Of a stretch of 64,000 nt of DNA, positions 1 through 64,000 are shown piece after piece. Every line of letters begins with the position of its first letter. Position 1 is the first letter of the stretch. The stretch comes from Erysipelothrix sp. HDW6C (lineage in GTDB: Bacteria; Bacillota_I; Bacilli_A; Erysipelotrichales; Erysipelotrichaceae), in the NCBI RefSeq assembly GCF_011299615.1, contig NZ_CP049861.1, forward strand, positions 124,001 to 188,000, read 5' to 3'. A program made the position numbers and the translations under genes. The notes below the pieces were generated by a model. The model made no database searches. It was not told the DNA's origin and saw nothing but the letters and a program-made list of their open reading frames with translations.

Positions 1-476
1 TACATGGATACCCACAGAAACTCATTAATGCATGCATTGAACTCTTTAGCACTGGGGCGTTTTATCCAATAATCCTCATCCGTAGCAGGTAAGGTTCCGC
101 TGATAAGGCTGTCTTTATCCAGCAAGATTTTTAAAAGCTTATCACTGCGTAAATACATTTCCAAATCATCCAATGGAACAATCATCAAATCAATACGATT
201 TCCATCTACAAACTGCATCAAGAATGTGAACCAACGTTGTGGTTCCATATCACCCGGTGTTTGCATGATTAAGCGTTCCCCAAATTGATCAATCCACGAG
301 CGCGACTCAAGAAGCGGTTTGATTTCATCGACAACAAAGACAATATCAAAATCCTGCCAGCGATCCTTTGGGACAAGGGCATTGGTTCGCGATCCATTCA
401 TTGCAACAATTCTGATATTGGGATCATGGGCGGCAACCCCTAAAATCAATTCAAGCATCTCAGTTTCGGTTCTCAT
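1..476 (-). CDS. Aminoglycoside 6-adenylyltransferase-like nucleotidyltransferase (partial, C-terminus off the left edge)
   Basis: The frame opens with ATG at 476 and stays open to the window edge, giving at least 158 residues. The protein begins MRTETEMLELILGVA and carries the nucleotidyltransferase signature Gly28-Ser29-Arg30 followed by Asp42-Phe-Asp44, the metal-binding DxD pair of the ANT(6)/AadE family (Adenyl_transf fold). Later segments such as RWFTFLMQFVDGNRIDLMIV also match this family. Known members transfer AMP from ATP to the 6-hydroxyl of streptomycin-type aminoglycosides. Chromosomal homologues vary in activity, so resistance is inference. The 3' end is missing and its context is unknown. 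Confidence 0.75.
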   Translation of the reverse strand, partial: MRTETEMLELILGVAAHDPNIRIVAMNGSRTNALVPKDRWQDFDIVFVVDEIKPLLESRSWIDQFGERLIMQTPGDMEPQRWFTFLMQFVDGNRIDLMIVPLDDLEMYLRSDKLLKILLDKDSLISGTLPATDEDYWIKRPSAKEFNACINEFLWVSM

Positions 477-590
477 ATATCGGCTCCTTTGAAACGTATT
501 CACTGATGTAACTATGCAAATTATACTTGGATTTTGCGCAAACTTCAAAATCGTTACTTCTTTTCACGCAACTTCGCAAGATTTTCATAA

Positions 591-614
591 AGAAAAGCAC
601 GGACGGGTCCGTGC
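591..614 (-). terminator. Intrinsic terminator of uvrB
   Basis: A perfect 7-bp stem (GCACGGA at 597-603 and TCCGTGC at 608-614) with a 4-nt loop is followed on the minus strand by TTTTCTTT. It overlaps the uvrB stop codon. Confidence 0.8.
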
Positions 615-2584
615 TAAAGTTCAGCTTTCATTTCTAAAATCACATCACGAAGTTGTGCAGCTCTTTCAAAATCAAGAATCGCTGCTGCTTCACGCATTTC
701 TTTTTCAAGACGTTCCACCAATTCTTGGATTGATTTCTTGTCTCGTTTTCCACCACGAACTTTCTTTGTGAGTTCAGCAGTTTCTTTTCCAGCAATCACA
801 TCGCGAATTTCTTTGCGAATTGTTGTTGGTGTGACGCCATGTTCGATATTGTAGGCAATTTGCAGATCACGACGGCGCTTGGTTTCTTCCAATGTACGCT
901 TCATAGAATCTGTCATCCGATCCGCGTACATGATGACATGGCCATTCGAGTTACGCGCAGCACGCCCAACAATTTGTACGAGCGAGCGGTATGAACGCAA
1001 GAAACCTTCTTTGTCGGCATCAAGAATAGTGATCAAACTTACTTCCGGTAAGTCCAACCCCTCCCGTAACAAGTTAATTCCTACAACAACGTCGTATTTA
1101 CCCAAACGAAGATCACGCAATATTTCGATACGTTCAAGTGTCTTTGTTTCATGGTGTAAGTAAGCGACTTTGATTCCTGTTTCCAGCAGGTAACTGGTGA
1201 GGTCTTCCGCCATTTTAACGGTCAGTGTCGTAATTAACACACGCTCATCTCGCTCACGACGCTCGAGAATTTGATCCACGATATCATCCACCTGTCCGCG
1301 ACTTGGCTTCACTTCTATTGTTGGATCTAAAAGACCTGTTGGACGGATAATTTGCTCAACAATTTTATTATCAACACGTTCAAGCTCATAATCACCCGGT
1401 GTCGCCGAAACATAGATGGTCTGATTCTGAACGGTTGTAAACTCGTCAAACGTCATTGGGCGGTTGTTCATTGCACTTGGAAGTCGGAATCCAAACTCAA
1501 CGAGTGTTCTTTTCCGTGATTGATCACCGTTGTACATACCGCGAATTTGCGGCAAGGATACATGGGACTCATCAACAATAAACAAGTAATCGTCAGGGAA
1601 GTAGTCAAAGAGTGTAAATGGTCTTTGTTCTGGGGGACGACCATCAATATGCATTGAGTAGTTTTCAACACCCGAACACATTCCAAATTCACGAAGGGCT
1701 TCAAGATCATACTCCGTACGCGCCTTCAGACGTTGATACTCAACGAGTTTATCCTCTTTTTTAAAGTATTCCAAACGTTCTTTCAGTTCTTCTTCAATAC
1801 TATCTGCCGCTTTGCGGATCTGGACCATATCCCGTGCATATGAATTTGCAGGGAAGATATCATAGACGCGATACCCTTGTTTGATGGTTCCGGTAATACG
1901 ATCCACCTCAACAATACGATCAATTTCATCACCAAAGAACTCAATACGAACAACAAAGTCATCCGTATCCCCAGGGACAATTTCAATCACATCGCCTCGA
2001 ACTCGAAACGTTCCGCGCATCTGCTCGTAGTCATTACGAACATATTGTCGTTTTACAAGATCCATCATGAGTTCTTCTCGGCTGATTTCCTGACCCACGC
2101 GCATGACATAAAGCATCGCTTTATAGTATTCAGGATCCGCTGTAGCATAAATACTCGCTACAGATGCGACAATAATGGTGTCACGACGTTGCAAGACTGA
2201 GTTTTGTGCTGCATGACGCAACATATCCAGTTCCTGATTGATCATCGAGCTTTTTTCGATATATGTGTCACTTCCCGGTAAGTACGCCTCGGGTTGATAG
2301 TAATCAAAGTTCGATACAAAGTACTCTACCCGATTATTTGGAAAGAACTCTTTGAACTCCGAATAAAGCTGCCCTGCAAGTGTTTTGTTGTGAACAAATA
2401 CAAGGGTTGGTCGGTTGAGTTTTGCAATGACCTGCGAAACGGTAAAAGTTTTACCGGTACCTGTGGCTCCCAGTAAAACTTGTTCCTTCTTTCCTGACTC
2501 AATCCCTTCCATCAATTCCTTGATGGCACGTATTTGATCCCCTTTTGGTTCAAACTTTGAAACCAACTCAAATTTATCGGTCAT
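614..2584 (-). CDS. uvrB: Excinuclease ABC subunit B
   Basis: UvrB is the damage-verifying helicase-like subunit of nucleotide excision repair; it takes damaged DNA from UvrA and recruits UvrC. The 656 residues have the family's usual length. Visible are Walker A GATGTGKT (39-46), the beta-hairpin region with DYYQPEAY (around 94-101), Walker B DESH (338-341), helicase motifs ending in QIVGRAARN, and a C-terminal UVR coiled domain (about 620-655) that contacts UvrC. The start overlaps the stop of the upstream S41 protease gene by 4 bp (ATGA), with GAGGTGAT as ribosome binding site, so the two are cotranscribed. uvrA is not in the window. Confidence 0.98.
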
Positions 2585-4071
2585 TTTTTAATCACCTCTA
2601 TTGCTTTGTGTAATTGAACATCGCGTGCATCACGATTCAATGCCCAATCAGCATAAACAGAACTGTAGATTTGTTTCATGACTGTCTCAGTTATTTGTCC
2701 ATCACCTGGCAATCCTACGATTGCAGCATATTGATTGAACGCATTCAACGTTGCTTGATCATAATAGCCATCAGTACGGCCACTGTGGAACCCTAGATAA
2801 GTCAATCCATCTTGTACATAAGCAACACTTGCGTGCACACTATCCGGTCCAATTGATTCACCTTCTTCAAGTTTCACATAGGTTTGATAGAAAATAGCTG
2901 GAAGTTTACTCTCAGTCATTGGAACAATTCCGGTGCCATTGATACTTTCACCGGTTGGCCCGAGCCATTCTGCAATCGTAATTTTTAGCGCACCTTTATC
3001 ACCGTAAGTAATTTGTGTTTGCACAGTTCCTTTACCATAGGATTTCACTCCGACAGTTTCAGCACCCAAATTATCTCGAAGTGCCAACGTTAGAACCTCC
3101 GATGCACTCGCTGAGTTTTCATTTACCAAAATAACAATCTTATCAAATTTATACTCATCTGCAACGGATTTACTTACCGTATAAACTTCAATCGTTCCAT
3201 CGGTAAATTTCTCTTGATAGACGACATCACCATTTTGTAAGAAAAGGCGGGCGATGCTTTGAATGGCATCCAAATAACCACCACCATTATTTCGTAAATC
3301 AATGATCAACTTATCTGCATTTTGTGCCTTGAAATCTTTGAAGTAAGATTCTGTAACTTCGCCTAATTGGCGGCCAAAAGATTTAATTTCTAAGTATGCG
3401 ACACCATCATCAAGCATGTGGCCTGATGCAAGCGCATTTACAGTGCCACGAACCATCGTAATACTGATTGGTTTTTGATCTCTTAAAACTTCAATCGTCA
3501 CTTCAGTTCCTTCTTCGCCAATGATACGATCTTTTACCGGTGTATCCCCTTCACTCAACAATACACCGTCGACTTTATTTATAATATCGCCTGCTTGTAC
3601 TCCTGCTTTTTCAGCGGGTGAATTCTTGAACACATCCGTTATAATATTTACGTTTTCACCTTCATAGAACTGAACACCAATCCCAACAAATGACATATTG
3701 ATGGACTCTTCAAGTCCCAACATTTCTTCGGGTGTCATAAACGATGTATGACGATCACCATTTGCTTCCAACATACCTTTTATTGCATTGTTGGTAAGCT
3801 CGGTATCTGGATCTTCCATTTCATTTGTGAAATACCATTTGTTACGAATATCATTAAATACGCGTTCAAAAATGCCTTGATTCTTTGAACCATTGCCTAC
3901 GATACTGTTGTCTTTAAATAGTGATGAGACTCCAATACCACCTAAAAACGAGATAACAACTGCGACGACAATTGCAGCTGCAAGTTTGTTCTTTTTCTTA
4001 CGTGATGCTATTTCATCAGGCCAAACATGTCGCTCAAGTTTGACTTGTACTTTTCCATTTTCTTTATCCAC
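2581..4071 (-). CDS. S41 family C-terminal processing peptidase (CtpA/CtpB type) with PG-binding domain
   Basis: This is a membrane-anchored serine protease acting outside the membrane on proteins with exposed C-termini. It has a basic cytoplasmic N-terminus, one transmembrane segment (about 30-51), a PDZ domain (about 120-200), the S41 catalytic domain (about 205-390) and a peptidoglycan_binding_1-like tail (about 415-475). The catalytic pair is likely Ser322 in SASASE and Lys347 in SYGKGT, 25 residues apart as in CtpB. The start is GTG with GAGGTGG upstream. It is the first gene of a two-gene operon with uvrB, an arrangement without obvious functional logic. A CtpB-like sporulation role is unlikely to be inferable here. 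Confidence 0.93.
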
Positions 4072-4097
4072 CTAAACCACCTCATTCACTTAAGTTT

Positions 4098-4103
4098 ACC
4101 ATA
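4098..4103 (-). promoter_or_regulatory. Candidate extended -10 promoter of the S41 protease-uvrB operon
   Basis: On the minus strand TGC precedes TATGGT, an extended -10 element about 27 bp before the GTG start. No good -35 box is visible. Confidence 0.4.
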
Positions 4104-4188
4104 GCACGTGACAAAAATCCCATAATTTGTTTCATTTGTATGACTATTCAACGTTTTATCACATGCACACCACCCTTGCGCAGAACCA

Positions 4189-4197
4189 TGGTATAAT
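4189..4197 (+). promoter_or_regulatory. Extended -10 promoter of the LOG-family gene
   Basis: TGG followed by TATAAT lies 27 bp before the ATG. No -35 consensus is visible, as expected for an extended -10 promoter. Confidence 0.6.
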
Positions 4198-4224
4198 TTA
4201 CGAAACACATGAGGAGGTTTTCGA

Positions 4225-4758
4225 ATGAAAATTGCTGTATTCTGCGGCTCAAAAATGCCCGAAGAATCGATTTACCGTGACGAAGCAATCGCCCTTGCCA
4301 ACGCTTTAGTCGCACAAAATATCGAGCTTGTTTATGGGGGAGCAAAAATTGGTATCATGGGACTCATTGCTGATACTATGTTGAATCAAGGTGGTACCGT
4401 TATTGGCGTTATGCCACACATCTTAAGTGACAAAGAGATTATGCATACAGGACTTACTGAAGCAATCCTTGTCGATGATATGTCGGAAAGAAAAAATATC
4501 ATGAATGAAATGGCAGATGCATTCATTGCCTTCCCTGGAGGATGTGGTACGATGGATGAGATATTCGAGGTCATCACACTCAACCAAATCGGTCACTTCA
4601 GTAAACCGTGTGGATTCGTGAATGTTGATGGTTATTACGATGGTATTGAGACTTATATCAATCGCGCTGTTGCTGTAGGATTTACAAGTCCTGAACACGG
4701 CACTGCAATCACATTCAAAAAGAATTCAATCGAACTCATCGACTCTCTTATTAAATAA
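4225..4758 (+). CDS. LOG family protein (cytokinin riboside 5'-monophosphate phosphoribohydrolase type)
   Basis: The 177-residue protein has the Rossmann-like LOG fold: an N-terminal FCGS motif (residues 6-9), a glycine-rich VYGGAKIGIMG loop (about 36-46), and the signature PGGCGTMDE (about 104-112) that contains the catalytic region. Characterised relatives remove ribose 5-phosphate from N6-modified AMP or cleave nucleoside monophosphates; the physiological substrate in Firmicutes is not settled. A strong GAGGAGG site precedes the ATG. The gene stands alone, divergent from the S41 gene and convergent with the M23 gene, between its own promoter and a hairpin. Confidence 0.9.
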   Translation: MKIAVFCGSKMPEESIYRDEAIALANALVAQNIELVYGGAKIGIMGLIADTMLNQGGTVIGVMPHILSDKEIMHTGLTEAILVDDMSERKNIMNEMADAFIAFPGGCGTMDEIFEVITLNQIGHFSKPCGFVNVDGYYDGIETYINRAVAVGFTSPEHGTAITFKKNSIELIDSLIK

Positions 4759-4762
4759 CATA

Positions 4763-4790
4763 AAGCCTCATTTCAAATGAAATGAGGCTT
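4763..4790. terminator. Convergent (bidirectional) terminator hairpin
   Basis: A perfect 12-bp stem (4763-4774 and 4779-4790) with loop AAAT separates the convergent LOG and M23 genes. The T-tract is modest on both sides. Confidence 0.7.
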
Positions 4791-4795
4791 TCGTA

Positions 4796-6166
4796 TTATT
4801 GTAGATAATCGTTTGGATTCAGACGACAAGGAATTGCACCACCGCGAGCATCGCATGTTGATGATGTACCACCAGACGATCCACCCAATCCAAATTGGGC
4901 CGTTCGCTGACTGCTATTCCATCGTTCAAGAGCTGCTGATACCGAGTCATCACCCAAGTAAAATATTTCAACATGGGCATGGGCACCATATGAATTTCCT
5001 GAGTTTCCGACTGAGCCAATTTGTGCACCTTGATCCACAATTGATCCAGGACCTGCTAAGAATGAACCTTGAGCCATATGGCCAATCAGTGTTCCATAAA
5101 TGGTTCCACCAACTTCAAAAATCATCGCCATATGATTCCCCAATCCACCATTACATCCCCAACTGCCATTGGTTGAACACCCACCATCAGCAACGACCAC
5201 GATTCCGTTACCCATTGCATAGATTGGTGTTCCTACGCCAGCTGGAAGGTCAGCACCAAGGTGAACACCGCCACCATATGATCCTGAGTAATGCCATACT
5301 GACTCACCAATTTGTGAACCAGGAACTGGATTCATAAATGAACCTGATGCTACAATTGCGCTCGCAGCTGCTTCATCAACAGCAATCTGTTCTTTGATTG
5401 CTGCATCTTGTGTTTCTAAATTAACTTTTTGAATCACAAGCTGTTCTTGCAATTGCTGTGCGGCAACTTTTACAAGTTCAGTATTTGCTTTCTCTGCTTC
5501 AATAAGAATCTTATTATCTTCAATAGCATCTTTTTCAGCAACGACTAAATCTTGATCTGTTTGTAACTTTTCACGTTCTACACGTAAATCTTCAATGAGA
5601 CCTTCATTATAGCGTTTAATGTTATTCATACCTTCGATACGACGCACAATGTCGGCAAAATCTGTAGCACCCATGACAAATTCAATATAGCCATTGACGC
5701 GCATCGTCGATTGAGAATTGACCATAAACGCCTTGACTTGATCTTCAATGCCCTTAATCGTACCTTCGCGTTCCTTGATTTGTACTTCAAGTTCAGCAAT
5801 TGCAGTTTCTTTGTTGGCAATATCGAGTTCAAATTGCGCAATATTTGCCTCAAACTCAGCAATCATATTGGTATAGTCTTGAATACGACCCAAGTTGGAA
5901 ACAATATCACTTTTTATCTTCTCCAAGTCCCCAGCAAGTTCATTGGCAAGATCCTTATTGTTGCTTGCACGATCAATCAAAAATTGACGATAATCAGCAC
6001 ATATTTGTTTGTTCTCTTCATCAATTCTTCCACGACACATTGTTTCATATTTGGCAGGATTCGCCTCAAAATCTGCTGCAGTGTCTGCAAAGATTGGCGC
6101 AAGAATCCCTAGTAACATGAACAAAATCACCGATATTATAATAGCACTTTTAAATGTTTTCTTCAT
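4796..6166 (-). CDS. PcsB/EnvC-like coiled-coil M23 peptidase (second copy in the ftsEX operon)
   Basis: This is a secreted wall hydrolase of about 456 residues: signal peptide (1-28, ending LAPIFA), long coiled coils (about 70-270) including the PcsB-type hairpin segment STMRVNGYIEFVMGATDF, and a C-terminal M23/LytM domain. All zinc and catalytic positions are present: His302 and Asp306 (HLGAD), His363, and His396/His398 (HAH). Unlike EnvC it therefore looks catalytically competent. Cysteines come in pairs (44/56, 330/338, 438/447), suggesting disulfides. I chose ATG at 6166 because AGAGGT lies just upstream. It follows a paralogue by 18 bp, at the end of ftsE-ftsX-M23-M23. It is probably activated by FtsEX to cleave septal peptidoglycan. 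Confidence 0.88.
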   Translation of the reverse strand: MKKTFKSAIIISVILFMLLGILAPIFADTAADFEANPAKYETMCRGRIDEENKQICADYRQFLIDRASNNKDLANELAGDLEKIKSDIVSNLGRIQDYTNMIAEFEANIAQFELDIANKETAIAELEVQIKEREGTIKGIEDQVKAFMVNSQSTMRVNGYIEFVMGATDFADIVRRIEGMNNIKRYNEGLIEDLRVEREKLQTDQDLVVAEKDAIEDNKILIEAEKANTELVKVAAQQLQEQLVIQKVNLETQDAAIKEQIAVDEAAASAIVASGSFMNPVPGSQIGESVWHYSGSYGGGVHLGADLPAGVGTPIYAMGNGIVVVADGGCSTNGSWGCNGGLGNHMAMIFEVGGTIYGTLIGHMAQGSFLAGPGSIVDQGAQIGSVGNSGNSYGAHAHVEIFYLGDDSVSAALERWNSSQRTAQFGLGGSSGGTSSTCDARGGAIPCRLNPNDYLQ

Positions 6167-6184
6167 AGAATGACCTCTCAAAAT

Positions 6185-7633
6185 CTAGTGTACATGGCTT
6201 TCTGGATTAACCCGACACGGAATTGCATCACCCTTGTTTGAACAGAGGGAACTCTTGCCACCTGACGATCCACCCAATCCGAACTGAGCTGTTCTTTGAC
6301 TGCTATTCCATCGCTCCAAGGCACCTGGGAGTCCACCATCAGTAGTATTATTTTTACCTAAGTAGAATACTTCAACATGAGCATGCGCACCATACGAAGC
6401 GCCTGAGTTTCCGACTTGACCGACCTGTTGTCCTGGTCGAATTCGTGAACCCGCACCGACTGTAAAGCTATCTTGAGCCATATGCATGATGAGCGATCCG
6501 TAGATATTCCCATCACCACCTACATAGATTGTAGCCATATGATTTCCCAAGCCACCATTACAGTTGAAACTTCCATTGGTTGAACAACCACCGGTCGCAA
6601 CCACAACGATACCATCCCCCATCGCATGAATTGGAGTACCAATTCCTGTAGCCATATCACTGCCGAGATGGGTTCCGCCCCACGTGTAATCCCAAACTGT
6701 TTCAGTAAGTCTTGCACCGAAGACTGGAATAGAAGTCACGCCATTTCCAGGATTCGTAGGTGTTTCGCCACCTTCTTCACCCGGTTCGGGTTCTGGGTCT
6801 GGCGGTGGTGTAAAGTCAACAATGTCTTGCGGTGACAAAACATTGGCGCTAATTTCTGCTTCAATTTTAGCATCCGCTACATCAAGGAGTCCTTGTTGTT
6901 CTTTCAGTTCACTATAGATTGTTTGCAATCCCGCTTCATACAGCTTTGCTTTTTCACCTTGCGCTTCAATTTCAACTTTAGCATTTTCAATGTCAAATTT
7001 TTCAGCAGCTACAAGATTTTGATCTTCAACTAGTTTTTCACGCTCAGTCCGTAAATCTGAAATGACTGTTTCGTTATAGCGTTTAATAGCATTCATCCCA
7101 TCAATACGACGGATAATATCCGCAAAATCACGGGCACCCATGATAAACTCAATATATCCGTTAACACGCATTGTTGATTGTGAATTAACCATATACGTTT
7201 TAACATCTTCTTCAAGGACTTTGATGCTTTCCATACGTTCTGCAACAAGACCTTCGAGACGTTCAATTTCTATTTCCTTTGCATCAATTTGTGCTTGCAA
7301 ATTTGCAGCCTCGTCTTCAAAGGATTTAATCTTTGCTACATACTCATCAATCAGGTTTAAATTGTTCGCTAGATCGCTTTCAATGGATTTACGTTGCGCA
7401 GCAAGATCTTCTTTCTCAGCACTTTGATCGGCAATTTTCCGATTAAGATACTCACGATATGCCTTGCATGTTTCCACGGTATCGGCAGTACTGACACCAC
7501 GGCACAACTCATTGTAATACGCTTCATTACTTGCAAACTCAGCATCGCTGATTGCTCCAATTGGAGAAGTCACAGCCAAAAAAAGCACTGTGACGAGTAA
7601 AAGTTTAAATGTACTTTGAAAGCGATGTCTCAT
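6185..7633 (-). CDS. PcsB/EnvC-like coiled-coil M23 peptidase (first copy, overlapping ftsX)
   Basis: This paralogue of the following gene has about 482 residues: signal peptide (1-27), coiled coils (about 65-265) with the same STMRVNGYIEFIMGARDF hairpin, a proline/glutamate-rich linker (about 276-297) that the other copy lacks, and an M23 domain with His322, Asp326, His384, His417 and His419 intact. The ATG at 7633 overlaps the ftsX stop as ATGA and has GAGGTGG upstream, so I prefer it to the GTG at 7642. Translational coupling to ftsX strongly suggests it is the extracellular partner of FtsEX, as PcsB is in streptococci and CwlO in Bacillus, but with an M23 rather than a CHAP or NlpC/P60 catalytic domain. 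Confidence 0.9.
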   Translation of the reverse strand: MRHRFQSTFKLLLVTVLFLAVTSPIGAISDAEFASNEAYYNELCRGVSTADTVETCKAYREYLNRKIADQSAEKEDLAAQRKSIESDLANNLNLIDEYVAKIKSFEDEAANLQAQIDAKEIEIERLEGLVAERMESIKVLEEDVKTYMVNSQSTMRVNGYIEFIMGARDFADIIRRIDGMNAIKRYNETVISDLRTEREKLVEDQNLVAAEKFDIENAKVEIEAQGEKAKLYEAGLQTIYSELKEQQGLLDVADAKIEAEISANVLSPQDIVDFTPPPDPEPEPGEEGGETPTNPGNGVTSIPVFGARLTETVWDYTWGGTHLGSDMATGIGTPIHAMGDGIVVVATGGCSTNGSFNCNGGLGNHMATIYVGGDGNIYGSLIMHMAQDSFTVGAGSRIRPGQQVGQVGNSGASYGAHAHVEVFYLGKNNTTDGGLPGALERWNSSQRTAQFGLGGSSGGKSSLCSNKGDAIPCRVNPESHVH

Positions 7634-8535
7634 CGTGTCCACCTCAAGAATTTCCCAACTGATAGAAGACTCCCAATTGATCCGACGACTGCACCAATCA
7701 GCGCGAGCACGCCTGATATTTGGTATACAAGCGGTGTAACCGCAACGAGTGAAAACATTTTAGAGTATAAGTAACCCCCTGTTGAATCAAAGAGATACTT
7801 ATAGCCAAAGATTGTAACTAAAATTGGAATTAATGCTCCAAGCAAACCGATAATCATACCTTCAATAATGAACGGCCAACGAATATACCAGTTGGTAGCT
7901 CCTACTGTTCTCATAATGCTAATTTCACGGCGACGCGAGTGAATTGATACTCGAATTGTATTCGAAATCAAGAACACAGCAATGACACCCAATGCAGCGA
8001 CGATAAAGAACCCAACATTTCTGATTTGTTCCAATCCACTTACGAATTGTGATGTTGCATCACCACCATAGGTTGATTTCTCAACGCCTTCAATAGTAGC
8101 AATGGCTGCGGAGACCGTTTTTAGATTCTCACCTGTATCAGCAGAAACTAAGAAGGCATCCAACATTGGATTGTTTTCTCCACGGAATGATCCAAACATT
8201 TGTTCAGCATCATCCGCATCATTCAATGCAATGTAAGCTTCTAATTCATCAGCTTTTGATGAAAATGTTACCGAAGTGACATGGGGTAAAGCACGGATTG
8301 CCGCCTCTATTTTATCTGTCTTTTCTTGTCCTTCAAATTCTTTTTTAACTTGAACGTGAATTTGAACATTTGATTCCATTTGTTCTGTAATCTGCATTAT
8401 GTTAGCACTTAATAATAGGAACAACGCCATAATTAGTAATGTTACAGTAACAGAAGAAATACTCGAAAGTGAGAGCGCAAAATGACGCACAACACCGAGG
8501 AAACCTTCTTTAAAATGTCGTAAAACTCTACTCAT
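7630..8535 (-). CDS. ftsX: Cell division ABC transporter permease FtsX
   Basis: FtsX is the membrane half of FtsEX, which couples cytoplasmic ATP hydrolysis to activation of wall hydrolases at the septum. The 301-residue protein has a cytoplasmic N-terminus, a first transmembrane segment (about 20-42), a large extracellular loop (about 45-165) that would bind the hydrolase, and three C-terminal transmembrane segments with the typical SIHSRRREISIMRTVGAT loop. The ATG at 8535 follows a GGAGGG site inside ftsE and overlaps the ftsE end by 8 bp; a longer reading to 8592 would lie deep in ftsE and is unlikely. Confidence 0.96.
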   Translation of the reverse strand: MSRVLRHFKEGFLGVVRHFALSLSSISSVTVTLLIMALFLLLSANIMQITEQMESNVQIHVQVKKEFEGQEKTDKIEAAIRALPHVTSVTFSSKADELEAYIALNDADDAEQMFGSFRGENNPMLDAFLVSADTGENLKTVSAAIATIEGVEKSTYGGDATSQFVSGLEQIRNVGFFIVAALGVIAVFLISNTIRVSIHSRRREISIMRTVGATNWYIRWPFIIEGMIIGLLGALIPILVTIFGYKYLFDSTGGYLYSKMFSLVAVTPLVYQISGVLALIGAVVGSIGSLLSVGKFLRWTR

Positions 8536-9217
8536 GATTGATATACCCTCCCGAAGCGAGATCGGCAACAATATGACCAGCATCCAATGCAATTGTCCGC
8601 TTCTTATTGTTATTTACAATATCGACATCATGTGTAACCATCAACACTGTTGTATCTTCTTCTTTATTAATACGTTCTAATAATTTAATAATTTCATTTG
8701 ATTTTTCAGGATCTAAGTTTCCGGTTGGCTCATCAGCAATGAGCACCTGTGGCTTGTTCGCAATTGCTCGAGCGATGGCCACACGTTGTTGCTGTCCGCC
8801 ACTCAATTCTTGTGGGTAAGCATTTGCTTTCTCACTCAAATCAACAAGACGCAACACTTCGCGAACACGAGAACGCAATTTTACGGTCGGCGTGTTAACA
8901 ACTTCTAATGCAAACGCGATATTTTCGAAGACTGTCTTTCGCTCCAAAAGTTTGAAATCTTGAAAAACAACTCCGATGTTACGACGGTAAATCGGAACCT
9001 TGGAGTGACGCAATTTTCCAACGTTAAAATCTCCAACATTAACACTTCCTGTCGATGGTATTTCTTCACCATCCAAGAGCTTAATTAATGTTGATTTCCC
9101 CGACCCTGTAGGACCGATGATATATACGAATTCCCCCTGTTCTACAGCAAGGTTGACATCGTAAAGTGCATTGACGCCATTTTTATATTGTTTTGAAACG
9201 CCTTTAAGTAGTAGCAT
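8528..9217 (-). CDS. ftsE: Cell division ATP-binding protein FtsE
   Basis: This ABC ATPase partner of FtsX has 229 residues. Walker A is GPTGSGKST (about 35-43), followed by a Q-loop in VVFQDFKLLE, the signature LSGGQQQR, Walker B VLIADEP and the switch histidine in VTHD. It is the first gene of the four-gene operon. AAAGGAG precedes the ATG by a rather long 12-13 nt. Confidence 0.97.
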   Translation of the reverse strand: MLLLKGVSKQYKNGVNALYDVNLAVEQGEFVYIIGPTGSGKSTLIKLLDGEEIPSTGSVNVGDFNVGKLRHSKVPIYRRNIGVVFQDFKLLERKTVFENIAFALEVVNTPTVKLRSRVREVLRLVDLSEKANAYPQELSGGQQQRVAIARAIANKPQVLIADEPTGNLDPEKSNEIIKLLERINKEEDTTVLMVTHDVDIVNNNKKRTIALDAGHIVADLASGGYINHE

Positions 9218-9247
9218 TCGATATATTCACTCCTTTAAACAAAATAA

Positions 9248-9256
9248 ATTATAGCA
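9248..9256 (-). promoter_or_regulatory. Extended -10 promoter of the ftsEX-M23 operon
   Basis: On the minus strand TGC directly precedes TATAAT (9248-9253), about 30 bp before ftsE. No convincing -35 box is seen. Confidence 0.6.
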
Positions 9257-9281
9257 TAGCACGCTTGAACATTGCGTGAAA

Positions 9282-10118
9282 CTACGCTTTTTTAAAGCCC
9301 AAGCCGTGGACCTCAGTAACATTGGAAACAATCATAAATGCATCAGGATCAACCTCAAGCACAATCTGTTCCAACTCATAGTATTGCTTCTTTGTTACAA
9401 CGGTCATGACGATTTCTTTTTCAAGACGTGTATAACCACCCCGTGCACGCAATAGTGTTGAACCACGTTCCATAGCGGAATGGAGGTGCTCCAGTATTTC
9501 TTCATTCTTTTCAGATATAACCGTTACTTGGCGTGCTTGTTCACCACCAAGTACTGCGATTTTATCAATAGCAAGACTTGCAGCATAGATTGATATAAAT
9601 CCAATAAGTACATCATTTAATGAGTAACTCTTCAGACCTAAAAGAACTGTAAGTGCATCTACAACAAGAATCCAAACTGCAACACGAATATTCGTGTATT
9701 TTTCGAGAATAAGTGGTGGAATATCCATTCCGCCCGTACTTGCGCCCGTTTTAAATGTTAATCCCAGCCCCACACCGATGAGAATTCCCCCATAAATAGC
9801 TGCTAGAATAGGATCGACATTCACACTGAATTCAAAACGTCCAAAAAGGTTAATAAAGACAGGATACAAAATACTGCTACCGATTGTTTTGAGTGCAAAG
9901 CGTTTCCCAAGGAACACAAATCCCAATAAAAAAGAAATAACGATAATGATGTTAATCATAACTTCTACTTCAATGTGAAAAATAGGGTAAAGGGCGATAG
10001 CAACACCTGCTACACCGCCCGATAGTATATTATTTGGTAAGATAAAAAATGTAACGCCAAATGCTAATATGAGATTTCCCAAAACTAACATGACAACATT
10101 CTTAAGTGTTGTTTTCAT
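9282..10118 (-). CDS. YitT family membrane protein with DUF2179 domain
   Basis: The roughly 278-residue protein has five to six hydrophobic segments in the first 180 residues, including the conserved GGVAGVAIAL and KTGASTGGMDI glycine-rich stretches, then a cytosolic C-terminal DUF2179 domain (about 190-275) with ARGGYTR and VTEVHGLGFK. The family is widespread in Firmicutes and its function is not established. ATG at 10118 is preferred because GAGGG sits 6 nt upstream. The gene follows prfB by 10 bp and is probably read through from secA-prfB. Confidence 0.9.
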   Translation of the reverse strand: MKTTLKNVVMLVLGNLILAFGVTFFILPNNILSGGVAGVAIALYPIFHIEVEVMINIIIVISFLLGFVFLGKRFALKTIGSSILYPVFINLFGRFEFSVNVDPILAAIYGGILIGVGLGLTFKTGASTGGMDIPPLILEKYTNIRVAVWILVVDALTVLLGLKSYSLNDVLIGFISIYAASLAIDKIAVLGGEQARQVTVISEKNEEILEHLHSAMERGSTLLRARGGYTRLEKEIVMTVVTKKQYYELEQIVLEVDPDAFMIVSNVTEVHGLGFKKA

Positions 10119-10128
10119 ATTCATCCCT

Positions 10129-11233
10129 CTACGAACCCACATTCATCTTTAGATATGCTTCAATAAACGGATCCAATTCACCGTCAAGCACATCATCCAA
10201 TTGGCTGGTTTCATGTTTCGTACGATGGTCTTTCACCATCGTATAAGGATGAACGACGTAGGAACGAATTTGCGATCCCCATTCGATTGCTTTTTGCTCA
10301 CCCTTAATGGTTGCCATTTTTGCTTGTTGTTCCTCAATTTCACGTTGATAAAGTTTGCTCTTCAGCATGTTCAACGCTTCTTCACGGTTTTGCAACTGGC
10401 TGCGACCACTTTGGCATGTAACGACAATTCCCGTTTTCTTATGTGTAATTCGAACTGCAGAGTCAGTTTTGTTAACGTGTTGACCTCCAGCCCCAGTTGC
10501 GCGCATGGTGTCTACATCAATATCTTCAGGATTAATTGTAATTTCAATACTGTTATCAAACTCCGGTGCAACATCAACCGATGCAAATGAGGTATGACGG
10601 CGTCCTGAAGAATCAAACGGACTGATACGCACGAGTCGATGCACACCTTTTTCAGCTTTAAGATAACCATAGGCGAGTGTTCCAGTTACGGAAAATGTTA
10701 CTGACTTCAAGCCAGCTTCATCACCATCCAGATAGTTGAGGACACTCACTTTAAAGCCTTTATCAGCGGCCCAGCGTGTGTACATACGGTAAAGCATTTC
10801 CGCAAAGTCTTGACTTTCCGTTCCCCCCGCTCCAGGGTGAATTTCAACGATTGCATTTTTTTGATCATAATCATGGCTTAACAATACCATGATTGAGAAG
10901 GCGTCGAGTTCTTTCTCAATTTCAAGTACTTCAGCTTCGAGCATTTGCTTGAACTCTTCGTCATACTCTTCCTTCAGAAAAGCAATGCTTTCCTTGCAAG
11001 AAACAAGTTTGTCTGTGAGTTCCTGGTGCTTGTCGACTACTTTTTTTAGCGAATTGAGTTTTTGAATGTGCGCTGCAGAGCTGCGGTGATCATCCCAAAA
11101 TCCCTCTTCTACCATTTCGGCTTCTAGCGCGTGAACGCGTTCAAGTTTTGAAGCCAAGTCAAAGTGAATCACCGAGCGCTTTCAATGACGTTGCTGACGC
11201 ATCAACAATGTTTACTAATTCAAATAATTCCAT
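10129..11233 (-). CDS. prfB: Peptide chain release factor 2 (programmed +1 frameshift)
   Basis: RF2 recognises UGA and UAA and triggers peptidyl-tRNA hydrolysis. Translation starts at ATG 11233, 24 codons before an in-frame TGA at 11159-11161 in the context CTT TGA C. After a +1 shift reading continues from 11160 to the stop at 10129, giving 367 residues, the usual RF2 length. The GGQ catalytic motif is in ATGAGGQHVNK and the UGA/UAA-reading motif appears as SPFD. Six of the bases just before the slip codon, GGTGAT, match the anti-Shine-Dalgarno complement with a 3-nt spacer, as expected for the stimulatory element. The ATG lies 4 bp after the secA stop, the common secA-prfB operon. Confidence 0.97.
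11156..11173 (-). promoter_or_regulatory. prfB programmed frameshift site
   Basis: On the minus strand the element is GGTGAT, a 3-nt spacer TCA, then CTTTGAC. The TGA is read slowly when RF2 is scarce, allowing CTT to slip to TTT, so RF2 autoregulates its own synthesis. Confidence 0.93.
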
Positions 11234-11237
11234 ATTA

Positions 11238-13583
11238 TCACCCTTGTCTGTATTCAATCTTTACGTTCACACAGAACATTACAATATCCTGAGCGATTTG
11301 TCCGAGCATTTCATCAAACATTTGGAACCCTTCGGTAACATATGCTTGTAATGGTTTTTCTTGTGCATAAGAGCGCAAATGAATTCCTTCGCGTAACTTG
11401 CTCATTGCATCAATTTGATCAATCCATGAACGGTCAATCATGCGAAGTGCCATGTCTTTTTCAACACGTGCAAATTGGTCTTTTACTTCAGCAATTTTTG
11501 CCTCGTAACGACCCCATGCATCATCAACAATCAATGATTGCATTTCCTCAACAGATTTTCCTTCTAATGATCCTGCAGTAACAACATCACTTACAAGACC
11601 AAGTTTTTCAAGCGCTTCAGTGAGCCCAATAACATCAACTGTTTGATTTTTTGATTCCATATCGCGGTATGAAGCAATTGTATCCGAAACAACACGTTCA
11701 AACATTTGGCGAATAATACCGTGAACATCGTCATTGTCTAAAATGTGATTGCGTTGTTCATACATGATTTCGCGTTGTTGACGCATAACATCATCATAAT
11801 CTAGTAATGATTTACGAACATCAAAGTTAGTACCCTCAACGCGTTCTTGAGCACTACTAATTTGTTTTGTTAGAAGTTTTGCTTCGATTTTTTCATCACC
11901 CAAACGTGAGGTAACACTTTCCATACGTTCACTACCATAACGGAGCATTAAATCATCTTGGAAAGAAACAAAGAAACGTGAGAATCCAGGATCTCCTTGA
12001 CGCCCAGAACGACCACGCAATTGATTATCAATACGACGTGATTCATGGCGTTCACTACCAAGAACTGCAAGTCCACCCAATGCGCGTGATTCCTCATCAA
12101 GTTTAATATCGGTACCACGACCCGCCATGTTGGTAGCAATGGTAACGGAACCTTTGTGTCCTGCTTTTTCAATGATTTGTGCTTCACGTGCATGGTTCTT
12201 TGCATTTAAAATTTCGTGACGAATTTTGCGTTGTGTCATCATCATACTGAGGTATTCGGATGTTTCAACAGCAACAGTACCCACAAGAACAGGTTGTCCT
12301 GTTTCATGCAGTTCACGGACCATTTCAATTAATGCCTCAAATTTTGCTTTGGTTGTTCCATAAATTTGATCATCATAATCAATACGTGCAATTGGACGAT
12401 TTGTTGGAATCTCTAAAACACGCATGTTGTAAATTTCTAGGAATTCTTCTTCTTCAGTTTTCGCTGTACCTGTCATCCCTGAAAGTTTGTTGTAAAGACG
12501 GAAGAAGTTTTGGTATGTAATGGTAGCAAGTGTGACACTCTCTTGTTTGATGGTAACATTCTCTTTTGCACTTAATGCTTGGTGCAATCCATCCGAGTAT
12601 TCACGGCCTTCCATAAGACGTCCCGTAAATTGGTCGACAATCACAACTTGATCATCTTGAACAACATACTCAATATCTTTCAACATAATGTAATTTGCTT
12701 TTAAGGCATTGTTAATATGGTGCAATAAAGCAGTGTTCTCAAGGTCATAAAGGTTATTAACTTTAAATGAGCGTTCGCCTTTAGCAACCCCTTCTTCTGT
12801 AAGCTGTACAGATTTTGATTTTACATCAATGACAAAGTCAGCACCTTCGTGTAGTTTCTTTGCAAAGCGATCTGCTTGTTCATAAAGTTTCGCACCATTG
12901 CGCTCACCACCAGAAATAATTAACGGTGTACGGGATTCATCAATGAGAATCGAGTCAACCTCATCAATAAGCGCAAAATTAAGCGGACGTAAAACACGAT
13001 CTTCAACACGTGTGACCATGTTGTCACGTAAATAATCAAACCCTACTTCAGCATTTGTTGTATAGGTAATGTCACAGTTATAAACATCACGTTTTTGTGA
13101 TGCTGTGAGTTGACGTAAGTTTGTACCAACTGTGAGTCCAAGGAATCGATGAATTTCACCCATCCAATCGGCATCACGTTGCGCAAGGTATTCGTTAACT
13201 GTAATAACGTGAACACCTTTATCATCCAACGCATTTAAGTACGCAGGAAGAATTGCGGTTAATGTTTTACCTTCACCCGTACGCATCTCTGCAATATCAC
13301 CACGATGTAAGATAATACCACCCATTAATTGAACAACATATGGAAATTCACCAATAACACGGTATGCTGCTTCACGTGCAACGGCATATGCCTCAACAAG
13401 TAAATCATCCAATGTTTCCCCATCTGCAATACGTTTTTTAAATTCGTTAGTCTTTGCTTTTAAACTCTCATCGCTCAGTGCACGAATATCATCTTTAAGT
13501 GCATCAATTTGATGAGCTGTTGCTTCTACTTCTTTTAATATTTTGCGATCACCGCTAAATAAATTCTTCAAAAATCCAGCCAT
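11238..13583 (-). CDS. secA: Preprotein translocase ATPase SecA (without C-terminal zinc tail)
   Basis: SecA drives secretory proteins through SecYEG. The 781-residue form has Walker A MRTGEGKT (100-107), DEVD (207-210), the preprotein cross-linking and scaffold domains, and the nucleotide-binding fold 2 with ATNMAGRGTDIKL and QLRGRSGRQGDPG. It ends at KIEYRQG, without the linker and Cys-rich zinc-binding motif that closes many SecA proteins. The ATG at 13583 follows GGAGG by 10 nt; an upstream TTG at 13592 is less likely. Confidence 0.97.
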   Translation of the reverse strand: MAGFLKNLFSGDRKILKEVEATAHQIDALKDDIRALSDESLKAKTNEFKKRIADGETLDDLLVEAYAVAREAAYRVIGEFPYVVQLMGGIILHRGDIAEMRTGEGKTLTAILPAYLNALDDKGVHVITVNEYLAQRDADWMGEIHRFLGLTVGTNLRQLTASQKRDVYNCDITYTTNAEVGFDYLRDNMVTRVEDRVLRPLNFALIDEVDSILIDESRTPLIISGGERNGAKLYEQADRFAKKLHEGADFVIDVKSKSVQLTEEGVAKGERSFKVNNLYDLENTALLHHINNALKANYIMLKDIEYVVQDDQVVIVDQFTGRLMEGREYSDGLHQALSAKENVTIKQESVTLATITYQNFFRLYNKLSGMTGTAKTEEEEFLEIYNMRVLEIPTNRPIARIDYDDQIYGTTKAKFEALIEMVRELHETGQPVLVGTVAVETSEYLSMMMTQRKIRHEILNAKNHAREAQIIEKAGHKGSVTIATNMAGRGTDIKLDEESRALGGLAVLGSERHESRRIDNQLRGRSGRQGDPGFSRFFVSFQDDLMLRYGSERMESVTSRLGDEKIEAKLLTKQISSAQERVEGTNFDVRKSLLDYDDVMRQQREIMYEQRNHILDNDDVHGIIRQMFERVVSDTIASYRDMESKNQTVDVIGLTEALEKLGLVSDVVTAGSLEGKSVEEMQSLIVDDAWGRYEAKIAEVKDQFARVEKDMALRMIDRSWIDQIDAMSKLREGIHLRSYAQEKPLQAYVTEGFQMFDEMLGQIAQDIVMFCVNVKIEYRQG

Positions 13584-13640
13584 AAAATTCAAGCCTCCAT
13601 TCTTTCATATTGTATCATAATCAACATTGATATTAAATCA

Positions 13641-13670
13641 TTAAAAAAGTCGGCTTTGCCAACTTTTTTG
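13641..13670 (-). terminator. Intrinsic terminator of the cold shock gene
   Basis: A 12-bp stem (one G-U pair on the minus strand) with loop AAA is followed by a run of Ts, between the cold shock stop codon and secA. Confidence 0.85.
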
Positions 13671-13671
13671 C

Positions 13672-13869
13672 TTAGATACGTACAATGTTGTGGGCTTGTA
13701 AGCCACGTTCAGTGTCCATCAGTTCAAACTCAACCTCAGCACCTTCATCAATCGTCTTAAACCCCTCCATTACAAGATGAGAATAGTGAAAGAACACATC
13801 TGTATCATCCTCCATTGTAATGAAACCAAACCCTTTGTTCTTATTGAACTTTTTAATTTTACCTTGCAT
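13672..13869 (-). CDS. Cold shock protein, CspA family
   Basis: A 65-residue single-stranded nucleic acid-binding OB-fold protein. RNP1 is KGFGFI (13-18) and RNP2 is VFFHYS (25-30). Such proteins act as RNA chaperones in cold adaptation and growth. It is a single-gene unit with its own promoter and terminator. Confidence 0.97.
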   Translation of the reverse strand: MQGKIKKFNKNKGFGFITMEDDTDVFFHYSHLVMEGFKTIDEGAEVEFELMDTERGLQAHNIVRI

Positions 13870-13906
13870 TTCCTAACCTTATACCTTTCCGCTTCTGACA
13901 TGTAAG

Positions 13907-13935
13907 ATTATACTCGAAAGCCACTTAAAAGGCAA
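13907..13935 (-). promoter_or_regulatory. Sigma-A type promoter of the cold shock gene
   Basis: On the minus strand TTGCCT (13930-13935) is followed after 17 bp by TATAAT (13907-13912). The start codon is 37 bp downstream of the -10 box, so the leader is short. Confidence 0.75.
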
Positions 13936-13945
13936 GTGAAATCGC

Positions 13946-14608
13946 TTACTTAACGCAAGAGTAATGGGTTGAATATGATAGCGAAAATCCAATGACACGG
14001 CGCGCCTTAGGGCGTACTAAGTCCAAACATGTCTTCATTGTATTCCCCGAAGTAAGGATATCATCAAAGATTACGACTTTCTTATCCGTGATTGCGACCG
14101 CATCTTTCAATGCGATGTATTCAGATATTTGACTACGATCCTCCGACTGTGACTGATCGTATTTTGCGACATTCTCAAACACAGAAACAACAGGTATTTT
14201 AAGATCGTCCATCATTTTTTCCAAATGATGAAAACCGCGTGAAACCATAGATTCTTGACGAGATGGAGCACAAACAACCACCCAATTCCGAAGTAACAAC
14301 GGTAAAATGAACGATTCTTCGGCTAAGAACACGCGCGAAAGATACTGATCTTTCCCTTCTTTATAACGCAATAACAGGTGTCGTATTTGCGATTCATAGC
14401 GGTAAAGTGACACCACACGATAACGATCAACTTTAAGAATGCGAGGATTCATGTGTGGCGTGCATTCGACGCAGAGGTAACGATTTCCAACAAAGAACTC
14501 AAAGAGCCCACGGTTATTGTTCAAAGATTCAAAACAACCTGCGCATCGTAGTTCGCTTTTTTTATTCTTTCGCAACACTTTGTAATTGCGTCTGTCTTTT
14601 CTTGGCAA
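13946..14608 (-). CDS. comFC: ComF family phosphoribosyltransferase-like competence protein (ComFC)
   Basis: The protein has an N-terminal zinc-finger pair (CAGC and CVEC) and a C-terminal phosphoribosyltransferase motif VVIFDDILTSGNT. ComFC homologues are needed for DNA uptake during natural transformation. The frame overlaps the end of comFA by 88 bp and has no ATG before the first cysteine pair. Possible starts are TTG at 14608, which has AAAGGA and GGTGA upstream, or GTG at 14578. The first CxxC is only seen if one of these is used, so a non-ATG start and translational coupling to comFA are likely. The exact start is uncertain. Confidence 0.85.
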   Translation of the reverse strand: MPRKDRRNYKVLRKNKKSELRCAGCFESLNNNRGLFEFFVGNRYLCVECTPHMNPRILKVDRYRVVSLYRYESQIRHLLLRYKEGKDQYLSRVFLAEESFILPLLLRNWVVVCAPSRQESMVSRGFHHLEKMMDDLKIPVVSVFENVAKYDQSQSEDRSQISEYIALKDAVAITDKKVVIFDDILTSGNTMKTCLDLVRPKARRVIGFSLSYSTHYSCVK

Positions 14609-15600
14609 TAGAAATTCACCGTTCCTTTCGTGGGGTGCATCCCGCGCATCGCACGTCCGGCAATTTGAACAAGCGATGCCTCTGTAAAGACTCTGTGATC
14701 GGCTCTATACACAAACACAAAACAATCTAAGAATGTAACACCCCTTTCCAATACGGTCGTGGTGACAAGAATTCCCTTTTTGTCACGGAATGCTTTTAAG
14801 ATACTCTGTTTCTCTTCGCATTCTGATGTCATATACGGAACCCTCCATAGCTGAGAAATCTTGCGTGCCAAAGCCTGTGTTGGCACAAAAACTAGGACGC
14901 ATTCCTTACGAACCTTCCATACATCCCACCACAATCGCCACCCTATTAAATGTGCACACATCACATTGGGCACTGGTAGTAAGGTATTGCTGGGGCGCAA
15001 TGGCAGTTGGATTGTTTGAACATCATCCATAGAATACGTCGCAGAAAGGAATACGTGGATCCCCCGGCATGCTGTCTTTACAAGATTTTCTAACACCACA
15101 TTACCTACATACGGAAAAGCATCGGGTTCATCCACAATTAACAAATCAAACGTATCATAGTATCGGTAAAGCTGATGTGTGGTGCAGACAATCAAATCCC
15201 CAGCCAAGTCAGTCGTAAACCCCTGGCAAACTGGCACGACTTTTATCGCAGGAAAATAATTTTGTAAGCGCGCTTGCAGTTCTAAAACAACCTCGCGTCG
15301 TGGTACAGTCCACCCAACCTTCAATCCTTTAGCTAAGTAATCCAAAATGAGTTCTAAGCATACTTCTGTTTTCCCTGCACCACACACTGCATCCACAAAA
15401 ACTGACCCATAGATTACAGCTTTACAAAGCGCATCGCTGACGTGTTGTTGATGGGGTGTCAGTGTAACCGGGAATGCAGCAGCATCTTGTTTGTAAACGA
15501 ATCCAGACCTTGTCTCTTGAAAGGGAAGGGCAATACACCGACGGCAATGACCCCGATAAAACATCGTCGTATCTGTCTCCAAGCATCGATGGCATTCCAT
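14521..15600 (-). CDS. comFA: ComFA DEAD-box-like competence ATPase
   Basis: ComFA is the cytoplasmic-side ATPase thought to help pull transforming single-stranded DNA into the cell. The 359-residue protein starts with two CxxC zinc motifs (CHRC, CRRC), then Walker A AVCGAGKTE (about 75-83), Walker B LLIVDEPDAFPY, an SAT motif and a helicase C-terminal half with QIAGRAMRG. It is somewhat shorter than the roughly 450-residue Bacillus protein. The ATG at 15600 is chosen because GAGGGGTGAT sits just upstream. It is followed by comFC in an overlapping pair. Confidence 0.93.
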   Translation of the reverse strand: MECHRCLETDTTMFYRGHCRRCIALPFQETRSGFVYKQDAAAFPVTLTPHQQHVSDALCKAVIYGSVFVDAVCGAGKTEVCLELILDYLAKGLKVGWTVPRREVVLELQARLQNYFPAIKVVPVCQGFTTDLAGDLIVCTTHQLYRYYDTFDLLIVDEPDAFPYVGNVVLENLVKTACRGIHVFLSATYSMDDVQTIQLPLRPSNTLLPVPNVMCAHLIGWRLWWDVWKVRKECVLVFVPTQALARKISQLWRVPYMTSECEEKQSILKAFRDKKGILVTTTVLERGVTFLDCFVFVYRADHRVFTEASLVQIAGRAMRGMHPTKGTVNFYCQEKTDAITKCCERIKKANYDAQVVLNL

Positions 15601-15650
15601 GTTATCACCCCTCATTAACTGTGCTCACTGCAGGACGTTCCCTAAAGAAA

Positions 15651-15670
15651 AAACAGCCCAAAGGCTGTTT
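15651..15670 (-). terminator. Intrinsic terminator of the beta-glucoside (GH4) operon
   Basis: Perfect 8-bp stem AAACAGCC/GGCTGTTT with a 4-nt loop, followed on the minus strand by TTTTTTCTTT. It overlaps the GH4 stop codon. Confidence 0.85.
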
Positions 15671-16985
15671 AACGTTTAAATTGTGGAAGGTAATCGCGAT
15701 GTGCTTCTAAGAGTTCGCGAACAACGATACCTGCCAAGCGATCGCTGGGGCATAAAGGATTTGAGCTCAATGCTGTAATCGCTAAATCAACATTGCCCGT
15801 AACAGCCGCTTCAATGGTCATCTGTTCAAATGACTTGATGGTTTGTATTGTTCCATTGATTTTCGGATTCAGTGGACCAACCGTAATCGGTTGTGGTCCA
15901 TTACCGGTAATCACACAAGCAATTTCAACTGCGCTGTTCAGCGGTAGATTTGAAACCGCACCATTATTGCGAACGTTAACATACTGAATGTCTTTACGAT
16001 CGTTGTAAATTGAATCAATCAAACTGCACGCAGCATCTGAATAATGTGCACCACCGCGTTGTTCCAGTTGTTTTGGTTTAACCTTAAGGTCTTGGTCTTT
16101 ATATAATTCGAATAATTCTGCTTCCAGTTTCGCAACAACTTCACCACGAACTGTACCCGCTTCAAACTCTTTGAGGTTCTTCGCAAGTTGTTCTTGTGTG
16201 AAGTAGTAATAGTTGTGATACGGGCACGGAATCGCTCCTAATCCTCTCAAGAAGTCTGGCGAGTAAGAAAGGGCATCGAAGTTTTTCATCGCCAACGTTT
16301 CTTCACTATCCGATACATACTTATCAAGGATTGTACTCATTACCGTTTTTCCTTTATGAAAAACATCCGTCACGAATACATGGTGGTTGACACCACTTAA
16401 TTCCATTGTAATTTCTTCAGGTGCTACATCTAAGATACTTGCAAAACTGTGTTTCATATCAAAGGGAACGTTACACAACCCAATAACCCGTTCAAAGTTT
16501 GTGTAACGTAAGACAGCCTCAGTCACCATGCCGGCCGGATTGGTAAAGTTAATCAACCATGCCTCCGGACACAACTCCTCCATGTCCTTTACAATATCTA
16601 AGATAACTGGAATCGTTCGGAATGCTTTGAACATCCCACCTGCACCATTTGTTTCTTGTCCAATCATACCGTGAGAAATCGGAATCCGCTCGTCCAAAAT
16701 TCGCGCTTTGAGCTGACCAACACGCATTTGTGTTGTAACAAAATCTGCGTCTAACAATGCAGCTCGGCGATCCAAACTCAAGTGAATTTGCATGTCGATA
16801 CCCGCTTCATCAACCATCCTTTTCGCAAGATTTCCAACAATCTCAAGCTTTTCACGGCCGGATTCAACATCAACCAACCACAACTCAGACACTGGTAGAT
16901 CTTTGTGACGGTTTATAAATCCTTCAACAAGTTCTGGTGTATAACTACTTCCGCCACCAATTGTAACAATTTTTAGTTTCTTCAC
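15669..16985 (-). CDS. 6-phospho-beta-glucosidase, glycoside hydrolase family 4
   Basis: GH4 enzymes hydrolyse phosphorylated disaccharides through an NAD+- and Mn2+-dependent redox/elimination route. The 438-residue protein has the NAD-binding loop GGGSSYTPEL (10-19), metal ligands Cys171 (LCNVP) and His201 (GVNHH), and the conserved INFTNPAG segment (145-152). Its closest characterised types are CelF/LicH/BglT acting on cellobiose 6-phosphate-like substrates. It is the last gene of an EIIC-ROK-GH4 operon, 10 bp after the kinase, so its substrate is probably what the EIIC imports and phosphorylates. Confidence 0.93.
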   Translation of the reverse strand: MKKLKIVTIGGGSSYTPELVEGFINRHKDLPVSELWLVDVESGREKLEIVGNLAKRMVDEAGIDMQIHLSLDRRAALLDADFVTTQMRVGQLKARILDERIPISHGMIGQETNGAGGMFKAFRTIPVILDIVKDMEELCPEAWLINFTNPAGMVTEAVLRYTNFERVIGLCNVPFDMKHSFASILDVAPEEITMELSGVNHHVFVTDVFHKGKTVMSTILDKYVSDSEETLAMKNFDALSYSPDFLRGLGAIPCPYHNYYYFTQEQLAKNLKEFEAGTVRGEVVAKLEAELFELYKDQDLKVKPKQLEQRGGAHYSDAACSLIDSIYNDRKDIQYVNVRNNGAVSNLPLNSAVEIACVITGNGPQPITVGPLNPKINGTIQTIKSFEQMTIEAAVTGNVDLAITALSSNPLCPSDRLAGIVVRELLEAHRDYLPQFKR

Positions 16986-16995
16986 TTTTTCACCA

Positions 16996-17880
16996 CTAAT
17001 CTTTCATCATGCAGTTGTATGCAGCACCAATCTTTCCAGCATCGTTAAACTGCTTGCAAACATCAATGTGCCAATGTTTTGAATACTTATTCATCGCCGC
17101 AACTTCACGACGGACATCTTCGATGATACGCGGTACTGCACTGACCCCGCCACCAATTAGGATGGTATCGGGATCAAGGGCAAAACCAATATTTAGGATT
17201 CCCGTTGATAAAGCGCGAATCCAGCGATCATATATTCCTTGAACAACCGGATCATTATCTGCCAACATGGCAAATACTTTTTTTCCATCCAATGTTTCAT
17301 AAGGAACATTTTTTGCAGCCGCAACGGCTTTAATCATTGGAATTGACGCACTGTTGGCACTCATAATTTCGATATCACTATACTCCGCAAACTCACGATG
17401 AATCATGTATCCAAATTCACCCGCAAAGAAGTTACTTCCTGTGTACAATTTGTGGTCAATAATGATGCCCCCACCAATACCACTTCCAATTGTGACACAA
17501 ACCAAGTTACGCGCATTGACACCATTGCCAATCCACTTTTCTGCTAATGCAACACAGTTTGCATCGTTTTCGATCACAACATCCACACCTGTGCGCTCTT
17601 TCAACAGTTCACCAATTTTAACACCACCAATAGGGGGAATTGCACCACCTTCTATGATTGTGTTTGTCTCACTGTTAACACCGCCAGGAATGCTTAACCC
17701 AACACCATCCAAATTATCAAACTCATTGATAATTGCAACGAGTGTCGATAACACGGATTCCAAACTGTCTTTGATCGTTGGTGTGTGACCATTCTCACCA
17801 GGATACTCAACACCTGCTTCATTGAAAACGCCATACTTAATTGAGCTTCCGCCCACGTCAATTCCTAAATATCTTTTCAT
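16996..17880 (-). CDS. ROK family sugar kinase (beta-glucoside kinase or glucokinase)
   Basis: The 294-residue protein has the ATP-binding DVGGSSIKYG loop (8-17), the sugar-binding END motif (VVIENDANCVALAE), and GSGIGGGII. It lacks the cysteine-rich zinc motif typical of many ROK glucokinases, a feature shared with BglK-type beta-glucoside kinases. In this operon it could phosphorylate glucose released by GH4 or an unphosphorylated beta-glucoside. AGGAGAG lies just upstream of the ATG at 17880; the longer open frame to 17925 has no start signal. Confidence 0.9.
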   Translation of the reverse strand: MKRYLGIDVGGSSIKYGVFNEAGVEYPGENGHTPTIKDSLESVLSTLVAIINEFDNLDGVGLSIPGGVNSETNTIIEGGAIPPIGGVKIGELLKERTGVDVVIENDANCVALAEKWIGNGVNARNLVCVTIGSGIGGGIIIDHKLYTGSNFFAGEFGYMIHREFAEYSDIEIMSANSASIPMIKAVAAAKNVPYETLDGKKVFAMLADNDPVVQGIYDRWIRALSTGILNIGFALDPDTILIGGGVSAVPRIIEDVRREVAAMNKYSKHWHIDVCKQFNDAGKIGAAYNCMMKD

Positions 17881-17925
17881 TGTATCTCTCCTAGACAGAT
17901 GTCCGCAGCAACCTGCGGACGTCAC

Positions 17926-19233
17926 TTAATCCATCTTATTCGCTAACATAACAAATGGGAGGTAGAAGGCTACCGATAACCCCAAGGTTACAAGGGATAA
18001 GAATGTCGCTGACAAACTACCACCCGTCGCAAGGAATGTGTTCAATACAGGCGGAACAACCCATGGTGGTGCGATATAGACGCGACCAGCGAAGGGAATT
18101 ACTTCTGTAAAGAACCACCCAATTGCCACCATTACTGGCGGAACAAGGATGAATGGTATTGCCATGATTGGATTCAAGACGATTGGAAGTCCATAAATGA
18201 TCGGTTCATTAATTTGGAAAATACCTGGCATTAATGAAAGTTTTGCCAAACTACGGTATTCTGCACGCTTTGAAACCATAAATATTGCAATAATTAATGC
18301 TAATGTTGCACCCGATCCACCAGCCATTCCATAGAGGTCAATAATACTACGGGTAATAGCATTTGGTGCTTGAATCCCATGTACTAAGACTGCTTCCGCA
18401 TTTTGTGAAAGTGATGCTGAGTACATTGTATCAAGAATCGGACCAATAATTAAACTCCCATGTAATCCAAAGAACCACAATACCTGTGCAACAAGTGTCA
18501 AGAAGATCATTGTTAATGGCGATTGCCCCAAACTTGTGAGTGGTATTTGAATCGCTGTGTTAATGATATCTTTAAGAGTTGTTCCCATGACGTTAAGTGT
18601 TAAATATGAGAAGACTCCAAATGTAAACAAGACAACTGCAGCAGGTATAACGGCACTGAAGGCCCGTGATACAGCAGGTGGTACTTGGTCAGGCATTTTA
18701 ATGATCCAACCTTTTTTCGTTATAAACATAAACAATTCAGTCGATACTATCGCAACCATAATTCCTGTGAATATTGCTTCTGAGTTAAATGAAGTCCACG
18801 AAATTGTTCCCCACGCTGCATCAGGACCTGCTGATTGCGGCAGTAGTGTAAAGTATGCCACAACAGATAATACTCCAGCAGTAAGTGCATCTTGTTTATC
18901 AAATTCAGCCAGTTTATAAGAAATCGTAAATACAGTAAATACAATTCCCAATGCCAATGATCCCCACCAAATTTGATTTGAGATTGGCAATGCAACCGAA
19001 TCAAAGAATGGTTGTATATTTTCTGCATAGAATGACCATTTATTTAAAGTCTCACCAAACAACGATGTGTTTGTTAATAAGATTTCCTTGACCATGACAT
19101 TCAAGGCTCCGAACATACTAATCGGCATAACTGCAATAAAACCATCACGTAAAGCAACCAAGTAACGAATGTTACTCATTTTAACTGCAAGAGGAAGAAA
19201 CTTATCCTCAAGCCATTGCATGATTTTTCCCAT
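17926..19233 (-). CDS. PTS EIIC component, lactose/cellobiose family
   Basis: The 435-residue membrane permease has about ten hydrophobic segments and the family motif NINEPIIYGLPIVLNP (as QINEPIIYGLP), which holds the substrate-binding glutamate. It would import and, with EIIB, phosphorylate a beta-glucoside. No EIIA or EIIB gene is adjacent, so it must borrow them. AAGGAG precedes the ATG. It is the first gene of the operon, divergent from a MocR-type regulator. Confidence 0.94.
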   Translation of the reverse strand: MGKIMQWLEDKFLPLAVKMSNIRYLVALRDGFIAVMPISMFGALNVMVKEILLTNTSLFGETLNKWSFYAENIQPFFDSVALPISNQIWWGSLALGIVFTVFTISYKLAEFDKQDALTAGVLSVVAYFTLLPQSAGPDAAWGTISWTSFNSEAIFTGIMVAIVSTELFMFITKKGWIIKMPDQVPPAVSRAFSAVIPAAVVLFTFGVFSYLTLNVMGTTLKDIINTAIQIPLTSLGQSPLTMIFLTLVAQVLWFFGLHGSLIIGPILDTMYSASLSQNAEAVLVHGIQAPNAITRSIIDLYGMAGGSGATLALIIAIFMVSKRAEYRSLAKLSLMPGIFQINEPIIYGLPIVLNPIMAIPFILVPPVMVAIGWFFTEVIPFAGRVYIAPPWVVPPVLNTFLATGGSLSATFLSLVTLGLSVAFYLPFVMLANKMD

Positions 19234-19260
19234 GAAATTCTCCTTATCGCATTGACTATG

Positions 19261-19270
19261 ACCGGCCGGT
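19261..19270. promoter_or_regulatory. GC-rich palindrome in the leader of the beta-glucoside operon
   Basis: ACCGGCCGGT is a perfect 10-bp palindrome, striking in AT-rich intergenic DNA, placed about 20 bp downstream of the EIIC -10 box. It is well placed to be an operator; its regulator is unknown. Confidence 0.35.
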
Positions 19271-19289
19271 TGTTAGCCCTTACAACGCT

Positions 19290-19318
19290 ACTATATCGAA
19301 CTTCATAAACGACATCAA
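19290..19318 (-). promoter_or_regulatory. Promoter of the EIIC-ROK-GH4 operon
   Basis: On the minus strand TTGATG (19313-19318), 17 bp, TATAGT (19290-19295). Confidence 0.6.
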
Positions 19319-19330
19319 GGCAACCAAACG

Positions 19331-19352
19331 ACAACTGTACTGGTACAGTTGT
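19331..19352. promoter_or_regulatory. Operator-like inverted repeat between the EIIC operon and the MocR-type gene
   Basis: Perfect 10-bp arms ACAACTGTAC and GTACAGTTGT are separated by TG. The site lies 12 bp upstream of the EIIC -35 box and overlaps the likely -35 region of the regulator (its -10 is TATGAT at 19359-19364). A GntR-type helix-turn-helix commonly binds such palindromes, so autoregulation and control of the operon are inferred. Confidence 0.65.
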
Positions 19353-19387
19353 ATTAGTTATGATACACTGCTATTATGAGGTACACT

Positions 19388-20746
19388 ATGAATCTATATG
19401 AACGTATTGCATTTGATATTAAAGATAAAATTCGAAAAGGAACCTATGAATCCGGATCAAAACTTCCCTCACTGCACACCATGATGGATACCTATCAATG
19501 TAGTAAAGGTACCGTTCTAAAAGCCTACGACAGTTTGCGCAATGAACACATCATTTATGCTAAAGCACAAAGCGGATATTATGTTGCTAATGATTTGAAA
19601 CAGTACCAACACGATCATGACATCACCTATGACTTGAGCACGGGTAACCCTACTGTTGATGCTTTCTCAATTATGGAGGCCAAACATGTTTTAAATGTGG
19701 CTCTAGAATCCTATCGTAAAAGTTCGCTTGAACAAGAGATTAAAGGTGTTCTCTCACTCACCCGACTTTTGGTTGACTACCTTCAAGACTTTCATATTTA
19801 TACAAAACGACAGAGCATTTTTCTCACTCAAGGTGTCATTCAAATGATTTCATTATTTACACAAATTGAATTTCCAAACCACAAACACAAAGTCCTTCTT
19901 GAATCCCCAACTTTCTCTTTCGCAAACAAAATAATGCATGTCTATAATGCAGAGGTTCTCACCATTAAACGGGATAAAGATGGTATCGATTTGGATGAGC
20001 TAGAGAGATTATTCCGCGATGAGCCCATCAAGTTCTTTTACATTGTTCCCCGAAACCATAATCCTCTCGGAACCTACCTTTCCCATCATCAGCGAAAAAG
20101 AATCATGGAGCTTGCGATTGCATATGATGTGTACATTCTTGAGGATGACTATTTTAACGATTCATTTGCGATTCCCAAATATGAGCCTTTGTATTATTTC
20201 TCGGGATTTAAAAATTGTATTTACCTAAAAAGTTACTCCAAACTCTTTCCCTACATCCGTATTGGGTATGCAGTCGTTCCCGATTCTCTTTTACCAATAT
20301 TTAAGGAGTCTATAGAACTCTCGTATTTCACATCTTATCAAATGCCTTCACTTGTTTCGCAAGCAACCCTGGAAGCGGCGATACGGAGTGACATTCTTAC
20401 GAACAATGCCAATGCGCTTTCTGATGAATTGCACGCAAAAATCAAACTTCTCAATAAAATGAGCGCAAAGTGGGATACCGAAGTTGTCCAACACATACCT
20501 GCGCAATCGGGTTACTATTCAACATTGATTTTGCATCCATCCATCGATGTCACTCAACTCATTGCAACGCTCAAAGAGCAACACCTAAGTGTTGCATCGA
20601 ATTTAAACTCATTCTACGATCCCGCTGCCTATGACAACAGTATTCGGATTACGCTAACACGCATTCAGATAGAGCAAATTCCAACCATTATGACGATCCT
20701 TTATGAAACAGTTCAAGGCATCTATCAAAAAAAGGTAAGTTCCTGA
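19388..20746 (+). CDS. MocR-type GntR family transcriptional regulator with aminotransferase domain
   Basis: The 452-residue protein joins an N-terminal winged helix (about 1-70, with SGSKLPSLHTMMDTYQCSKGTV) to a fold-type I aminotransferase domain (about 80-445). PLP-binding residues are visible: Asn225, Asp253, Tyr255, Lys285 in SYSK and Arg291 in RIGY. Such regulators sense PLP or an amino compound bound to it. It is divergent from the beta-glucoside operon with a shared palindrome between them. I place the start at ATG 19388 because GAGGT is 5 nt upstream; the ATG at 19376 has no ribosome binding site. Confidence 0.9.
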   Translation: MNLYERIAFDIKDKIRKGTYESGSKLPSLHTMMDTYQCSKGTVLKAYDSLRNEHIIYAKAQSGYYVANDLKQYQHDHDITYDLSTGNPTVDAFSIMEAKHVLNVALESYRKSSLEQEIKGVLSLTRLLVDYLQDFHIYTKRQSIFLTQGVIQMISLFTQIEFPNHKHKVLLESPTFSFANKIMHVYNAEVLTIKRDKDGIDLDELERLFRDEPIKFFYIVPRNHNPLGTYLSHHQRKRIMELAIAYDVYILEDDYFNDSFAIPKYEPLYYFSGFKNCIYLKSYSKLFPYIRIGYAVVPDSLLPIFKESIELSYFTSYQMPSLVSQATLEAAIRSDILTNNANALSDELHAKIKLLNKMSAKWDTEVVQHIPAQSGYYSTLILHPSIDVTQLIATLKEQHLSVASNLNSFYDPAAYDNSIRITLTRIQIEQIPTIMTILYETVQGIYQKKVSS

Positions 20747-20760
20747 AGAACCTACCTTTT
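20730..20760 (+). terminator. Intrinsic terminator of the MocR-type gene
   Basis: Stem of 8 + 4 bp with one mismatch around loop CTGAA, ending in TTTT; it contains the stop codon and separates the gene from the convergent SPFH gene. Confidence 0.65.
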
Positions 20761-20763
20761 GCT

Positions 20764-21663
20764 TTAATCTTTACTGATGATTTCTTTACCTGCACTCAAG
20801 AGTGAGGTTAAATTTTGAATTTCTGAAGGAACAATGATCTTTGTTGCTTGACCGTCAGCCACTTTTTCAAGCGTTTCCAATCCTTTAAGTTTTAAATATG
20901 CATTGTCTGCTGTGATTGTTGCAAGTAATTCCGCTCCCTTTGCTTGTGCACCAAAGATACGTTCAATTGCCTGTGCTTCCCCTTCAGCTTCTGTAATCAT
21001 TTGCTCTTTACGTGCTTGCGCGCGAAGAACTACCGATTCCTTTTCACCTTCAGCAATTAAAATTGCGGAACGTTTTTCACCTTCAGCACGAAGAATGGAC
21101 TCACGACGCTCACGTTCTGCACGCATTTGTTTCTCCATTGCTTCTTGAATATCACGCGGTGGAATGATGTTTTTAACTTCAACACGTTGAACACGAATTC
21201 CCCATGGATCTGTTGCTTCATCAAGGATAGTACGCATTTTTGTATTGATAATATCCCGTGATGTTAGCGTTTGGTCCAATTCTAAATCACCAATAATATT
21301 ACGTAACGTTGTTGCAGTTAAATTCTCAATCGCATTAATCGGATTGTGGATTCCGTATGTATACAACATTGGATCGGTAATTTGGAAGTAAATAACGGTA
21401 TCAATCTGCATTGTAACGTTATCTTTAGTAATAACGGGTTGTGGCGCGAAATCTTGAACACGCTCTTTTAGTGAAACTTTGTTTGCGACACGATCAATAA
21501 ACGGAACAATAAAGTGCATTCCTTTTTCAAGTGTGTGTGAATAGGCTCCCAATCGCTCAATGACATATGCATTTGATTGTGGAATCACTCGCACACAATA
21601 ACCGATAATTAATAACGCAATGATAACTAAAAACAATGAAATTATAAATGTTGGAAATGACAT
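20764..21663 (-). CDS. SPFH/Band 7 family membrane protein (stomatin-like, QmcA type)
   Basis: The 299-residue protein has one N-terminal transmembrane segment (about 4-26), an SPFH domain (about 27-185), and an Ala/Glu-rich helical region (about 190-265) with repeated RAEGEKRSAILIAEGEKE-type segments. Stomatin-like proteins form oligomeric rings that organise membrane microdomains. It lies 1 bp after an NfeD gene, the classical partner of SPFH proteins, which supports a shared membrane complex. Confidence 0.94.
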   Translation of the reverse strand: MSFPTFIISLFLVIIALLIIGYCVRVIPQSNAYVIERLGAYSHTLEKGMHFIVPFIDRVANKVSLKERVQDFAPQPVITKDNVTMQIDTVIYFQITDPMLYTYGIHNPINAIENLTATTLRNIIGDLELDQTLTSRDIINTKMRTILDEATDPWGIRVQRVEVKNIIPPRDIQEAMEKQMRAERERRESILRAEGEKRSAILIAEGEKESVVLRAQARKEQMITEAEGEAQAIERIFGAQAKGAELLATITADNAYLKLKGLETLEKVADGQATKIIVPSEIQNLTSLLSAGKEIISKD

Positions 21664-21664
21664 A

Positions 21665-22102
21665 TTAGTTCTCCTCTAGCTTTCTTACAATTAATTTCAC
21701 ACCCTCAATAGCAATTACTTCAACTCTTACACCCGAATCGATGGGTATTTGATCAACGGTTGTCGCTGACCATGTATCCCCATTAACCTTAATTAGACCC
21801 CATTTATCTTCAGTAATGGGTTCTGCCAAAACAAATTGTCTCCCCACAATACTATCAGCATTTGTTGCAACAACATTGCCTCGCAAGAATCGGGTTGCCA
21901 AAGGTCTAATTAAGACCATCGACGCCAATGATACAATCACAAAGACAATAATTTGAATGATTAAACTTCCGGTTAAGTAGGCTGTTAAGAACGCAGCCAG
22001 AGCGCCGATTGCAAACCAAATTGAAACAAGGTTACCTACAGTAATTAATTCAAAAACTACCATCACAATACAGACGAGTAACCATACCTGTGACAAACTC
22101 AT
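21665..22102 (-). CDS. NfeD family membrane protein
   Basis: The 145-residue short-form NfeD has hydrophobic segments at about 5-70 and a C-terminal OB-fold (about 85-143) with VGRQFVLAEP and GDTWSATTVDQIPIDSGVRVEVI. NfeD proteins accompany SPFH proteins, and short forms lack the serine protease domain, as here. Its start overlaps the upstream unknown gene by 4 bp. Confidence 0.92.
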   Translation of the reverse strand: MSLSQVWLLVCIVMVVFELITVGNLVSIWFAIGALAAFLTAYLTGSLIIQIIVFVIVSLASMVLIRPLATRFLRGNVVATNADSIVGRQFVLAEPITEDKWGLIKVNGDTWSATTVDQIPIDSGVRVEVIAIEGVKLIVRKLEEN

Positions 22103-22479
22103 AGTAACCCTCCCTTCTCTTTAAAGGCAGAGAGATCAAATGTGAGAACGTTTTCCTTAGCATCAAACGTTGCGACAAGCTTTTGACCTGTCAATGCGCC
22201 GCCAACCTTCGTTGCAATTAAATCACACAGTGCCTTATTGTTTATTTTCGCATAGCCCTTCCCCACAGAAATCTTATGCAAGTTTTCTTTAGGATAGGCA
22301 TTTAAATCCAAGTCCCGTTTGGTAACGGGTTTAATTCCAACAATACTTGATGAAGAAAATCCAACCATAACATAATGGCTATCAAGAAAATGTGATGATG
22401 CGTTTTGATTGAGTGTTATGTTGTTTTCATTCAATGTTACGACTTCTACTTGTGCATTGCCTTTAACCCATTCGAACAT
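22099..22479 (-). CDS. Conserved-looking protein of unknown function, first gene of the NfeD-SPFH operon
   Basis: I do not recognise this 126-residue protein. It begins MFEWVKGNAQVEVVTLNENN, has no signal peptide or membrane segment, and is predicted mostly beta with a C-terminal GKGYAKINNKALCDLIATKV helix region; it contains one cysteine. A GGAGGCGAT ribosome binding site precedes the ATG, and the stop overlaps nfeD by 4 bp, so it is a real gene in the same transcript. A link to membrane microdomains is inferred only from position. Confidence 0.8.
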   Translation of the reverse strand: MFEWVKGNAQVEVVTLNENNITLNQNASSHFLDSHYVMVGFSSSSIVGIKPVTKRDLDLNAYPKENLHKISVGKGYAKINNKALCDLIATKVGGALTGQKLVATFDAKENVLTFDLSAFKEKGGLL

Positions 22480-22501
22480 ACCTATCGCCTCCGATATTTA
22501 C

Positions 22502-22530
22502 AGTATACTCTCTTATTTCAATAATTTCAA
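22502..22530 (-). promoter_or_regulatory. Promoter of the unknown-NfeD-SPFH operon
   Basis: On the minus strand TTGAAA (22525-22530), 17 bp, TATACT (22502-22507), 23 bp before the first gene. Confidence 0.75.
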
Positions 22531-22564
22531 CTTTTTCGAATTTTTCATTTTCTGCAATTAAAAA

Positions 22565-22583
22565 GGTAGAATCATATTCTACC
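22565..22583 (-). terminator. Intrinsic terminator after the HAD phosphatase gene
   Basis: Perfect 8-bp stem GGTAGAAT/ATTCTACC with a 3-nt loop followed by TTTTTAATT on the minus strand; overlaps the stop codon. Confidence 0.8.
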
Positions 22584-23130
22584 AATTTTTAAGTTCATTA
22601 CCTTTTACAAGAAAACTTTGTTGTGCATACTGTGCCAGTGGATCATCGGAATATGAATCAGAGTAGAAGTACTCCATTGCATTCATATCATAAAGTTTTT
22701 CCATACGACGCACTTTTTCGACGCCATAGCAATTCTCTTGACGATGCACTCCGGTATGTTTGTCCACATCTGAAGCAATCAGCTGCACGCCCAATTCTTT
22801 AATAATCGGCTCAAGCAAGAATTCGGGAGATGCAGAAATAATGAGATCATCATCACGTCTTTGCTCCATATACCATGGTTTAATTTTATGCTTGTTTATG
22901 GCCCAGAACTCCAAAACTGCATTATCGATGTCATCAATTTCAGAAAAGTAGCGGTAGAATTGCGTCTTCATTTCTGTTTTGGTGATTTTTCCACGTTTAT
23001 AATCCGCTGCAGCCTTGACCTGTGCAGGCCATAATTTCGCGAGGCGCTTGTGTCTTTTTACGTTAAACTTATAGAAATCAATGGAACTGTCACCATCATA
23101 AATTGTTTTATCCCAATCATATACGTTCAT
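22579..23130 (-). CDS. HAD superfamily (IB, SerB-like) phosphatase
   Basis: The 183-residue protein begins MNVYDWDKT, the HAD motif I with nucleophile Asp5 and acid/base Asp7. Motif II is ISASPEF and the acidic motif is YSDSYSDDPL. The helical cap between motifs resembles HAD-IB enzymes such as phosphoserine phosphatase, but the substrate cannot be told. The start at 23130 has GGGAGGG upstream and overlaps the exonuclease gene by 14 bp. The frame extends further upstream but without a start signal. Confidence 0.88.
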   Translation of the reverse strand: MNVYDWDKTIYDGDSSIDFYKFNVKRHKRLAKLWPAQVKAAADYKRGKITKTEMKTQFYRYFSEIDDIDNAVLEFWAINKHKIKPWYMEQRRDDDLIISASPEFLLEPIIKELGVQLIASDVDKHTGVHRQENCYGVEKVRRMEKLYDMNAMEYFYSDSYSDDPLAQYAQQSFLVKGNELKNW

Positions 23131-23704
23131 AGTATCCCTCCCGTGCTCGTTTTTCTTCGCGTAAACTAATGTATTTGTGGCGCATGCCAATGTAGACTTG
23201 CGCAGTCTGTTGGCTATCTTCAAGCCCACGGTGTCCTACTTCACGTACAACTCCAAAGTGAGTGCATAGTGTTTCAAGCTTGTGATTTTTAACATCACGA
23301 TTCATTAGCCGTGAAATTCGTAAAGTATCAATGAAGTCGTTGTGCATTTCAATGCCCGTCTTTGCCAGATAGGCATCATAAATCAAAAAGTAATCAAATG
23401 TTACATTATGTCCGAGTATGATATCCGACCCAATAAAATCAACAAATGCTTCGATTTGGCTTTCGATACTTGGCGCATCCGCAATCATGGCATCGGTGAT
23501 TCCCGTCAACTCCACTACAAAAGGAATGATTCCATTTTTTGCTTTGATAAGCGTTGAATACGAATCAGTGGGTTTGTAGTTACGATACCGTATCGCACTA
23601 ATTTCCGTGATGTCCTCAAATTTATTACTTCGTCCGGTTGTTTCCAAGTCAATAACTGTGAAATCTGGTACAAACCTTAGAAGATTTTCGCCAACATGTC
23701 GCAT
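23117..23704 (-). CDS. DEDDh family 3'-5' exonuclease (DnaQ/PolC epsilon-like)
   Basis: The 195-residue single-domain protein has ExoI VIDLETTG (Asp19, Glu21), ExoII GHNVTFD and ExoIII HRGLEDSQQT with the catalytic His-Asp pair. It resembles the PolC exonuclease domain and could proofread or trim DNA or RNA. The ATG at 23704 has GAGG upstream. It is cotranscribed with the HAD gene. Confidence 0.9.
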   Translation of the reverse strand: MRHVGENLLRFVPDFTVIDLETTGRSNKFEDITEISAIRYRNYKPTDSYSTLIKAKNGIIPFVVELTGITDAMIADAPSIESQIEAFVDFIGSDIILGHNVTFDYFLIYDAYLAKTGIEMHNDFIDTLRISRLMNRDVKNHKLETLCTHFGVVREVGHRGLEDSQQTAQVYIGMRHKYISLREEKRAREGYYERI

Positions 23705-23740
23705 AGAAAACCTCAATTCTAGTCACATTGTAACATAAAA

Positions 23741-23764
23741 TGAGCTTGATTTTCATCAAGCTCA
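23741..23764 (-). terminator. Intrinsic terminator of htpG
   Basis: Perfect 9-bp stem TGAGCTTGA/TCAAGCTCA with a 6-nt loop followed by TTTTATGTT on the minus strand. Confidence 0.75.
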
Positions 23765-23769
23765 CGCAA

Positions 23770-25626
23770 CTATTTTGCGGCATCAATCATCAATTGTGCC
23801 AATCGTTGTGAAAACAGAACTGCATCTTCGATTGGTAAGCCTTCAATAAGACTTGCTTGATCAAAGAGAATTGCTGCCAAACTATCCAATTGTTCAGGAT
23901 CCTTTGCGTATACACGCTCAAGAGCTTCTAAAAGGGGATGGTTGGGATTAATTTCAAGAATACGTTTTGCTTTGAATTCGTTGGGATTATCCGGCATTTG
24001 ATTGAGTACTTTCTCCATTTCAAATGACATGCCTTCTTCACTAACCAATCCAACAGGGTGGTTAAGAAGGCGACTCGAAAGTTTAACATCGTCAACTTTT
24101 CCATTTAAGGCAACTTTCAGTTGTTCAATAAGGTCCTTCGTTTCTTCTGTCCGCTTTTCGACAACTTCTTTCGTTGCTTCATCATCAATATCTAGGTCAC
24201 CCTGGCTGATCGACTTGAATGATTTCTCATCGTATTGTTGGAGTATTTGGATTACAAACTCATCGATTTCATCCGTAAGATAGAGAACCTCAAATCCTTT
24301 TGATAATACGAATTCTGTTTGTGGCAACATTTTGACCTTGGCTTCATTCTCACCCGAAACATAGAAGATTTCCGTTTGGTCTTCTTTCATTCGCGCTACA
24401 TACTCTGCAAGTGTTGTAAGTTTTTCATCATGAGAACTCTTGAACATTAACAAGTCTTGTAGTTCTGCACGATTGCTACCATATTGCGAATACAAACCGT
24501 ACTTGATTGGCATTCCGAAGTTTGACCAGAATGTTTCATAGTCTTCACGTTTGTTTTTTAACATTAATTCCAACTCTGAACGAATTTTCTTTTCGATACG
24601 ATTTGAGATAAGGCTCAACTGACGATCATGTTGTAATATTTCTCGGGAAATATTTAAAGATAAGTCGGGTGAGTCAACCAAACCACGAACAAAACGGAAG
24701 TGATCTGGAATCAAGGATTTATTATGATCCATAATGAATACCCCACGGCTGTACAATTGCAGACCGGGTTCATATTGTTGGGAGTAAAAGTTCATTGGGA
24801 CATGCTTTGGAATGAATAGCAATGCATCAAAGGATGGGTTCCCTTCAACTTTCATTTGAATTGTTTTAAATGGATCATCGTAGTCGTGGAATTTCTCACG
24901 GTAGAATTGATTCAATTCTTCTTCAGTGACATCACTCTTAGAACGTTTCCACAAGGGAATCATCGAATTAAGAGTAACTTCTTCGCCTTCTACATCCATC
25001 ACAATTGGGTAGCGGATATAGTCGGAGTATTGTTTAATCAGGCTGCGAATTTGATAATCTTCTAGAAACTCATCATAGTTCTCGCCTTCGCCATTCTCTT
25101 TAATCTTTAAGACAATTGTTGTCCCATGACTTGCGCGTTCCGCAGCAGAAACTGTGAATCCATCCAAGCCATTCGATACGAATTTAAATGCTTCATCACT
25201 ACCATAAACACGCGATGTAACACTTACTTCAGAAGCTACCATGAAAGCTGAGTAGAAGCCAACTCCAAATTGACCTATGATATCAACATCGTCTTCACCA
25301 CTCTCAAGAGCAGATTTGAATGCATGCGAATCACTCTTAGCAATCGTTCCAAGGTAGTCTTCCAGTTCTTTTTCGCTCATTCCGATTCCTGAATCGCTGA
25401 TCGTTAATGTGCGATTTTCTTTATCAATCGCAATTTCAATTTTAAGATCTTCTTTATTCAGTTGTACTGAAGTATCTTGAAGTGAATTAAAATATAACTT
25501 ATCCGTCGCATCACTTGCATTGGAAATAAGTTCGCGAAGAAAAATCTCCTTATTTGTATAAATTGAATTAATCATGAGATCTAAGAGTCTTTGTGACTCT
25601 GCTTTAAATTGTTTTTTACGTGCCAT
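23770..25626 (-). CDS. htpG: Molecular chaperone HtpG (Hsp90)
   Basis: The 618-residue protein has the GHKL ATPase N-terminus with ELISNASDA, DSGIGM and GQFGVGFYS motifs, the middle domain with the catalytic arginine region (LNISREILQ), and a C-terminal dimerisation domain. It assists folding of client proteins under stress. It is a single-gene unit with a near-consensus promoter and a CIRCE-like operator, so HrcA control is likely. Confidence 0.97.
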   Translation of the reverse strand: MARKKQFKAESQRLLDLMINSIYTNKEIFLRELISNASDATDKLYFNSLQDTSVQLNKEDLKIEIAIDKENRTLTISDSGIGMSEKELEDYLGTIAKSDSHAFKSALESGEDDVDIIGQFGVGFYSAFMVASEVSVTSRVYGSDEAFKFVSNGLDGFTVSAAERASHGTTIVLKIKENGEGENYDEFLEDYQIRSLIKQYSDYIRYPIVMDVEGEEVTLNSMIPLWKRSKSDVTEEELNQFYREKFHDYDDPFKTIQMKVEGNPSFDALLFIPKHVPMNFYSQQYEPGLQLYSRGVFIMDHNKSLIPDHFRFVRGLVDSPDLSLNISREILQHDRQLSLISNRIEKKIRSELELMLKNKREDYETFWSNFGMPIKYGLYSQYGSNRAELQDLLMFKSSHDEKLTTLAEYVARMKEDQTEIFYVSGENEAKVKMLPQTEFVLSKGFEVLYLTDEIDEFVIQILQQYDEKSFKSISQGDLDIDDEATKEVVEKRTEETKDLIEQLKVALNGKVDDVKLSSRLLNHPVGLVSEEGMSFEMEKVLNQMPDNPNEFKAKRILEINPNHPLLEALERVYAKDPEQLDSLAAILFDQASLIEGLPIEDAVLFSQRLAQLMIDAAK

Positions 25627-25637
25627 ATTAGTCCTCC

Positions 25638-25664
25638 TTAGCAGTCTATGACTTTAAGTGCTAA
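25638..25664. promoter_or_regulatory. CIRCE-like operator upstream of htpG
   Basis: On the minus strand TTAGCACTT, 9 bp, GACTGCTAA. Compared with the HrcA operator TTAGCACTC-N9-GAGTGCTAA each arm has one mismatch and the spacing is exact. It lies between the -10 box and the ATG and partly covers the AAGGAGGA ribosome binding site. Confidence 0.88.
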
Positions 25665-25668
25665 TACT

Positions 25669-25696
25669 ATTTTACCTCATTTTAAAATTCTGTCAA
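25669..25696 (-). promoter_or_regulatory. Promoter of htpG
   Basis: On the minus strand consensus TTGACA (25691-25696), 16 bp, TAAAAT (25669-25674). The predicted start of transcription falls within the CIRCE element. Confidence 0.8.
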
Positions 25697-25705
25697 CATT
25701 AAAAA

Positions 25706-25726
25706 AACCTTGTCGATTACAAGGTT
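25706..25726 (-). terminator. Intrinsic terminator of the lipoprotein gene
   Basis: Perfect 8-bp stem AACCTTGT/ACAAGGTT, 5-nt loop, then seven or more Ts on the minus strand; it overlaps the stop codon. Confidence 0.9.
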
Positions 25727-26315
25727 AGTTTTGAGTGCTTCTTAAGTTTGAGATTTCAATCCAACGACTTTCGTTTCCATCTTGGCCATCCAAATGATAC
25801 TTGATTGTTGTTTTTCCAAATTTAGTGTGTTGGAATATATAGTCTTTGAAAACGTCATTGCTTTCTTCTGTATATTCGCCCAATTGTTCAATGACAGACT
25901 CAATCGGTGTTGCGAAAGTAATGCCATCGTGAACAACAATATCGACAGCAACATCCGAGCCAAACGTACGGTTTTCCGCAGCAATTTCTCCAATGAGAGT
26001 CTCAGCCATCATTTTCGGTGCAGAAGCATCATTGAAGAAGGAAACCTTAATGATATTATCGCCGTTACGCAAATAAAGATTTCTTACTATCGTATTGGGT
26101 GCCATCTCTTGTTCGATATCCGATTCTGCTTCCCAACCATTTGCAGCCAATTCACTGAATTTTACAGGTAATTGGTATGCGGTTCCTTTGAGTTTAAAAT
26201 CTAAGAATTCATAAGTCGGTTTGATTGGTTCAGGATCCGGTTCTGGTTGTGGAGGTGTTTGGGTGCAGCCCACCAGTAAAACTAAAACTGCAAGCAGTGC
26301 TACTATTTTTTTCAT
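25725..26315 (-). CDS. Predicted lipoprotein of unknown function
   Basis: The 196-residue protein has a lipoprotein signal peptide ending in lipobox LVGC (Cys17), then a Pro/Glu-rich tether (QPEPDPEPIKP) and a globular domain of about 160 residues with no motif I recognise. It would be anchored to the outer face of the membrane. AAGGAG precedes the ATG, and it is the last gene after a glycosyltransferase and an ArsD-like gene. Confidence 0.85.
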   Translation of the reverse strand: MKKIVALLAVLVLLVGCTQTPPQPEPDPEPIKPTYEFLDFKLKGTAYQLPVKFSELAANGWEAESDIEQEMAPNTIVRNLYLRNGDNIIKVSFFNDASAPKMMAETLIGEIAAENRTFGSDVAVDIVVHDGITFATPIESVIEQLGEYTEESNDVFKDYIFQHTKFGKTTIKYHLDGQDGNESRWIEISNLRSTQN

Positions 26316-26321
26316 ATTATC

Positions 26322-26717
26322 TTACTCCTTAATCTCATCGTCATTGGGATCCAGGTAGACATCCGTTCCCACACCACAGCATGCACTAATGCGCCCACTG
26401 TTGGCAGCTTGAAAAAGACTTCCACCCTGTTGGATACCACTGAATAAATCAGAATCCAGTGAGAACCATGAAGCCACTGCATCGGCCAAGGGGTAATTTC
26501 CTTCAGCAACAACCTTACCATCAACAACAAAAGTTGGCAGTACTGAATAGGCATCCGTCTTTGTTTTATCGTGGAGGTTATTAAAGCGTTTAACATCAAT
26601 TCCACTTAATTCCAAACGCTTGACCATCTCTTTGAAAGCACTGCGTCTGGGATCTGTATCGATCCCAAGGAGGGCACTTCCCAAATCTTCAACTACTTCA
26701 TATACTGTCAGTTCCAT
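26322..26717 (-). CDS. ArsD-like thioredoxin-fold protein
   Basis: The 131-residue protein resembles arsenic metallochaperone ArsD over residues 1-86: MELTVYEVVEDLGSALLGI, a GIDVKRFN strand and LPTFVVDGKVVAEGNYPL, the last matching the cis-proline and following loop. It lacks the N-terminal Cys-Cys pair that ArsD uses to bind As(III), but has a Cys113-Cys114 pair near the C-terminus (ACCGVGTD). No ArsA or ArsB is nearby. A thiol-metal or redox role is possible; arsenic function is not supported. It starts directly after the glycosyltransferase stop. Confidence 0.6.
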   Translation of the reverse strand: MELTVYEVVEDLGSALLGIDTDPRRSAFKEMVKRLELSGIDVKRFNNLHDKTKTDAYSVLPTFVVDGKVVAEGNYPLADAVASWFSLDSDLFSGIQQGGSLFQAANSGRISACCGVGTDVYLDPNDDEIKE

Positions 26718-26718
26718 C

Positions 26719-27726
26719 TTAGTAATCTCCCTTCAGTACACGTTCATATACATCTTTTAATTGTTTTCCAATCTCTTCGATACTGCGCTCTTCAGCCACA
26801 GCGTAGCCACCCTCCACAGTTGACGGCAGCTCACCTTTGATAAATGTACGAATCAAGAATACAAAATCACGAATTGAATTTCCTTTGTAACAGTTTTTAC
26901 CATGGGATAACCACGGATCGTAAACACCAATATCGCGAACAATTGTCTGACATTTTGATGCCAATGCCTCAAGCACAACGATACCTTCGGTCTCTTCATA
27001 TGATGGAAAGAAGAATACATCTGCCGATGCATAAGCGCCTTCAATAATATCCCCTTTAATATATCCCGGTAAGATGACATTATCTGGTTTCTCTTTAATC
27101 GCCTCACGTACCTTTGAAGTAACACTTGCAAGAGGGGTATGTCCAAACCAAATAAACGTATAATCCGGTAATGCGCGGGCGACTTCCATGAAATCAGGAA
27201 GTCCTTTACGTTCAAAATAAAGCCCAACTGAAACAATTACTTTTTGGTCATCAGCAAGATTAAAGAACTTACGGAATTTTTGCACTTTATATTCATCATA
27301 ATGAAAACGGTCCAAATCAATCCCATTCGATATATCTTGGATTGGCTTATCAATACCATACCCCTCTAAGATCTTCTTTGAATAGGGAGTCGGCGTAAGA
27401 ATATAATCTCCAAGTTCATAACTGGATACAATATGCATCTTGAACAATGGTGACAGTTGATTTGAGAAGATGAACGAATTACGGAAATCCTCTTCGGTTG
27501 AGTGCGCATGATAAACAACCTTCTTACCTTCTTTTTTCGCCTTCACAGCCATTGAACGTGCACCGAGATCAACAGTATTAATATGGACTAAATCATAATA
27601 GTCTTTTTCATCAGTTGTAAACGGAACCCCTGCTTCAGTGAGTGCACGCACTTGATGTTTCATAGCACGTCCGATCCCCGATTTGCTGAGGGCCTTCTCT
27701 CCGCGTTGATATAATAAAACCTTCAT
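26719..27726 (-). CDS. GT4 family glycosyltransferase, probably glycolipid synthesis (CpoA-like)
   Basis: The 335-residue GT-B enzyme begins MKVLLYQRGEKALSKSGIGRA, like the streptococcal CpoA/diacylglycerol glycosyltransferase group, and has the N-terminal acceptor domain, a C-terminal donor domain with SVGLYFERKGL, and the EX7E motif in EETEGIVVLEAL. By family it would add a hexose to a lipid-linked sugar at the membrane inner face, affecting glycolipid balance or lipoteichoic acid anchors. The acceptor is inferred, not shown. First gene of a three-gene unit. Confidence 0.85.
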   Translation of the reverse strand: MKVLLYQRGEKALSKSGIGRAMKHQVRALTEAGVPFTTDEKDYYDLVHINTVDLGARSMAVKAKKEGKKVVYHAHSTEEDFRNSFIFSNQLSPLFKMHIVSSYELGDYILTPTPYSKKILEGYGIDKPIQDISNGIDLDRFHYDEYKVQKFRKFFNLADDQKVIVSVGLYFERKGLPDFMEVARALPDYTFIWFGHTPLASVTSKVREAIKEKPDNVILPGYIKGDIIEGAYASADVFFFPSYEETEGIVVLEALASKCQTIVRDIGVYDPWLSHGKNCYKGNSIRDFVFLIRTFIKGELPSTVEGGYAVAEERSIEEIGKQLKDVYERVLKGDY

Positions 27727-27905
27727 AGATTAACCACCTTTTTTTAACTGTATCATTTATACTAATACACTACCACTCTGCTCTGTAACTGTCAATCGAG
27801 AGCGAAGAAATGTTCCGCATTCTTATCTTGATAGAAACACAGTTTATGACTTTATTTTACTCATGTAAATATACCACGATTTATAAAATGATGTGTAAGA
27901 GTGGG

Positions 27906-27934
27906 GTGAAATTAATGATAATATATTGTATGAT
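27906..27934 (+). promoter_or_regulatory. Candidate promoter of niaR
   Basis: GTGAAA (27906-27911), 17 bp, TATGAT (27929-27934), 20 bp before the ATG. Confidence 0.4.
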
Positions 27935-27953
27935 ACCTAAAGAGGTGATTATC

Positions 27954-28457
27954 ATGAATGGAGACCAACGTCGACTTGAAATTCTACAATCCTTACAGTT
28001 AGCAGAAAGTGCAATCAGTGCAAACCAATTTGCGCGTCAATTTGGTGTTTCCCGACAAGTCATTGTCGGTGATGTCGCCCTTTTGCGTGCCCAGGGTCAC
28101 AACATCAATGCAACTGGGAAGGGATATATCATCAATCATTCGAATTCCTTGAAACTCGAGCGAATTATTGCCGTCAACCACCCACCCGAGCAAACACGAA
28201 ACGAACTGGAACTTTTAGTCTCCTTGGGTGTGATCATTCGTGATGTCACAGTGGAGCACCCAGTTTATGGAGAAATAACAGGGCAATTGAATATTGCTTC
28301 AGTTCAAGATATTGACGATTTCTTAAATAATGATGTTACACTGCTTTCATCGCTAACCGATGGGATTCATCTCCATACCATCCTCTGTGATAACGATGCC
28401 CATTATAACAAGGTTATCGAAGCACTTGATCATGCAAATTTGCGCTATTCTAACTAA
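27954..28457 (+). CDS. niaR: Niacin-responsive transcriptional repressor NiaR (3H domain)
   Basis: The 167-residue protein has an N-terminal helix-turn-helix (about 5-60, SRQVIVGDVALLRAQG) and a C-terminal 3H ligand domain named for conserved histidines, seen in HPVYGEITGQL and HLHTI. NiaR represses NAD/niacin genes when nicotinic acid is abundant. The ATG at 27954 has AGAGGTGAT upstream; the frame is open further 5' but with no start signal. The next gene encodes a NiaX-type transporter with two matching operators, which supports the assignment. Confidence 0.92.
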   Translation: MNGDQRRLEILQSLQLAESAISANQFARQFGVSRQVIVGDVALLRAQGHNINATGKGYIINHSNSLKLERIIAVNHPPEQTRNELELLVSLGVIIRDVTVEHPVYGEITGQLNIASVQDIDDFLNNDVTLLSSLTDGIHLHTILCDNDAHYNKVIEALDHANLRYSN

Positions 28458-28473
28458 GGTGTCTTGACACCTT
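28456..28473 (+). promoter_or_regulatory. NiaR-type operator 1, also the niaR terminator hairpin
   Basis: The palindrome GGTGTCTTGACACC (28458-28471) with AA/TT flanks begins at the niaR stop codon and ends in TTTTTG, so it may also terminate niaR transcription. It contains the niaX -35 box. Confidence 0.75.
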
Positions 28474-28492
28474 TTTGTTTGTTCTTTACAAT
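28464..28492 (+). promoter_or_regulatory. Promoter of niaX
   Basis: Consensus TTGACA (28464-28469), 17 bp, TACAAT (28487-28492). The -35 box is inside operator 1 and the predicted start site is just before operator 2. Confidence 0.85.
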
Positions 28493-28502
28493 AGACTTGT
28501 TG

Positions 28503-28516
28503 GGTGTCTTGACACC
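28503..28516 (+). promoter_or_regulatory. NiaR-type operator 2
   Basis: A second, identical GGTGTCTTGACACC exactly 45 bp after the first, just downstream of the predicted niaX transcription start and next to its ribosome binding site. Confidence 0.8.
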
Positions 28517-28528
28517 TTAGGAGATATT

Positions 28529-29047
28529 ATGAAAAAAACACGTTCTTTAACGATTTCTGCATTGTTGATTGCCTTAGGAATAACAATTCCAATGTTTATG
28601 CCAAAGGTAATTATTCCACCCGCTTCCTATACTCTTGCATCTCATGTCCCTGTTTTTATTGCGATGTTTATTTCGCCCATGACAGCCATTTCTGTTGCTC
28701 TGGGTACTGCATTGGGTTTTCTCATTACAACAACGCCTGAAATTGCCGCTCGTGCACTCTCGCATGTTATCTTTGCTTGGGTTGGGTCAGAATACATTCG
28801 CAAACACCCCAGTATTATCCACACAAAGCGCCCCTTACTTGTATTCAATTTTGTAATTGCCTTGATTCATGCATCTGCTGAGGTTTTAGCAATTACCCCC
28901 TTTTACCTGAGCAATCCACTGAATGCTAGTGGAAATTATTGGATGACCATTATTCTGATGGTAGGTCTTGGTGGACTTGTTCACAGTATCATTGACTTTC
29001 TGATTGCACAAACGATCGTGAAACGAACGATAAATATGATAAGATAA
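28529..29047 (+). CDS. niaX: Niacin ECF transporter substrate-binding (S) component NiaX
   Basis: The roughly 172-residue integral membrane protein has about six hydrophobic segments and begins with the S-component pattern KTRSLTISALLIALGITIPMF. ECF S components capture a vitamin and dock with the shared EcfA-A'-T module, which is not in this window. Linkage to niaR and paired operators points to niacin. TTAGGAG precedes the ATG. Confidence 0.9.
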   Translation: MKKTRSLTISALLIALGITIPMFMPKVIIPPASYTLASHVPVFIAMFISPMTAISVALGTALGFLITTTPEIAARALSHVIFAWVGSEYIRKHPSIIHTKRPLLVFNFVIALIHASAEVLAITPFYLSNPLNASGNYWMTIILMVGLGGLVHSIIDFLIAQTIVKRTINMIR

Positions 29048-29065
29048 AGTATAGGAGGATTGATT

Positions 29066-29419
29066 ATGAAACCACTATTTATTTACTATCCAAAATGTTC
29101 TACTTGTAAACGCGCAATTAAGTTTTTAGAGGACAACAATATCGATGTCGAATACCGTGACATCATGACACAAAACCCTACCAAGGCCGAATTAAAGAAA
29201 TGGTTTGTAGAGAGCGGATATCCAATCAAACGCTTTTTCAATACTTCAGGCATTGTGTATCGCGAAATGAACCTAAAGGATAAATTGCCAACAATGAGTG
29301 ACGAAGAAGCACTGGATCTTCTTGCAACTACAGGACGCTTGATTCGCAGACCTGTTATGATCAGTGATCACGGTGTTTTTCTTGGTTTCCACGAAGAAAT
29401 GTACGAATTACTAAAATAA
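29066..29419 (+). CDS. ArsC/Spx/MgsR family thioredoxin-like protein
   Basis: The 117-residue protein has a CSTC motif near the N-terminus (YYPKCSTCKRA) and the ArsC-family segments IKRFFNTSGIVYRE and RLIRRPVMI. The fold is shared by arsenate reductases, glutaredoxin-dependent YffB proteins and the RNA polymerase-binding regulators Spx and MgsR. The CXXC and lack of the Spx-specific N-terminus leave it undecided. AGGAGG lies 7 nt before the ATG. It overlaps yaaA by 1 bp. Confidence 0.88.
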   Translation: MKPLFIYYPKCSTCKRAIKFLEDNNIDVEYRDIMTQNPTKAELKKWFVESGYPIKRFFNTSGIVYREMNLKDKLPTMSDEEALDLLATTGRLIRRPVMISDHGVFLGFHEEMYELLK

Positions 29420-30129
29420 TGCTTGTACTTTTCTCACCCACAAAAACGCAAAAAGAAGCGCCTTCGGACCAACCCGCAAAGCGCTTCTTTCCTGAGATTA
29501 CCGAACGCATTCTAAGTGAAATGCAAGCGTATGACGTTGACGACCTCAAGCGTATTTACCGTGTTTCCGATAAAATCGCCCAAGCAGCGCATCATAATTT
29601 CGCAACATTTCAAGAACATCACATTGCAATTCAAAGCTATCAAGGTTCAACATTTAAAAATATGAATACAAATGAATGGTCCCAAGTAGACCATGACTAC
29701 GCCAACAAACATCTATTGATTCTCTCTGCGCTGTATGGACTTGTTAGCCCAAACTCACGCATCGGATTGTATCGTTTGGATTTCCTTACGAAAACTACTT
29801 TAAGACTCTACGATCTTTGGCAAGTTCCTGTCACACAGGCACTCAATGCAATGACTCAGCCAATTCTAAATCTTGCATCAAAAGAATATGTTGAAATGAT
29901 TGATACAAACAATCTCACGGTTCCCTTTGTTTCAATTGATTTTAGGGAAACAGTTGGGTCTGAAGTCGTAGTCAAAGCAACATATGCCAAAATTGCACGT
30001 GGAAAAATGGCATCACAGGTTATCAAACAACGAATTACAAATTTTGAAGATCTTAAGAAAATCAGTTTTGATGATTATGTGTATAACGAATCGCTTTCAA
30101 ACCAATCATTATATGTCTTCACACGATAA
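29419..30129 (+). CDS. yaaA: YaaA family peroxide stress protein
   Basis: The 236-residue protein has the family features LVLFSPTKTQ at the N-terminus, SALYGLVSP..I..YRLD in the middle, and a C-terminal ASQVIKQRI..FEDLKKISFDDYVYNESLS. In E. coli YaaA lowers intracellular free iron during peroxide stress. Start and stop share one base with the preceding redox-type gene, fitting a joint oxidative-stress role. Confidence 0.93.
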   Translation: MLVLFSPTKTQKEAPSDQPAKRFFPEITERILSEMQAYDVDDLKRIYRVSDKIAQAAHHNFATFQEHHIAIQSYQGSTFKNMNTNEWSQVDHDYANKHLLILSALYGLVSPNSRIGLYRLDFLTKTTLRLYDLWQVPVTQALNAMTQPILNLASKEYVEMIDTNNLTVPFVSIDFRETVGSEVVVKATYAKIARGKMASQVIKQRITNFEDLKKISFDDYVYNESLSNQSLYVFTR

Positions 30130-30149
30130 AAGGTGCTTTCGCACCTTTT
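30128..30149. terminator. Convergent terminator between yaaA and the Nudix gene
   Basis: Perfect 9-bp stem AAAAGGTGC/GCACCTTTT with loop TTTC and T-tracts on both strands. Confidence 0.9.
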
Positions 30150-31022
30150 TTAGTCAATAAATTGTTTGAAACTTTCGAGTTTCATGGGTAAATCACGAAT
30201 CTCATCAGGAGTTAACCACACGCCAGCACACCCATCAGCAAACTGTATCTTTGATGTATCGACGCTAACCTCAAAATTGAATGAAACGAAATGTGTTTCC
30301 ATGGGACTGTTTCCTGGTTTACTCAGATAAAACACATCGGTTGTTATTCCAAGAAATCGTACTTCCATAATTTCAGTCGACAACTCTTCGCGTATCTCGC
30401 GGTGAATTGCTTCCAAAAGAGTCTCGCCCCACTGCATACGCCCACCCACAGGCACTGGATGGCCCCAGTCGAGCGCTAAGAAGTCAAATAGAACCTTATT
30501 CGATTCGCTGACTTTTGCGCTTACACGCGCGTTAAACGAGCGTTCAGGCGAAATCTGCACAGAAATATCCTCACCGTTTGTACGAACATCGATTTCATCA
30601 ACATAATACATTTTAAACGTATCGCGATTCGCAATTGCTGTTTCAATCCAAGCAGGAACAATGGGATAATTCTTAAAATCATGCGATGCGATAGGTACAA
30701 TGCCAGTTTCAAGATTAAGTTCAAGCTCATCATCCAAATCGATGCTGAAAATAATAGAATGTTCATGCCATGGTTTCGTAATATGGAGAAATTGTTCTGC
30801 AATTCCAATCATTCGATAATCCGACACTGTAATACCCAATTCTTCTTGCATCTCCCGAACAAGCGCCTCTTCAACTGTTTCTCCGAACTTAACACGACCA
30901 CCTACTGGAAAATAGTACTGATCTGTTTTGCAGAAATCAAAAAGAAATGCACCACGGTACATGACAAGTGCGACAATTCTTAAATTATAAATATTTTCCC
31001 CAACGTCTAATGTTAAATCCAT
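30150..31022 (-). CDS. Two-domain Nudix hydrolase
   Basis: The 290-residue protein holds two Nudix domains in tandem (about 10-140 and 155-285). The first has a full Nudix box, GRVKFGETVEEALVREMQEE followed by LGI. The second, starting GRMQWGETLLEAIHREIREEL, keeps the REXXEE metal-binding core but ends in S-T instead of G-hydrophobic. Nudix enzymes cleave nucleoside diphosphates linked to other groups; the substrate cannot be predicted. Both halves share PVGGR and FXS-F patterns, suggesting internal duplication. Confidence 0.88.
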   Translation of the reverse strand: MDLTLDVGENIYNLRIVALVMYRGAFLFDFCKTDQYYFPVGGRVKFGETVEEALVREMQEELGITVSDYRMIGIAEQFLHITKPWHEHSIIFSIDLDDELELNLETGIVPIASHDFKNYPIVPAWIETAIANRDTFKMYYVDEIDVRTNGEDISVQISPERSFNARVSAKVSESNKVLFDFLALDWGHPVPVGGRMQWGETLLEAIHREIREELSTEIMEVRFLGITTDVFYLSKPGNSPMETHFVSFNFEVSVDTSKIQFADGCAGVWLTPDEIRDLPMKLESFKQFID

Positions 31023-31048
31023 AAGTACACTCCTTTAAATTAAAAAGA

Positions 31049-31068
31049 AAAGCCGATTACTCGGCTTT
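31049..31068 (-). terminator. Intrinsic terminator of rplK-rplA
   Basis: Perfect 8-bp stem AAAGCCGA/TCGGCTTT, loop of 4, followed by TTTCTTTTTA on the minus strand. Confidence 0.88.
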
Positions 31069-31074
31069 GATTAA

Positions 31075-31758
31075 TTAGTCAATTGAAACTTTAAGACCGC
31101 GACCCATTGTTGTTGAAATAACAAGGTTCTTGATGTATGTTCCCTTAACTGCTGCTGGACGTGCTTTCACGATCATGTCATTTAATGCTTGGAAGTTTTC
31201 TTCCAATGCTGCATCATCAAATGAAAGTTTACCAATGATTGTATTGACGTTTGATTCTTTGTCAACACGGTATTCGATTTTACCTTTTTTGATTTCTTCG
31301 ACTGCTTTTGTTACATCAGTTGTAACAGTACCAGTTTTAGGGTTAGGCATTAAACCTTTAGGTCCTAGGACACGTCCTAATTTTCCTAATTCACCCATCA
31401 TGTCTGGAGTAGCAACGATGATATCAAAGTCAAACCAACCATTTTTGACTTCTTCAAGAATTTCTTTACCACCAACAAAATCTGCACCAGCATCTTTTGC
31501 TTCTTGCTCTTTAGCACCTTGAGTAACTACTAAGACTTTTTGTGTACGTCCTGTACCGTTTGGTAAGACCATAGCACCACGGATTTGTTGGTCCGCATGA
31601 CGTGGATCTACGTTCAAGTTATATGAAACTTCAACAGTTGGATCAAATTTTACGAAACTGTTTTCGCGTAATACTTTAATCGCTTCAGCTACTGAATAAA
31701 CTTTTGAACGATCGATGTTTCCGTCGACTTTTTTATAGTTTTTTGTTGATTTAGCCAT
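31075..31758 (-). CDS. rplA: 50S ribosomal protein L1
   Basis: The 227-residue protein matches L1 throughout, with [20 protein letters not shown] and [21 protein letters not shown]1 binds 23S helices 76-78 at the mobile stalk and represses its own operon mRNA. It follows rplK by 8 bp. Confidence 0.98.
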
Positions 31759-31766
31759 AATAAATG

Positions 31767-32189
31767 TTAGTCCTCCATTCCTTCAATATTGATACCCATA
31801 TTTTTTGCGGTACCAGCAACGATTTTCATTGCGCCTTCGACATCATTTGCGTTTAAGTCTACTAATTTATATTCAGCAATTTCACGCAATTGTGCTTCTG
31901 AAATGGTTCCAACAACTTGTTTGCTTGGTGTTGCGGCTCCACTTTGGACTCCAGCAGCTTTCTTTAATAAGATAGCAGCAGGTGTTGTCTTCAATTCGAA
32001 GTCAAATGATTTGTCATCGTATACTGTGATAACTACAGGTACAACATCTCCTGAACGATCACGAGTTGCATCGTTAAATGCAGTCGTAAACTGAGGCATG
32101 TTAATACCAACACCAGCTAATGCAGGTCCTGGTTTAGCTCCCCCAGCAGGGAATTGTAATTTTGCTATTTTTGCAACTTTTTTACTCAC
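31767..32189 (-). CDS. rplK: 50S ribosomal protein L11 (shortened N-terminal loop)
   Basis: The 140-residue protein matches L11 in both domains, ending [13 protein letters not shown]. The proline-rich N-terminal loop is shortened: [18 protein letters not shown] lacks about five residues (the APPV region) found in most bacterial L11. That loop contacts 23S rRNA near the thiopeptide site. The same short form is, to my knowledge, typical of Mollicutes. Start is GTG with AAGGAGG 8 nt upstream. Confidence 0.97.
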
Positions 32190-32279
32190 ACGACATTCCT
32201 CCTTGTGTTTGATTTGTCTGTGTTGTGGTCAAATGAATGGTTGCGTCACTCTACCACACAAAAACACCCTTTGACAGGC
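32190..32279 (-). promoter_or_regulatory. 5' leader of rplK-rplA, possible L1 autoregulatory site
   Basis: The roughly 90-nt leader can form a stem between TGTGTGGT and a downstream ACCACAACACA with a small bulge. L1-controlled leaders occur at this position in many bacteria; L1 recognition here is not shown. Confidence 0.35.
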
Positions 32280-32285
32280 TTACTT

Positions 32286-32315
32286 ATTATACAAGTTTTA
32301 GTATAGCAAAGTCAA
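32286..32315 (-). promoter_or_regulatory. Promoter of rplK-rplA
   Basis: On the minus strand TTGACT (32310-32315), 18 bp, TATAAT (32286-32291). Confidence 0.75.
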
Positions 32316-32334
32316 CCAATCGAGTATAAAAAAA

Positions 32335-32355
32335 GACATCCTGATAAAGGATGTC
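32335..32355 (-). terminator. rRNA operon A terminator
   Basis: Perfect 7-bp stem GACATCC/GGATGTC, 7-nt loop, followed by seven Ts on the minus strand. Confidence 0.92.
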
Positions 32356-32359
32356 GAAT

Positions 32360-32474
32360 TACCCGGCAATGAGCTATCTTCACTAGCGCAGGGCTAGATA
32401 TTGTCGCCGCTAAAGTGCTTAACTTCTGTGTTCGGGATGGGAACAGGTGTGACCACTTCGCTAATATCACCAGA
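32360..32474 (-). rRNA. rrf: 5S ribosomal RNA (copy A)
   Basis: On the minus strand TCTGGTGAT opens helix I and pairs with ATTGCCGGG at the 3' end; the conserved CCGAACACAGAAGTTAAGC segment is present. About 115 nt; ends are estimated. Confidence 0.93.
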
Positions 32475-32552
32475 TCATTGAGAGAATCTCTCAAAACTGA
32501 ATAACAGAATTCATAAACTTTGGAATCTTTTCAAATAGTCGTATCAATTGTG

Positions 32553-35457
<2,905 letters not shown>

Positions 35458-35764
35458 CACATGTAATTTCGCGCCTGATATATTTCAATCAGTTCTTTTT
35501 TTGTCTATCGCTTCGATAAACGTGTGTTCGCTTATTTGATTACTGTTTTTGTTTAACTTGATGTAAATCTAGTTTTGTTACAACTATTCGAAAAGATTTC
35601 TGTTGATAACTTTTTAATGTCTGTATCTCTATCTATTCTTTTCTGTTATTCAGTTTTCAAAGATCATCATTGCTTCTTACCTGAGATTTCGCTCTTTCAA
35701 ACGGACTCTCAAAACTAAACAGGAAACCCTTGTCAATTCCACTTCTTACTAAGTTATTCTCCTT
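35458..35764 (-). other. 16S-23S spacer, copy A (no tRNA gene)
   Basis: The 307-bp spacer holds no tRNA. It contains a boxA-like TGATCTTTGAAAACT (35652-35666), the 5' arm of the 23S processing stem (35643-35657, exactly complementary to 32493-32507), and the 3' arm of the 16S processing stem (around 35711-35740). Confidence 0.85.
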
Positions 35765-37305
<1,541 letters not shown>

Positions 37306-37435
37306 TGATTCTTTCTCTTTGTTTTTAAACTCGCTGACGAGTTTGTTTTTTGTTTCGTTTATTTCTTTTGAAATTGACGTTTCCTGTTTAGTTTTCAAAG
37401 ACCATTTCGCGCCAAGTTCCCTTGAACGCTTGTAC

Positions 37436-37464
37436 ATAATATCACCGCAACTCGTTTGTGTCAA
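37436..37464 (-). promoter_or_regulatory. rRNA operon A promoter
   Basis: On the minus strand TTGACA (37459-37464), 17 bp, TATTAT (37436-37441). Confidence 0.88.
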
Positions 37465-37595
37465 CGCCTTTTTCACTTTTATTTAAGAAAATGTTAATTT
37501 GTTGCGATAAAGCCAATAAAAGGCAATTTAAGCGCCTTGGAGCACATATATAAGTATGTAATATGAGGGCACAGATGTGCATCAACACAAAAGAA

Positions 37596-37628
37596 AAACG
37601 TATAACTCAGAAAATGAATTATACGTTT
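37596..37628 (-). terminator. Intrinsic terminator of the aldo/keto reductase gene
   Basis: Perfect 10-bp stem AAACGTATAA/TTATACGTTT around a 13-nt loop, with TTTTTCTTTTG following on the minus strand. Confidence 0.8.
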
Positions 37629-37640
37629 CAAACAACCAGC

Positions 37641-38558
37641 TTAAGGAAGTAAATTTCCAGCACTGTGATACAAGTCATACCAGTCTTCACGACTCATATT
37701 TATATCAGACCCTTCACAAATACGAACAATCCGCTCAACATTCATACTTCCAATCAACACTTGCATATTAGCTGGGTGACGAAGAATCCAAGCGACAGCA
37801 ATTGCTTCATCAGAAACACCATATTTTGCGGCCATTTCATTAAGTTTCGCATTCACTTCTGGGAATTTTTCATTTGCCATGAATACATCTTCAAAATACC
37901 CACTATAGAATGGTGACCACGCTTGAATTGTCATGTTCTTAATTCTTGAGTATTCAAGGATACCTTGGGTACGGTCAATGCTTGGCTCATTGTACATATT
38001 GACATTAAAACCATAATTTATCATTGGAGCATGCATTAAACTCAATTGCAGTTGATTTACCAATAAGGGTACTTTTATTTCTGTCTTTAGAAGCTCAATG
38101 GTCCCTGTTGATTGATTACTTACACCAAAGTGATTCACTTTCCCTTCAGCAAGAAGGATTTCGAAAGCTTCATTAACTTCTTTGGGTTCCATAAGCGTAT
38201 CTGGACGATGCAATACAAGCAAATCAAGATGTGTCATTTGCAAGCGTTCTAGGATACCATCAACTGCGTTAATAATGTGATCTCTGGAAAAATCGAACAT
38301 CCCCTTACGGATTCCACATTTTGATTGAATAAAAACACTGCTTCGATCAATACCAAGTTCCTTAAAGGCTTGTCCAAAAATTCGCTCGGACTCGCCATCA
38401 CCATAAATGTCAGCATGATCAAAGAAATTAATTCCTGCAGCGATACTTGTGCTGATGATGTCTTTTGCTTCTTCAATTGACTTTCCGGCCATTCGCATAC
38501 AGCCAAGAGCAATGTTTGAAACTTTCAACTCACTTGTACCAAGTTTTATCTTTTTCAT
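37641..38558 (-). CDS. Aldo/keto reductase (YdhF type)
   Basis: The 305-residue TIM-barrel oxidoreductase has the catalytic Asp-Tyr region FFDHADIYGDGESE, a Lys in SKCGIRKG, the His-containing LLVLHRPD strand, GVSNQ, and a C-terminal NADPH-binding VLIGSMNVERI. It would reduce carbonyls with NADPH; the substrate is unknown. It is the only gene between the two rRNA operons and has its own promoter and terminator. Confidence 0.94.
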   Translation of the reverse strand: MKKIKLGTSELKVSNIALGCMRMAGKSIEEAKDIISTSIAAGINFFDHADIYGDGESERIFGQAFKELGIDRSSVFIQSKCGIRKGMFDFSRDHIINAVDGILERLQMTHLDLLVLHRPDTLMEPKEVNEAFEILLAEGKVNHFGVSNQSTGTIELLKTEIKVPLLVNQLQLSLMHAPMINYGFNVNMYNEPSIDRTQGILEYSRIKNMTIQAWSPFYSGYFEDVFMANEKFPEVNAKLNEMAAKYGVSDEAIAVAWILRHPANMQVLIGSMNVERIVRICEGSDINMSREDWYDLYHSAGNLLP

Positions 38559-38570
38559 TCTGTCTCCTTT

Positions 38571-38582
38571 GGGTTGTAACCC
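38571..38582. promoter_or_regulatory. Palindrome in the aldo/keto reductase leader
   Basis: GGGTTGTAACCC is a palindrome (5-bp arms, centre GT) between the extended -10 element (TGC-TATACT, 38592-38600, minus strand) and the ribosome binding site. It is a possible operator. Confidence 0.35.
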
Positions 38583-38591
38583 TATGTATCG

Positions 38592-38600
38592 AGTATAGCA
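38592..38600 (-). promoter_or_regulatory. Extended -10 promoter of the aldo/keto reductase gene
   Basis: On the minus strand TGC precedes TATACT (38592-38597); no -35 match is visible. Confidence 0.55.
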
Positions 38601-38646
38601 CAGACAGCGCTATCATTAATTCAAATTCATAATTTACACAAAAAAA

Positions 38647-38667
38647 GACATCCTGATAAAGGATGTC
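38647..38667 (-). terminator. rRNA operon B terminator
   Basis: Identical hairpin and T-tract to copy A. Confidence 0.92.
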
Positions 38668-38671
38668 GAAT

Positions 38672-38786
38672 TACCCGGCAATGAGCTATCTTCACTAGCG
38701 CAGGGCTAGATATTGTCGCCGCTAAAGTGCTTAACTTCTGTGTTCGGGATGGGAACAGGTGTGACCACTTCGCTAATATCACCAGA
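38672..38786 (-). rRNA. rrf: 5S ribosomal RNA (copy B)
   Basis: Appears identical to copy A; ends estimated from helix I pairing. Confidence 0.93.
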
Positions 38787-38864
38787 TCATTGAGAGAATC
38801 TCTCAAAACTGAATAACAGAATTCATAAACTTTGGAATCTTTTCAAATAGTCGTATCAATTGTG

Positions 38865-41770
<2,906 letters not shown>

Positions 41771-42077
41771 CACATGTAATTTCGCGCCTGATATATTTCA
41801 ATCAGTTCTTTTTTTGTCTATCGCTTCGATAAACGTGTGTTCGCTTATTTGATTACTGTTTTTGTTTAACTTGATGTAAATCTAGTTTTGTTACAACTAT
41901 TCGAAAAGATTTCTGTTGATAACTTTTTAATGTCTGTATCTCTATCTATTCTTTTCTGTTATTCAGTTTTCAAAGATCATCATTGCTTCTTACCTGAGAT
42001 TTCGCTCTTTCAAACGGACTCTCAAAACTAAACAGGAAACCCTTGTCAATTCCACTTCTTACTAAGTTATTCTCCTT
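41771..42077 (-). other. 16S-23S spacer, copy B (no tRNA gene)
   Basis: Appears identical to the copy A spacer, with boxA-like sequence at 41965-41979 and the same processing-stem arms. Confidence 0.85.
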
Positions 42078-43618
<1,541 letters not shown>

Positions 43619-43747
43619 TGATTCTTTCTCTTTGTTTTAAACTCGCTGACGAGTTTGTTTTTTGTTTCGTTTATTTCTTTTGAAATTGACGTTTCCTGTT
43701 TAGTTTTCAAAGACCATTTCGCGCCAAGTTCCCTTGAACGCTTGTAC

Positions 43748-43776
43748 ATAATACCATTCGACCTAGGGTGTGTCAA
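43748..43776 (-). promoter_or_regulatory. rRNA operon B promoter
   Basis: On the minus strand TTGACA (43771-43776), 17 bp, TATTAT (43748-43753). The -35 and -10 are as in copy A but the spacer between them is different. Confidence 0.88.
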
Positions 43777-43863
43777 CACTATTTCGGTTATTTATTTTTT
43801 ATTTTTTTAAACCGTTCTTTAACCTTCAATTTCGGCACTCTATTCGTTTAAATTACAAAGAGA

Positions 43864-43881
43864 AAGTGGCTTTCACCACTT
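43864..43881 (-). terminator. Probable terminator of the GNAT gene
   Basis: 6-bp stem AAGTGG/CCACTT, 6-nt loop, followed by TTTCTCTTTG on the minus strand; overlaps the stop codon. Confidence 0.65.
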
Positions 43882-44311
43882 ATATATTCTCTGGCCAAAC
43901 CATTGTCAACTCTTTGAGTCCATGCGCTTCATCCATACCTTCACCAACTATGACAAATGATTCTTTTGTATAAAAACGAACTGCACCCTCATTAAACGCA
44001 TAAACATCCAATGTGATTTCCTCATATGTTTTCTTCAAGTAGTCAAGCAGCGCTTTCCCAACGCCATCCGACCGGTGTGTTTCTGCAACAAAGATTCCTG
44101 CAAGATAGTAGCCTTCGCTAACTCCCGCAAACCCAACAATCGTATCATCCTTGAGGGCAACATAAATATTGCTGTTCTCCATTGCCGCCTTCACATCCGC
44201 TACATTGCCTTCCCAATAAGATGCCGGCACCTCGTGATGGACTTCTATATTGGTATCCAACCAAATCTTCATAACATCATCTATTTCCTGTATTTCCATT
44301 AAACGGATCAT
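43880..44311 (-). CDS. GNAT family N-acetyltransferase
   Basis: The 143-residue protein has the GNAT core: an N-terminal MIRLMEIQEIDDVMKIW, the beta4 strand VGFAGVSEGYYLAGIFV, the acetyl-CoA loop ETHRSDGVGKALLDYL (an R/Q-x-x-G-x-G/A variant) and a C-terminal VYAFNEGAVRFYTKESF. The acceptor is unknown. ATG at 44311 has GAGGTGA upstream. It stands alone between rRNA operon B and a GH1 gene. Confidence 0.88.
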   Translation of the reverse strand: MIRLMEIQEIDDVMKIWLDTNIEVHHEVPASYWEGNVADVKAAMENSNIYVALKDDTIVGFAGVSEGYYLAGIFVAETHRSDGVGKALLDYLKKTYEEITLDVYAFNEGAVRFYTKESFVIVGEGMDEAHGLKELTMVWPENI

Positions 44312-44332
44312 TATATTCACCTCTTACCTTTT

Positions 44333-44341
44333 ATTATAGCA
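44333..44341 (-). promoter_or_regulatory. Extended -10 promoter of the GNAT gene
   Basis: On the minus strand TGC precedes TATAAT (44333-44338), 21 bp before the ATG, directly after the GH1 terminator. Confidence 0.55.
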
Positions 44342-44367
44342 AAAGAGTGTGCCGAAGCACGCTCTTT
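44342..44367 (-). terminator. Terminator hairpin after the GH1 gene
   Basis: 11-bp stem with one mismatch around a tetraloop (TTCG on the minus strand), followed by TTTTGCTATAAT, which doubles as the next gene's -10 region. Confidence 0.7.
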
Positions 44368-44371
44368 ATTT

Positions 44372-45841
<1,470 letters not shown>

Positions 45842-45891
45842 TTATCTCACATCTATTCTATGAATGTTTTAAATCTGGGTGAACATTGTTG

Positions 45892-45897
45892 TATAAT
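45892..45897 (+). promoter_or_regulatory. -10 box of the RpiR-type regulator gene
   Basis: TATAAT with start of transcription predicted near 45904; the -35 region is weak. Confidence 0.5.
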
Positions 45898-45922
45898 AAT
45901 GGAAAGAGAGGCGGCGTTAAAA

Positions 45923-46681
45923 ATGTTTGATGATCTCAATTTAGAAACTTTATCCGATATTGACCTGTCCATTATTTCTTATATTATTAACAACCCCCAA
46001 GTCGCAAGTTTGATGCGCGTTCGTGATCTGGCAGATGCAGTTCACGTATCACCATCTACAATCATGCGTTTTATCGAACGCACAGGGTTTGATAGTTTTG
46101 CTGCCCTAAAAGTCGAAATCAAGCAACACTTGCTTAGCGATAAACATCGCATCAACGTTTCAAAGGTAAAAGAAATCAATCATTCTGAACCCATGGTTTT
46201 TGGTGATGATTTTGAAAAGAAAATTCAAGAACTCGCAACCCGCATTGCCAATGCGCGCATCACCTATTGTGTCGGTATGGGCTCTTCGGGAATTATGGCC
46301 GATTATCTGACCCGCCTCCTAAATTCTATTGGCTACATGAGTATGGCTTCAAAAGACGCCTACCTTCCAGTCCTTTGGAATACCGAACTCTTTAACAATG
46401 ACAATGTCTTGCTTGTTTTTTCAACCTCTGGCGAAACACGCGAAATTGCGCAAATGATGCAAACACTCGCAAAGCGTCGCCCTTATACCGCAAGTATTAC
46501 AAATCATCATCACAACACAGTTGCCCATAACTCAGATCTCAATATACCGTATTACATCCCCAAAGATCGCCTTTCATTTCACGTTGATTTAACGTCTCAG
46601 ATTCCTGTGATGTATATCATCGAAACTATCGTCCGCCATCTTCATCAAATGCGTATCGCATCAAAGGAGACACCACTTTAA
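45923..46681 (+). CDS. MurR/RpiR family transcriptional regulator
   Basis: The 252-residue protein has an N-terminal HTH_6 domain (about 1-75, with VRDLADAVHVSPSTIMRFIERTGF) and a C-terminal SIS sugar-phosphate-binding domain (about 95-245, with GMGSSGIMADY and STSGETREI). It probably senses a sugar phosphate and controls the flanking GH1 and EIIC genes. ATG at 45923 has GAGGCGG upstream; two earlier in-frame ATGs lie at or before the -10 box. Confidence 0.92.
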   Translation: MFDDLNLETLSDIDLSIISYIINNPQVASLMRVRDLADAVHVSPSTIMRFIERTGFDSFAALKVEIKQHLLSDKHRINVSKVKEINHSEPMVFGDDFEKKIQELATRIANARITYCVGMGSSGIMADYLTRLLNSIGYMSMASKDAYLPVLWNTELFNNDNVLLVFSTSGETREIAQMMQTLAKRRPYTASITNHHHNTVAHNSDLNIPYYIPKDRLSFHVDLTSQIPVMYIIETIVRHLHQMRIASKETPL

Positions 46682-46695
46682 TCAAAGTGGTGTCT
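46668..46695 (+). terminator. Intrinsic terminator of the RpiR-type gene
   Basis: Perfect 12-bp stem (46668-46679 and 46684-46695), stop codon in the loop, followed by a T-tract. Confidence 0.92.
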
Positions 46696-46699
46696 TTTT

Positions 46700-48076
46700 T
46701 TATTGTTGATTTTGTAAAGCTTGTTCCTCTTCAAAGAGCTTGTTATCAGCTATTTTAAAGAACGGGAACCATAACGCGATGTTTACTGCAATAATTGCGA
46801 TTGTTACAACACCATACTGCCAACCACCGGTCATAAACGCTTTTACGATACCTGGCATTGTCCATGGCATTTCTGCTGTTGGATTCACGACACCAAAGTT
46901 CACAAGTTTCGCTACCAGTAATGCAACACCACCCATAACTGCTGGTCCTGCAACCAATGGAATAAAGTAAATAGGGTTCATCATAATTGGTGCACCAAAT
47001 ACAAGGGGTTCGTTGATGTTAAAGATTGCTGGGACTGCTGCAAGTTTACGAAGTGATTTGTATTGTTCTGACTTTGCAGTAAATGATGAAACAACCCAAC
47101 CATAGGTTCCACCTTGCCCACCAAATGCGTTTCCAGCCGCCATACCAACAATGGTCACGGCGATATAAGGCATTGGATTCACACCATCTTGGAATGCTGC
47201 AATCATCTCTGGACGAATTCCTGCAAGCAGCGGCATCATAATGGCATAAATCATGTTGGGATGAATTCCAAAGAACCAGCAAAGATTACAAATTGTAAAC
47301 ATAATAATCATTGCTGGAGCTGTGGCAGCGAAACCTTGTAGTGGTTGTTGAATCAATCCAAACACTAAATGGAACATGTTTCCAAAAGGTGTATACGATA
47401 ATCCAACTCGAACAGCAAAGAAAATAATGAAGATAACGCCAGCAATTAATGATGGGCTGAGTGATTCCGACACGTTGGCTGGAACACTTTCCGGAAGTTT
47501 TATTGTAAAATTGCGTTCATTAAGTTTCACAAAGAGGATCGCTGTAATCGATGCAACAATTAAGGCAACAAAGATCCCGGTTCCTGATGTAAAGAAGTCA
47601 GTAAATCCGGATGTTCCCGTGAATACCCCTGCATCAATGAGCGGTTGCAATCCCGCCATAATACCTTCGTACATTTCTGGAGCAACGTACGCTTTATTGA
47701 CAAGCACCTTAGTGATATTGATTTTTTGAGGAATTAAAATTAAGAATGACGCCAAGGAAATCAAACCTGCCGACAATCCATTTTGACCCGCTTTCTTTGC
47801 ATAAACATAAGCAAAGATGAATGCGATATACAATGAAATAGCATTGGTTGATGCCCCGATGACTGCATCAAAATGCACACTCATTCCGGTCTCTTGCATG
47901 AATGCAATCCACGATGGTATCGGGAAATTCCCAATAACCATTAACACTGCTGCACCAATGGTTATTGGTGTTGTTCGCATGAATGCTTCTGCCATACTGC
48001 TGAAAAACAAACTCTCTGACATCCAATTGGCTATCGGCCCCAGAAATCTATTTAGAAAATTCTCTAATGCTTTCAT
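46700..48076 (-). CDS. PTS EIIC component, lactose/cellobiose family (second)
   Basis: The 458-residue membrane protein has about ten hydrophobic segments, the NINEPLVFGAPIMMNP substrate-site motif and a WFFGIHPNM segment. It lacks adjacent EIIA and EIIB. It follows a GH1 gene (now frameshifted) by 12 bp and would have supplied its phosphorylated substrate. AGGAGAGA precedes the ATG. Confidence 0.94.
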   Translation of the reverse strand: MKALENFLNRFLGPIANWMSESLFFSSMAEAFMRTTPITIGAAVLMVIGNFPIPSWIAFMQETGMSVHFDAVIGASTNAISLYIAFIFAYVYAKKAGQNGLSAGLISLASFLILIPQKINITKVLVNKAYVAPEMYEGIMAGLQPLIDAGVFTGTSGFTDFFTSGTGIFVALIVASITAILFVKLNERNFTIKLPESVPANVSESLSPSLIAGVIFIIFFAVRVGLSYTPFGNMFHLVFGLIQQPLQGFAATAPAMIIMFTICNLCWFFGIHPNMIYAIMMPLLAGIRPEMIAAFQDGVNPMPYIAVTIVGMAAGNAFGGQGGTYGWVVSSFTAKSEQYKSLRKLAAVPAIFNINEPLVFGAPIMMNPIYFIPLVAGPAVMGGVALLVAKLVNFGVVNPTAEMPWTMPGIVKAFMTGGWQYGVVTIAIIAVNIALWFPFFKIADNKLFEEEQALQNQQ

Positions 48077-48088
48077 ATTCTCTCTCCT

Positions 48089-49610
<1,522 letters not shown>

Positions 49611-49646
49611 CTATGACTCCTAAGGTACAACCTGTTCCTTAAAAGT

Positions 49647-51626
49647 TTATTTTATAACGCTTTTAGCAACCTTAACCACGTTCTCAACTGTGAAGCCAAA
49701 TGCCTCAAATAATTGATTACCGGGTGCAGAACCACCAAATGTATCCATTGCTACAGTTGCGCCATCAAGCCCAATGTAACGACCCCATGGTTGTGACGCT
49801 GCTGCCTCAATTGCAACACGTGCGCGAACACCCTGTGGTAAGACAGATTCTTTATATTCTGCTGTTTGTTCTTCAAAGAGTTCCAGTGACGGCATACTTA
49901 CAACACGAACACCCAGTCCTGATTTCTCAAGTTCTTTGGCGGCATCAATTGCAAGTGATACTTCTGATCCCGTTGCCATTAAAATAGCATCGAGTTTATC
50001 CGCATCATGCACGACATAACCACCCTTTAAGGCATCAATGCCTGATTTATCGAGTTGTGGTAAGTTTTGACGTGATAAGATCAATCCAACAGGTGTTGTT
50101 TTTGATGTTAATGCCAATACCCATCCATACGCAGTTTCCGTTGCATCCGCAGGTCGGAATGTATAGAAGTTTGGTTGTGAACGCAACATGGCTAATTGTT
50201 CAATTGGCTCATGTGTCGGTCCATCTTCTCCAACACCAATACTGTCATGTGTTAGTACATATGTAAGCGGAACGCTCATTAATGAACTTAAACGTGCCAT
50301 TGGTTTGAGGAAATCTGCAAACACGAAGAATGTTGAAACATACGCTTTCAACCCACCATATAATGCAATACCATTTCCCATTGCAGCCATAGCATGTTCG
50401 CGAACACCAAAGTGTAAATTGCGACCAGCAAAGTTTTCAGGGCTGAATGATCCTTCGTCTTTCATTGCTGTCATGTTTGATGAAGCCAAGTCAGCTGAAC
50501 CACCAAATAGGTTTGTATATTTGTCTTTAAGACGGTTGATCATAATTCCTGAGACATTACGTGTTGCTTGTGGTGCCGCATCAAACTCAAATAATGATTT
50601 ATCTGCTAGCAATTCATCAACTGTGATATCTGTGAAGTCTTTTTGCCATTGGGCAGCAAGTTCTGGATGTTCATTTGCATAATCTGCGAACATTTCTTCC
50701 CATACTTCATGTGTCTTTGTACCTTCGGCTGCGATATCACGGTAGTGATCATAAACTGCTTCGGGAACAAAGAATGGTTCTTGACTTGGGTAGTCTAAGA
50801 ATGTTTTTAATGCTTTGATGTTATCGTCACCTAATGGTGAACCATGGGATGATGATGAGCCCTCTTTTGCACTACCATAACCAATTTTGGTTCTTACTTC
50901 GATGAATGATGGTTGTGTTAAGTTCTCTTTTGCTTTTGTGATGGCTAGATTTAGAGCTTCCAAGTCGTTTCCGTCTTCAACTAAGAATGTTTCAAAGCCA
51001 TAAGCTTCGTAACGTTCACGGACGTTTTCCTTGAATGCTAAGTCAGTATGTCCTTCAATCGTCGTATTGTTTGAATCGTACAAGACTATTAAGCGACCAA
51101 GGCTTAATGTTCCCGCAAGTGATGATGCTTCACTTGTAATTCCTTCCATCATACAACCATCGCCAGACAAGACAAATGTATAGTTGTCCACAATATCATA
51201 ACCTGGGCGGTTATATTTTGCAGCCAAATGTTCTTGGGCCATTGCCATACCTACTCCTGTAGATAAACCAGCGCCAAGCGGTCCTGTTGTTGCTTCAACC
51301 CCATCAGTATGTCCATATTCTGGATGCCCTGGTGTTCGTGAGTTCAACTGACGGAAATTCTTTAAATCTTCGAGTGTTACATCATAACCAAATACATGCA
51401 ACAGTGAGTACAATAACGCCGATGCGTGACCTGCTGATAAAATAAATCGATCACGATTTATCCACTTGCTGTCTTTGACATCAAAATTCATGTGGTTTGC
51501 CCACACTGTATAGGCAATTGGTGCTGCACCTAATGGCATTCCAGGGTGTCCTGAATTGGCTTTTTGTACGGCGTCAACTGATAAAACTCGTAAAGCATTT
51601 ACTGCTAAGTTGTCAATTTCCTTCAT
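49647..51626 (-). CDS. tkt: Transketolase
   Basis: The 659-residue enzyme moves two-carbon ketol units between sugar phosphates in the pentose phosphate pathway. The thiamine diphosphate motif runs from GDGCMMEG to NN in VLYDSNNTT (about 155-187), the active-site His is in SGHASALLYSLLH, and the C-terminal half has DSIGVGEDGPTHEPIEQ. GGAGAGG precedes the ATG. It is a single-gene unit among beta-glucosidase genes. Confidence 0.97.
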   Translation of the reverse strand: MKEIDNLAVNALRVLSVDAVQKANSGHPGMPLGAAPIAYTVWANHMNFDVKDSKWINRDRFILSAGHASALLYSLLHVFGYDVTLEDLKNFRQLNSRTPGHPEYGHTDGVEATTGPLGAGLSTGVGMAMAQEHLAAKYNRPGYDIVDNYTFVLSGDGCMMEGITSEASSLAGTLSLGRLIVLYDSNNTTIEGHTDLAFKENVRERYEAYGFETFLVEDGNDLEALNLAITKAKENLTQPSFIEVRTKIGYGSAKEGSSSSHGSPLGDDNIKALKTFLDYPSQEPFFVPEAVYDHYRDIAAEGTKTHEVWEEMFADYANEHPELAAQWQKDFTDITVDELLADKSLFEFDAAPQATRNVSGIMINRLKDKYTNLFGGSADLASSNMTAMKDEGSFSPENFAGRNLHFGVREHAMAAMGNGIALYGGLKAYVSTFFVFADFLKPMARLSSLMSVPLTYVLTHDSIGVGEDGPTHEPIEQLAMLRSQPNFYTFRPADATETAYGWVLALTSKTTPVGLILSRQNLPQLDKSGIDALKGGYVVHDADKLDAILMATGSEVSLAIDAAKELEKSGLGVRVVSMPSLELFEEQTAEYKESVLPQGVRARVAIEAAASQPWGRYIGLDGATVAMDTFGGSAPGNQLFEAFGFTVENVVKVAKSVIK

Positions 51627-51693
51627 AATACCTCTCCTTCATGTTTATAGAGTAACCCATTTCGCCCCACTATTCAATGATAAACATGCGAAA

Positions 51694-51713
51694 GGAGCAC
51701 CCAGAGGCACTCC
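51694..51713 (-). terminator. Possible terminator of GH1 copy 3
   Basis: 8-bp stem with two G-U pairs and a 4-nt loop; the following T-tract is short (TTT). Confidence 0.4.
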
Positions 51714-51718
51714 CAATT

Positions 51719-53212
<1,494 letters not shown>

Positions 53213-53276
53213 TTATTGATTCGAAAGAAACACACTGTTCTTGCTTTCACCATTATAGGTACAGTGGGTATTCAAA

Positions 53277-53296
53277 AAGACAGCCTTCGCTGTCTT
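53277..53296 (-). terminator. Intrinsic terminator of the phosphoglucomutase gene
   Basis: Perfect 8-bp stem AAGACAGC/GCTGTCTT, 4-nt loop, then TTTTTGAA on the minus strand; overlaps the stop. Confidence 0.88.
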
Positions 53297-54959
53297 AGAT
53301 TTTTGCAATTGCACTCACTGCGTGTTTCAGTAATTCATATTTTTCCTGCGCTTGTGCTAATGTTTGCGCAACCACACAATAGTAAAATTTGCATTTTGGT
53401 TCGGTTCCAGATGGTCGTATTGCAACCCACGATCCATCCGTTAAAGTATATTTGAGAACATTTGACGTTGGAAAATTTAAGTCTGTGCCATCCGAACGTC
53501 GTGATGTGAGAAAATCCTCCGAATAAGCAACAGGAATTCCGGCAAATTCTTTAAAATTTCCTTCTCGGAAGGTTGTTAGAATATCTTGAATTTCCTGAAG
53601 ACCTTGTGATCCAGCACGCGTAATTGCCACTTGCATTTCAACATGAGCACCGTAGGTATCGTAAAGCATGTTTAAGACATCGACGAGTGTACGGCCACGA
53701 TTGTGATAGTAGTTTGCCGCTTCAGCCACCATAATACATGCTTGAGGTGCATCTTTGTCTCGGACAAAGTCGGCAAGAAGGTATCCATAGCTTTCTTCAT
53801 ATCCAAAGATGAATTCATAGTCACCCTGGCGATTGTGGGCTTCGATTTTCTCTCCGATGTATTTGAATCCTGTGAGTGTCTTTTCGACATGAACACCATA
53901 GTTATGGGCAATTTTCTCTCCCAAGTCAGATGTAACCACCGTATTAAACATAATCGGATTCATGGGCATTGTATCCAGTTCGCGGCGTGTTGAATAGATG
54001 TATTCTTGGAGTATTGAACCCCCTTGATTACCTGTTAAGTAAACATAGGAACCATCGTGTTTCACAACAATCCCCATGCGATCGGCATCAGGATCACATG
54101 ATAAAATCAAATCAGCATCATACTGTTTCGCATATTCAATTGCGAGGTCGTAGCTGTCTTTATCCTCTGGATTCGGAGTTTTAGTATTGGTAAAGTCTGG
54201 GTCATAATTGCTTTGTTCTTTGACGACGATTACCTCATAGCCAGCATCAACAAAAATGTCCCGCATTATAGGGTAGGATGTTCCGTGTTGTGAGGTAAAA
54301 ACAATCTTTAGTGTCTTCGCCTCTTTGGGACGTAGTTGAATTCCACTCACTGCTTTTTTATAGACTGTGTCAAAGTTTTCATTAATATCATGAATCAGTG
54401 CGCGATTACCCACTTCCACATCAATCGTCGTCTCATCAGGATGCGCTTCGATGAGTTCAATAACCCGTTGTATTTTATGGTCCACCAATTGACATCCCGT
54501 TTCATCGTATACCTTATAACCATTGTACTCTTTGGGATTATGGCTGGCGGTAATGACAATTCCACCCACACATCCCAGTTCTCGTACTGCAAACGATAAT
54601 TCCGGGGTTGGACGGGGTTGGGTAAAAACATACGAGTCAATGCCAAACGTTGATAATACCATTGCACTTACATCCGCAAATTCACGAGACATGTGACGGT
54701 TATCATAAGCAATTGCAACTTTCAATTGTTTCCCTTTGAATGTCTCAACTAAGTATTTCGCAAACCCAAGATTTGCCTTCGCTACTGTAAGCATGTTCAT
54801 ACGATTGGGTCCAACACCCAAGAGTCCGCGCATACCTGCAGTTCCAAATTCCAAACTCTTATAGAATGCGTCATGGCGTTCTTCGGCACTCTGTGCACTC
54901 AAACCTTTTTTGACCCACTCATATTTATCCGCTAGTAATTCCCATGTATTGTGTGACAT
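53295..54959 (-). CDS. Phosphoglucomutase/phosphomannomutase (alpha-D-phosphohexomutase)
   Basis: The 554-residue enzyme interconverts glucose 1- and 6-phosphates, supplying UDP-glucose for glycolipid and wall polymers. Visible are the phosphoserine loop TASHNPKEYNG (Ser139), the Mg2+ loop DPDADR, the sugar-specificity loop GYEESYG and the phosphate-binding RPSGTEPK. ATG at 54959 follows GGAGGGT. The gene follows HPr in the same direction but past a terminator. Confidence 0.95.
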   Translation of the reverse strand: MSHNTWELLADKYEWVKKGLSAQSAEERHDAFYKSLEFGTAGMRGLLGVGPNRMNMLTVAKANLGFAKYLVETFKGKQLKVAIAYDNRHMSREFADVSAMVLSTFGIDSYVFTQPRPTPELSFAVRELGCVGGIVITASHNPKEYNGYKVYDETGCQLVDHKIQRVIELIEAHPDETTIDVEVGNRALIHDINENFDTVYKKAVSGIQLRPKEAKTLKIVFTSQHGTSYPIMRDIFVDAGYEVIVVKEQSNYDPDFTNTKTPNPEDKDSYDLAIEYAKQYDADLILSCDPDADRMGIVVKHDGSYVYLTGNQGGSILQEYIYSTRRELDTMPMNPIMFNTVVTSDLGEKIAHNYGVHVEKTLTGFKYIGEKIEAHNRQGDYEFIFGYEESYGYLLADFVRDKDAPQACIMVAEAANYYHNRGRTLVDVLNMLYDTYGAHVEMQVAITRAGSQGLQEIQDILTTFREGNFKEFAGIPVAYSEDFLTSRRSDGTDLNFPTSNVLKYTLTDGSWVAIRPSGTEPKCKFYYCVVAQTLAQAQEKYELLKHAVSAIAKI

Positions 54960-54984
54960 TATACCCTCCATAAATGTATAAAAA

Positions 54985-55005
54985 AAGAAGACTGTTCATC
55001 TTCTA
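54985..55005 (-). terminator. Intrinsic terminator of ptsH
   Basis: 6-bp stem AGAAGA/TCTTCT, 7-nt loop, then a long T-tract on the minus strand. Confidence 0.75.
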
Positions 55006-55024
55006 TTTTATGTGAATCCTAAAA

Positions 55025-55291
55025 TTAAGCAATAACTTTTTGTGCTTTTAGAACTTCTTCGATTGTTGAAATCGCTTCGTCTTGGTCTTCACCTTCAGCT
55101 GAAATGATAATTTCTGACTGTGTTGGAATACCTAATGACATAACACCCATGATTGATTTCATGTTGACAGCTTTGCCTTTATAGCTAATTTTGATTTCAC
55201 TTTTGAATTTACTTGCTGCGTTTACTGCTACTGTTGCAGGACGTGCGTGCAATCCAACAGGGTCGATAACTGTTACTGTAATTTCCTTCAT
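55025..55291 (-). CDS. ptsH: Phosphocarrier protein HPr
   Basis: The 88-residue protein passes phosphate from Enzyme I to PTS EIIA domains. His15 in GLHARPA and regulatory Ser46 in MKSIMGVMSLGI are present, so HPr kinase and CcpA-type control are possible. It is a single gene; Enzyme I (ptsI), usually next to it, is not here. Confidence 0.97.
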   Translation of the reverse strand: MKEITVTVIDPVGLHARPATVAVNAASKFKSEIKISYKGKAVNMKSIMGVMSLGIPTQSEIIISAEGEDQDEAISTIEEVLKAQKVIA

Positions 55292-55317
55292 AGTAATACC
55301 TCCTACTTTTCTCTTTA

Positions 55318-55346
55318 ATTCTATACTATTTAGTACGCAAATACAA
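55318..55346 (-). promoter_or_regulatory. Promoter of ptsH
   Basis: On the minus strand TTGTAT (55341-55346), 17 bp, TAGAAT (55318-55323). Confidence 0.6.
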
Positions 55347-55463
55347 TGAATTGCGTTGCGATTTATCCCCCCAAGCCCTTTAACAGCCCTTTGATGACAG
55401 CGTTATCATGAAAATTTCAAGTTCTTATTGAAAAGGGTTACGAAATAGCGATATTAATAATCA

Positions 55464-55919
55464 CTATTTATGATACGGGTGATTTTTTGAAATCATAAAC
55501 ATTCGATAGATTTGCTCGAATAACATGACACGTACTAACTGATGTGGAAACGTCAAATTTGAAATCCTCCACATGAAGTTTGCGCGACTTCGAACCATGT
55601 CACTCACACCATGGGAGCCACCAATAATGAAAATAACGGTTCGACCACTATCGATCCAATCTACAAGTTTTTCAGACATCGCAGGAGAAGACAAATCTTT
55701 ACCCTTAAGGTCCAGCAGAACCACAACGTCTTTCTCGCTGATTTTTTCTAAGATTCGATTGCTCTCATCGTCCACGATACTTTGCATATCATCCTTGTTG
55801 CTATTATTGAGTTCAATCATTTCTATAGGATGAATGGGCTTCAGGCGTTTTTGAAACTCAGCGATCATTCCCTGCATTTCTTTTTCTTTAATACGCCCGA
55901 TAGCTATGATTTTAATCAT
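55464..55919 (-). CDS. rlmH: 23S rRNA pseudouridine-1915 N3-methyltransferase RlmH
   Basis: The 151-residue SPOUT enzyme has the SAM-binding knot with FIIGGSHGV and the typical C-terminus HPYHK. It methylates pseudouridine 1915 in 23S helix 69. It overlaps htrA by 4 bp and is last in the walJ-htrA-rlmH run. Confidence 0.96.
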   Translation of the reverse strand: MIKIIAIGRIKEKEMQGMIAEFQKRLKPIHPIEMIELNNSNKDDMQSIVDDESNRILEKISEKDVVVLLDLKGKDLSSPAMSEKLVDWIDSGRTVIFIIGGSHGVSDMVRSRANFMWRISNLTFPHQLVRVMLFEQIYRMFMISKNHPYHK

Positions 55920-57019
55920 TTTAAGGTTACCGTTACATTTTTAGATTCACCATTGCGCATAACAACGATTTCAACCGTGTCGCCTACTTTATTCTTATAG
56001 AGTTGACGACGGAATGTTTTGAAATCATCAATTGTCACACCATCGTAAGAAACCATAACATCCCCTTCTTGGATTCCTGCCGCTTTCGCTGCACCATCGC
56101 TCGTCACTCCAGCAATGAAGACACCTTCAGTGATATCTGCTGAAATTTTAAAACGATTGCGTTCGAACTGTGTCAAATCATCAACAGACAGCGCAGATAT
56201 TCCCAGCAATGGATAACGTACTTCACCTGTCTCGGAAATTTGTTGGAGAATGGGAATGGCTTCACTAATGGGAATGGCAAATCCCATCCCTTCGACATTA
56301 TCGGAACTGAGTTTCATTGAGTTAATACCAATGAGTTCGCCTTCCATGTTGACAAGCGCACCGCCGCTATTGCCTGGATTGATTGCAGCATCTGTTTGCA
56401 TGACAATCATGTCCCAGTCCGAACGTGTATCCCCATTTAGATCTACTGGCACAATACGATCTTTGCCCGAAATTACACCAAATGTTACAGAATTCGCGAA
56501 TTCAAGGTCGACAGGGCTTCCTATTGCAAGAACAAATTCTCCAACTCGTGATAAATTAGAATCGCCAATCGTGATTGCTTCAATATCAATATCTGCATTG
56601 ATTTCCAACATCGCCAAATCAGTATATTGGTCAGAGCCAATCAATTCAGCATCTATTTCTTCGCCATTGGAAAGTCGGACTACATATCGTGATCCGTTCT
56701 CAATAACATGATGATTGGTAACAAGGCGTACGACACCCTTTTCATTAGAATATATAATCCCCGATCCACTACCTATTGCTTCTGTTCGATCATAATTAAT
56801 CACACTCACGACTTTGTCTTGAACTGCATCCACAACACGCGTTGCATCCGTTTCAAATTCGCTAACATGCTTTTCAATGACTTGATGTTCGGGTGAATTC
56901 GTATTGGATGTTGGGTTTTGGCGCAATTCGTAAAGTTGATACGTTAAATATGCATTCCATAGTAATAACATCACCATAATGCCAATAAAAATGCGTTTAA
57001 ATTCTTGATCATTCTTCAT
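55916..57019 (-). CDS. htrA: HtrA/DegP-like serine protease
   Basis: The 367-residue protein has one N-terminal transmembrane segment (about 10-30), a trypsin-like domain with catalytic His104, Asp134 and Ser218 (GNSGGAL), and one PDZ domain (about 265-365). It degrades misfolded exported proteins at the membrane. It overlaps walJ by 11 bp, with GGAGGG in the walJ end as ribosome binding site. The order walJ-htrA-rlmH is conserved in Firmicutes. Confidence 0.95.
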   Translation of the reverse strand: MKNDQEFKRIFIGIMVMLLLWNAYLTYQLYELRQNPTSNTNSPEHQVIEKHVSEFETDATRVVDAVQDKVVSVINYDRTEAIGSGSGIIYSNEKGVVRLVTNHHVIENGSRYVVRLSNGEEIDAELIGSDQYTDLAMLEINADIDIEAITIGDSNLSRVGEFVLAIGSPVDLEFANSVTFGVISGKDRIVPVDLNGDTRSDWDMIVMQTDAAINPGNSGGALVNMEGELIGINSMKLSSDNVEGMGFAIPISEAIPILQQISETGEVRYPLLGISALSVDDLTQFERNRFKISADITEGVFIAGVTSDGAAKAAGIQEGDVMVSYDGVTIDDFKTFRRQLYKNKVGDTVEIVVMRNGESKNVTVTLK

Positions 57020-57740
57020 GCCAATGCCCTCCCTTTACAATTTCATACTGCTTTCCAGCAACAATCTTAATGTCATTTTCACCAATATGAGTTCGTACTG
57101 TATCGATCGCCAACGCTTCAGTATTTGCCTGTTCGCTTAAGTGGGCAAGAAATATTGACTTTGTTTGATCACCAATAATTCGTGACAGTAAAATACCCGC
57201 ATCATCATTCGATAAGTGACCCACATCTGAGAGAATGCGACGTTTGATCGCATAAGGTCTGTTTGTTCCCATTAGTATTTCAGGGTCGTGATTGCTTTCC
57301 ATAATATAATAATCTGCATCATGAATCAGTGGTAAATCTTGATCGCGAATGTATCCCGTATCTGTGATATACACCAATTTTTCCTCACCATAGCGAATGA
57401 CATATCCAACAGAGTAGGCATCGTCATGAGATGTCTTGATGGGTAGAATGTGAAAGTCCCCAATCATGAAGTCCTCATAAGGTTGTACTTGATAAACATC
57501 CTCGATTGGTGAAGGACAATATATGGGTGATGAACGAAAGTGCTTTAGCTGACTTGTATGATCGGAGTGGTCATGGGTAATTAAAACCGCATCCACATCC
57601 GAAAAATCTTTACCCAATGCCATAAAACTTTGAGTCAGGTAGCGTTTTGTTGTGCCACAATCGATTAAGAGCAATTGATTGCCTGCTTCAATAAGACACG
57701 CATTACCCTTCGATCCGCTTGCAAGGAGCGCATATTTCAT
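57009..57740 (-). CDS. walJ: WalJ/YycJ metallo-beta-lactamase fold hydrolase
   Basis: The 243-residue protein has the SGSKGN start and metal motif THDHSDH, then further ligands in TDTGYI and DVGHLSND. WalJ family members are DNA-processing or housekeeping nucleases linked to the Wal operon and division. The ATG at 57740 shares a base with the stop of the G5/M23 gene upstream, so the genes are translationally coupled. Confidence 0.93.
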   Translation of the reverse strand: MKYALLASGSKGNACLIEAGNQLLLIDCGTTKRYLTQSFMALGKDFSDVDAVLITHDHSDHTSQLKHFRSSPIYCPSPIEDVYQVQPYEDFMIGDFHILPIKTSHDDAYSVGYVIRYGEEKLVYITDTGYIRDQDLPLIHDADYYIMESNHDPEILMGTNRPYAIKRRILSDVGHLSNDDAGILLSRIIGDQTKSIFLAHLSEQANTEALAIDTVRTHIGENDIKIVAGKQYEIVKGGHWHEE

Positions 57741-59275
57741 TAACATGATAACTGCGAACACGGATTAATCCGTGATCCCCCTGTCCAAATTTCAAAGTGC
57801 AAGTGCGCACCATAACTTCGACCGGTATTTCCAATGTAGCCTATTTCTTCACCTTGGGCAACTACGTCACCAACGTTGACATATGGTGTTGAAGCCATAT
57901 GTGCATAACGTGTTTGGAAACCATTTCCATGATCAATCACAACATGATTCCCCCATTCACTACCACAGCTGAAGTTTCCTTCAAAGCATCCACCAACTGA
58001 GGTCACAACAACACCACGGTCTGCGGCTAGAATTGGACCTAAACCACCGTTACCATAATAAACAAAGTCTGTTCCATTATGATTTGCATAACATGAATCA
58101 CCATATGCACAACTGATAAACCCATTCCCAATCGGAATCCGGAATTCTCCACTACCAATACGTGGTTCAATCTTAGTCCCATAGCGTATGACTGCGCGAA
58201 TGGGTTCTTTTTGAACAACAGAACGAATTTCGTTAGATGTAAGTGATTCAGTGTTTACGGATATATCTTGATAGGTGACATCACGTGATCCATTTTGTTG
58301 GACAACATCAACAACTTCAACACCCTCTTTTAACTCAGGATCTTCTTGATAGATAGGTTCATCGGGATAGACAGTTTCTTGAACCTTACGCTCACGTGTA
58401 ACCAAAACAGTCAAAGGTGAACTAAATTTACTTACTTTGAGTGTAGTCCCTGGCTCGAGTATCTGATCACGGCTACTCAACTTATCCCGATTAACGGAAA
58501 CAAGTTGAGAACCTGTCATCCCACTTTTCCAACCAATTCCGTCAACTGTATCGTAGGGTTCAACTTCATAGGTTTCAATTTTGGGATCATAACCGTAGCT
58601 TAAGAATTGTTGAATTTCTGCTTCCGTATTTAAAATCTTATCTTTCGAAGCAAATCCACGTGTTCGTGTAATACTCTCTTTAACTTCGAGATTGGTCTCC
58701 CGTTGGCCGTATTCCGTAAGTGGCGGAATAGGGTTTTTCGCTTTAAGATTCTCGTAAACCTCTGGAGTTGATACAAAGTTCATCGTGAAATCATCACGTG
58801 CACGATCAAAATCTTCGAGATTCTTCACATAAATAATTGCACCATTTGAGAACTCAATTTTATTGGTTTCAACAGCAAAGAGTTTCTCTTCATAGATATA
58901 ATTGAATATGTCATCATCACGGTCTTCGTATGTGTTATAACTCATTTCTTTAACTTCATAAATATCTTCAATAAAACCCAATTTTGAGCCCGCAAACTCT
59001 TGCTTGTACTCGCGCTCATAAACCTCATCAAACAGATCGCTCAAACGATTCTTATCATGCACGATAGCAATGAGCTTGTCTTCACGATACAATTTCGTGA
59101 TTTCTATAGGTTGTTCACTAACAGTTTCCACACGTTGCGGAAACATTGCGGTCGATGTATCGACCTTTTCAAATGCAGATACGACACTCTTCGAAGTCTT
59201 GTTACCTTGAATGAGGACGCCCAATAATATACTTATAAATATCGCCCCCACGATAACTTGAATATTTCGCTTCAA
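57740..59275 (-). CDS. G5 domain-containing M23 peptidase (copy 2, next to walJ)
   Basis: The 511-residue protein has an N-terminal signal anchor (about 5-24), an unassigned region (about 35-215), a LysM-like segment (about 235-285), a G5 domain (about 290-375) and an M23 domain with HNGTD, HMA and HLHFE metal and catalytic residues. It would be a membrane-tethered endopeptidase acting on peptidoglycan. It overlaps walJ by one base and follows its paralogue by 28 bp. Confidence 0.92.
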   Translation of the reverse strand: MKRNIQVIVGAIFISILLGVLIQGNKTSKSVVSAFEKVDTSTAMFPQRVETVSEQPIEITKLYREDKLIAIVHDKNRLSDLFDEVYEREYKQEFAGSKLGFIEDIYEVKEMSYNTYEDRDDDIFNYIYEEKLFAVETNKIEFSNGAIIYVKNLEDFDRARDDFTMNFVSTPEVYENLKAKNPIPPLTEYGQRETNLEVKESITRTRGFASKDKILNTEAEIQQFLSYGYDPKIETYEVEPYDTVDGIGWKSGMTGSQLVSVNRDKLSSRDQILEPGTTLKVSKFSSPLTVLVTRERKVQETVYPDEPIYQEDPELKEGVEVVDVVQQNGSRDVTYQDISVNTESLTSNEIRSVVQKEPIRAVIRYGTKIEPRIGSGEFRIPIGNGFISCAYGDSCYANHNGTDFVYYGNGGLGPILAADRGVVVTSVGGCFEGNFSCGSEWGNHVVIDHGNGFQTRYAHMASTPYVNVGDVVAQGEEIGYIGNTGRSYGAHLHFEIWTGGSRINPCSQLSC

Positions 59276-59303
59276 AGAAAATCTCCTTCATAATTTTTAG
59301 TGT

Positions 59304-60851
59304 TTAACAGGGAATAAATCCATTACATGCGTTGAGCCTGCTTCCGGAAGAATCCCATATCTCAAGATGTAAGTGGGGTGTAGTTGCATAACCCGTTTGG
59401 CCGACTTCACCAATATTTTCACCCGCCGAGACCGATGCTCCAACGCCGACATATGCTGGGAAAGGCATGTGGGCATACAGTGATTGATATCCGTTTCCGT
59501 GGTTAATGCGGACCCAATAGCCCCATCCACCAGCATCATATCCACCACCATCTACAACACCCGATCCAATTGCATAAATCGGACCATAGATTTCGTAGGG
59601 TTGAAGATCAACACCACGGTGTCCACCATAGCAACCATAACCACAAATTACACTACCACCATTCAGTGGCCATCTGAATCCTCCAGGACCCGCAGCACCA
59701 CCACCGGGGCCACCTTGTGAACCACCACCTGGGGTAACAACTTCTTCTTCTTTTGTACCAACTTTAACGACACCACGCACAGGTTCAACTGTTTGTTTGC
59801 GACCTGTTTCTGTAGCATCTTTTTGTGTACCATTAACATAGACAATGTTGTAGGTTACGTCCGCCATTCCTGGCTTCTCAACAACCTCAACAACCTCAGT
59901 ACCGACATCAAGTTCATCGTCATCGATGTACTCAATATCCTCAGGATAAACAGGCTCCGATGTCTTTAACTCCCGTGTTACTGTTACTGTAAATGGTGAA
60001 TTAAATTTCGAGACATTGAGTTGTGTTCCCACTTCAAGAATTTGATCGACATCCGTGATAATATCACGATTGATTGATGCAATTTGTGTTCCTGACATTC
60101 CATTTTGTGCACCAACACCGTCTACGGTATCATACTGCTTTACAGTATAAGTCTCTAACTTTGGCTCATATCCATAGTTTAGGAACGTTAATATTTCTTG
60201 TTCGTCTTTTAGAATCTTATCTTTTGATGCAAGACTTTTTTCGATTTTAACTGTTTCTTTGACTTCAAGACTCAGGTCACGCGTACCATTTGTAACTAAG
60301 GCAGGTGGAACCTCGCGGTTCTTAAATAATTCGTATGATGCCGGTGAGATAAAGTTCTTAATGAATACCTCACGTGCAGCATTAAAATCTTCGACATCTT
60401 GGACATAAATAACCGCATTATTCGAGAATGTTACTTTACTTACTTCAATCGCAAAAAGATTCTTCTCGTGAATATAGTTGAAGATTTCTGCATCGCGATC
60501 TTCATAAATATTGTAACTCAACTCTTTTGTTTGGAATATATCATCGATAAACCCTAATTTTGAATCTGGAAAATCAGCTTTATATTCCGTTTCATAAATC
60601 GAATCGAACATGGTCTCCAAACCTTTTTCGTCGTGAATAATTCCAACGAGTTTGTCTTCATGATAAAGCTTGGTCACTTCTACGGGATGATCACTTACAG
60701 ATGCTACTTCTTGAGGATAGACAGCATTGGATGTGTCAATGACTTTCATGGCTGCTTCAACATTTCTTTTTTGTGTTGATTGATGGGTCAAGTAACCCAA
60801 TCCGACACTTAGAAGAATCGCAATACCAATGATTTTCATATTTTTACTCAT
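59304..60851 (-). CDS. G5 domain-containing M23 peptidase (copy 1, next to dnaB)
   Basis: The 515-residue paralogue has the same architecture: signal anchor (about 5-23), unassigned region, LysM-like part, G5 domain (about 290-375), a Gly/Pro-rich linker (TPGGGSQGGPGGGAAGPGG) absent in the other copy, and an M23 domain with HRGVD, HMP and HLHLE. AGGTGAT lies 6 nt before the ATG. It follows dnaB by 10 bp. Confidence 0.92.
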   Translation of the reverse strand: MSKNMKIIGIAILLSVGLGYLTHQSTQKRNVEAAMKVIDTSNAVYPQEVASVSDHPVEVTKLYHEDKLVGIIHDEKGLETMFDSIYETEYKADFPDSKLGFIDDIFQTKELSYNIYEDRDAEIFNYIHEKNLFAIEVSKVTFSNNAVIYVQDVEDFNAAREVFIKNFISPASYELFKNREVPPALVTNGTRDLSLEVKETVKIEKSLASKDKILKDEQEILTFLNYGYEPKLETYTVKQYDTVDGVGAQNGMSGTQIASINRDIITDVDQILEVGTQLNVSKFNSPFTVTVTRELKTSEPVYPEDIEYIDDDELDVGTEVVEVVEKPGMADVTYNIVYVNGTQKDATETGRKQTVEPVRGVVKVGTKEEEVVTPGGGSQGGPGGGAAGPGGFRWPLNGGSVICGYGCYGGHRGVDLQPYEIYGPIYAIGSGVVDGGGYDAGGWGYWVRINHGNGYQSLYAHMPFPAYVGVGASVSAGENIGEVGQTGYATTPHLHLEIWDSSGSRLNACNGFIPC

Positions 60852-60861
60852 TGCTCATCAC

Positions 60862-62220
60862 CTACTTTCCAGTTGCAACATCATAAAACTTGGTTATTGA
60901 TGCATTAAACTGCATCGTTATATCTGCCAAGGCACCATTACGGTGTTTACTAATTTTTACAAGTACTTCTTGTATATCTGACTTCGGACGTTTGGGTCCA
61001 TCATCATCTTCTTCATGTTGTGTATAATATTCCTCACGATAGAGGAACATTACAATATCGGCATCTTGCTCAATCGAACCCGATTCACGCAAGTCACTTA
61101 ATTGCGGAATCTTAACTTCACGCTTTTCAACGTTCCGTGATAATTGTGACAATGCGATAACAGGCACTTCCATTTCACGAGCCAATTGTTTCAATCCACG
61201 AGAGATTTCAGATACTTCTTGTTGACGACTGTCTGAACCCGTACGTCCAGTAATTAATTGAATATAGTCAATAACGATGAGATCCAATCCCACATCCGCT
61301 TTCATTTTACGACATTTGGAAAAGATTTCAGGAACGGTTACGGTTGAACTATCATCAATATAGATGTTTGTATTCGACAATACACCCGCAGCCATATTGA
61401 GATCATTCGATTGTTCGTCATTTAAGTATCCTGACCGTAAGAATTCACTCTTCACAGAGGATTGTGCCGCCAACATACGACTCATAAGATGTGTGGCAGG
61501 CATCTCAAGTGAGAATATCGCAACAGAACCCTTACCGTTGTTGTTATGACGGGCAACATTCAAGCCTAAGTTTAGTGCAAATGCAGTCTTACCAACGGAT
61601 GGGCGGGCCGCAAGAATAATGAGGTCACCACGTTGTAATCCATTGGTTATATTATTAAGACTTTCAAAGCCGGTTTTCAGACCCGTAATACGATCACGGT
61701 TCTCCTGTATCTTTGCTAGATTTGCCATAAACTCCGTTACGACTTCACTTGATGAAAGCATGTCCGATGTTTGACGGTTTTGTGTAACTGCAAGGACATT
61801 CTTTTCTGCAAAATCCAAGAGATTCGTGAGCTCTGTGGTGGAATCAAAACCCTGATCAACAATCAATTGTGCAACATTTATGAGTTGTCGCATCTGTGAT
61901 TTTTGTTGCACAACTTCAACATAGTGTTTCAATGTAGCAGGTGCTGCAGAGTTGGCGGTTAGATGGAATAGGAAATCAACACCACCCACACTTTCGAGTT
62001 CATTATGATCACGCATGCGTGAAATTAATGTTGTCGAATCCAAAAACGCACCACTCTCAATGATATCCAGCATATGCGCAAATATTTTTTGATGTTCTGT
62101 ATTGTAAAAGTCTACAACGCCAAGATTGTATTCACGAATGGTTTCCGTTGCCTCGGGGTAAACGAGAAACGTTCCTAATAGTGCAATCTCCGCATCTTGA
62201 CTGTATGGTAATTTACGCAT
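60862..62220 (-). CDS. dnaB: Replicative DNA helicase DnaB (DnaC in Bacillus)
   Basis: The 452-residue hexameric helicase has the N-terminal primase-interacting domain (about 1-150) and a RecA-like domain with Walker A ARPSVGKT (205-212), Walker B LIVIDYIQL and the SDLRESGSIEQDAD segment. It follows rplI by 9 bp, the usual gdpP-rplI-dnaB order. Confidence 0.97.
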   Translation of the reverse strand: MRKLPYSQDAEIALLGTFLVYPEATETIREYNLGVVDFYNTEHQKIFAHMLDIIESGAFLDSTTLISRMRDHNELESVGGVDFLFHLTANSAAPATLKHYVEVVQQKSQMRQLINVAQLIVDQGFDSTTELTNLLDFAEKNVLAVTQNRQTSDMLSSSEVVTEFMANLAKIQENRDRITGLKTGFESLNNITNGLQRGDLIILAARPSVGKTAFALNLGLNVARHNNNGKGSVAIFSLEMPATHLMSRMLAAQSSVKSEFLRSGYLNDEQSNDLNMAAGVLSNTNIYIDDSSTVTVPEIFSKCRKMKADVGLDLIVIDYIQLITGRTGSDSRQQEVSEISRGLKQLAREMEVPVIALSQLSRNVEKREVKIPQLSDLRESGSIEQDADIVMFLYREEYYTQHEEDDDGPKRPKSDIQEVLVKISKHRNGALADITMQFNASITKFYDVATGK

Positions 62221-62229
62221 AGTCCCCTC

Positions 62230-62679
62230 CTAGTTTTCGGCTAATAGATTTACTTTTAACACACCGGTTACGTCGCCATAGATTGTGGCGGTAATTTTAT
62301 TGAGTCCAAGGTGTGTAACTGGACCATTGGGTTTAAATTTACGTTTATCCAATTTAATCTTATGTTGTTTGAACAAAGCTTCTTCAACATGTTTTGTTGA
62401 TACAGATCCAAATACGCGCCCATCTTTACCAACTTTAACTGTAAATTCTAGGGTAATTTTTTCAAGTTCTTGTGCGATGAGTTTTGCTTCAGCAACTTTT
62501 GCTGCGACTTCGTCTGCACGCTCTTGTTTTTGATCATCCAAAACCTCACGGCTTGTTTCACTGGCAATAACTGCCAAGTTTCCAGGTATCAAAAAGTTAC
62601 GCGCATACCCATCGGCAACATTCACAATGTCATCCTTTTTTCCAAGTTTCTTAATATCTTTGAGTAGTATTACTTTCAT
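62230..62679 (-). CDS. rplI: 50S ribosomal protein L9
   Basis: The 149-residue protein has the N-terminal MKVILLKDIKKLGKKDD...VADGYARNFLIP signature, a long connecting helix (about 40-75) and the C-terminal domain. ATG at 62679 is preferred; a GTG at 62688 is closer to GAGAGG but lies inside gdpP. Confidence 0.96.
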   Translation of the reverse strand: MKVILLKDIKKLGKKDDIVNVADGYARNFLIPGNLAVIASETSREVLDDQKQERADEVAAKVAEAKLIAQELEKITLEFTVKVGKDGRVFGSVSTKHVEEALFKQHKIKLDKRKFKPNGPVTHLGLNKITATIYGDVTGVLKVNLLAEN

Positions 62680-62680
62680 A

Positions 62681-64000
62681 TTATTCACTTTCCTCTCTTA
62701 CTTCTTCAATTGCATTTTGTAATTGTTCTACAATATCGTTCATTGATTGATTTCGAATGATGGTTGCTGCTCCTGTGAAATGACCACCACCACCCAAGCG
62801 TTCCATCACAACTTGAACATTAAGTTCACCTTTTGAACGTGCAGAAATTCCGATTGCATCATCACCTACTGGTGCCAACACAAAGGAAGCCTCCACTTCG
62901 CGGACCGATAAAATCTCATCCGCTGCCTGCGAAAGCATGGTTCGTGGGAGCGTTTCGTGTTTGTATGCAGCAATGACATAGTAATTATCATAGAGCTTAC
63001 TTGTCGCCAAAATCTTATTTTTCATTTCGAAATCTTCATAGTCATCTCTTAGCATGTTTTCAACTTCTGCAAGATCCGCACCAAATTTTCGCAACTCAGC
63101 AGCAGCCTGGAACGTTCTACTTCCACTGCGATTTCGGAAGCGATTGGTATCAATAATCATGCCAGTATACATAAATGTCGCGACTAATTTTCCAATCACA
63201 ACATTACGTCTATGGTAAGGGAACAATTCAACAATTAACTCACTTGCTGATGAGGCCGAAGACTCAATATAGGTAAGTATTGGTTTGAATTGAAACTCAC
63301 CGGTACGACGGTGATGGTCGATAACCGCGATGCGTTGTGACACTGCGATAATATCGGGGAACTGCGTTTGTTCTAAACTATGATGATCCACCATAATAAC
63401 CAATGTTTTCTCGTTAATTATATCGAGCGCTTGTGAATGGCTTATGAAATTATGATCTTTTTCGAAGTCTTCACGATATTTTCGAATTGAATCTGCTAAA
63501 TTTGCCTCTGTATCATCCAGATTGATGACAATTGATGCCCGTTTCCCATATACATCAGCAATTGCAGCAACTCCTAGCGCACTCGCAAAGCAGTCAAAAT
63601 CAGTCATACGATGACCGACAATTACAACTTCTGTTGAATTGTTAATTATCTCACCAAGGTTTTGGGCCATAACACGAACGCGAACCTTGCTTCGTTTTTC
63701 TACAGCTTCTGTTGATCCACCAAAGTAGGTCATCTCACTGTCTTTGGTATTAATGGCAACCTGATCACCACCTCGACCTTGGGCGAGTTCCAATGCCTTA
63801 TTTGACATATCCTCAAGTTCTTTCAAGTTATCACTTTGGCGTGCAAATGCGAGGGATAGAGTAATACTTGCATCCATCTTTGCGGCTTCTTTTCGAATCT
63901 CATGGAGTATTGAAAAGCGTTCTTGTGACAACTCTTGAAAGACTTCTTCATTTAAAACAAGCAAATATCGATCGGCGCGGATACGGCGAATGAACATGTC
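62681..64000 (-). CDS. gdpP: Cyclic-di-AMP phosphodiesterase GdpP (partial, N-terminus off the right edge)
   Basis: At least 439 residues are seen. First comes a degenerate GGDEF domain (about the first 100 residues, with FSILHEIRKEAAKMDASITLSLAF and ALELAQGRGGDQVAI), then DHH and DHHA1 domains with GHRMTDFDCFASA, VDHHS and IDHHRR, and GGGGHFTGAA near the end. GdpP hydrolyses c-di-AMP to pApA and affects wall and potassium homeostasis. Transmembrane and PAS parts would lie outside the window. rplI starts 1 bp after its stop. Confidence 0.95.
   Translation of the reverse strand, partial: DMFIRRIRADRYLLVLNEEVFQELSQERFSILHEIRKEAAKMDASITLSLAFARQSDNLKELEDMSNKALELAQGRGGDQVAINTKDSEMTYFGGSTEAVEKRSKVRVRVMAQNLGEIINNSTEVVIVGHRMTDFDCFASALGVAAIADVYGKRASIVINLDDTEANLADSIRKYREDFEKDHNFISHSQALDIINEKTLVIMVDHHSLEQTQFPDIIAVSQRIAVIDHHRRTGEFQFKPILTYIESSASSASELIVELFPYHRRNVVIGKLVATFMYTGMIIDTNRFRNRSGSRTFQAAAELRKFGADLAEVENMLRDDYEDFEMKNKILATSKLYDNYYVIAAYKHETLPRTMLSQAADEILSVREVEASFVLAPVGDDAIGISARSKGELNVQVVMERLGGGGHFTGAATIIRNQSMNDIVEQLQNAIEEVREESE

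What the first reader, a model, noticed from the sequence alone, without database searches (positions are those of the whole stretch)
4796..9217. ftsE-ftsX operon carries two tandem, apparently active PcsB/EnvC-like M23 peptidases
The partners of FtsEX in model bacteria are a CHAP protein (PcsB), an NlpC/P60 protein (CwlO) or an inactive LytM activator (EnvC). Here two coiled-coil proteins with PcsB-like hairpin segments, each with a full set of M23 residues, follow ftsX, the first overlapping it by ATGA. The copies differ mainly by a Pro/Glu linker and share paired cysteines. This suggests two FtsEX-gated endopeptidases rather than one, possibly for two division or elongation sites. Motifs are seen; activity and FtsX contact are inferred.
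Basis: partly seen in the sequence, partly recalled or inferred. Interest (0 to 1): 0.72.

Follow-up and report, generated by a model that had tools for sequence, protein, structure and literature searches.

The report
Paired short- and long-tether FtsEX wall-cutters
An Erysipelothrix bacterium makes two sister cell-wall-cutting enzymes next to the FtsEX cell-division switch that normally controls a single partner, and wherever I found such pairs in this order of bacteria one enzyme sits on a short tether and the other on a longer one, which hints at two working ranges under one switch.

Summary
On the minus strand, ftsE, ftsX and two genes encoding coiled-coil plus M23 proteins lie head to tail and end at a terminator. 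Both proteins have Pfam CC_PcsB and M23 domains above cut-off and all five M23 catalytic residues. The M23-type partner is not special to this window: it is the norm across Erysipelotrichaceae (52 of 57 surveyed ftsX loci outside Erysipelothrix have exactly one). The tandem pair is the unusual part. At ftsX it occurs in 8 of 12 Erysipelothrix genomes and arose by repeated duplication. Copies A and B are 81% identical over the predicted FtsX-contact hairpin but 36% over the rest of the coil, so both probably dock on the same FtsX. Because EnvC binds FtsX 1:2, they would compete for one slot. New here: in every pair one copy keeps the ancestral coil-to-active-site spacing and the other has an expanded low-complexity tether, which arose independently at least twice in Erysipelothrix. 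The same short/long split appears in NlpC/P60 and CHAP partner pairs of relatives. Best reading: two FtsEX-gated M23 endopeptidases differing in reach or gating. Activity, FtsX binding and the role of the tether are inferred. New variant of a known kind.

The parts
8528..9217 (-). ftsE, ATPase of the FtsEX complex
   Evidence: NCBIfam TIGR02673 271.8 bits, over cut-off
7630..8535 (-). ftsX, permease-like protein with extracellular domain
   Evidence: NCBIfam NF038347 330.7 bits; Pfam FtsX_ECD 54.9 bits
6185..7633 (-). copy A: signal peptide, coiled coil, long Pro/Glu tether, M23 domain (482 aa); ATG overlaps the ftsX stop (ATGA)
   Evidence: Pfam CC_PcsB and Peptidase_M23 over gathering score; junction
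4796..6166 (-). copy B: signal peptide, coiled coil, short tether, M23 domain (456 aa); ATG with GAGAGG site 18 nt after the stop of A
   Evidence: Pfam CC_PcsB and Peptidase_M23 over gathering score; junction
6824..7477 (-). copy A antiparallel coiled-coil hairpin, residues 53-270
   Evidence: AlphaFold2 helices 53-155 and 170-269; ungapped profile match to PcsB 4cgk
5357..6010 (-). copy B antiparallel coiled-coil hairpin, residues 53-270
   Evidence: AlphaFold2 helices 53-155 and 170-270
7070..7213 (-). copy A predicted FtsX-contact hairpin, residues 141-188
   Evidence: maps to PcsB 101-114 and 130-148, predicted FtsX sites (PMC7668044); 81% identical to B against 36% for the rest of the coil
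5603..5746 (-). copy B predicted FtsX-contact hairpin, residues 141-188
   Evidence: as for copy A
6728..6823 (-). copy A long Pro/Glu-rich tether, residues 271-302
   Evidence: coil end (A262) to first zinc His: 60 residues in A, 40 in B, family median 46; pLDDT under 50 at 273-298
6344..6727 (-). copy A M23 domain, residues 303-430 (H322, D326, H384, H417, H419)
4952..5329 (-). copy B M23 domain, residues 280-405 (H302, D306, H363, H396, H398)
4762..4791 (.). bidirectional terminator-like hairpin that closes the operon (and the convergent LOG-like gene)
   Evidence: 13-pair stem, reported on both strands
2581..4071 (-). S41 (CtpA-like) peptidase gene: conserved downstream neighbour of ftsEX-M23 in the family
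   Evidence: Pfam Peptidase_S41, PDZ; synteny

Best explanation
This is an FtsEX-controlled peptidoglycan hydrolase module in which the usual single coiled-coil partner has been duplicated. FtsE binds and hydrolyses ATP; FtsX passes the movement through the membrane and grips the hairpin tip of the partner's coiled coil. That frees or positions the M23 domain at the far end of the coil, which then cuts peptide cross-links of the wall. Both copies keep the FtsX-contact hairpin and the zinc site, so both probably dock on the same FtsX and cut. Since one EnvC binds two FtsX domains (PMC7668044), A and B would occupy alternative FtsEX complexes, not one shared complex. They differ in the segment between coil and catalytic domain: B keeps the ancestral short spacing, and A has a longer flexible Pro/Glu tether. 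That segment lies where EnvC has its restraining arm and PcsB its alanine-rich helix, so the difference most likely gives A a longer reach into the wall, looser autoinhibition, or both. Shown here: genes, domains, catalytic motifs, operon layout, selection in relatives, distribution, repeated duplication and repeated tether expansion. Inferred: enzyme activity, FtsX binding, one-at-a-time docking and the role of the tether.
For: Operon layout: ATGA overlap, 18-nt gap, terminator after B. CC_PcsB and M23 in both copies. Catalytic HDHHH in both and in all homologues. AlphaFold models show about 100-residue paired helices, a tip helix and an M23 fold. Foldseek ranks FtsEX-bound EnvC 8tzl_E (E about 4e-11) and 6tpi_A first over 373-418 columns, and PcsB 4cgk also matches B. 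The profile aligns to PcsB over 201 residues without a gap. The FtsX-contact hairpin is 62-81% identical within the pairs against 28-44% for the rest of the coil. dN/dS is 0.02-0.06 for both copies between related species. The genome has no NlpC/P60 protein and one CHAP protein, so it has no CwlO-type partner. Synteny yitT-ftsE-ftsX-M23-S41-uvrB is conserved in the family. Tether split: 8 of 8 Erysipelothrix pairs have one short (40-49) and one long (60-103) copy, against 48 of 52 family single copies within 41-51. A single origin of the long copies is rejected, p-AU 1e-57. The same split occurs in NlpC and CHAP pairs.
Against: There is no direct evidence of FtsX binding or hydrolysis. The model pTM is 0.43-0.44, so the placement of the domains is not reliable and autoinhibition cannot be judged. 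Genomic adjacency does not prove that B is used by FtsEX; dispersed extra copies far from ftsX in relatives (L058-L061) show that such proteins can also live elsewhere. In the window's own genome A's tether is only about 20 residues longer than B's. The short/long rule was noticed after looking at the data, and the cut between short and long was set afterwards.
Confidence: 0.72

Rival explanations
1. Redundant dosage pair: B (or A) is simply a spare copy that does the same job; tether length drifts because one copy is under weaker constraint there.
For: Repeated duplication and loss in the genus; three Erysipelothrix genomes manage with a single short-tether copy; low-complexity linkers expand easily (own knowledge).
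Against: Coil shafts are only 36% identical in this genome, so the pair is old; both copies are under strong purifying selection in relatives; one copy always keeps the ancestral spacing while the other is expanded, in independent lineages.
Confidence: 0.2
2. Only one copy is the FtsEX partner; the other is a secreted M23 autolysin that no longer needs FtsEX.
For: Related CC+M23 proteins are encoded far from ftsX in E. tonsillarum-type genomes, E. anatis and E. inopinata; FtsEX can hold only one partner at a time by the EnvC stoichiometry (PMC7668044).
Against: The predicted FtsX-contact hairpin is the best conserved part of the coil in both copies of every pair; both sit in the operon.
Confidence: 0.15
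3. EnvC-like activators: the M23 domains recruit and activate an amidase and do not cut the wall themselves.
For: Best full-length structural matches are EnvC proteins; one Amidase_3 protein exists in the genome.
Against: EnvC lacks the zinc residues (PMC11627006), whereas all five catalytic residues are invariant here in 37 and 52 homologues.
Confidence: 0.07

Closest known systems
EnvC of FtsEX-EnvC-AmiA/B (E. coli, V. cholerae; 6tpi, 8tzl)
   Same: Antiparallel coiled-coil hairpin that binds FtsX, followed by an M23/LytM-fold domain; best full-length structural match of both copies.
   Different: EnvC has a degenerate zinc site and activates amidases; here the catalytic residues are intact. 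EnvC has a restraining arm; here that place is a flexible tether of variable length. One EnvC, two partners here.
PcsB of Streptococcus (CHAP; 4cgk)
   Same: Pfam CC_PcsB hairpin; ungapped coil alignment over 201 residues; a hydrolase tied directly to FtsEX.
   Different: Catalytic domain is CHAP, not M23; one gene, not a tandem pair.
CwlO (B. subtilis) and RipC (mycobacteria), NlpC/P60 partners
   Same: Secreted coiled-coil hydrolases described as working with FtsEX (PMC7668044).
   Different: NlpC/P60 catalytic domain; the window's genome has no NlpC/P60 protein at all.
Fusobacterium nucleatum EnvC (PMC5915739)
   Same: M23-type protein annotated 'membrane-bound metallopeptidase', encoded next to ftsX and co-precipitated with FtsX; deletion gives filaments.
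   Different: Gram-negative cell, single copy, catalytic state not discussed in the text.
SpM23_A of Staphylococcus pettenkoferi (PMC8498115)
   Same: M23 hydrolase encoded close to an ABC transporter with similarity to FtsEX.
   Different: Only a suggested link; no coiled coil is mentioned in the text and there is no tandem pair.

Membership tests
FtsEX coiled-coil hydrolase partner (PcsB/EnvC/CwlO/RipC kind) | gene linked to ftsE-ftsX | tested here: met
   Overlap and 18-nt gap; synteny across the family. Linkage holds here; it is not universal for the kind.
FtsEX coiled-coil hydrolase partner (PcsB/EnvC/CwlO/RipC kind) | N-terminal coiled-coil hairpin of the PcsB/EnvC type | tested here: met
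   CC_PcsB over gathering score in both; profile matches to 4cgk, 6tpi, 8hd0; models
FtsEX coiled-coil hydrolase partner (PcsB/EnvC/CwlO/RipC kind) | direct binding to the FtsX extracellular domain | not testable with these tools
FtsEX coiled-coil hydrolase partner (PcsB/EnvC/CwlO/RipC kind) | catalytic domain held inactive until FtsEX acts | not testable with these tools
   pTM 0.43-0.44; domain placement undefined
Peptidase family M23 (LytM/lysostaphin type) | HxxxD, a separate catalytic His, and HxH | tested here: met
   A: H322, D326, H384, H417, H419; B: H302, D306, H363, H396, H398; invariant
Peptidase family M23 (LytM/lysostaphin type) | peptidoglycan endopeptidase activity | not testable with these tools
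   needs an enzyme assay
EnvC-type amidase activator | degenerate, zinc-less LytM domain | tested here: not met
   all zinc and catalytic residues intact; EnvC degeneracy per PMC11627006
PcsB proper | C-terminal CHAP domain; NCBIfam NF046104 cut-off 450 bits | tested here: not met
   17.0 and 26.5 bits; M23 instead of CHAP

The most novel reading that the evidence does not exclude
FtsEX of Erysipelotrichales repeatedly evolves a two-enzyme partner set, one on a short and one on a long tether, independently in M23, CHAP and NlpC/P60 partners, so that a single ABC-transporter gate drives hydrolysis at two ranges or two gating strengths in the wall.
Probability: 0.3. Interest if true: 0.66.

Novelty: new variant of a known kind. 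Interest (0 to 1): 0.52.

Why it matters
FtsEX is usually described with one partner hydrolase, and how its movement is turned into controlled wall cutting is still open. A genus in which one FtsEX has two near-twin partners that differ mainly in coil shaft and tether gives a natural experiment on what the region between coil and enzyme does. The region of difference is the place of the EnvC restraining arm and the PcsB alanine-rich helix, so swapping tethers between A and B would directly test reach against autoinhibition. The survey also shows the catalytic domain being exchanged (M23, CHAP, NlpC/P60) on the same coil within one order of bacteria.

Tried and rejected
The first related-loci scan with copy A alone found no confirmed relative; an alignment query gave 37 named loci. 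A phylum-wide FtsX_ECD survey drew mostly small genomes without a match and was little use for comparison beyond the order. Literature searches for FtsEX with Erysipelothrix, for a short/long partner pair, and for Erysipelothrix peptidoglycan type gave nothing usable. Considered and rejected: that the tandem is a misassembly (it recurs in independent genomes); that one copy is a pseudogene (intact motifs, low dN/dS in relatives); that all long-tether copies share one origin (p-AU 1e-57). Whether E. inopinata copy B belongs with the window's A lineage stays open (p-AU 0.06). Domain-wise trees hint that the M23 domains of A and B in this genome may have been homogenised (65% to each other against 51-56% to the E. 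anatis copies), but the tree is unresolved. No restraining-arm helix could be identified in the models, but their confidence there is low, so its absence is not claimed.

Full report
WHAT IS THERE. The window lies in a 2.36-Mb single-contig genome of the genus Erysipelothrix (named relatives E. sp. HDW6A, E. aquatica, E. anatis, E. inopinata, E. urinaevulpis, E. tonsillarum). On the minus strand ftsE (8528-9217), ftsX (7630-8535), copy A (6185-7633) and copy B (4796-6166) follow each other. The ftsX stop and the A start overlap as ATGA, and 18 nt separate A from B; both have ribosome-site-like sequence. A 13-pair terminator-like hairpin at 4762-4791 closes the unit. Pfam finds CC_PcsB and Peptidase_M23 in both copies above the gathering score; FtsE and FtsX pass their NCBIfam cut-offs.

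CATALYTIC STATE. The five M23 residues (A: H322, D326, H384, H417, H419; B: H302, D306, H363, H396, H398) are intact and invariant across 37 homologues and in all 52 family proteins aligned. This separates the proteins from EnvC, whose LytM domain lacks zinc residues (PMC11627006). Six cysteines (A: 44, 56, 350, 358, 464, 473) recur through the family, with 350/358 lost in about a quarter, so they are a family trait and not a feature of the pair.

ARCHITECTURE. AlphaFold models of A and B (pLDDT 76 and 79, pTM 0.43 and 0.44) give a signal helix, helix 53-155, a short tip helix, a return helix 170-270, and an M23 fold. Foldseek's first two matches for both are EnvC solved with FtsEX or with the FtsX domain (8tzl_E, 6tpi_A; 373-418 columns), followed by LytM, ShyA and lysostaphin; PcsB 4cgk also matches B. 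VIA-align gives Z 16 for 8tzl_E over 312 residues (rmsd 24, so the domains are not superposed as one body) and Z 14-17 for many M23 domains. A profile of the coils aligns to PcsB residues 26-226 without a gap. By that alignment the FtsX-binding residues predicted for PcsB (101-114 and 130-148; PMC7668044) fall on A residues 141-154 and 170-188.

DO BOTH COPIES DOCK ON FTSX? Over residues 141-188, A and B are 39/48 identical (81%), against 57/158 (36%) for the rest of the coil and 65% for the M23 domain. The same excess is seen in all eight Erysipelothrix pairs (62-81% against 28-44%). In relatives both copies show dN/dS of 0.02-0.06. I infer that both bind the same FtsX. Because EnvC binds FtsX 1:2 (PMC7668044), two partners would exclude each other on one FtsEX complex.

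HOW COMMON IS IT? In Erysipelotrichaceae outside the genus, 57 ftsX loci show yitT-ftsE-ftsX-(partner)-S41-uvrB as the usual order, with exactly one M23-type partner in 52 (one of them cut by a contig end), one CHAP partner in one, two CHAP partners in one, and none adjacent in three; none has two M23 genes, though some contigs end close by. In Erysipelothrix, 8 of 12 genomes with ftsX have two M23 genes there, three have one, and one contig ends after the first. So an active M23 partner is the ordinary state of the family, and the pair is the genus's own. The genome holds no NlpC/P60 protein and one CHAP protein. The sister family mostly uses CC_PcsB proteins with NlpC/P60 domains, and one of its genomes has two of them in tandem after ftsX (L110). 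Several other genera duplicate ftsEX or ftsX around a single M23 gene.

HISTORY OF THE PAIR. Trees put the E. tonsillarum-type A and B together (their own duplication), E. inopinata A with them and E. inopinata B with the window-type clade, and the window's A and B with the A and B of E. anatis and E. aquatica. Duplication and loss have therefore happened repeatedly.

THE TETHER PATTERN. From coil end (A262) to the first zinc His, 48 of 52 family proteins have 41-51 residues (median 46). In every Erysipelothrix pair one copy lies at 40-49 and the other at 60-103, with unlike low-complexity inserts: Pro/Glu in A here and in E. anatis, Gly/Ser in E. tonsillarum-type B, GGNDN repeats in E. inopinata B. 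A single origin of the long copies is rejected (p-AU 1e-57). Taking single copies as the null (4 of 59 long), exactly one long copy in each of two or three independent pairs has a chance of about 0.016 or 0.002; this was computed after the pattern was seen. The NlpC pairs of the sister family and the CHAP pair of G243 show the same split (49-72 against 78 and more; 57 against 87), with at least four changes of state forced by that tree. The tether lies where EnvC has its restraining arm and PcsB its alanine-rich helix (PMC7668044), so it could set reach, gating or both. Established: the length pattern. Inferred: what it does. Most of the sister-family pairs are not next to ftsX in the data fetched, so their link to FtsEX is weaker.

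VERDICT. Its interpretation is right that there are probably two FtsEX-gated M23 enzymes, but the M23 partner as such is ordinary in the family, and 'two sites' has no support. The more interesting fact is the recurrent short/long pair. New variant of a known kind.

Noticed in passing
window 57740-60851 (-): A second tandem pair of M23 proteins (both with a G5 domain, one also LysM) sits between dnaB and a walJ-like metallo-beta-lactamase gene, htrA and rlmH, a place where many Bacillota carry walRK-yycHI (own knowledge). No protein reaches the WalK cut-off in this genome (best 208.6 of 725 bits).
   Followed up: partly
L107:4540-9402 (G243) and L101:6250-9535 (G111): An Erysipelotrichaceae genus with two consecutive ftsX genes followed by CHAP-type PcsB-like partners (two in G243, one in G111), in place of M23.
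   Followed up: partly
L062, L064, L092, L095, L114; L063, L088, L122, L125: Other Erysipelotrichaceae genera duplicate the transporter, not the hydrolase: ftsE-ftsX-M23-ftsE-ftsX, or ftsX-M23-ftsX.
   Followed up: partly
L058:4198-8104 and L061: E. tonsillarum-type genomes carry two further CC_PcsB+M23 genes far from ftsX, on either side of a gene that looks like a metal-binding lipoprotein; both have short tethers.
   Followed up: partly
L195 (G086): Sister-family genome with two tandem NlpC/P60 partners directly after ftsX, tether distances 121 and 56.
   Followed up: partly
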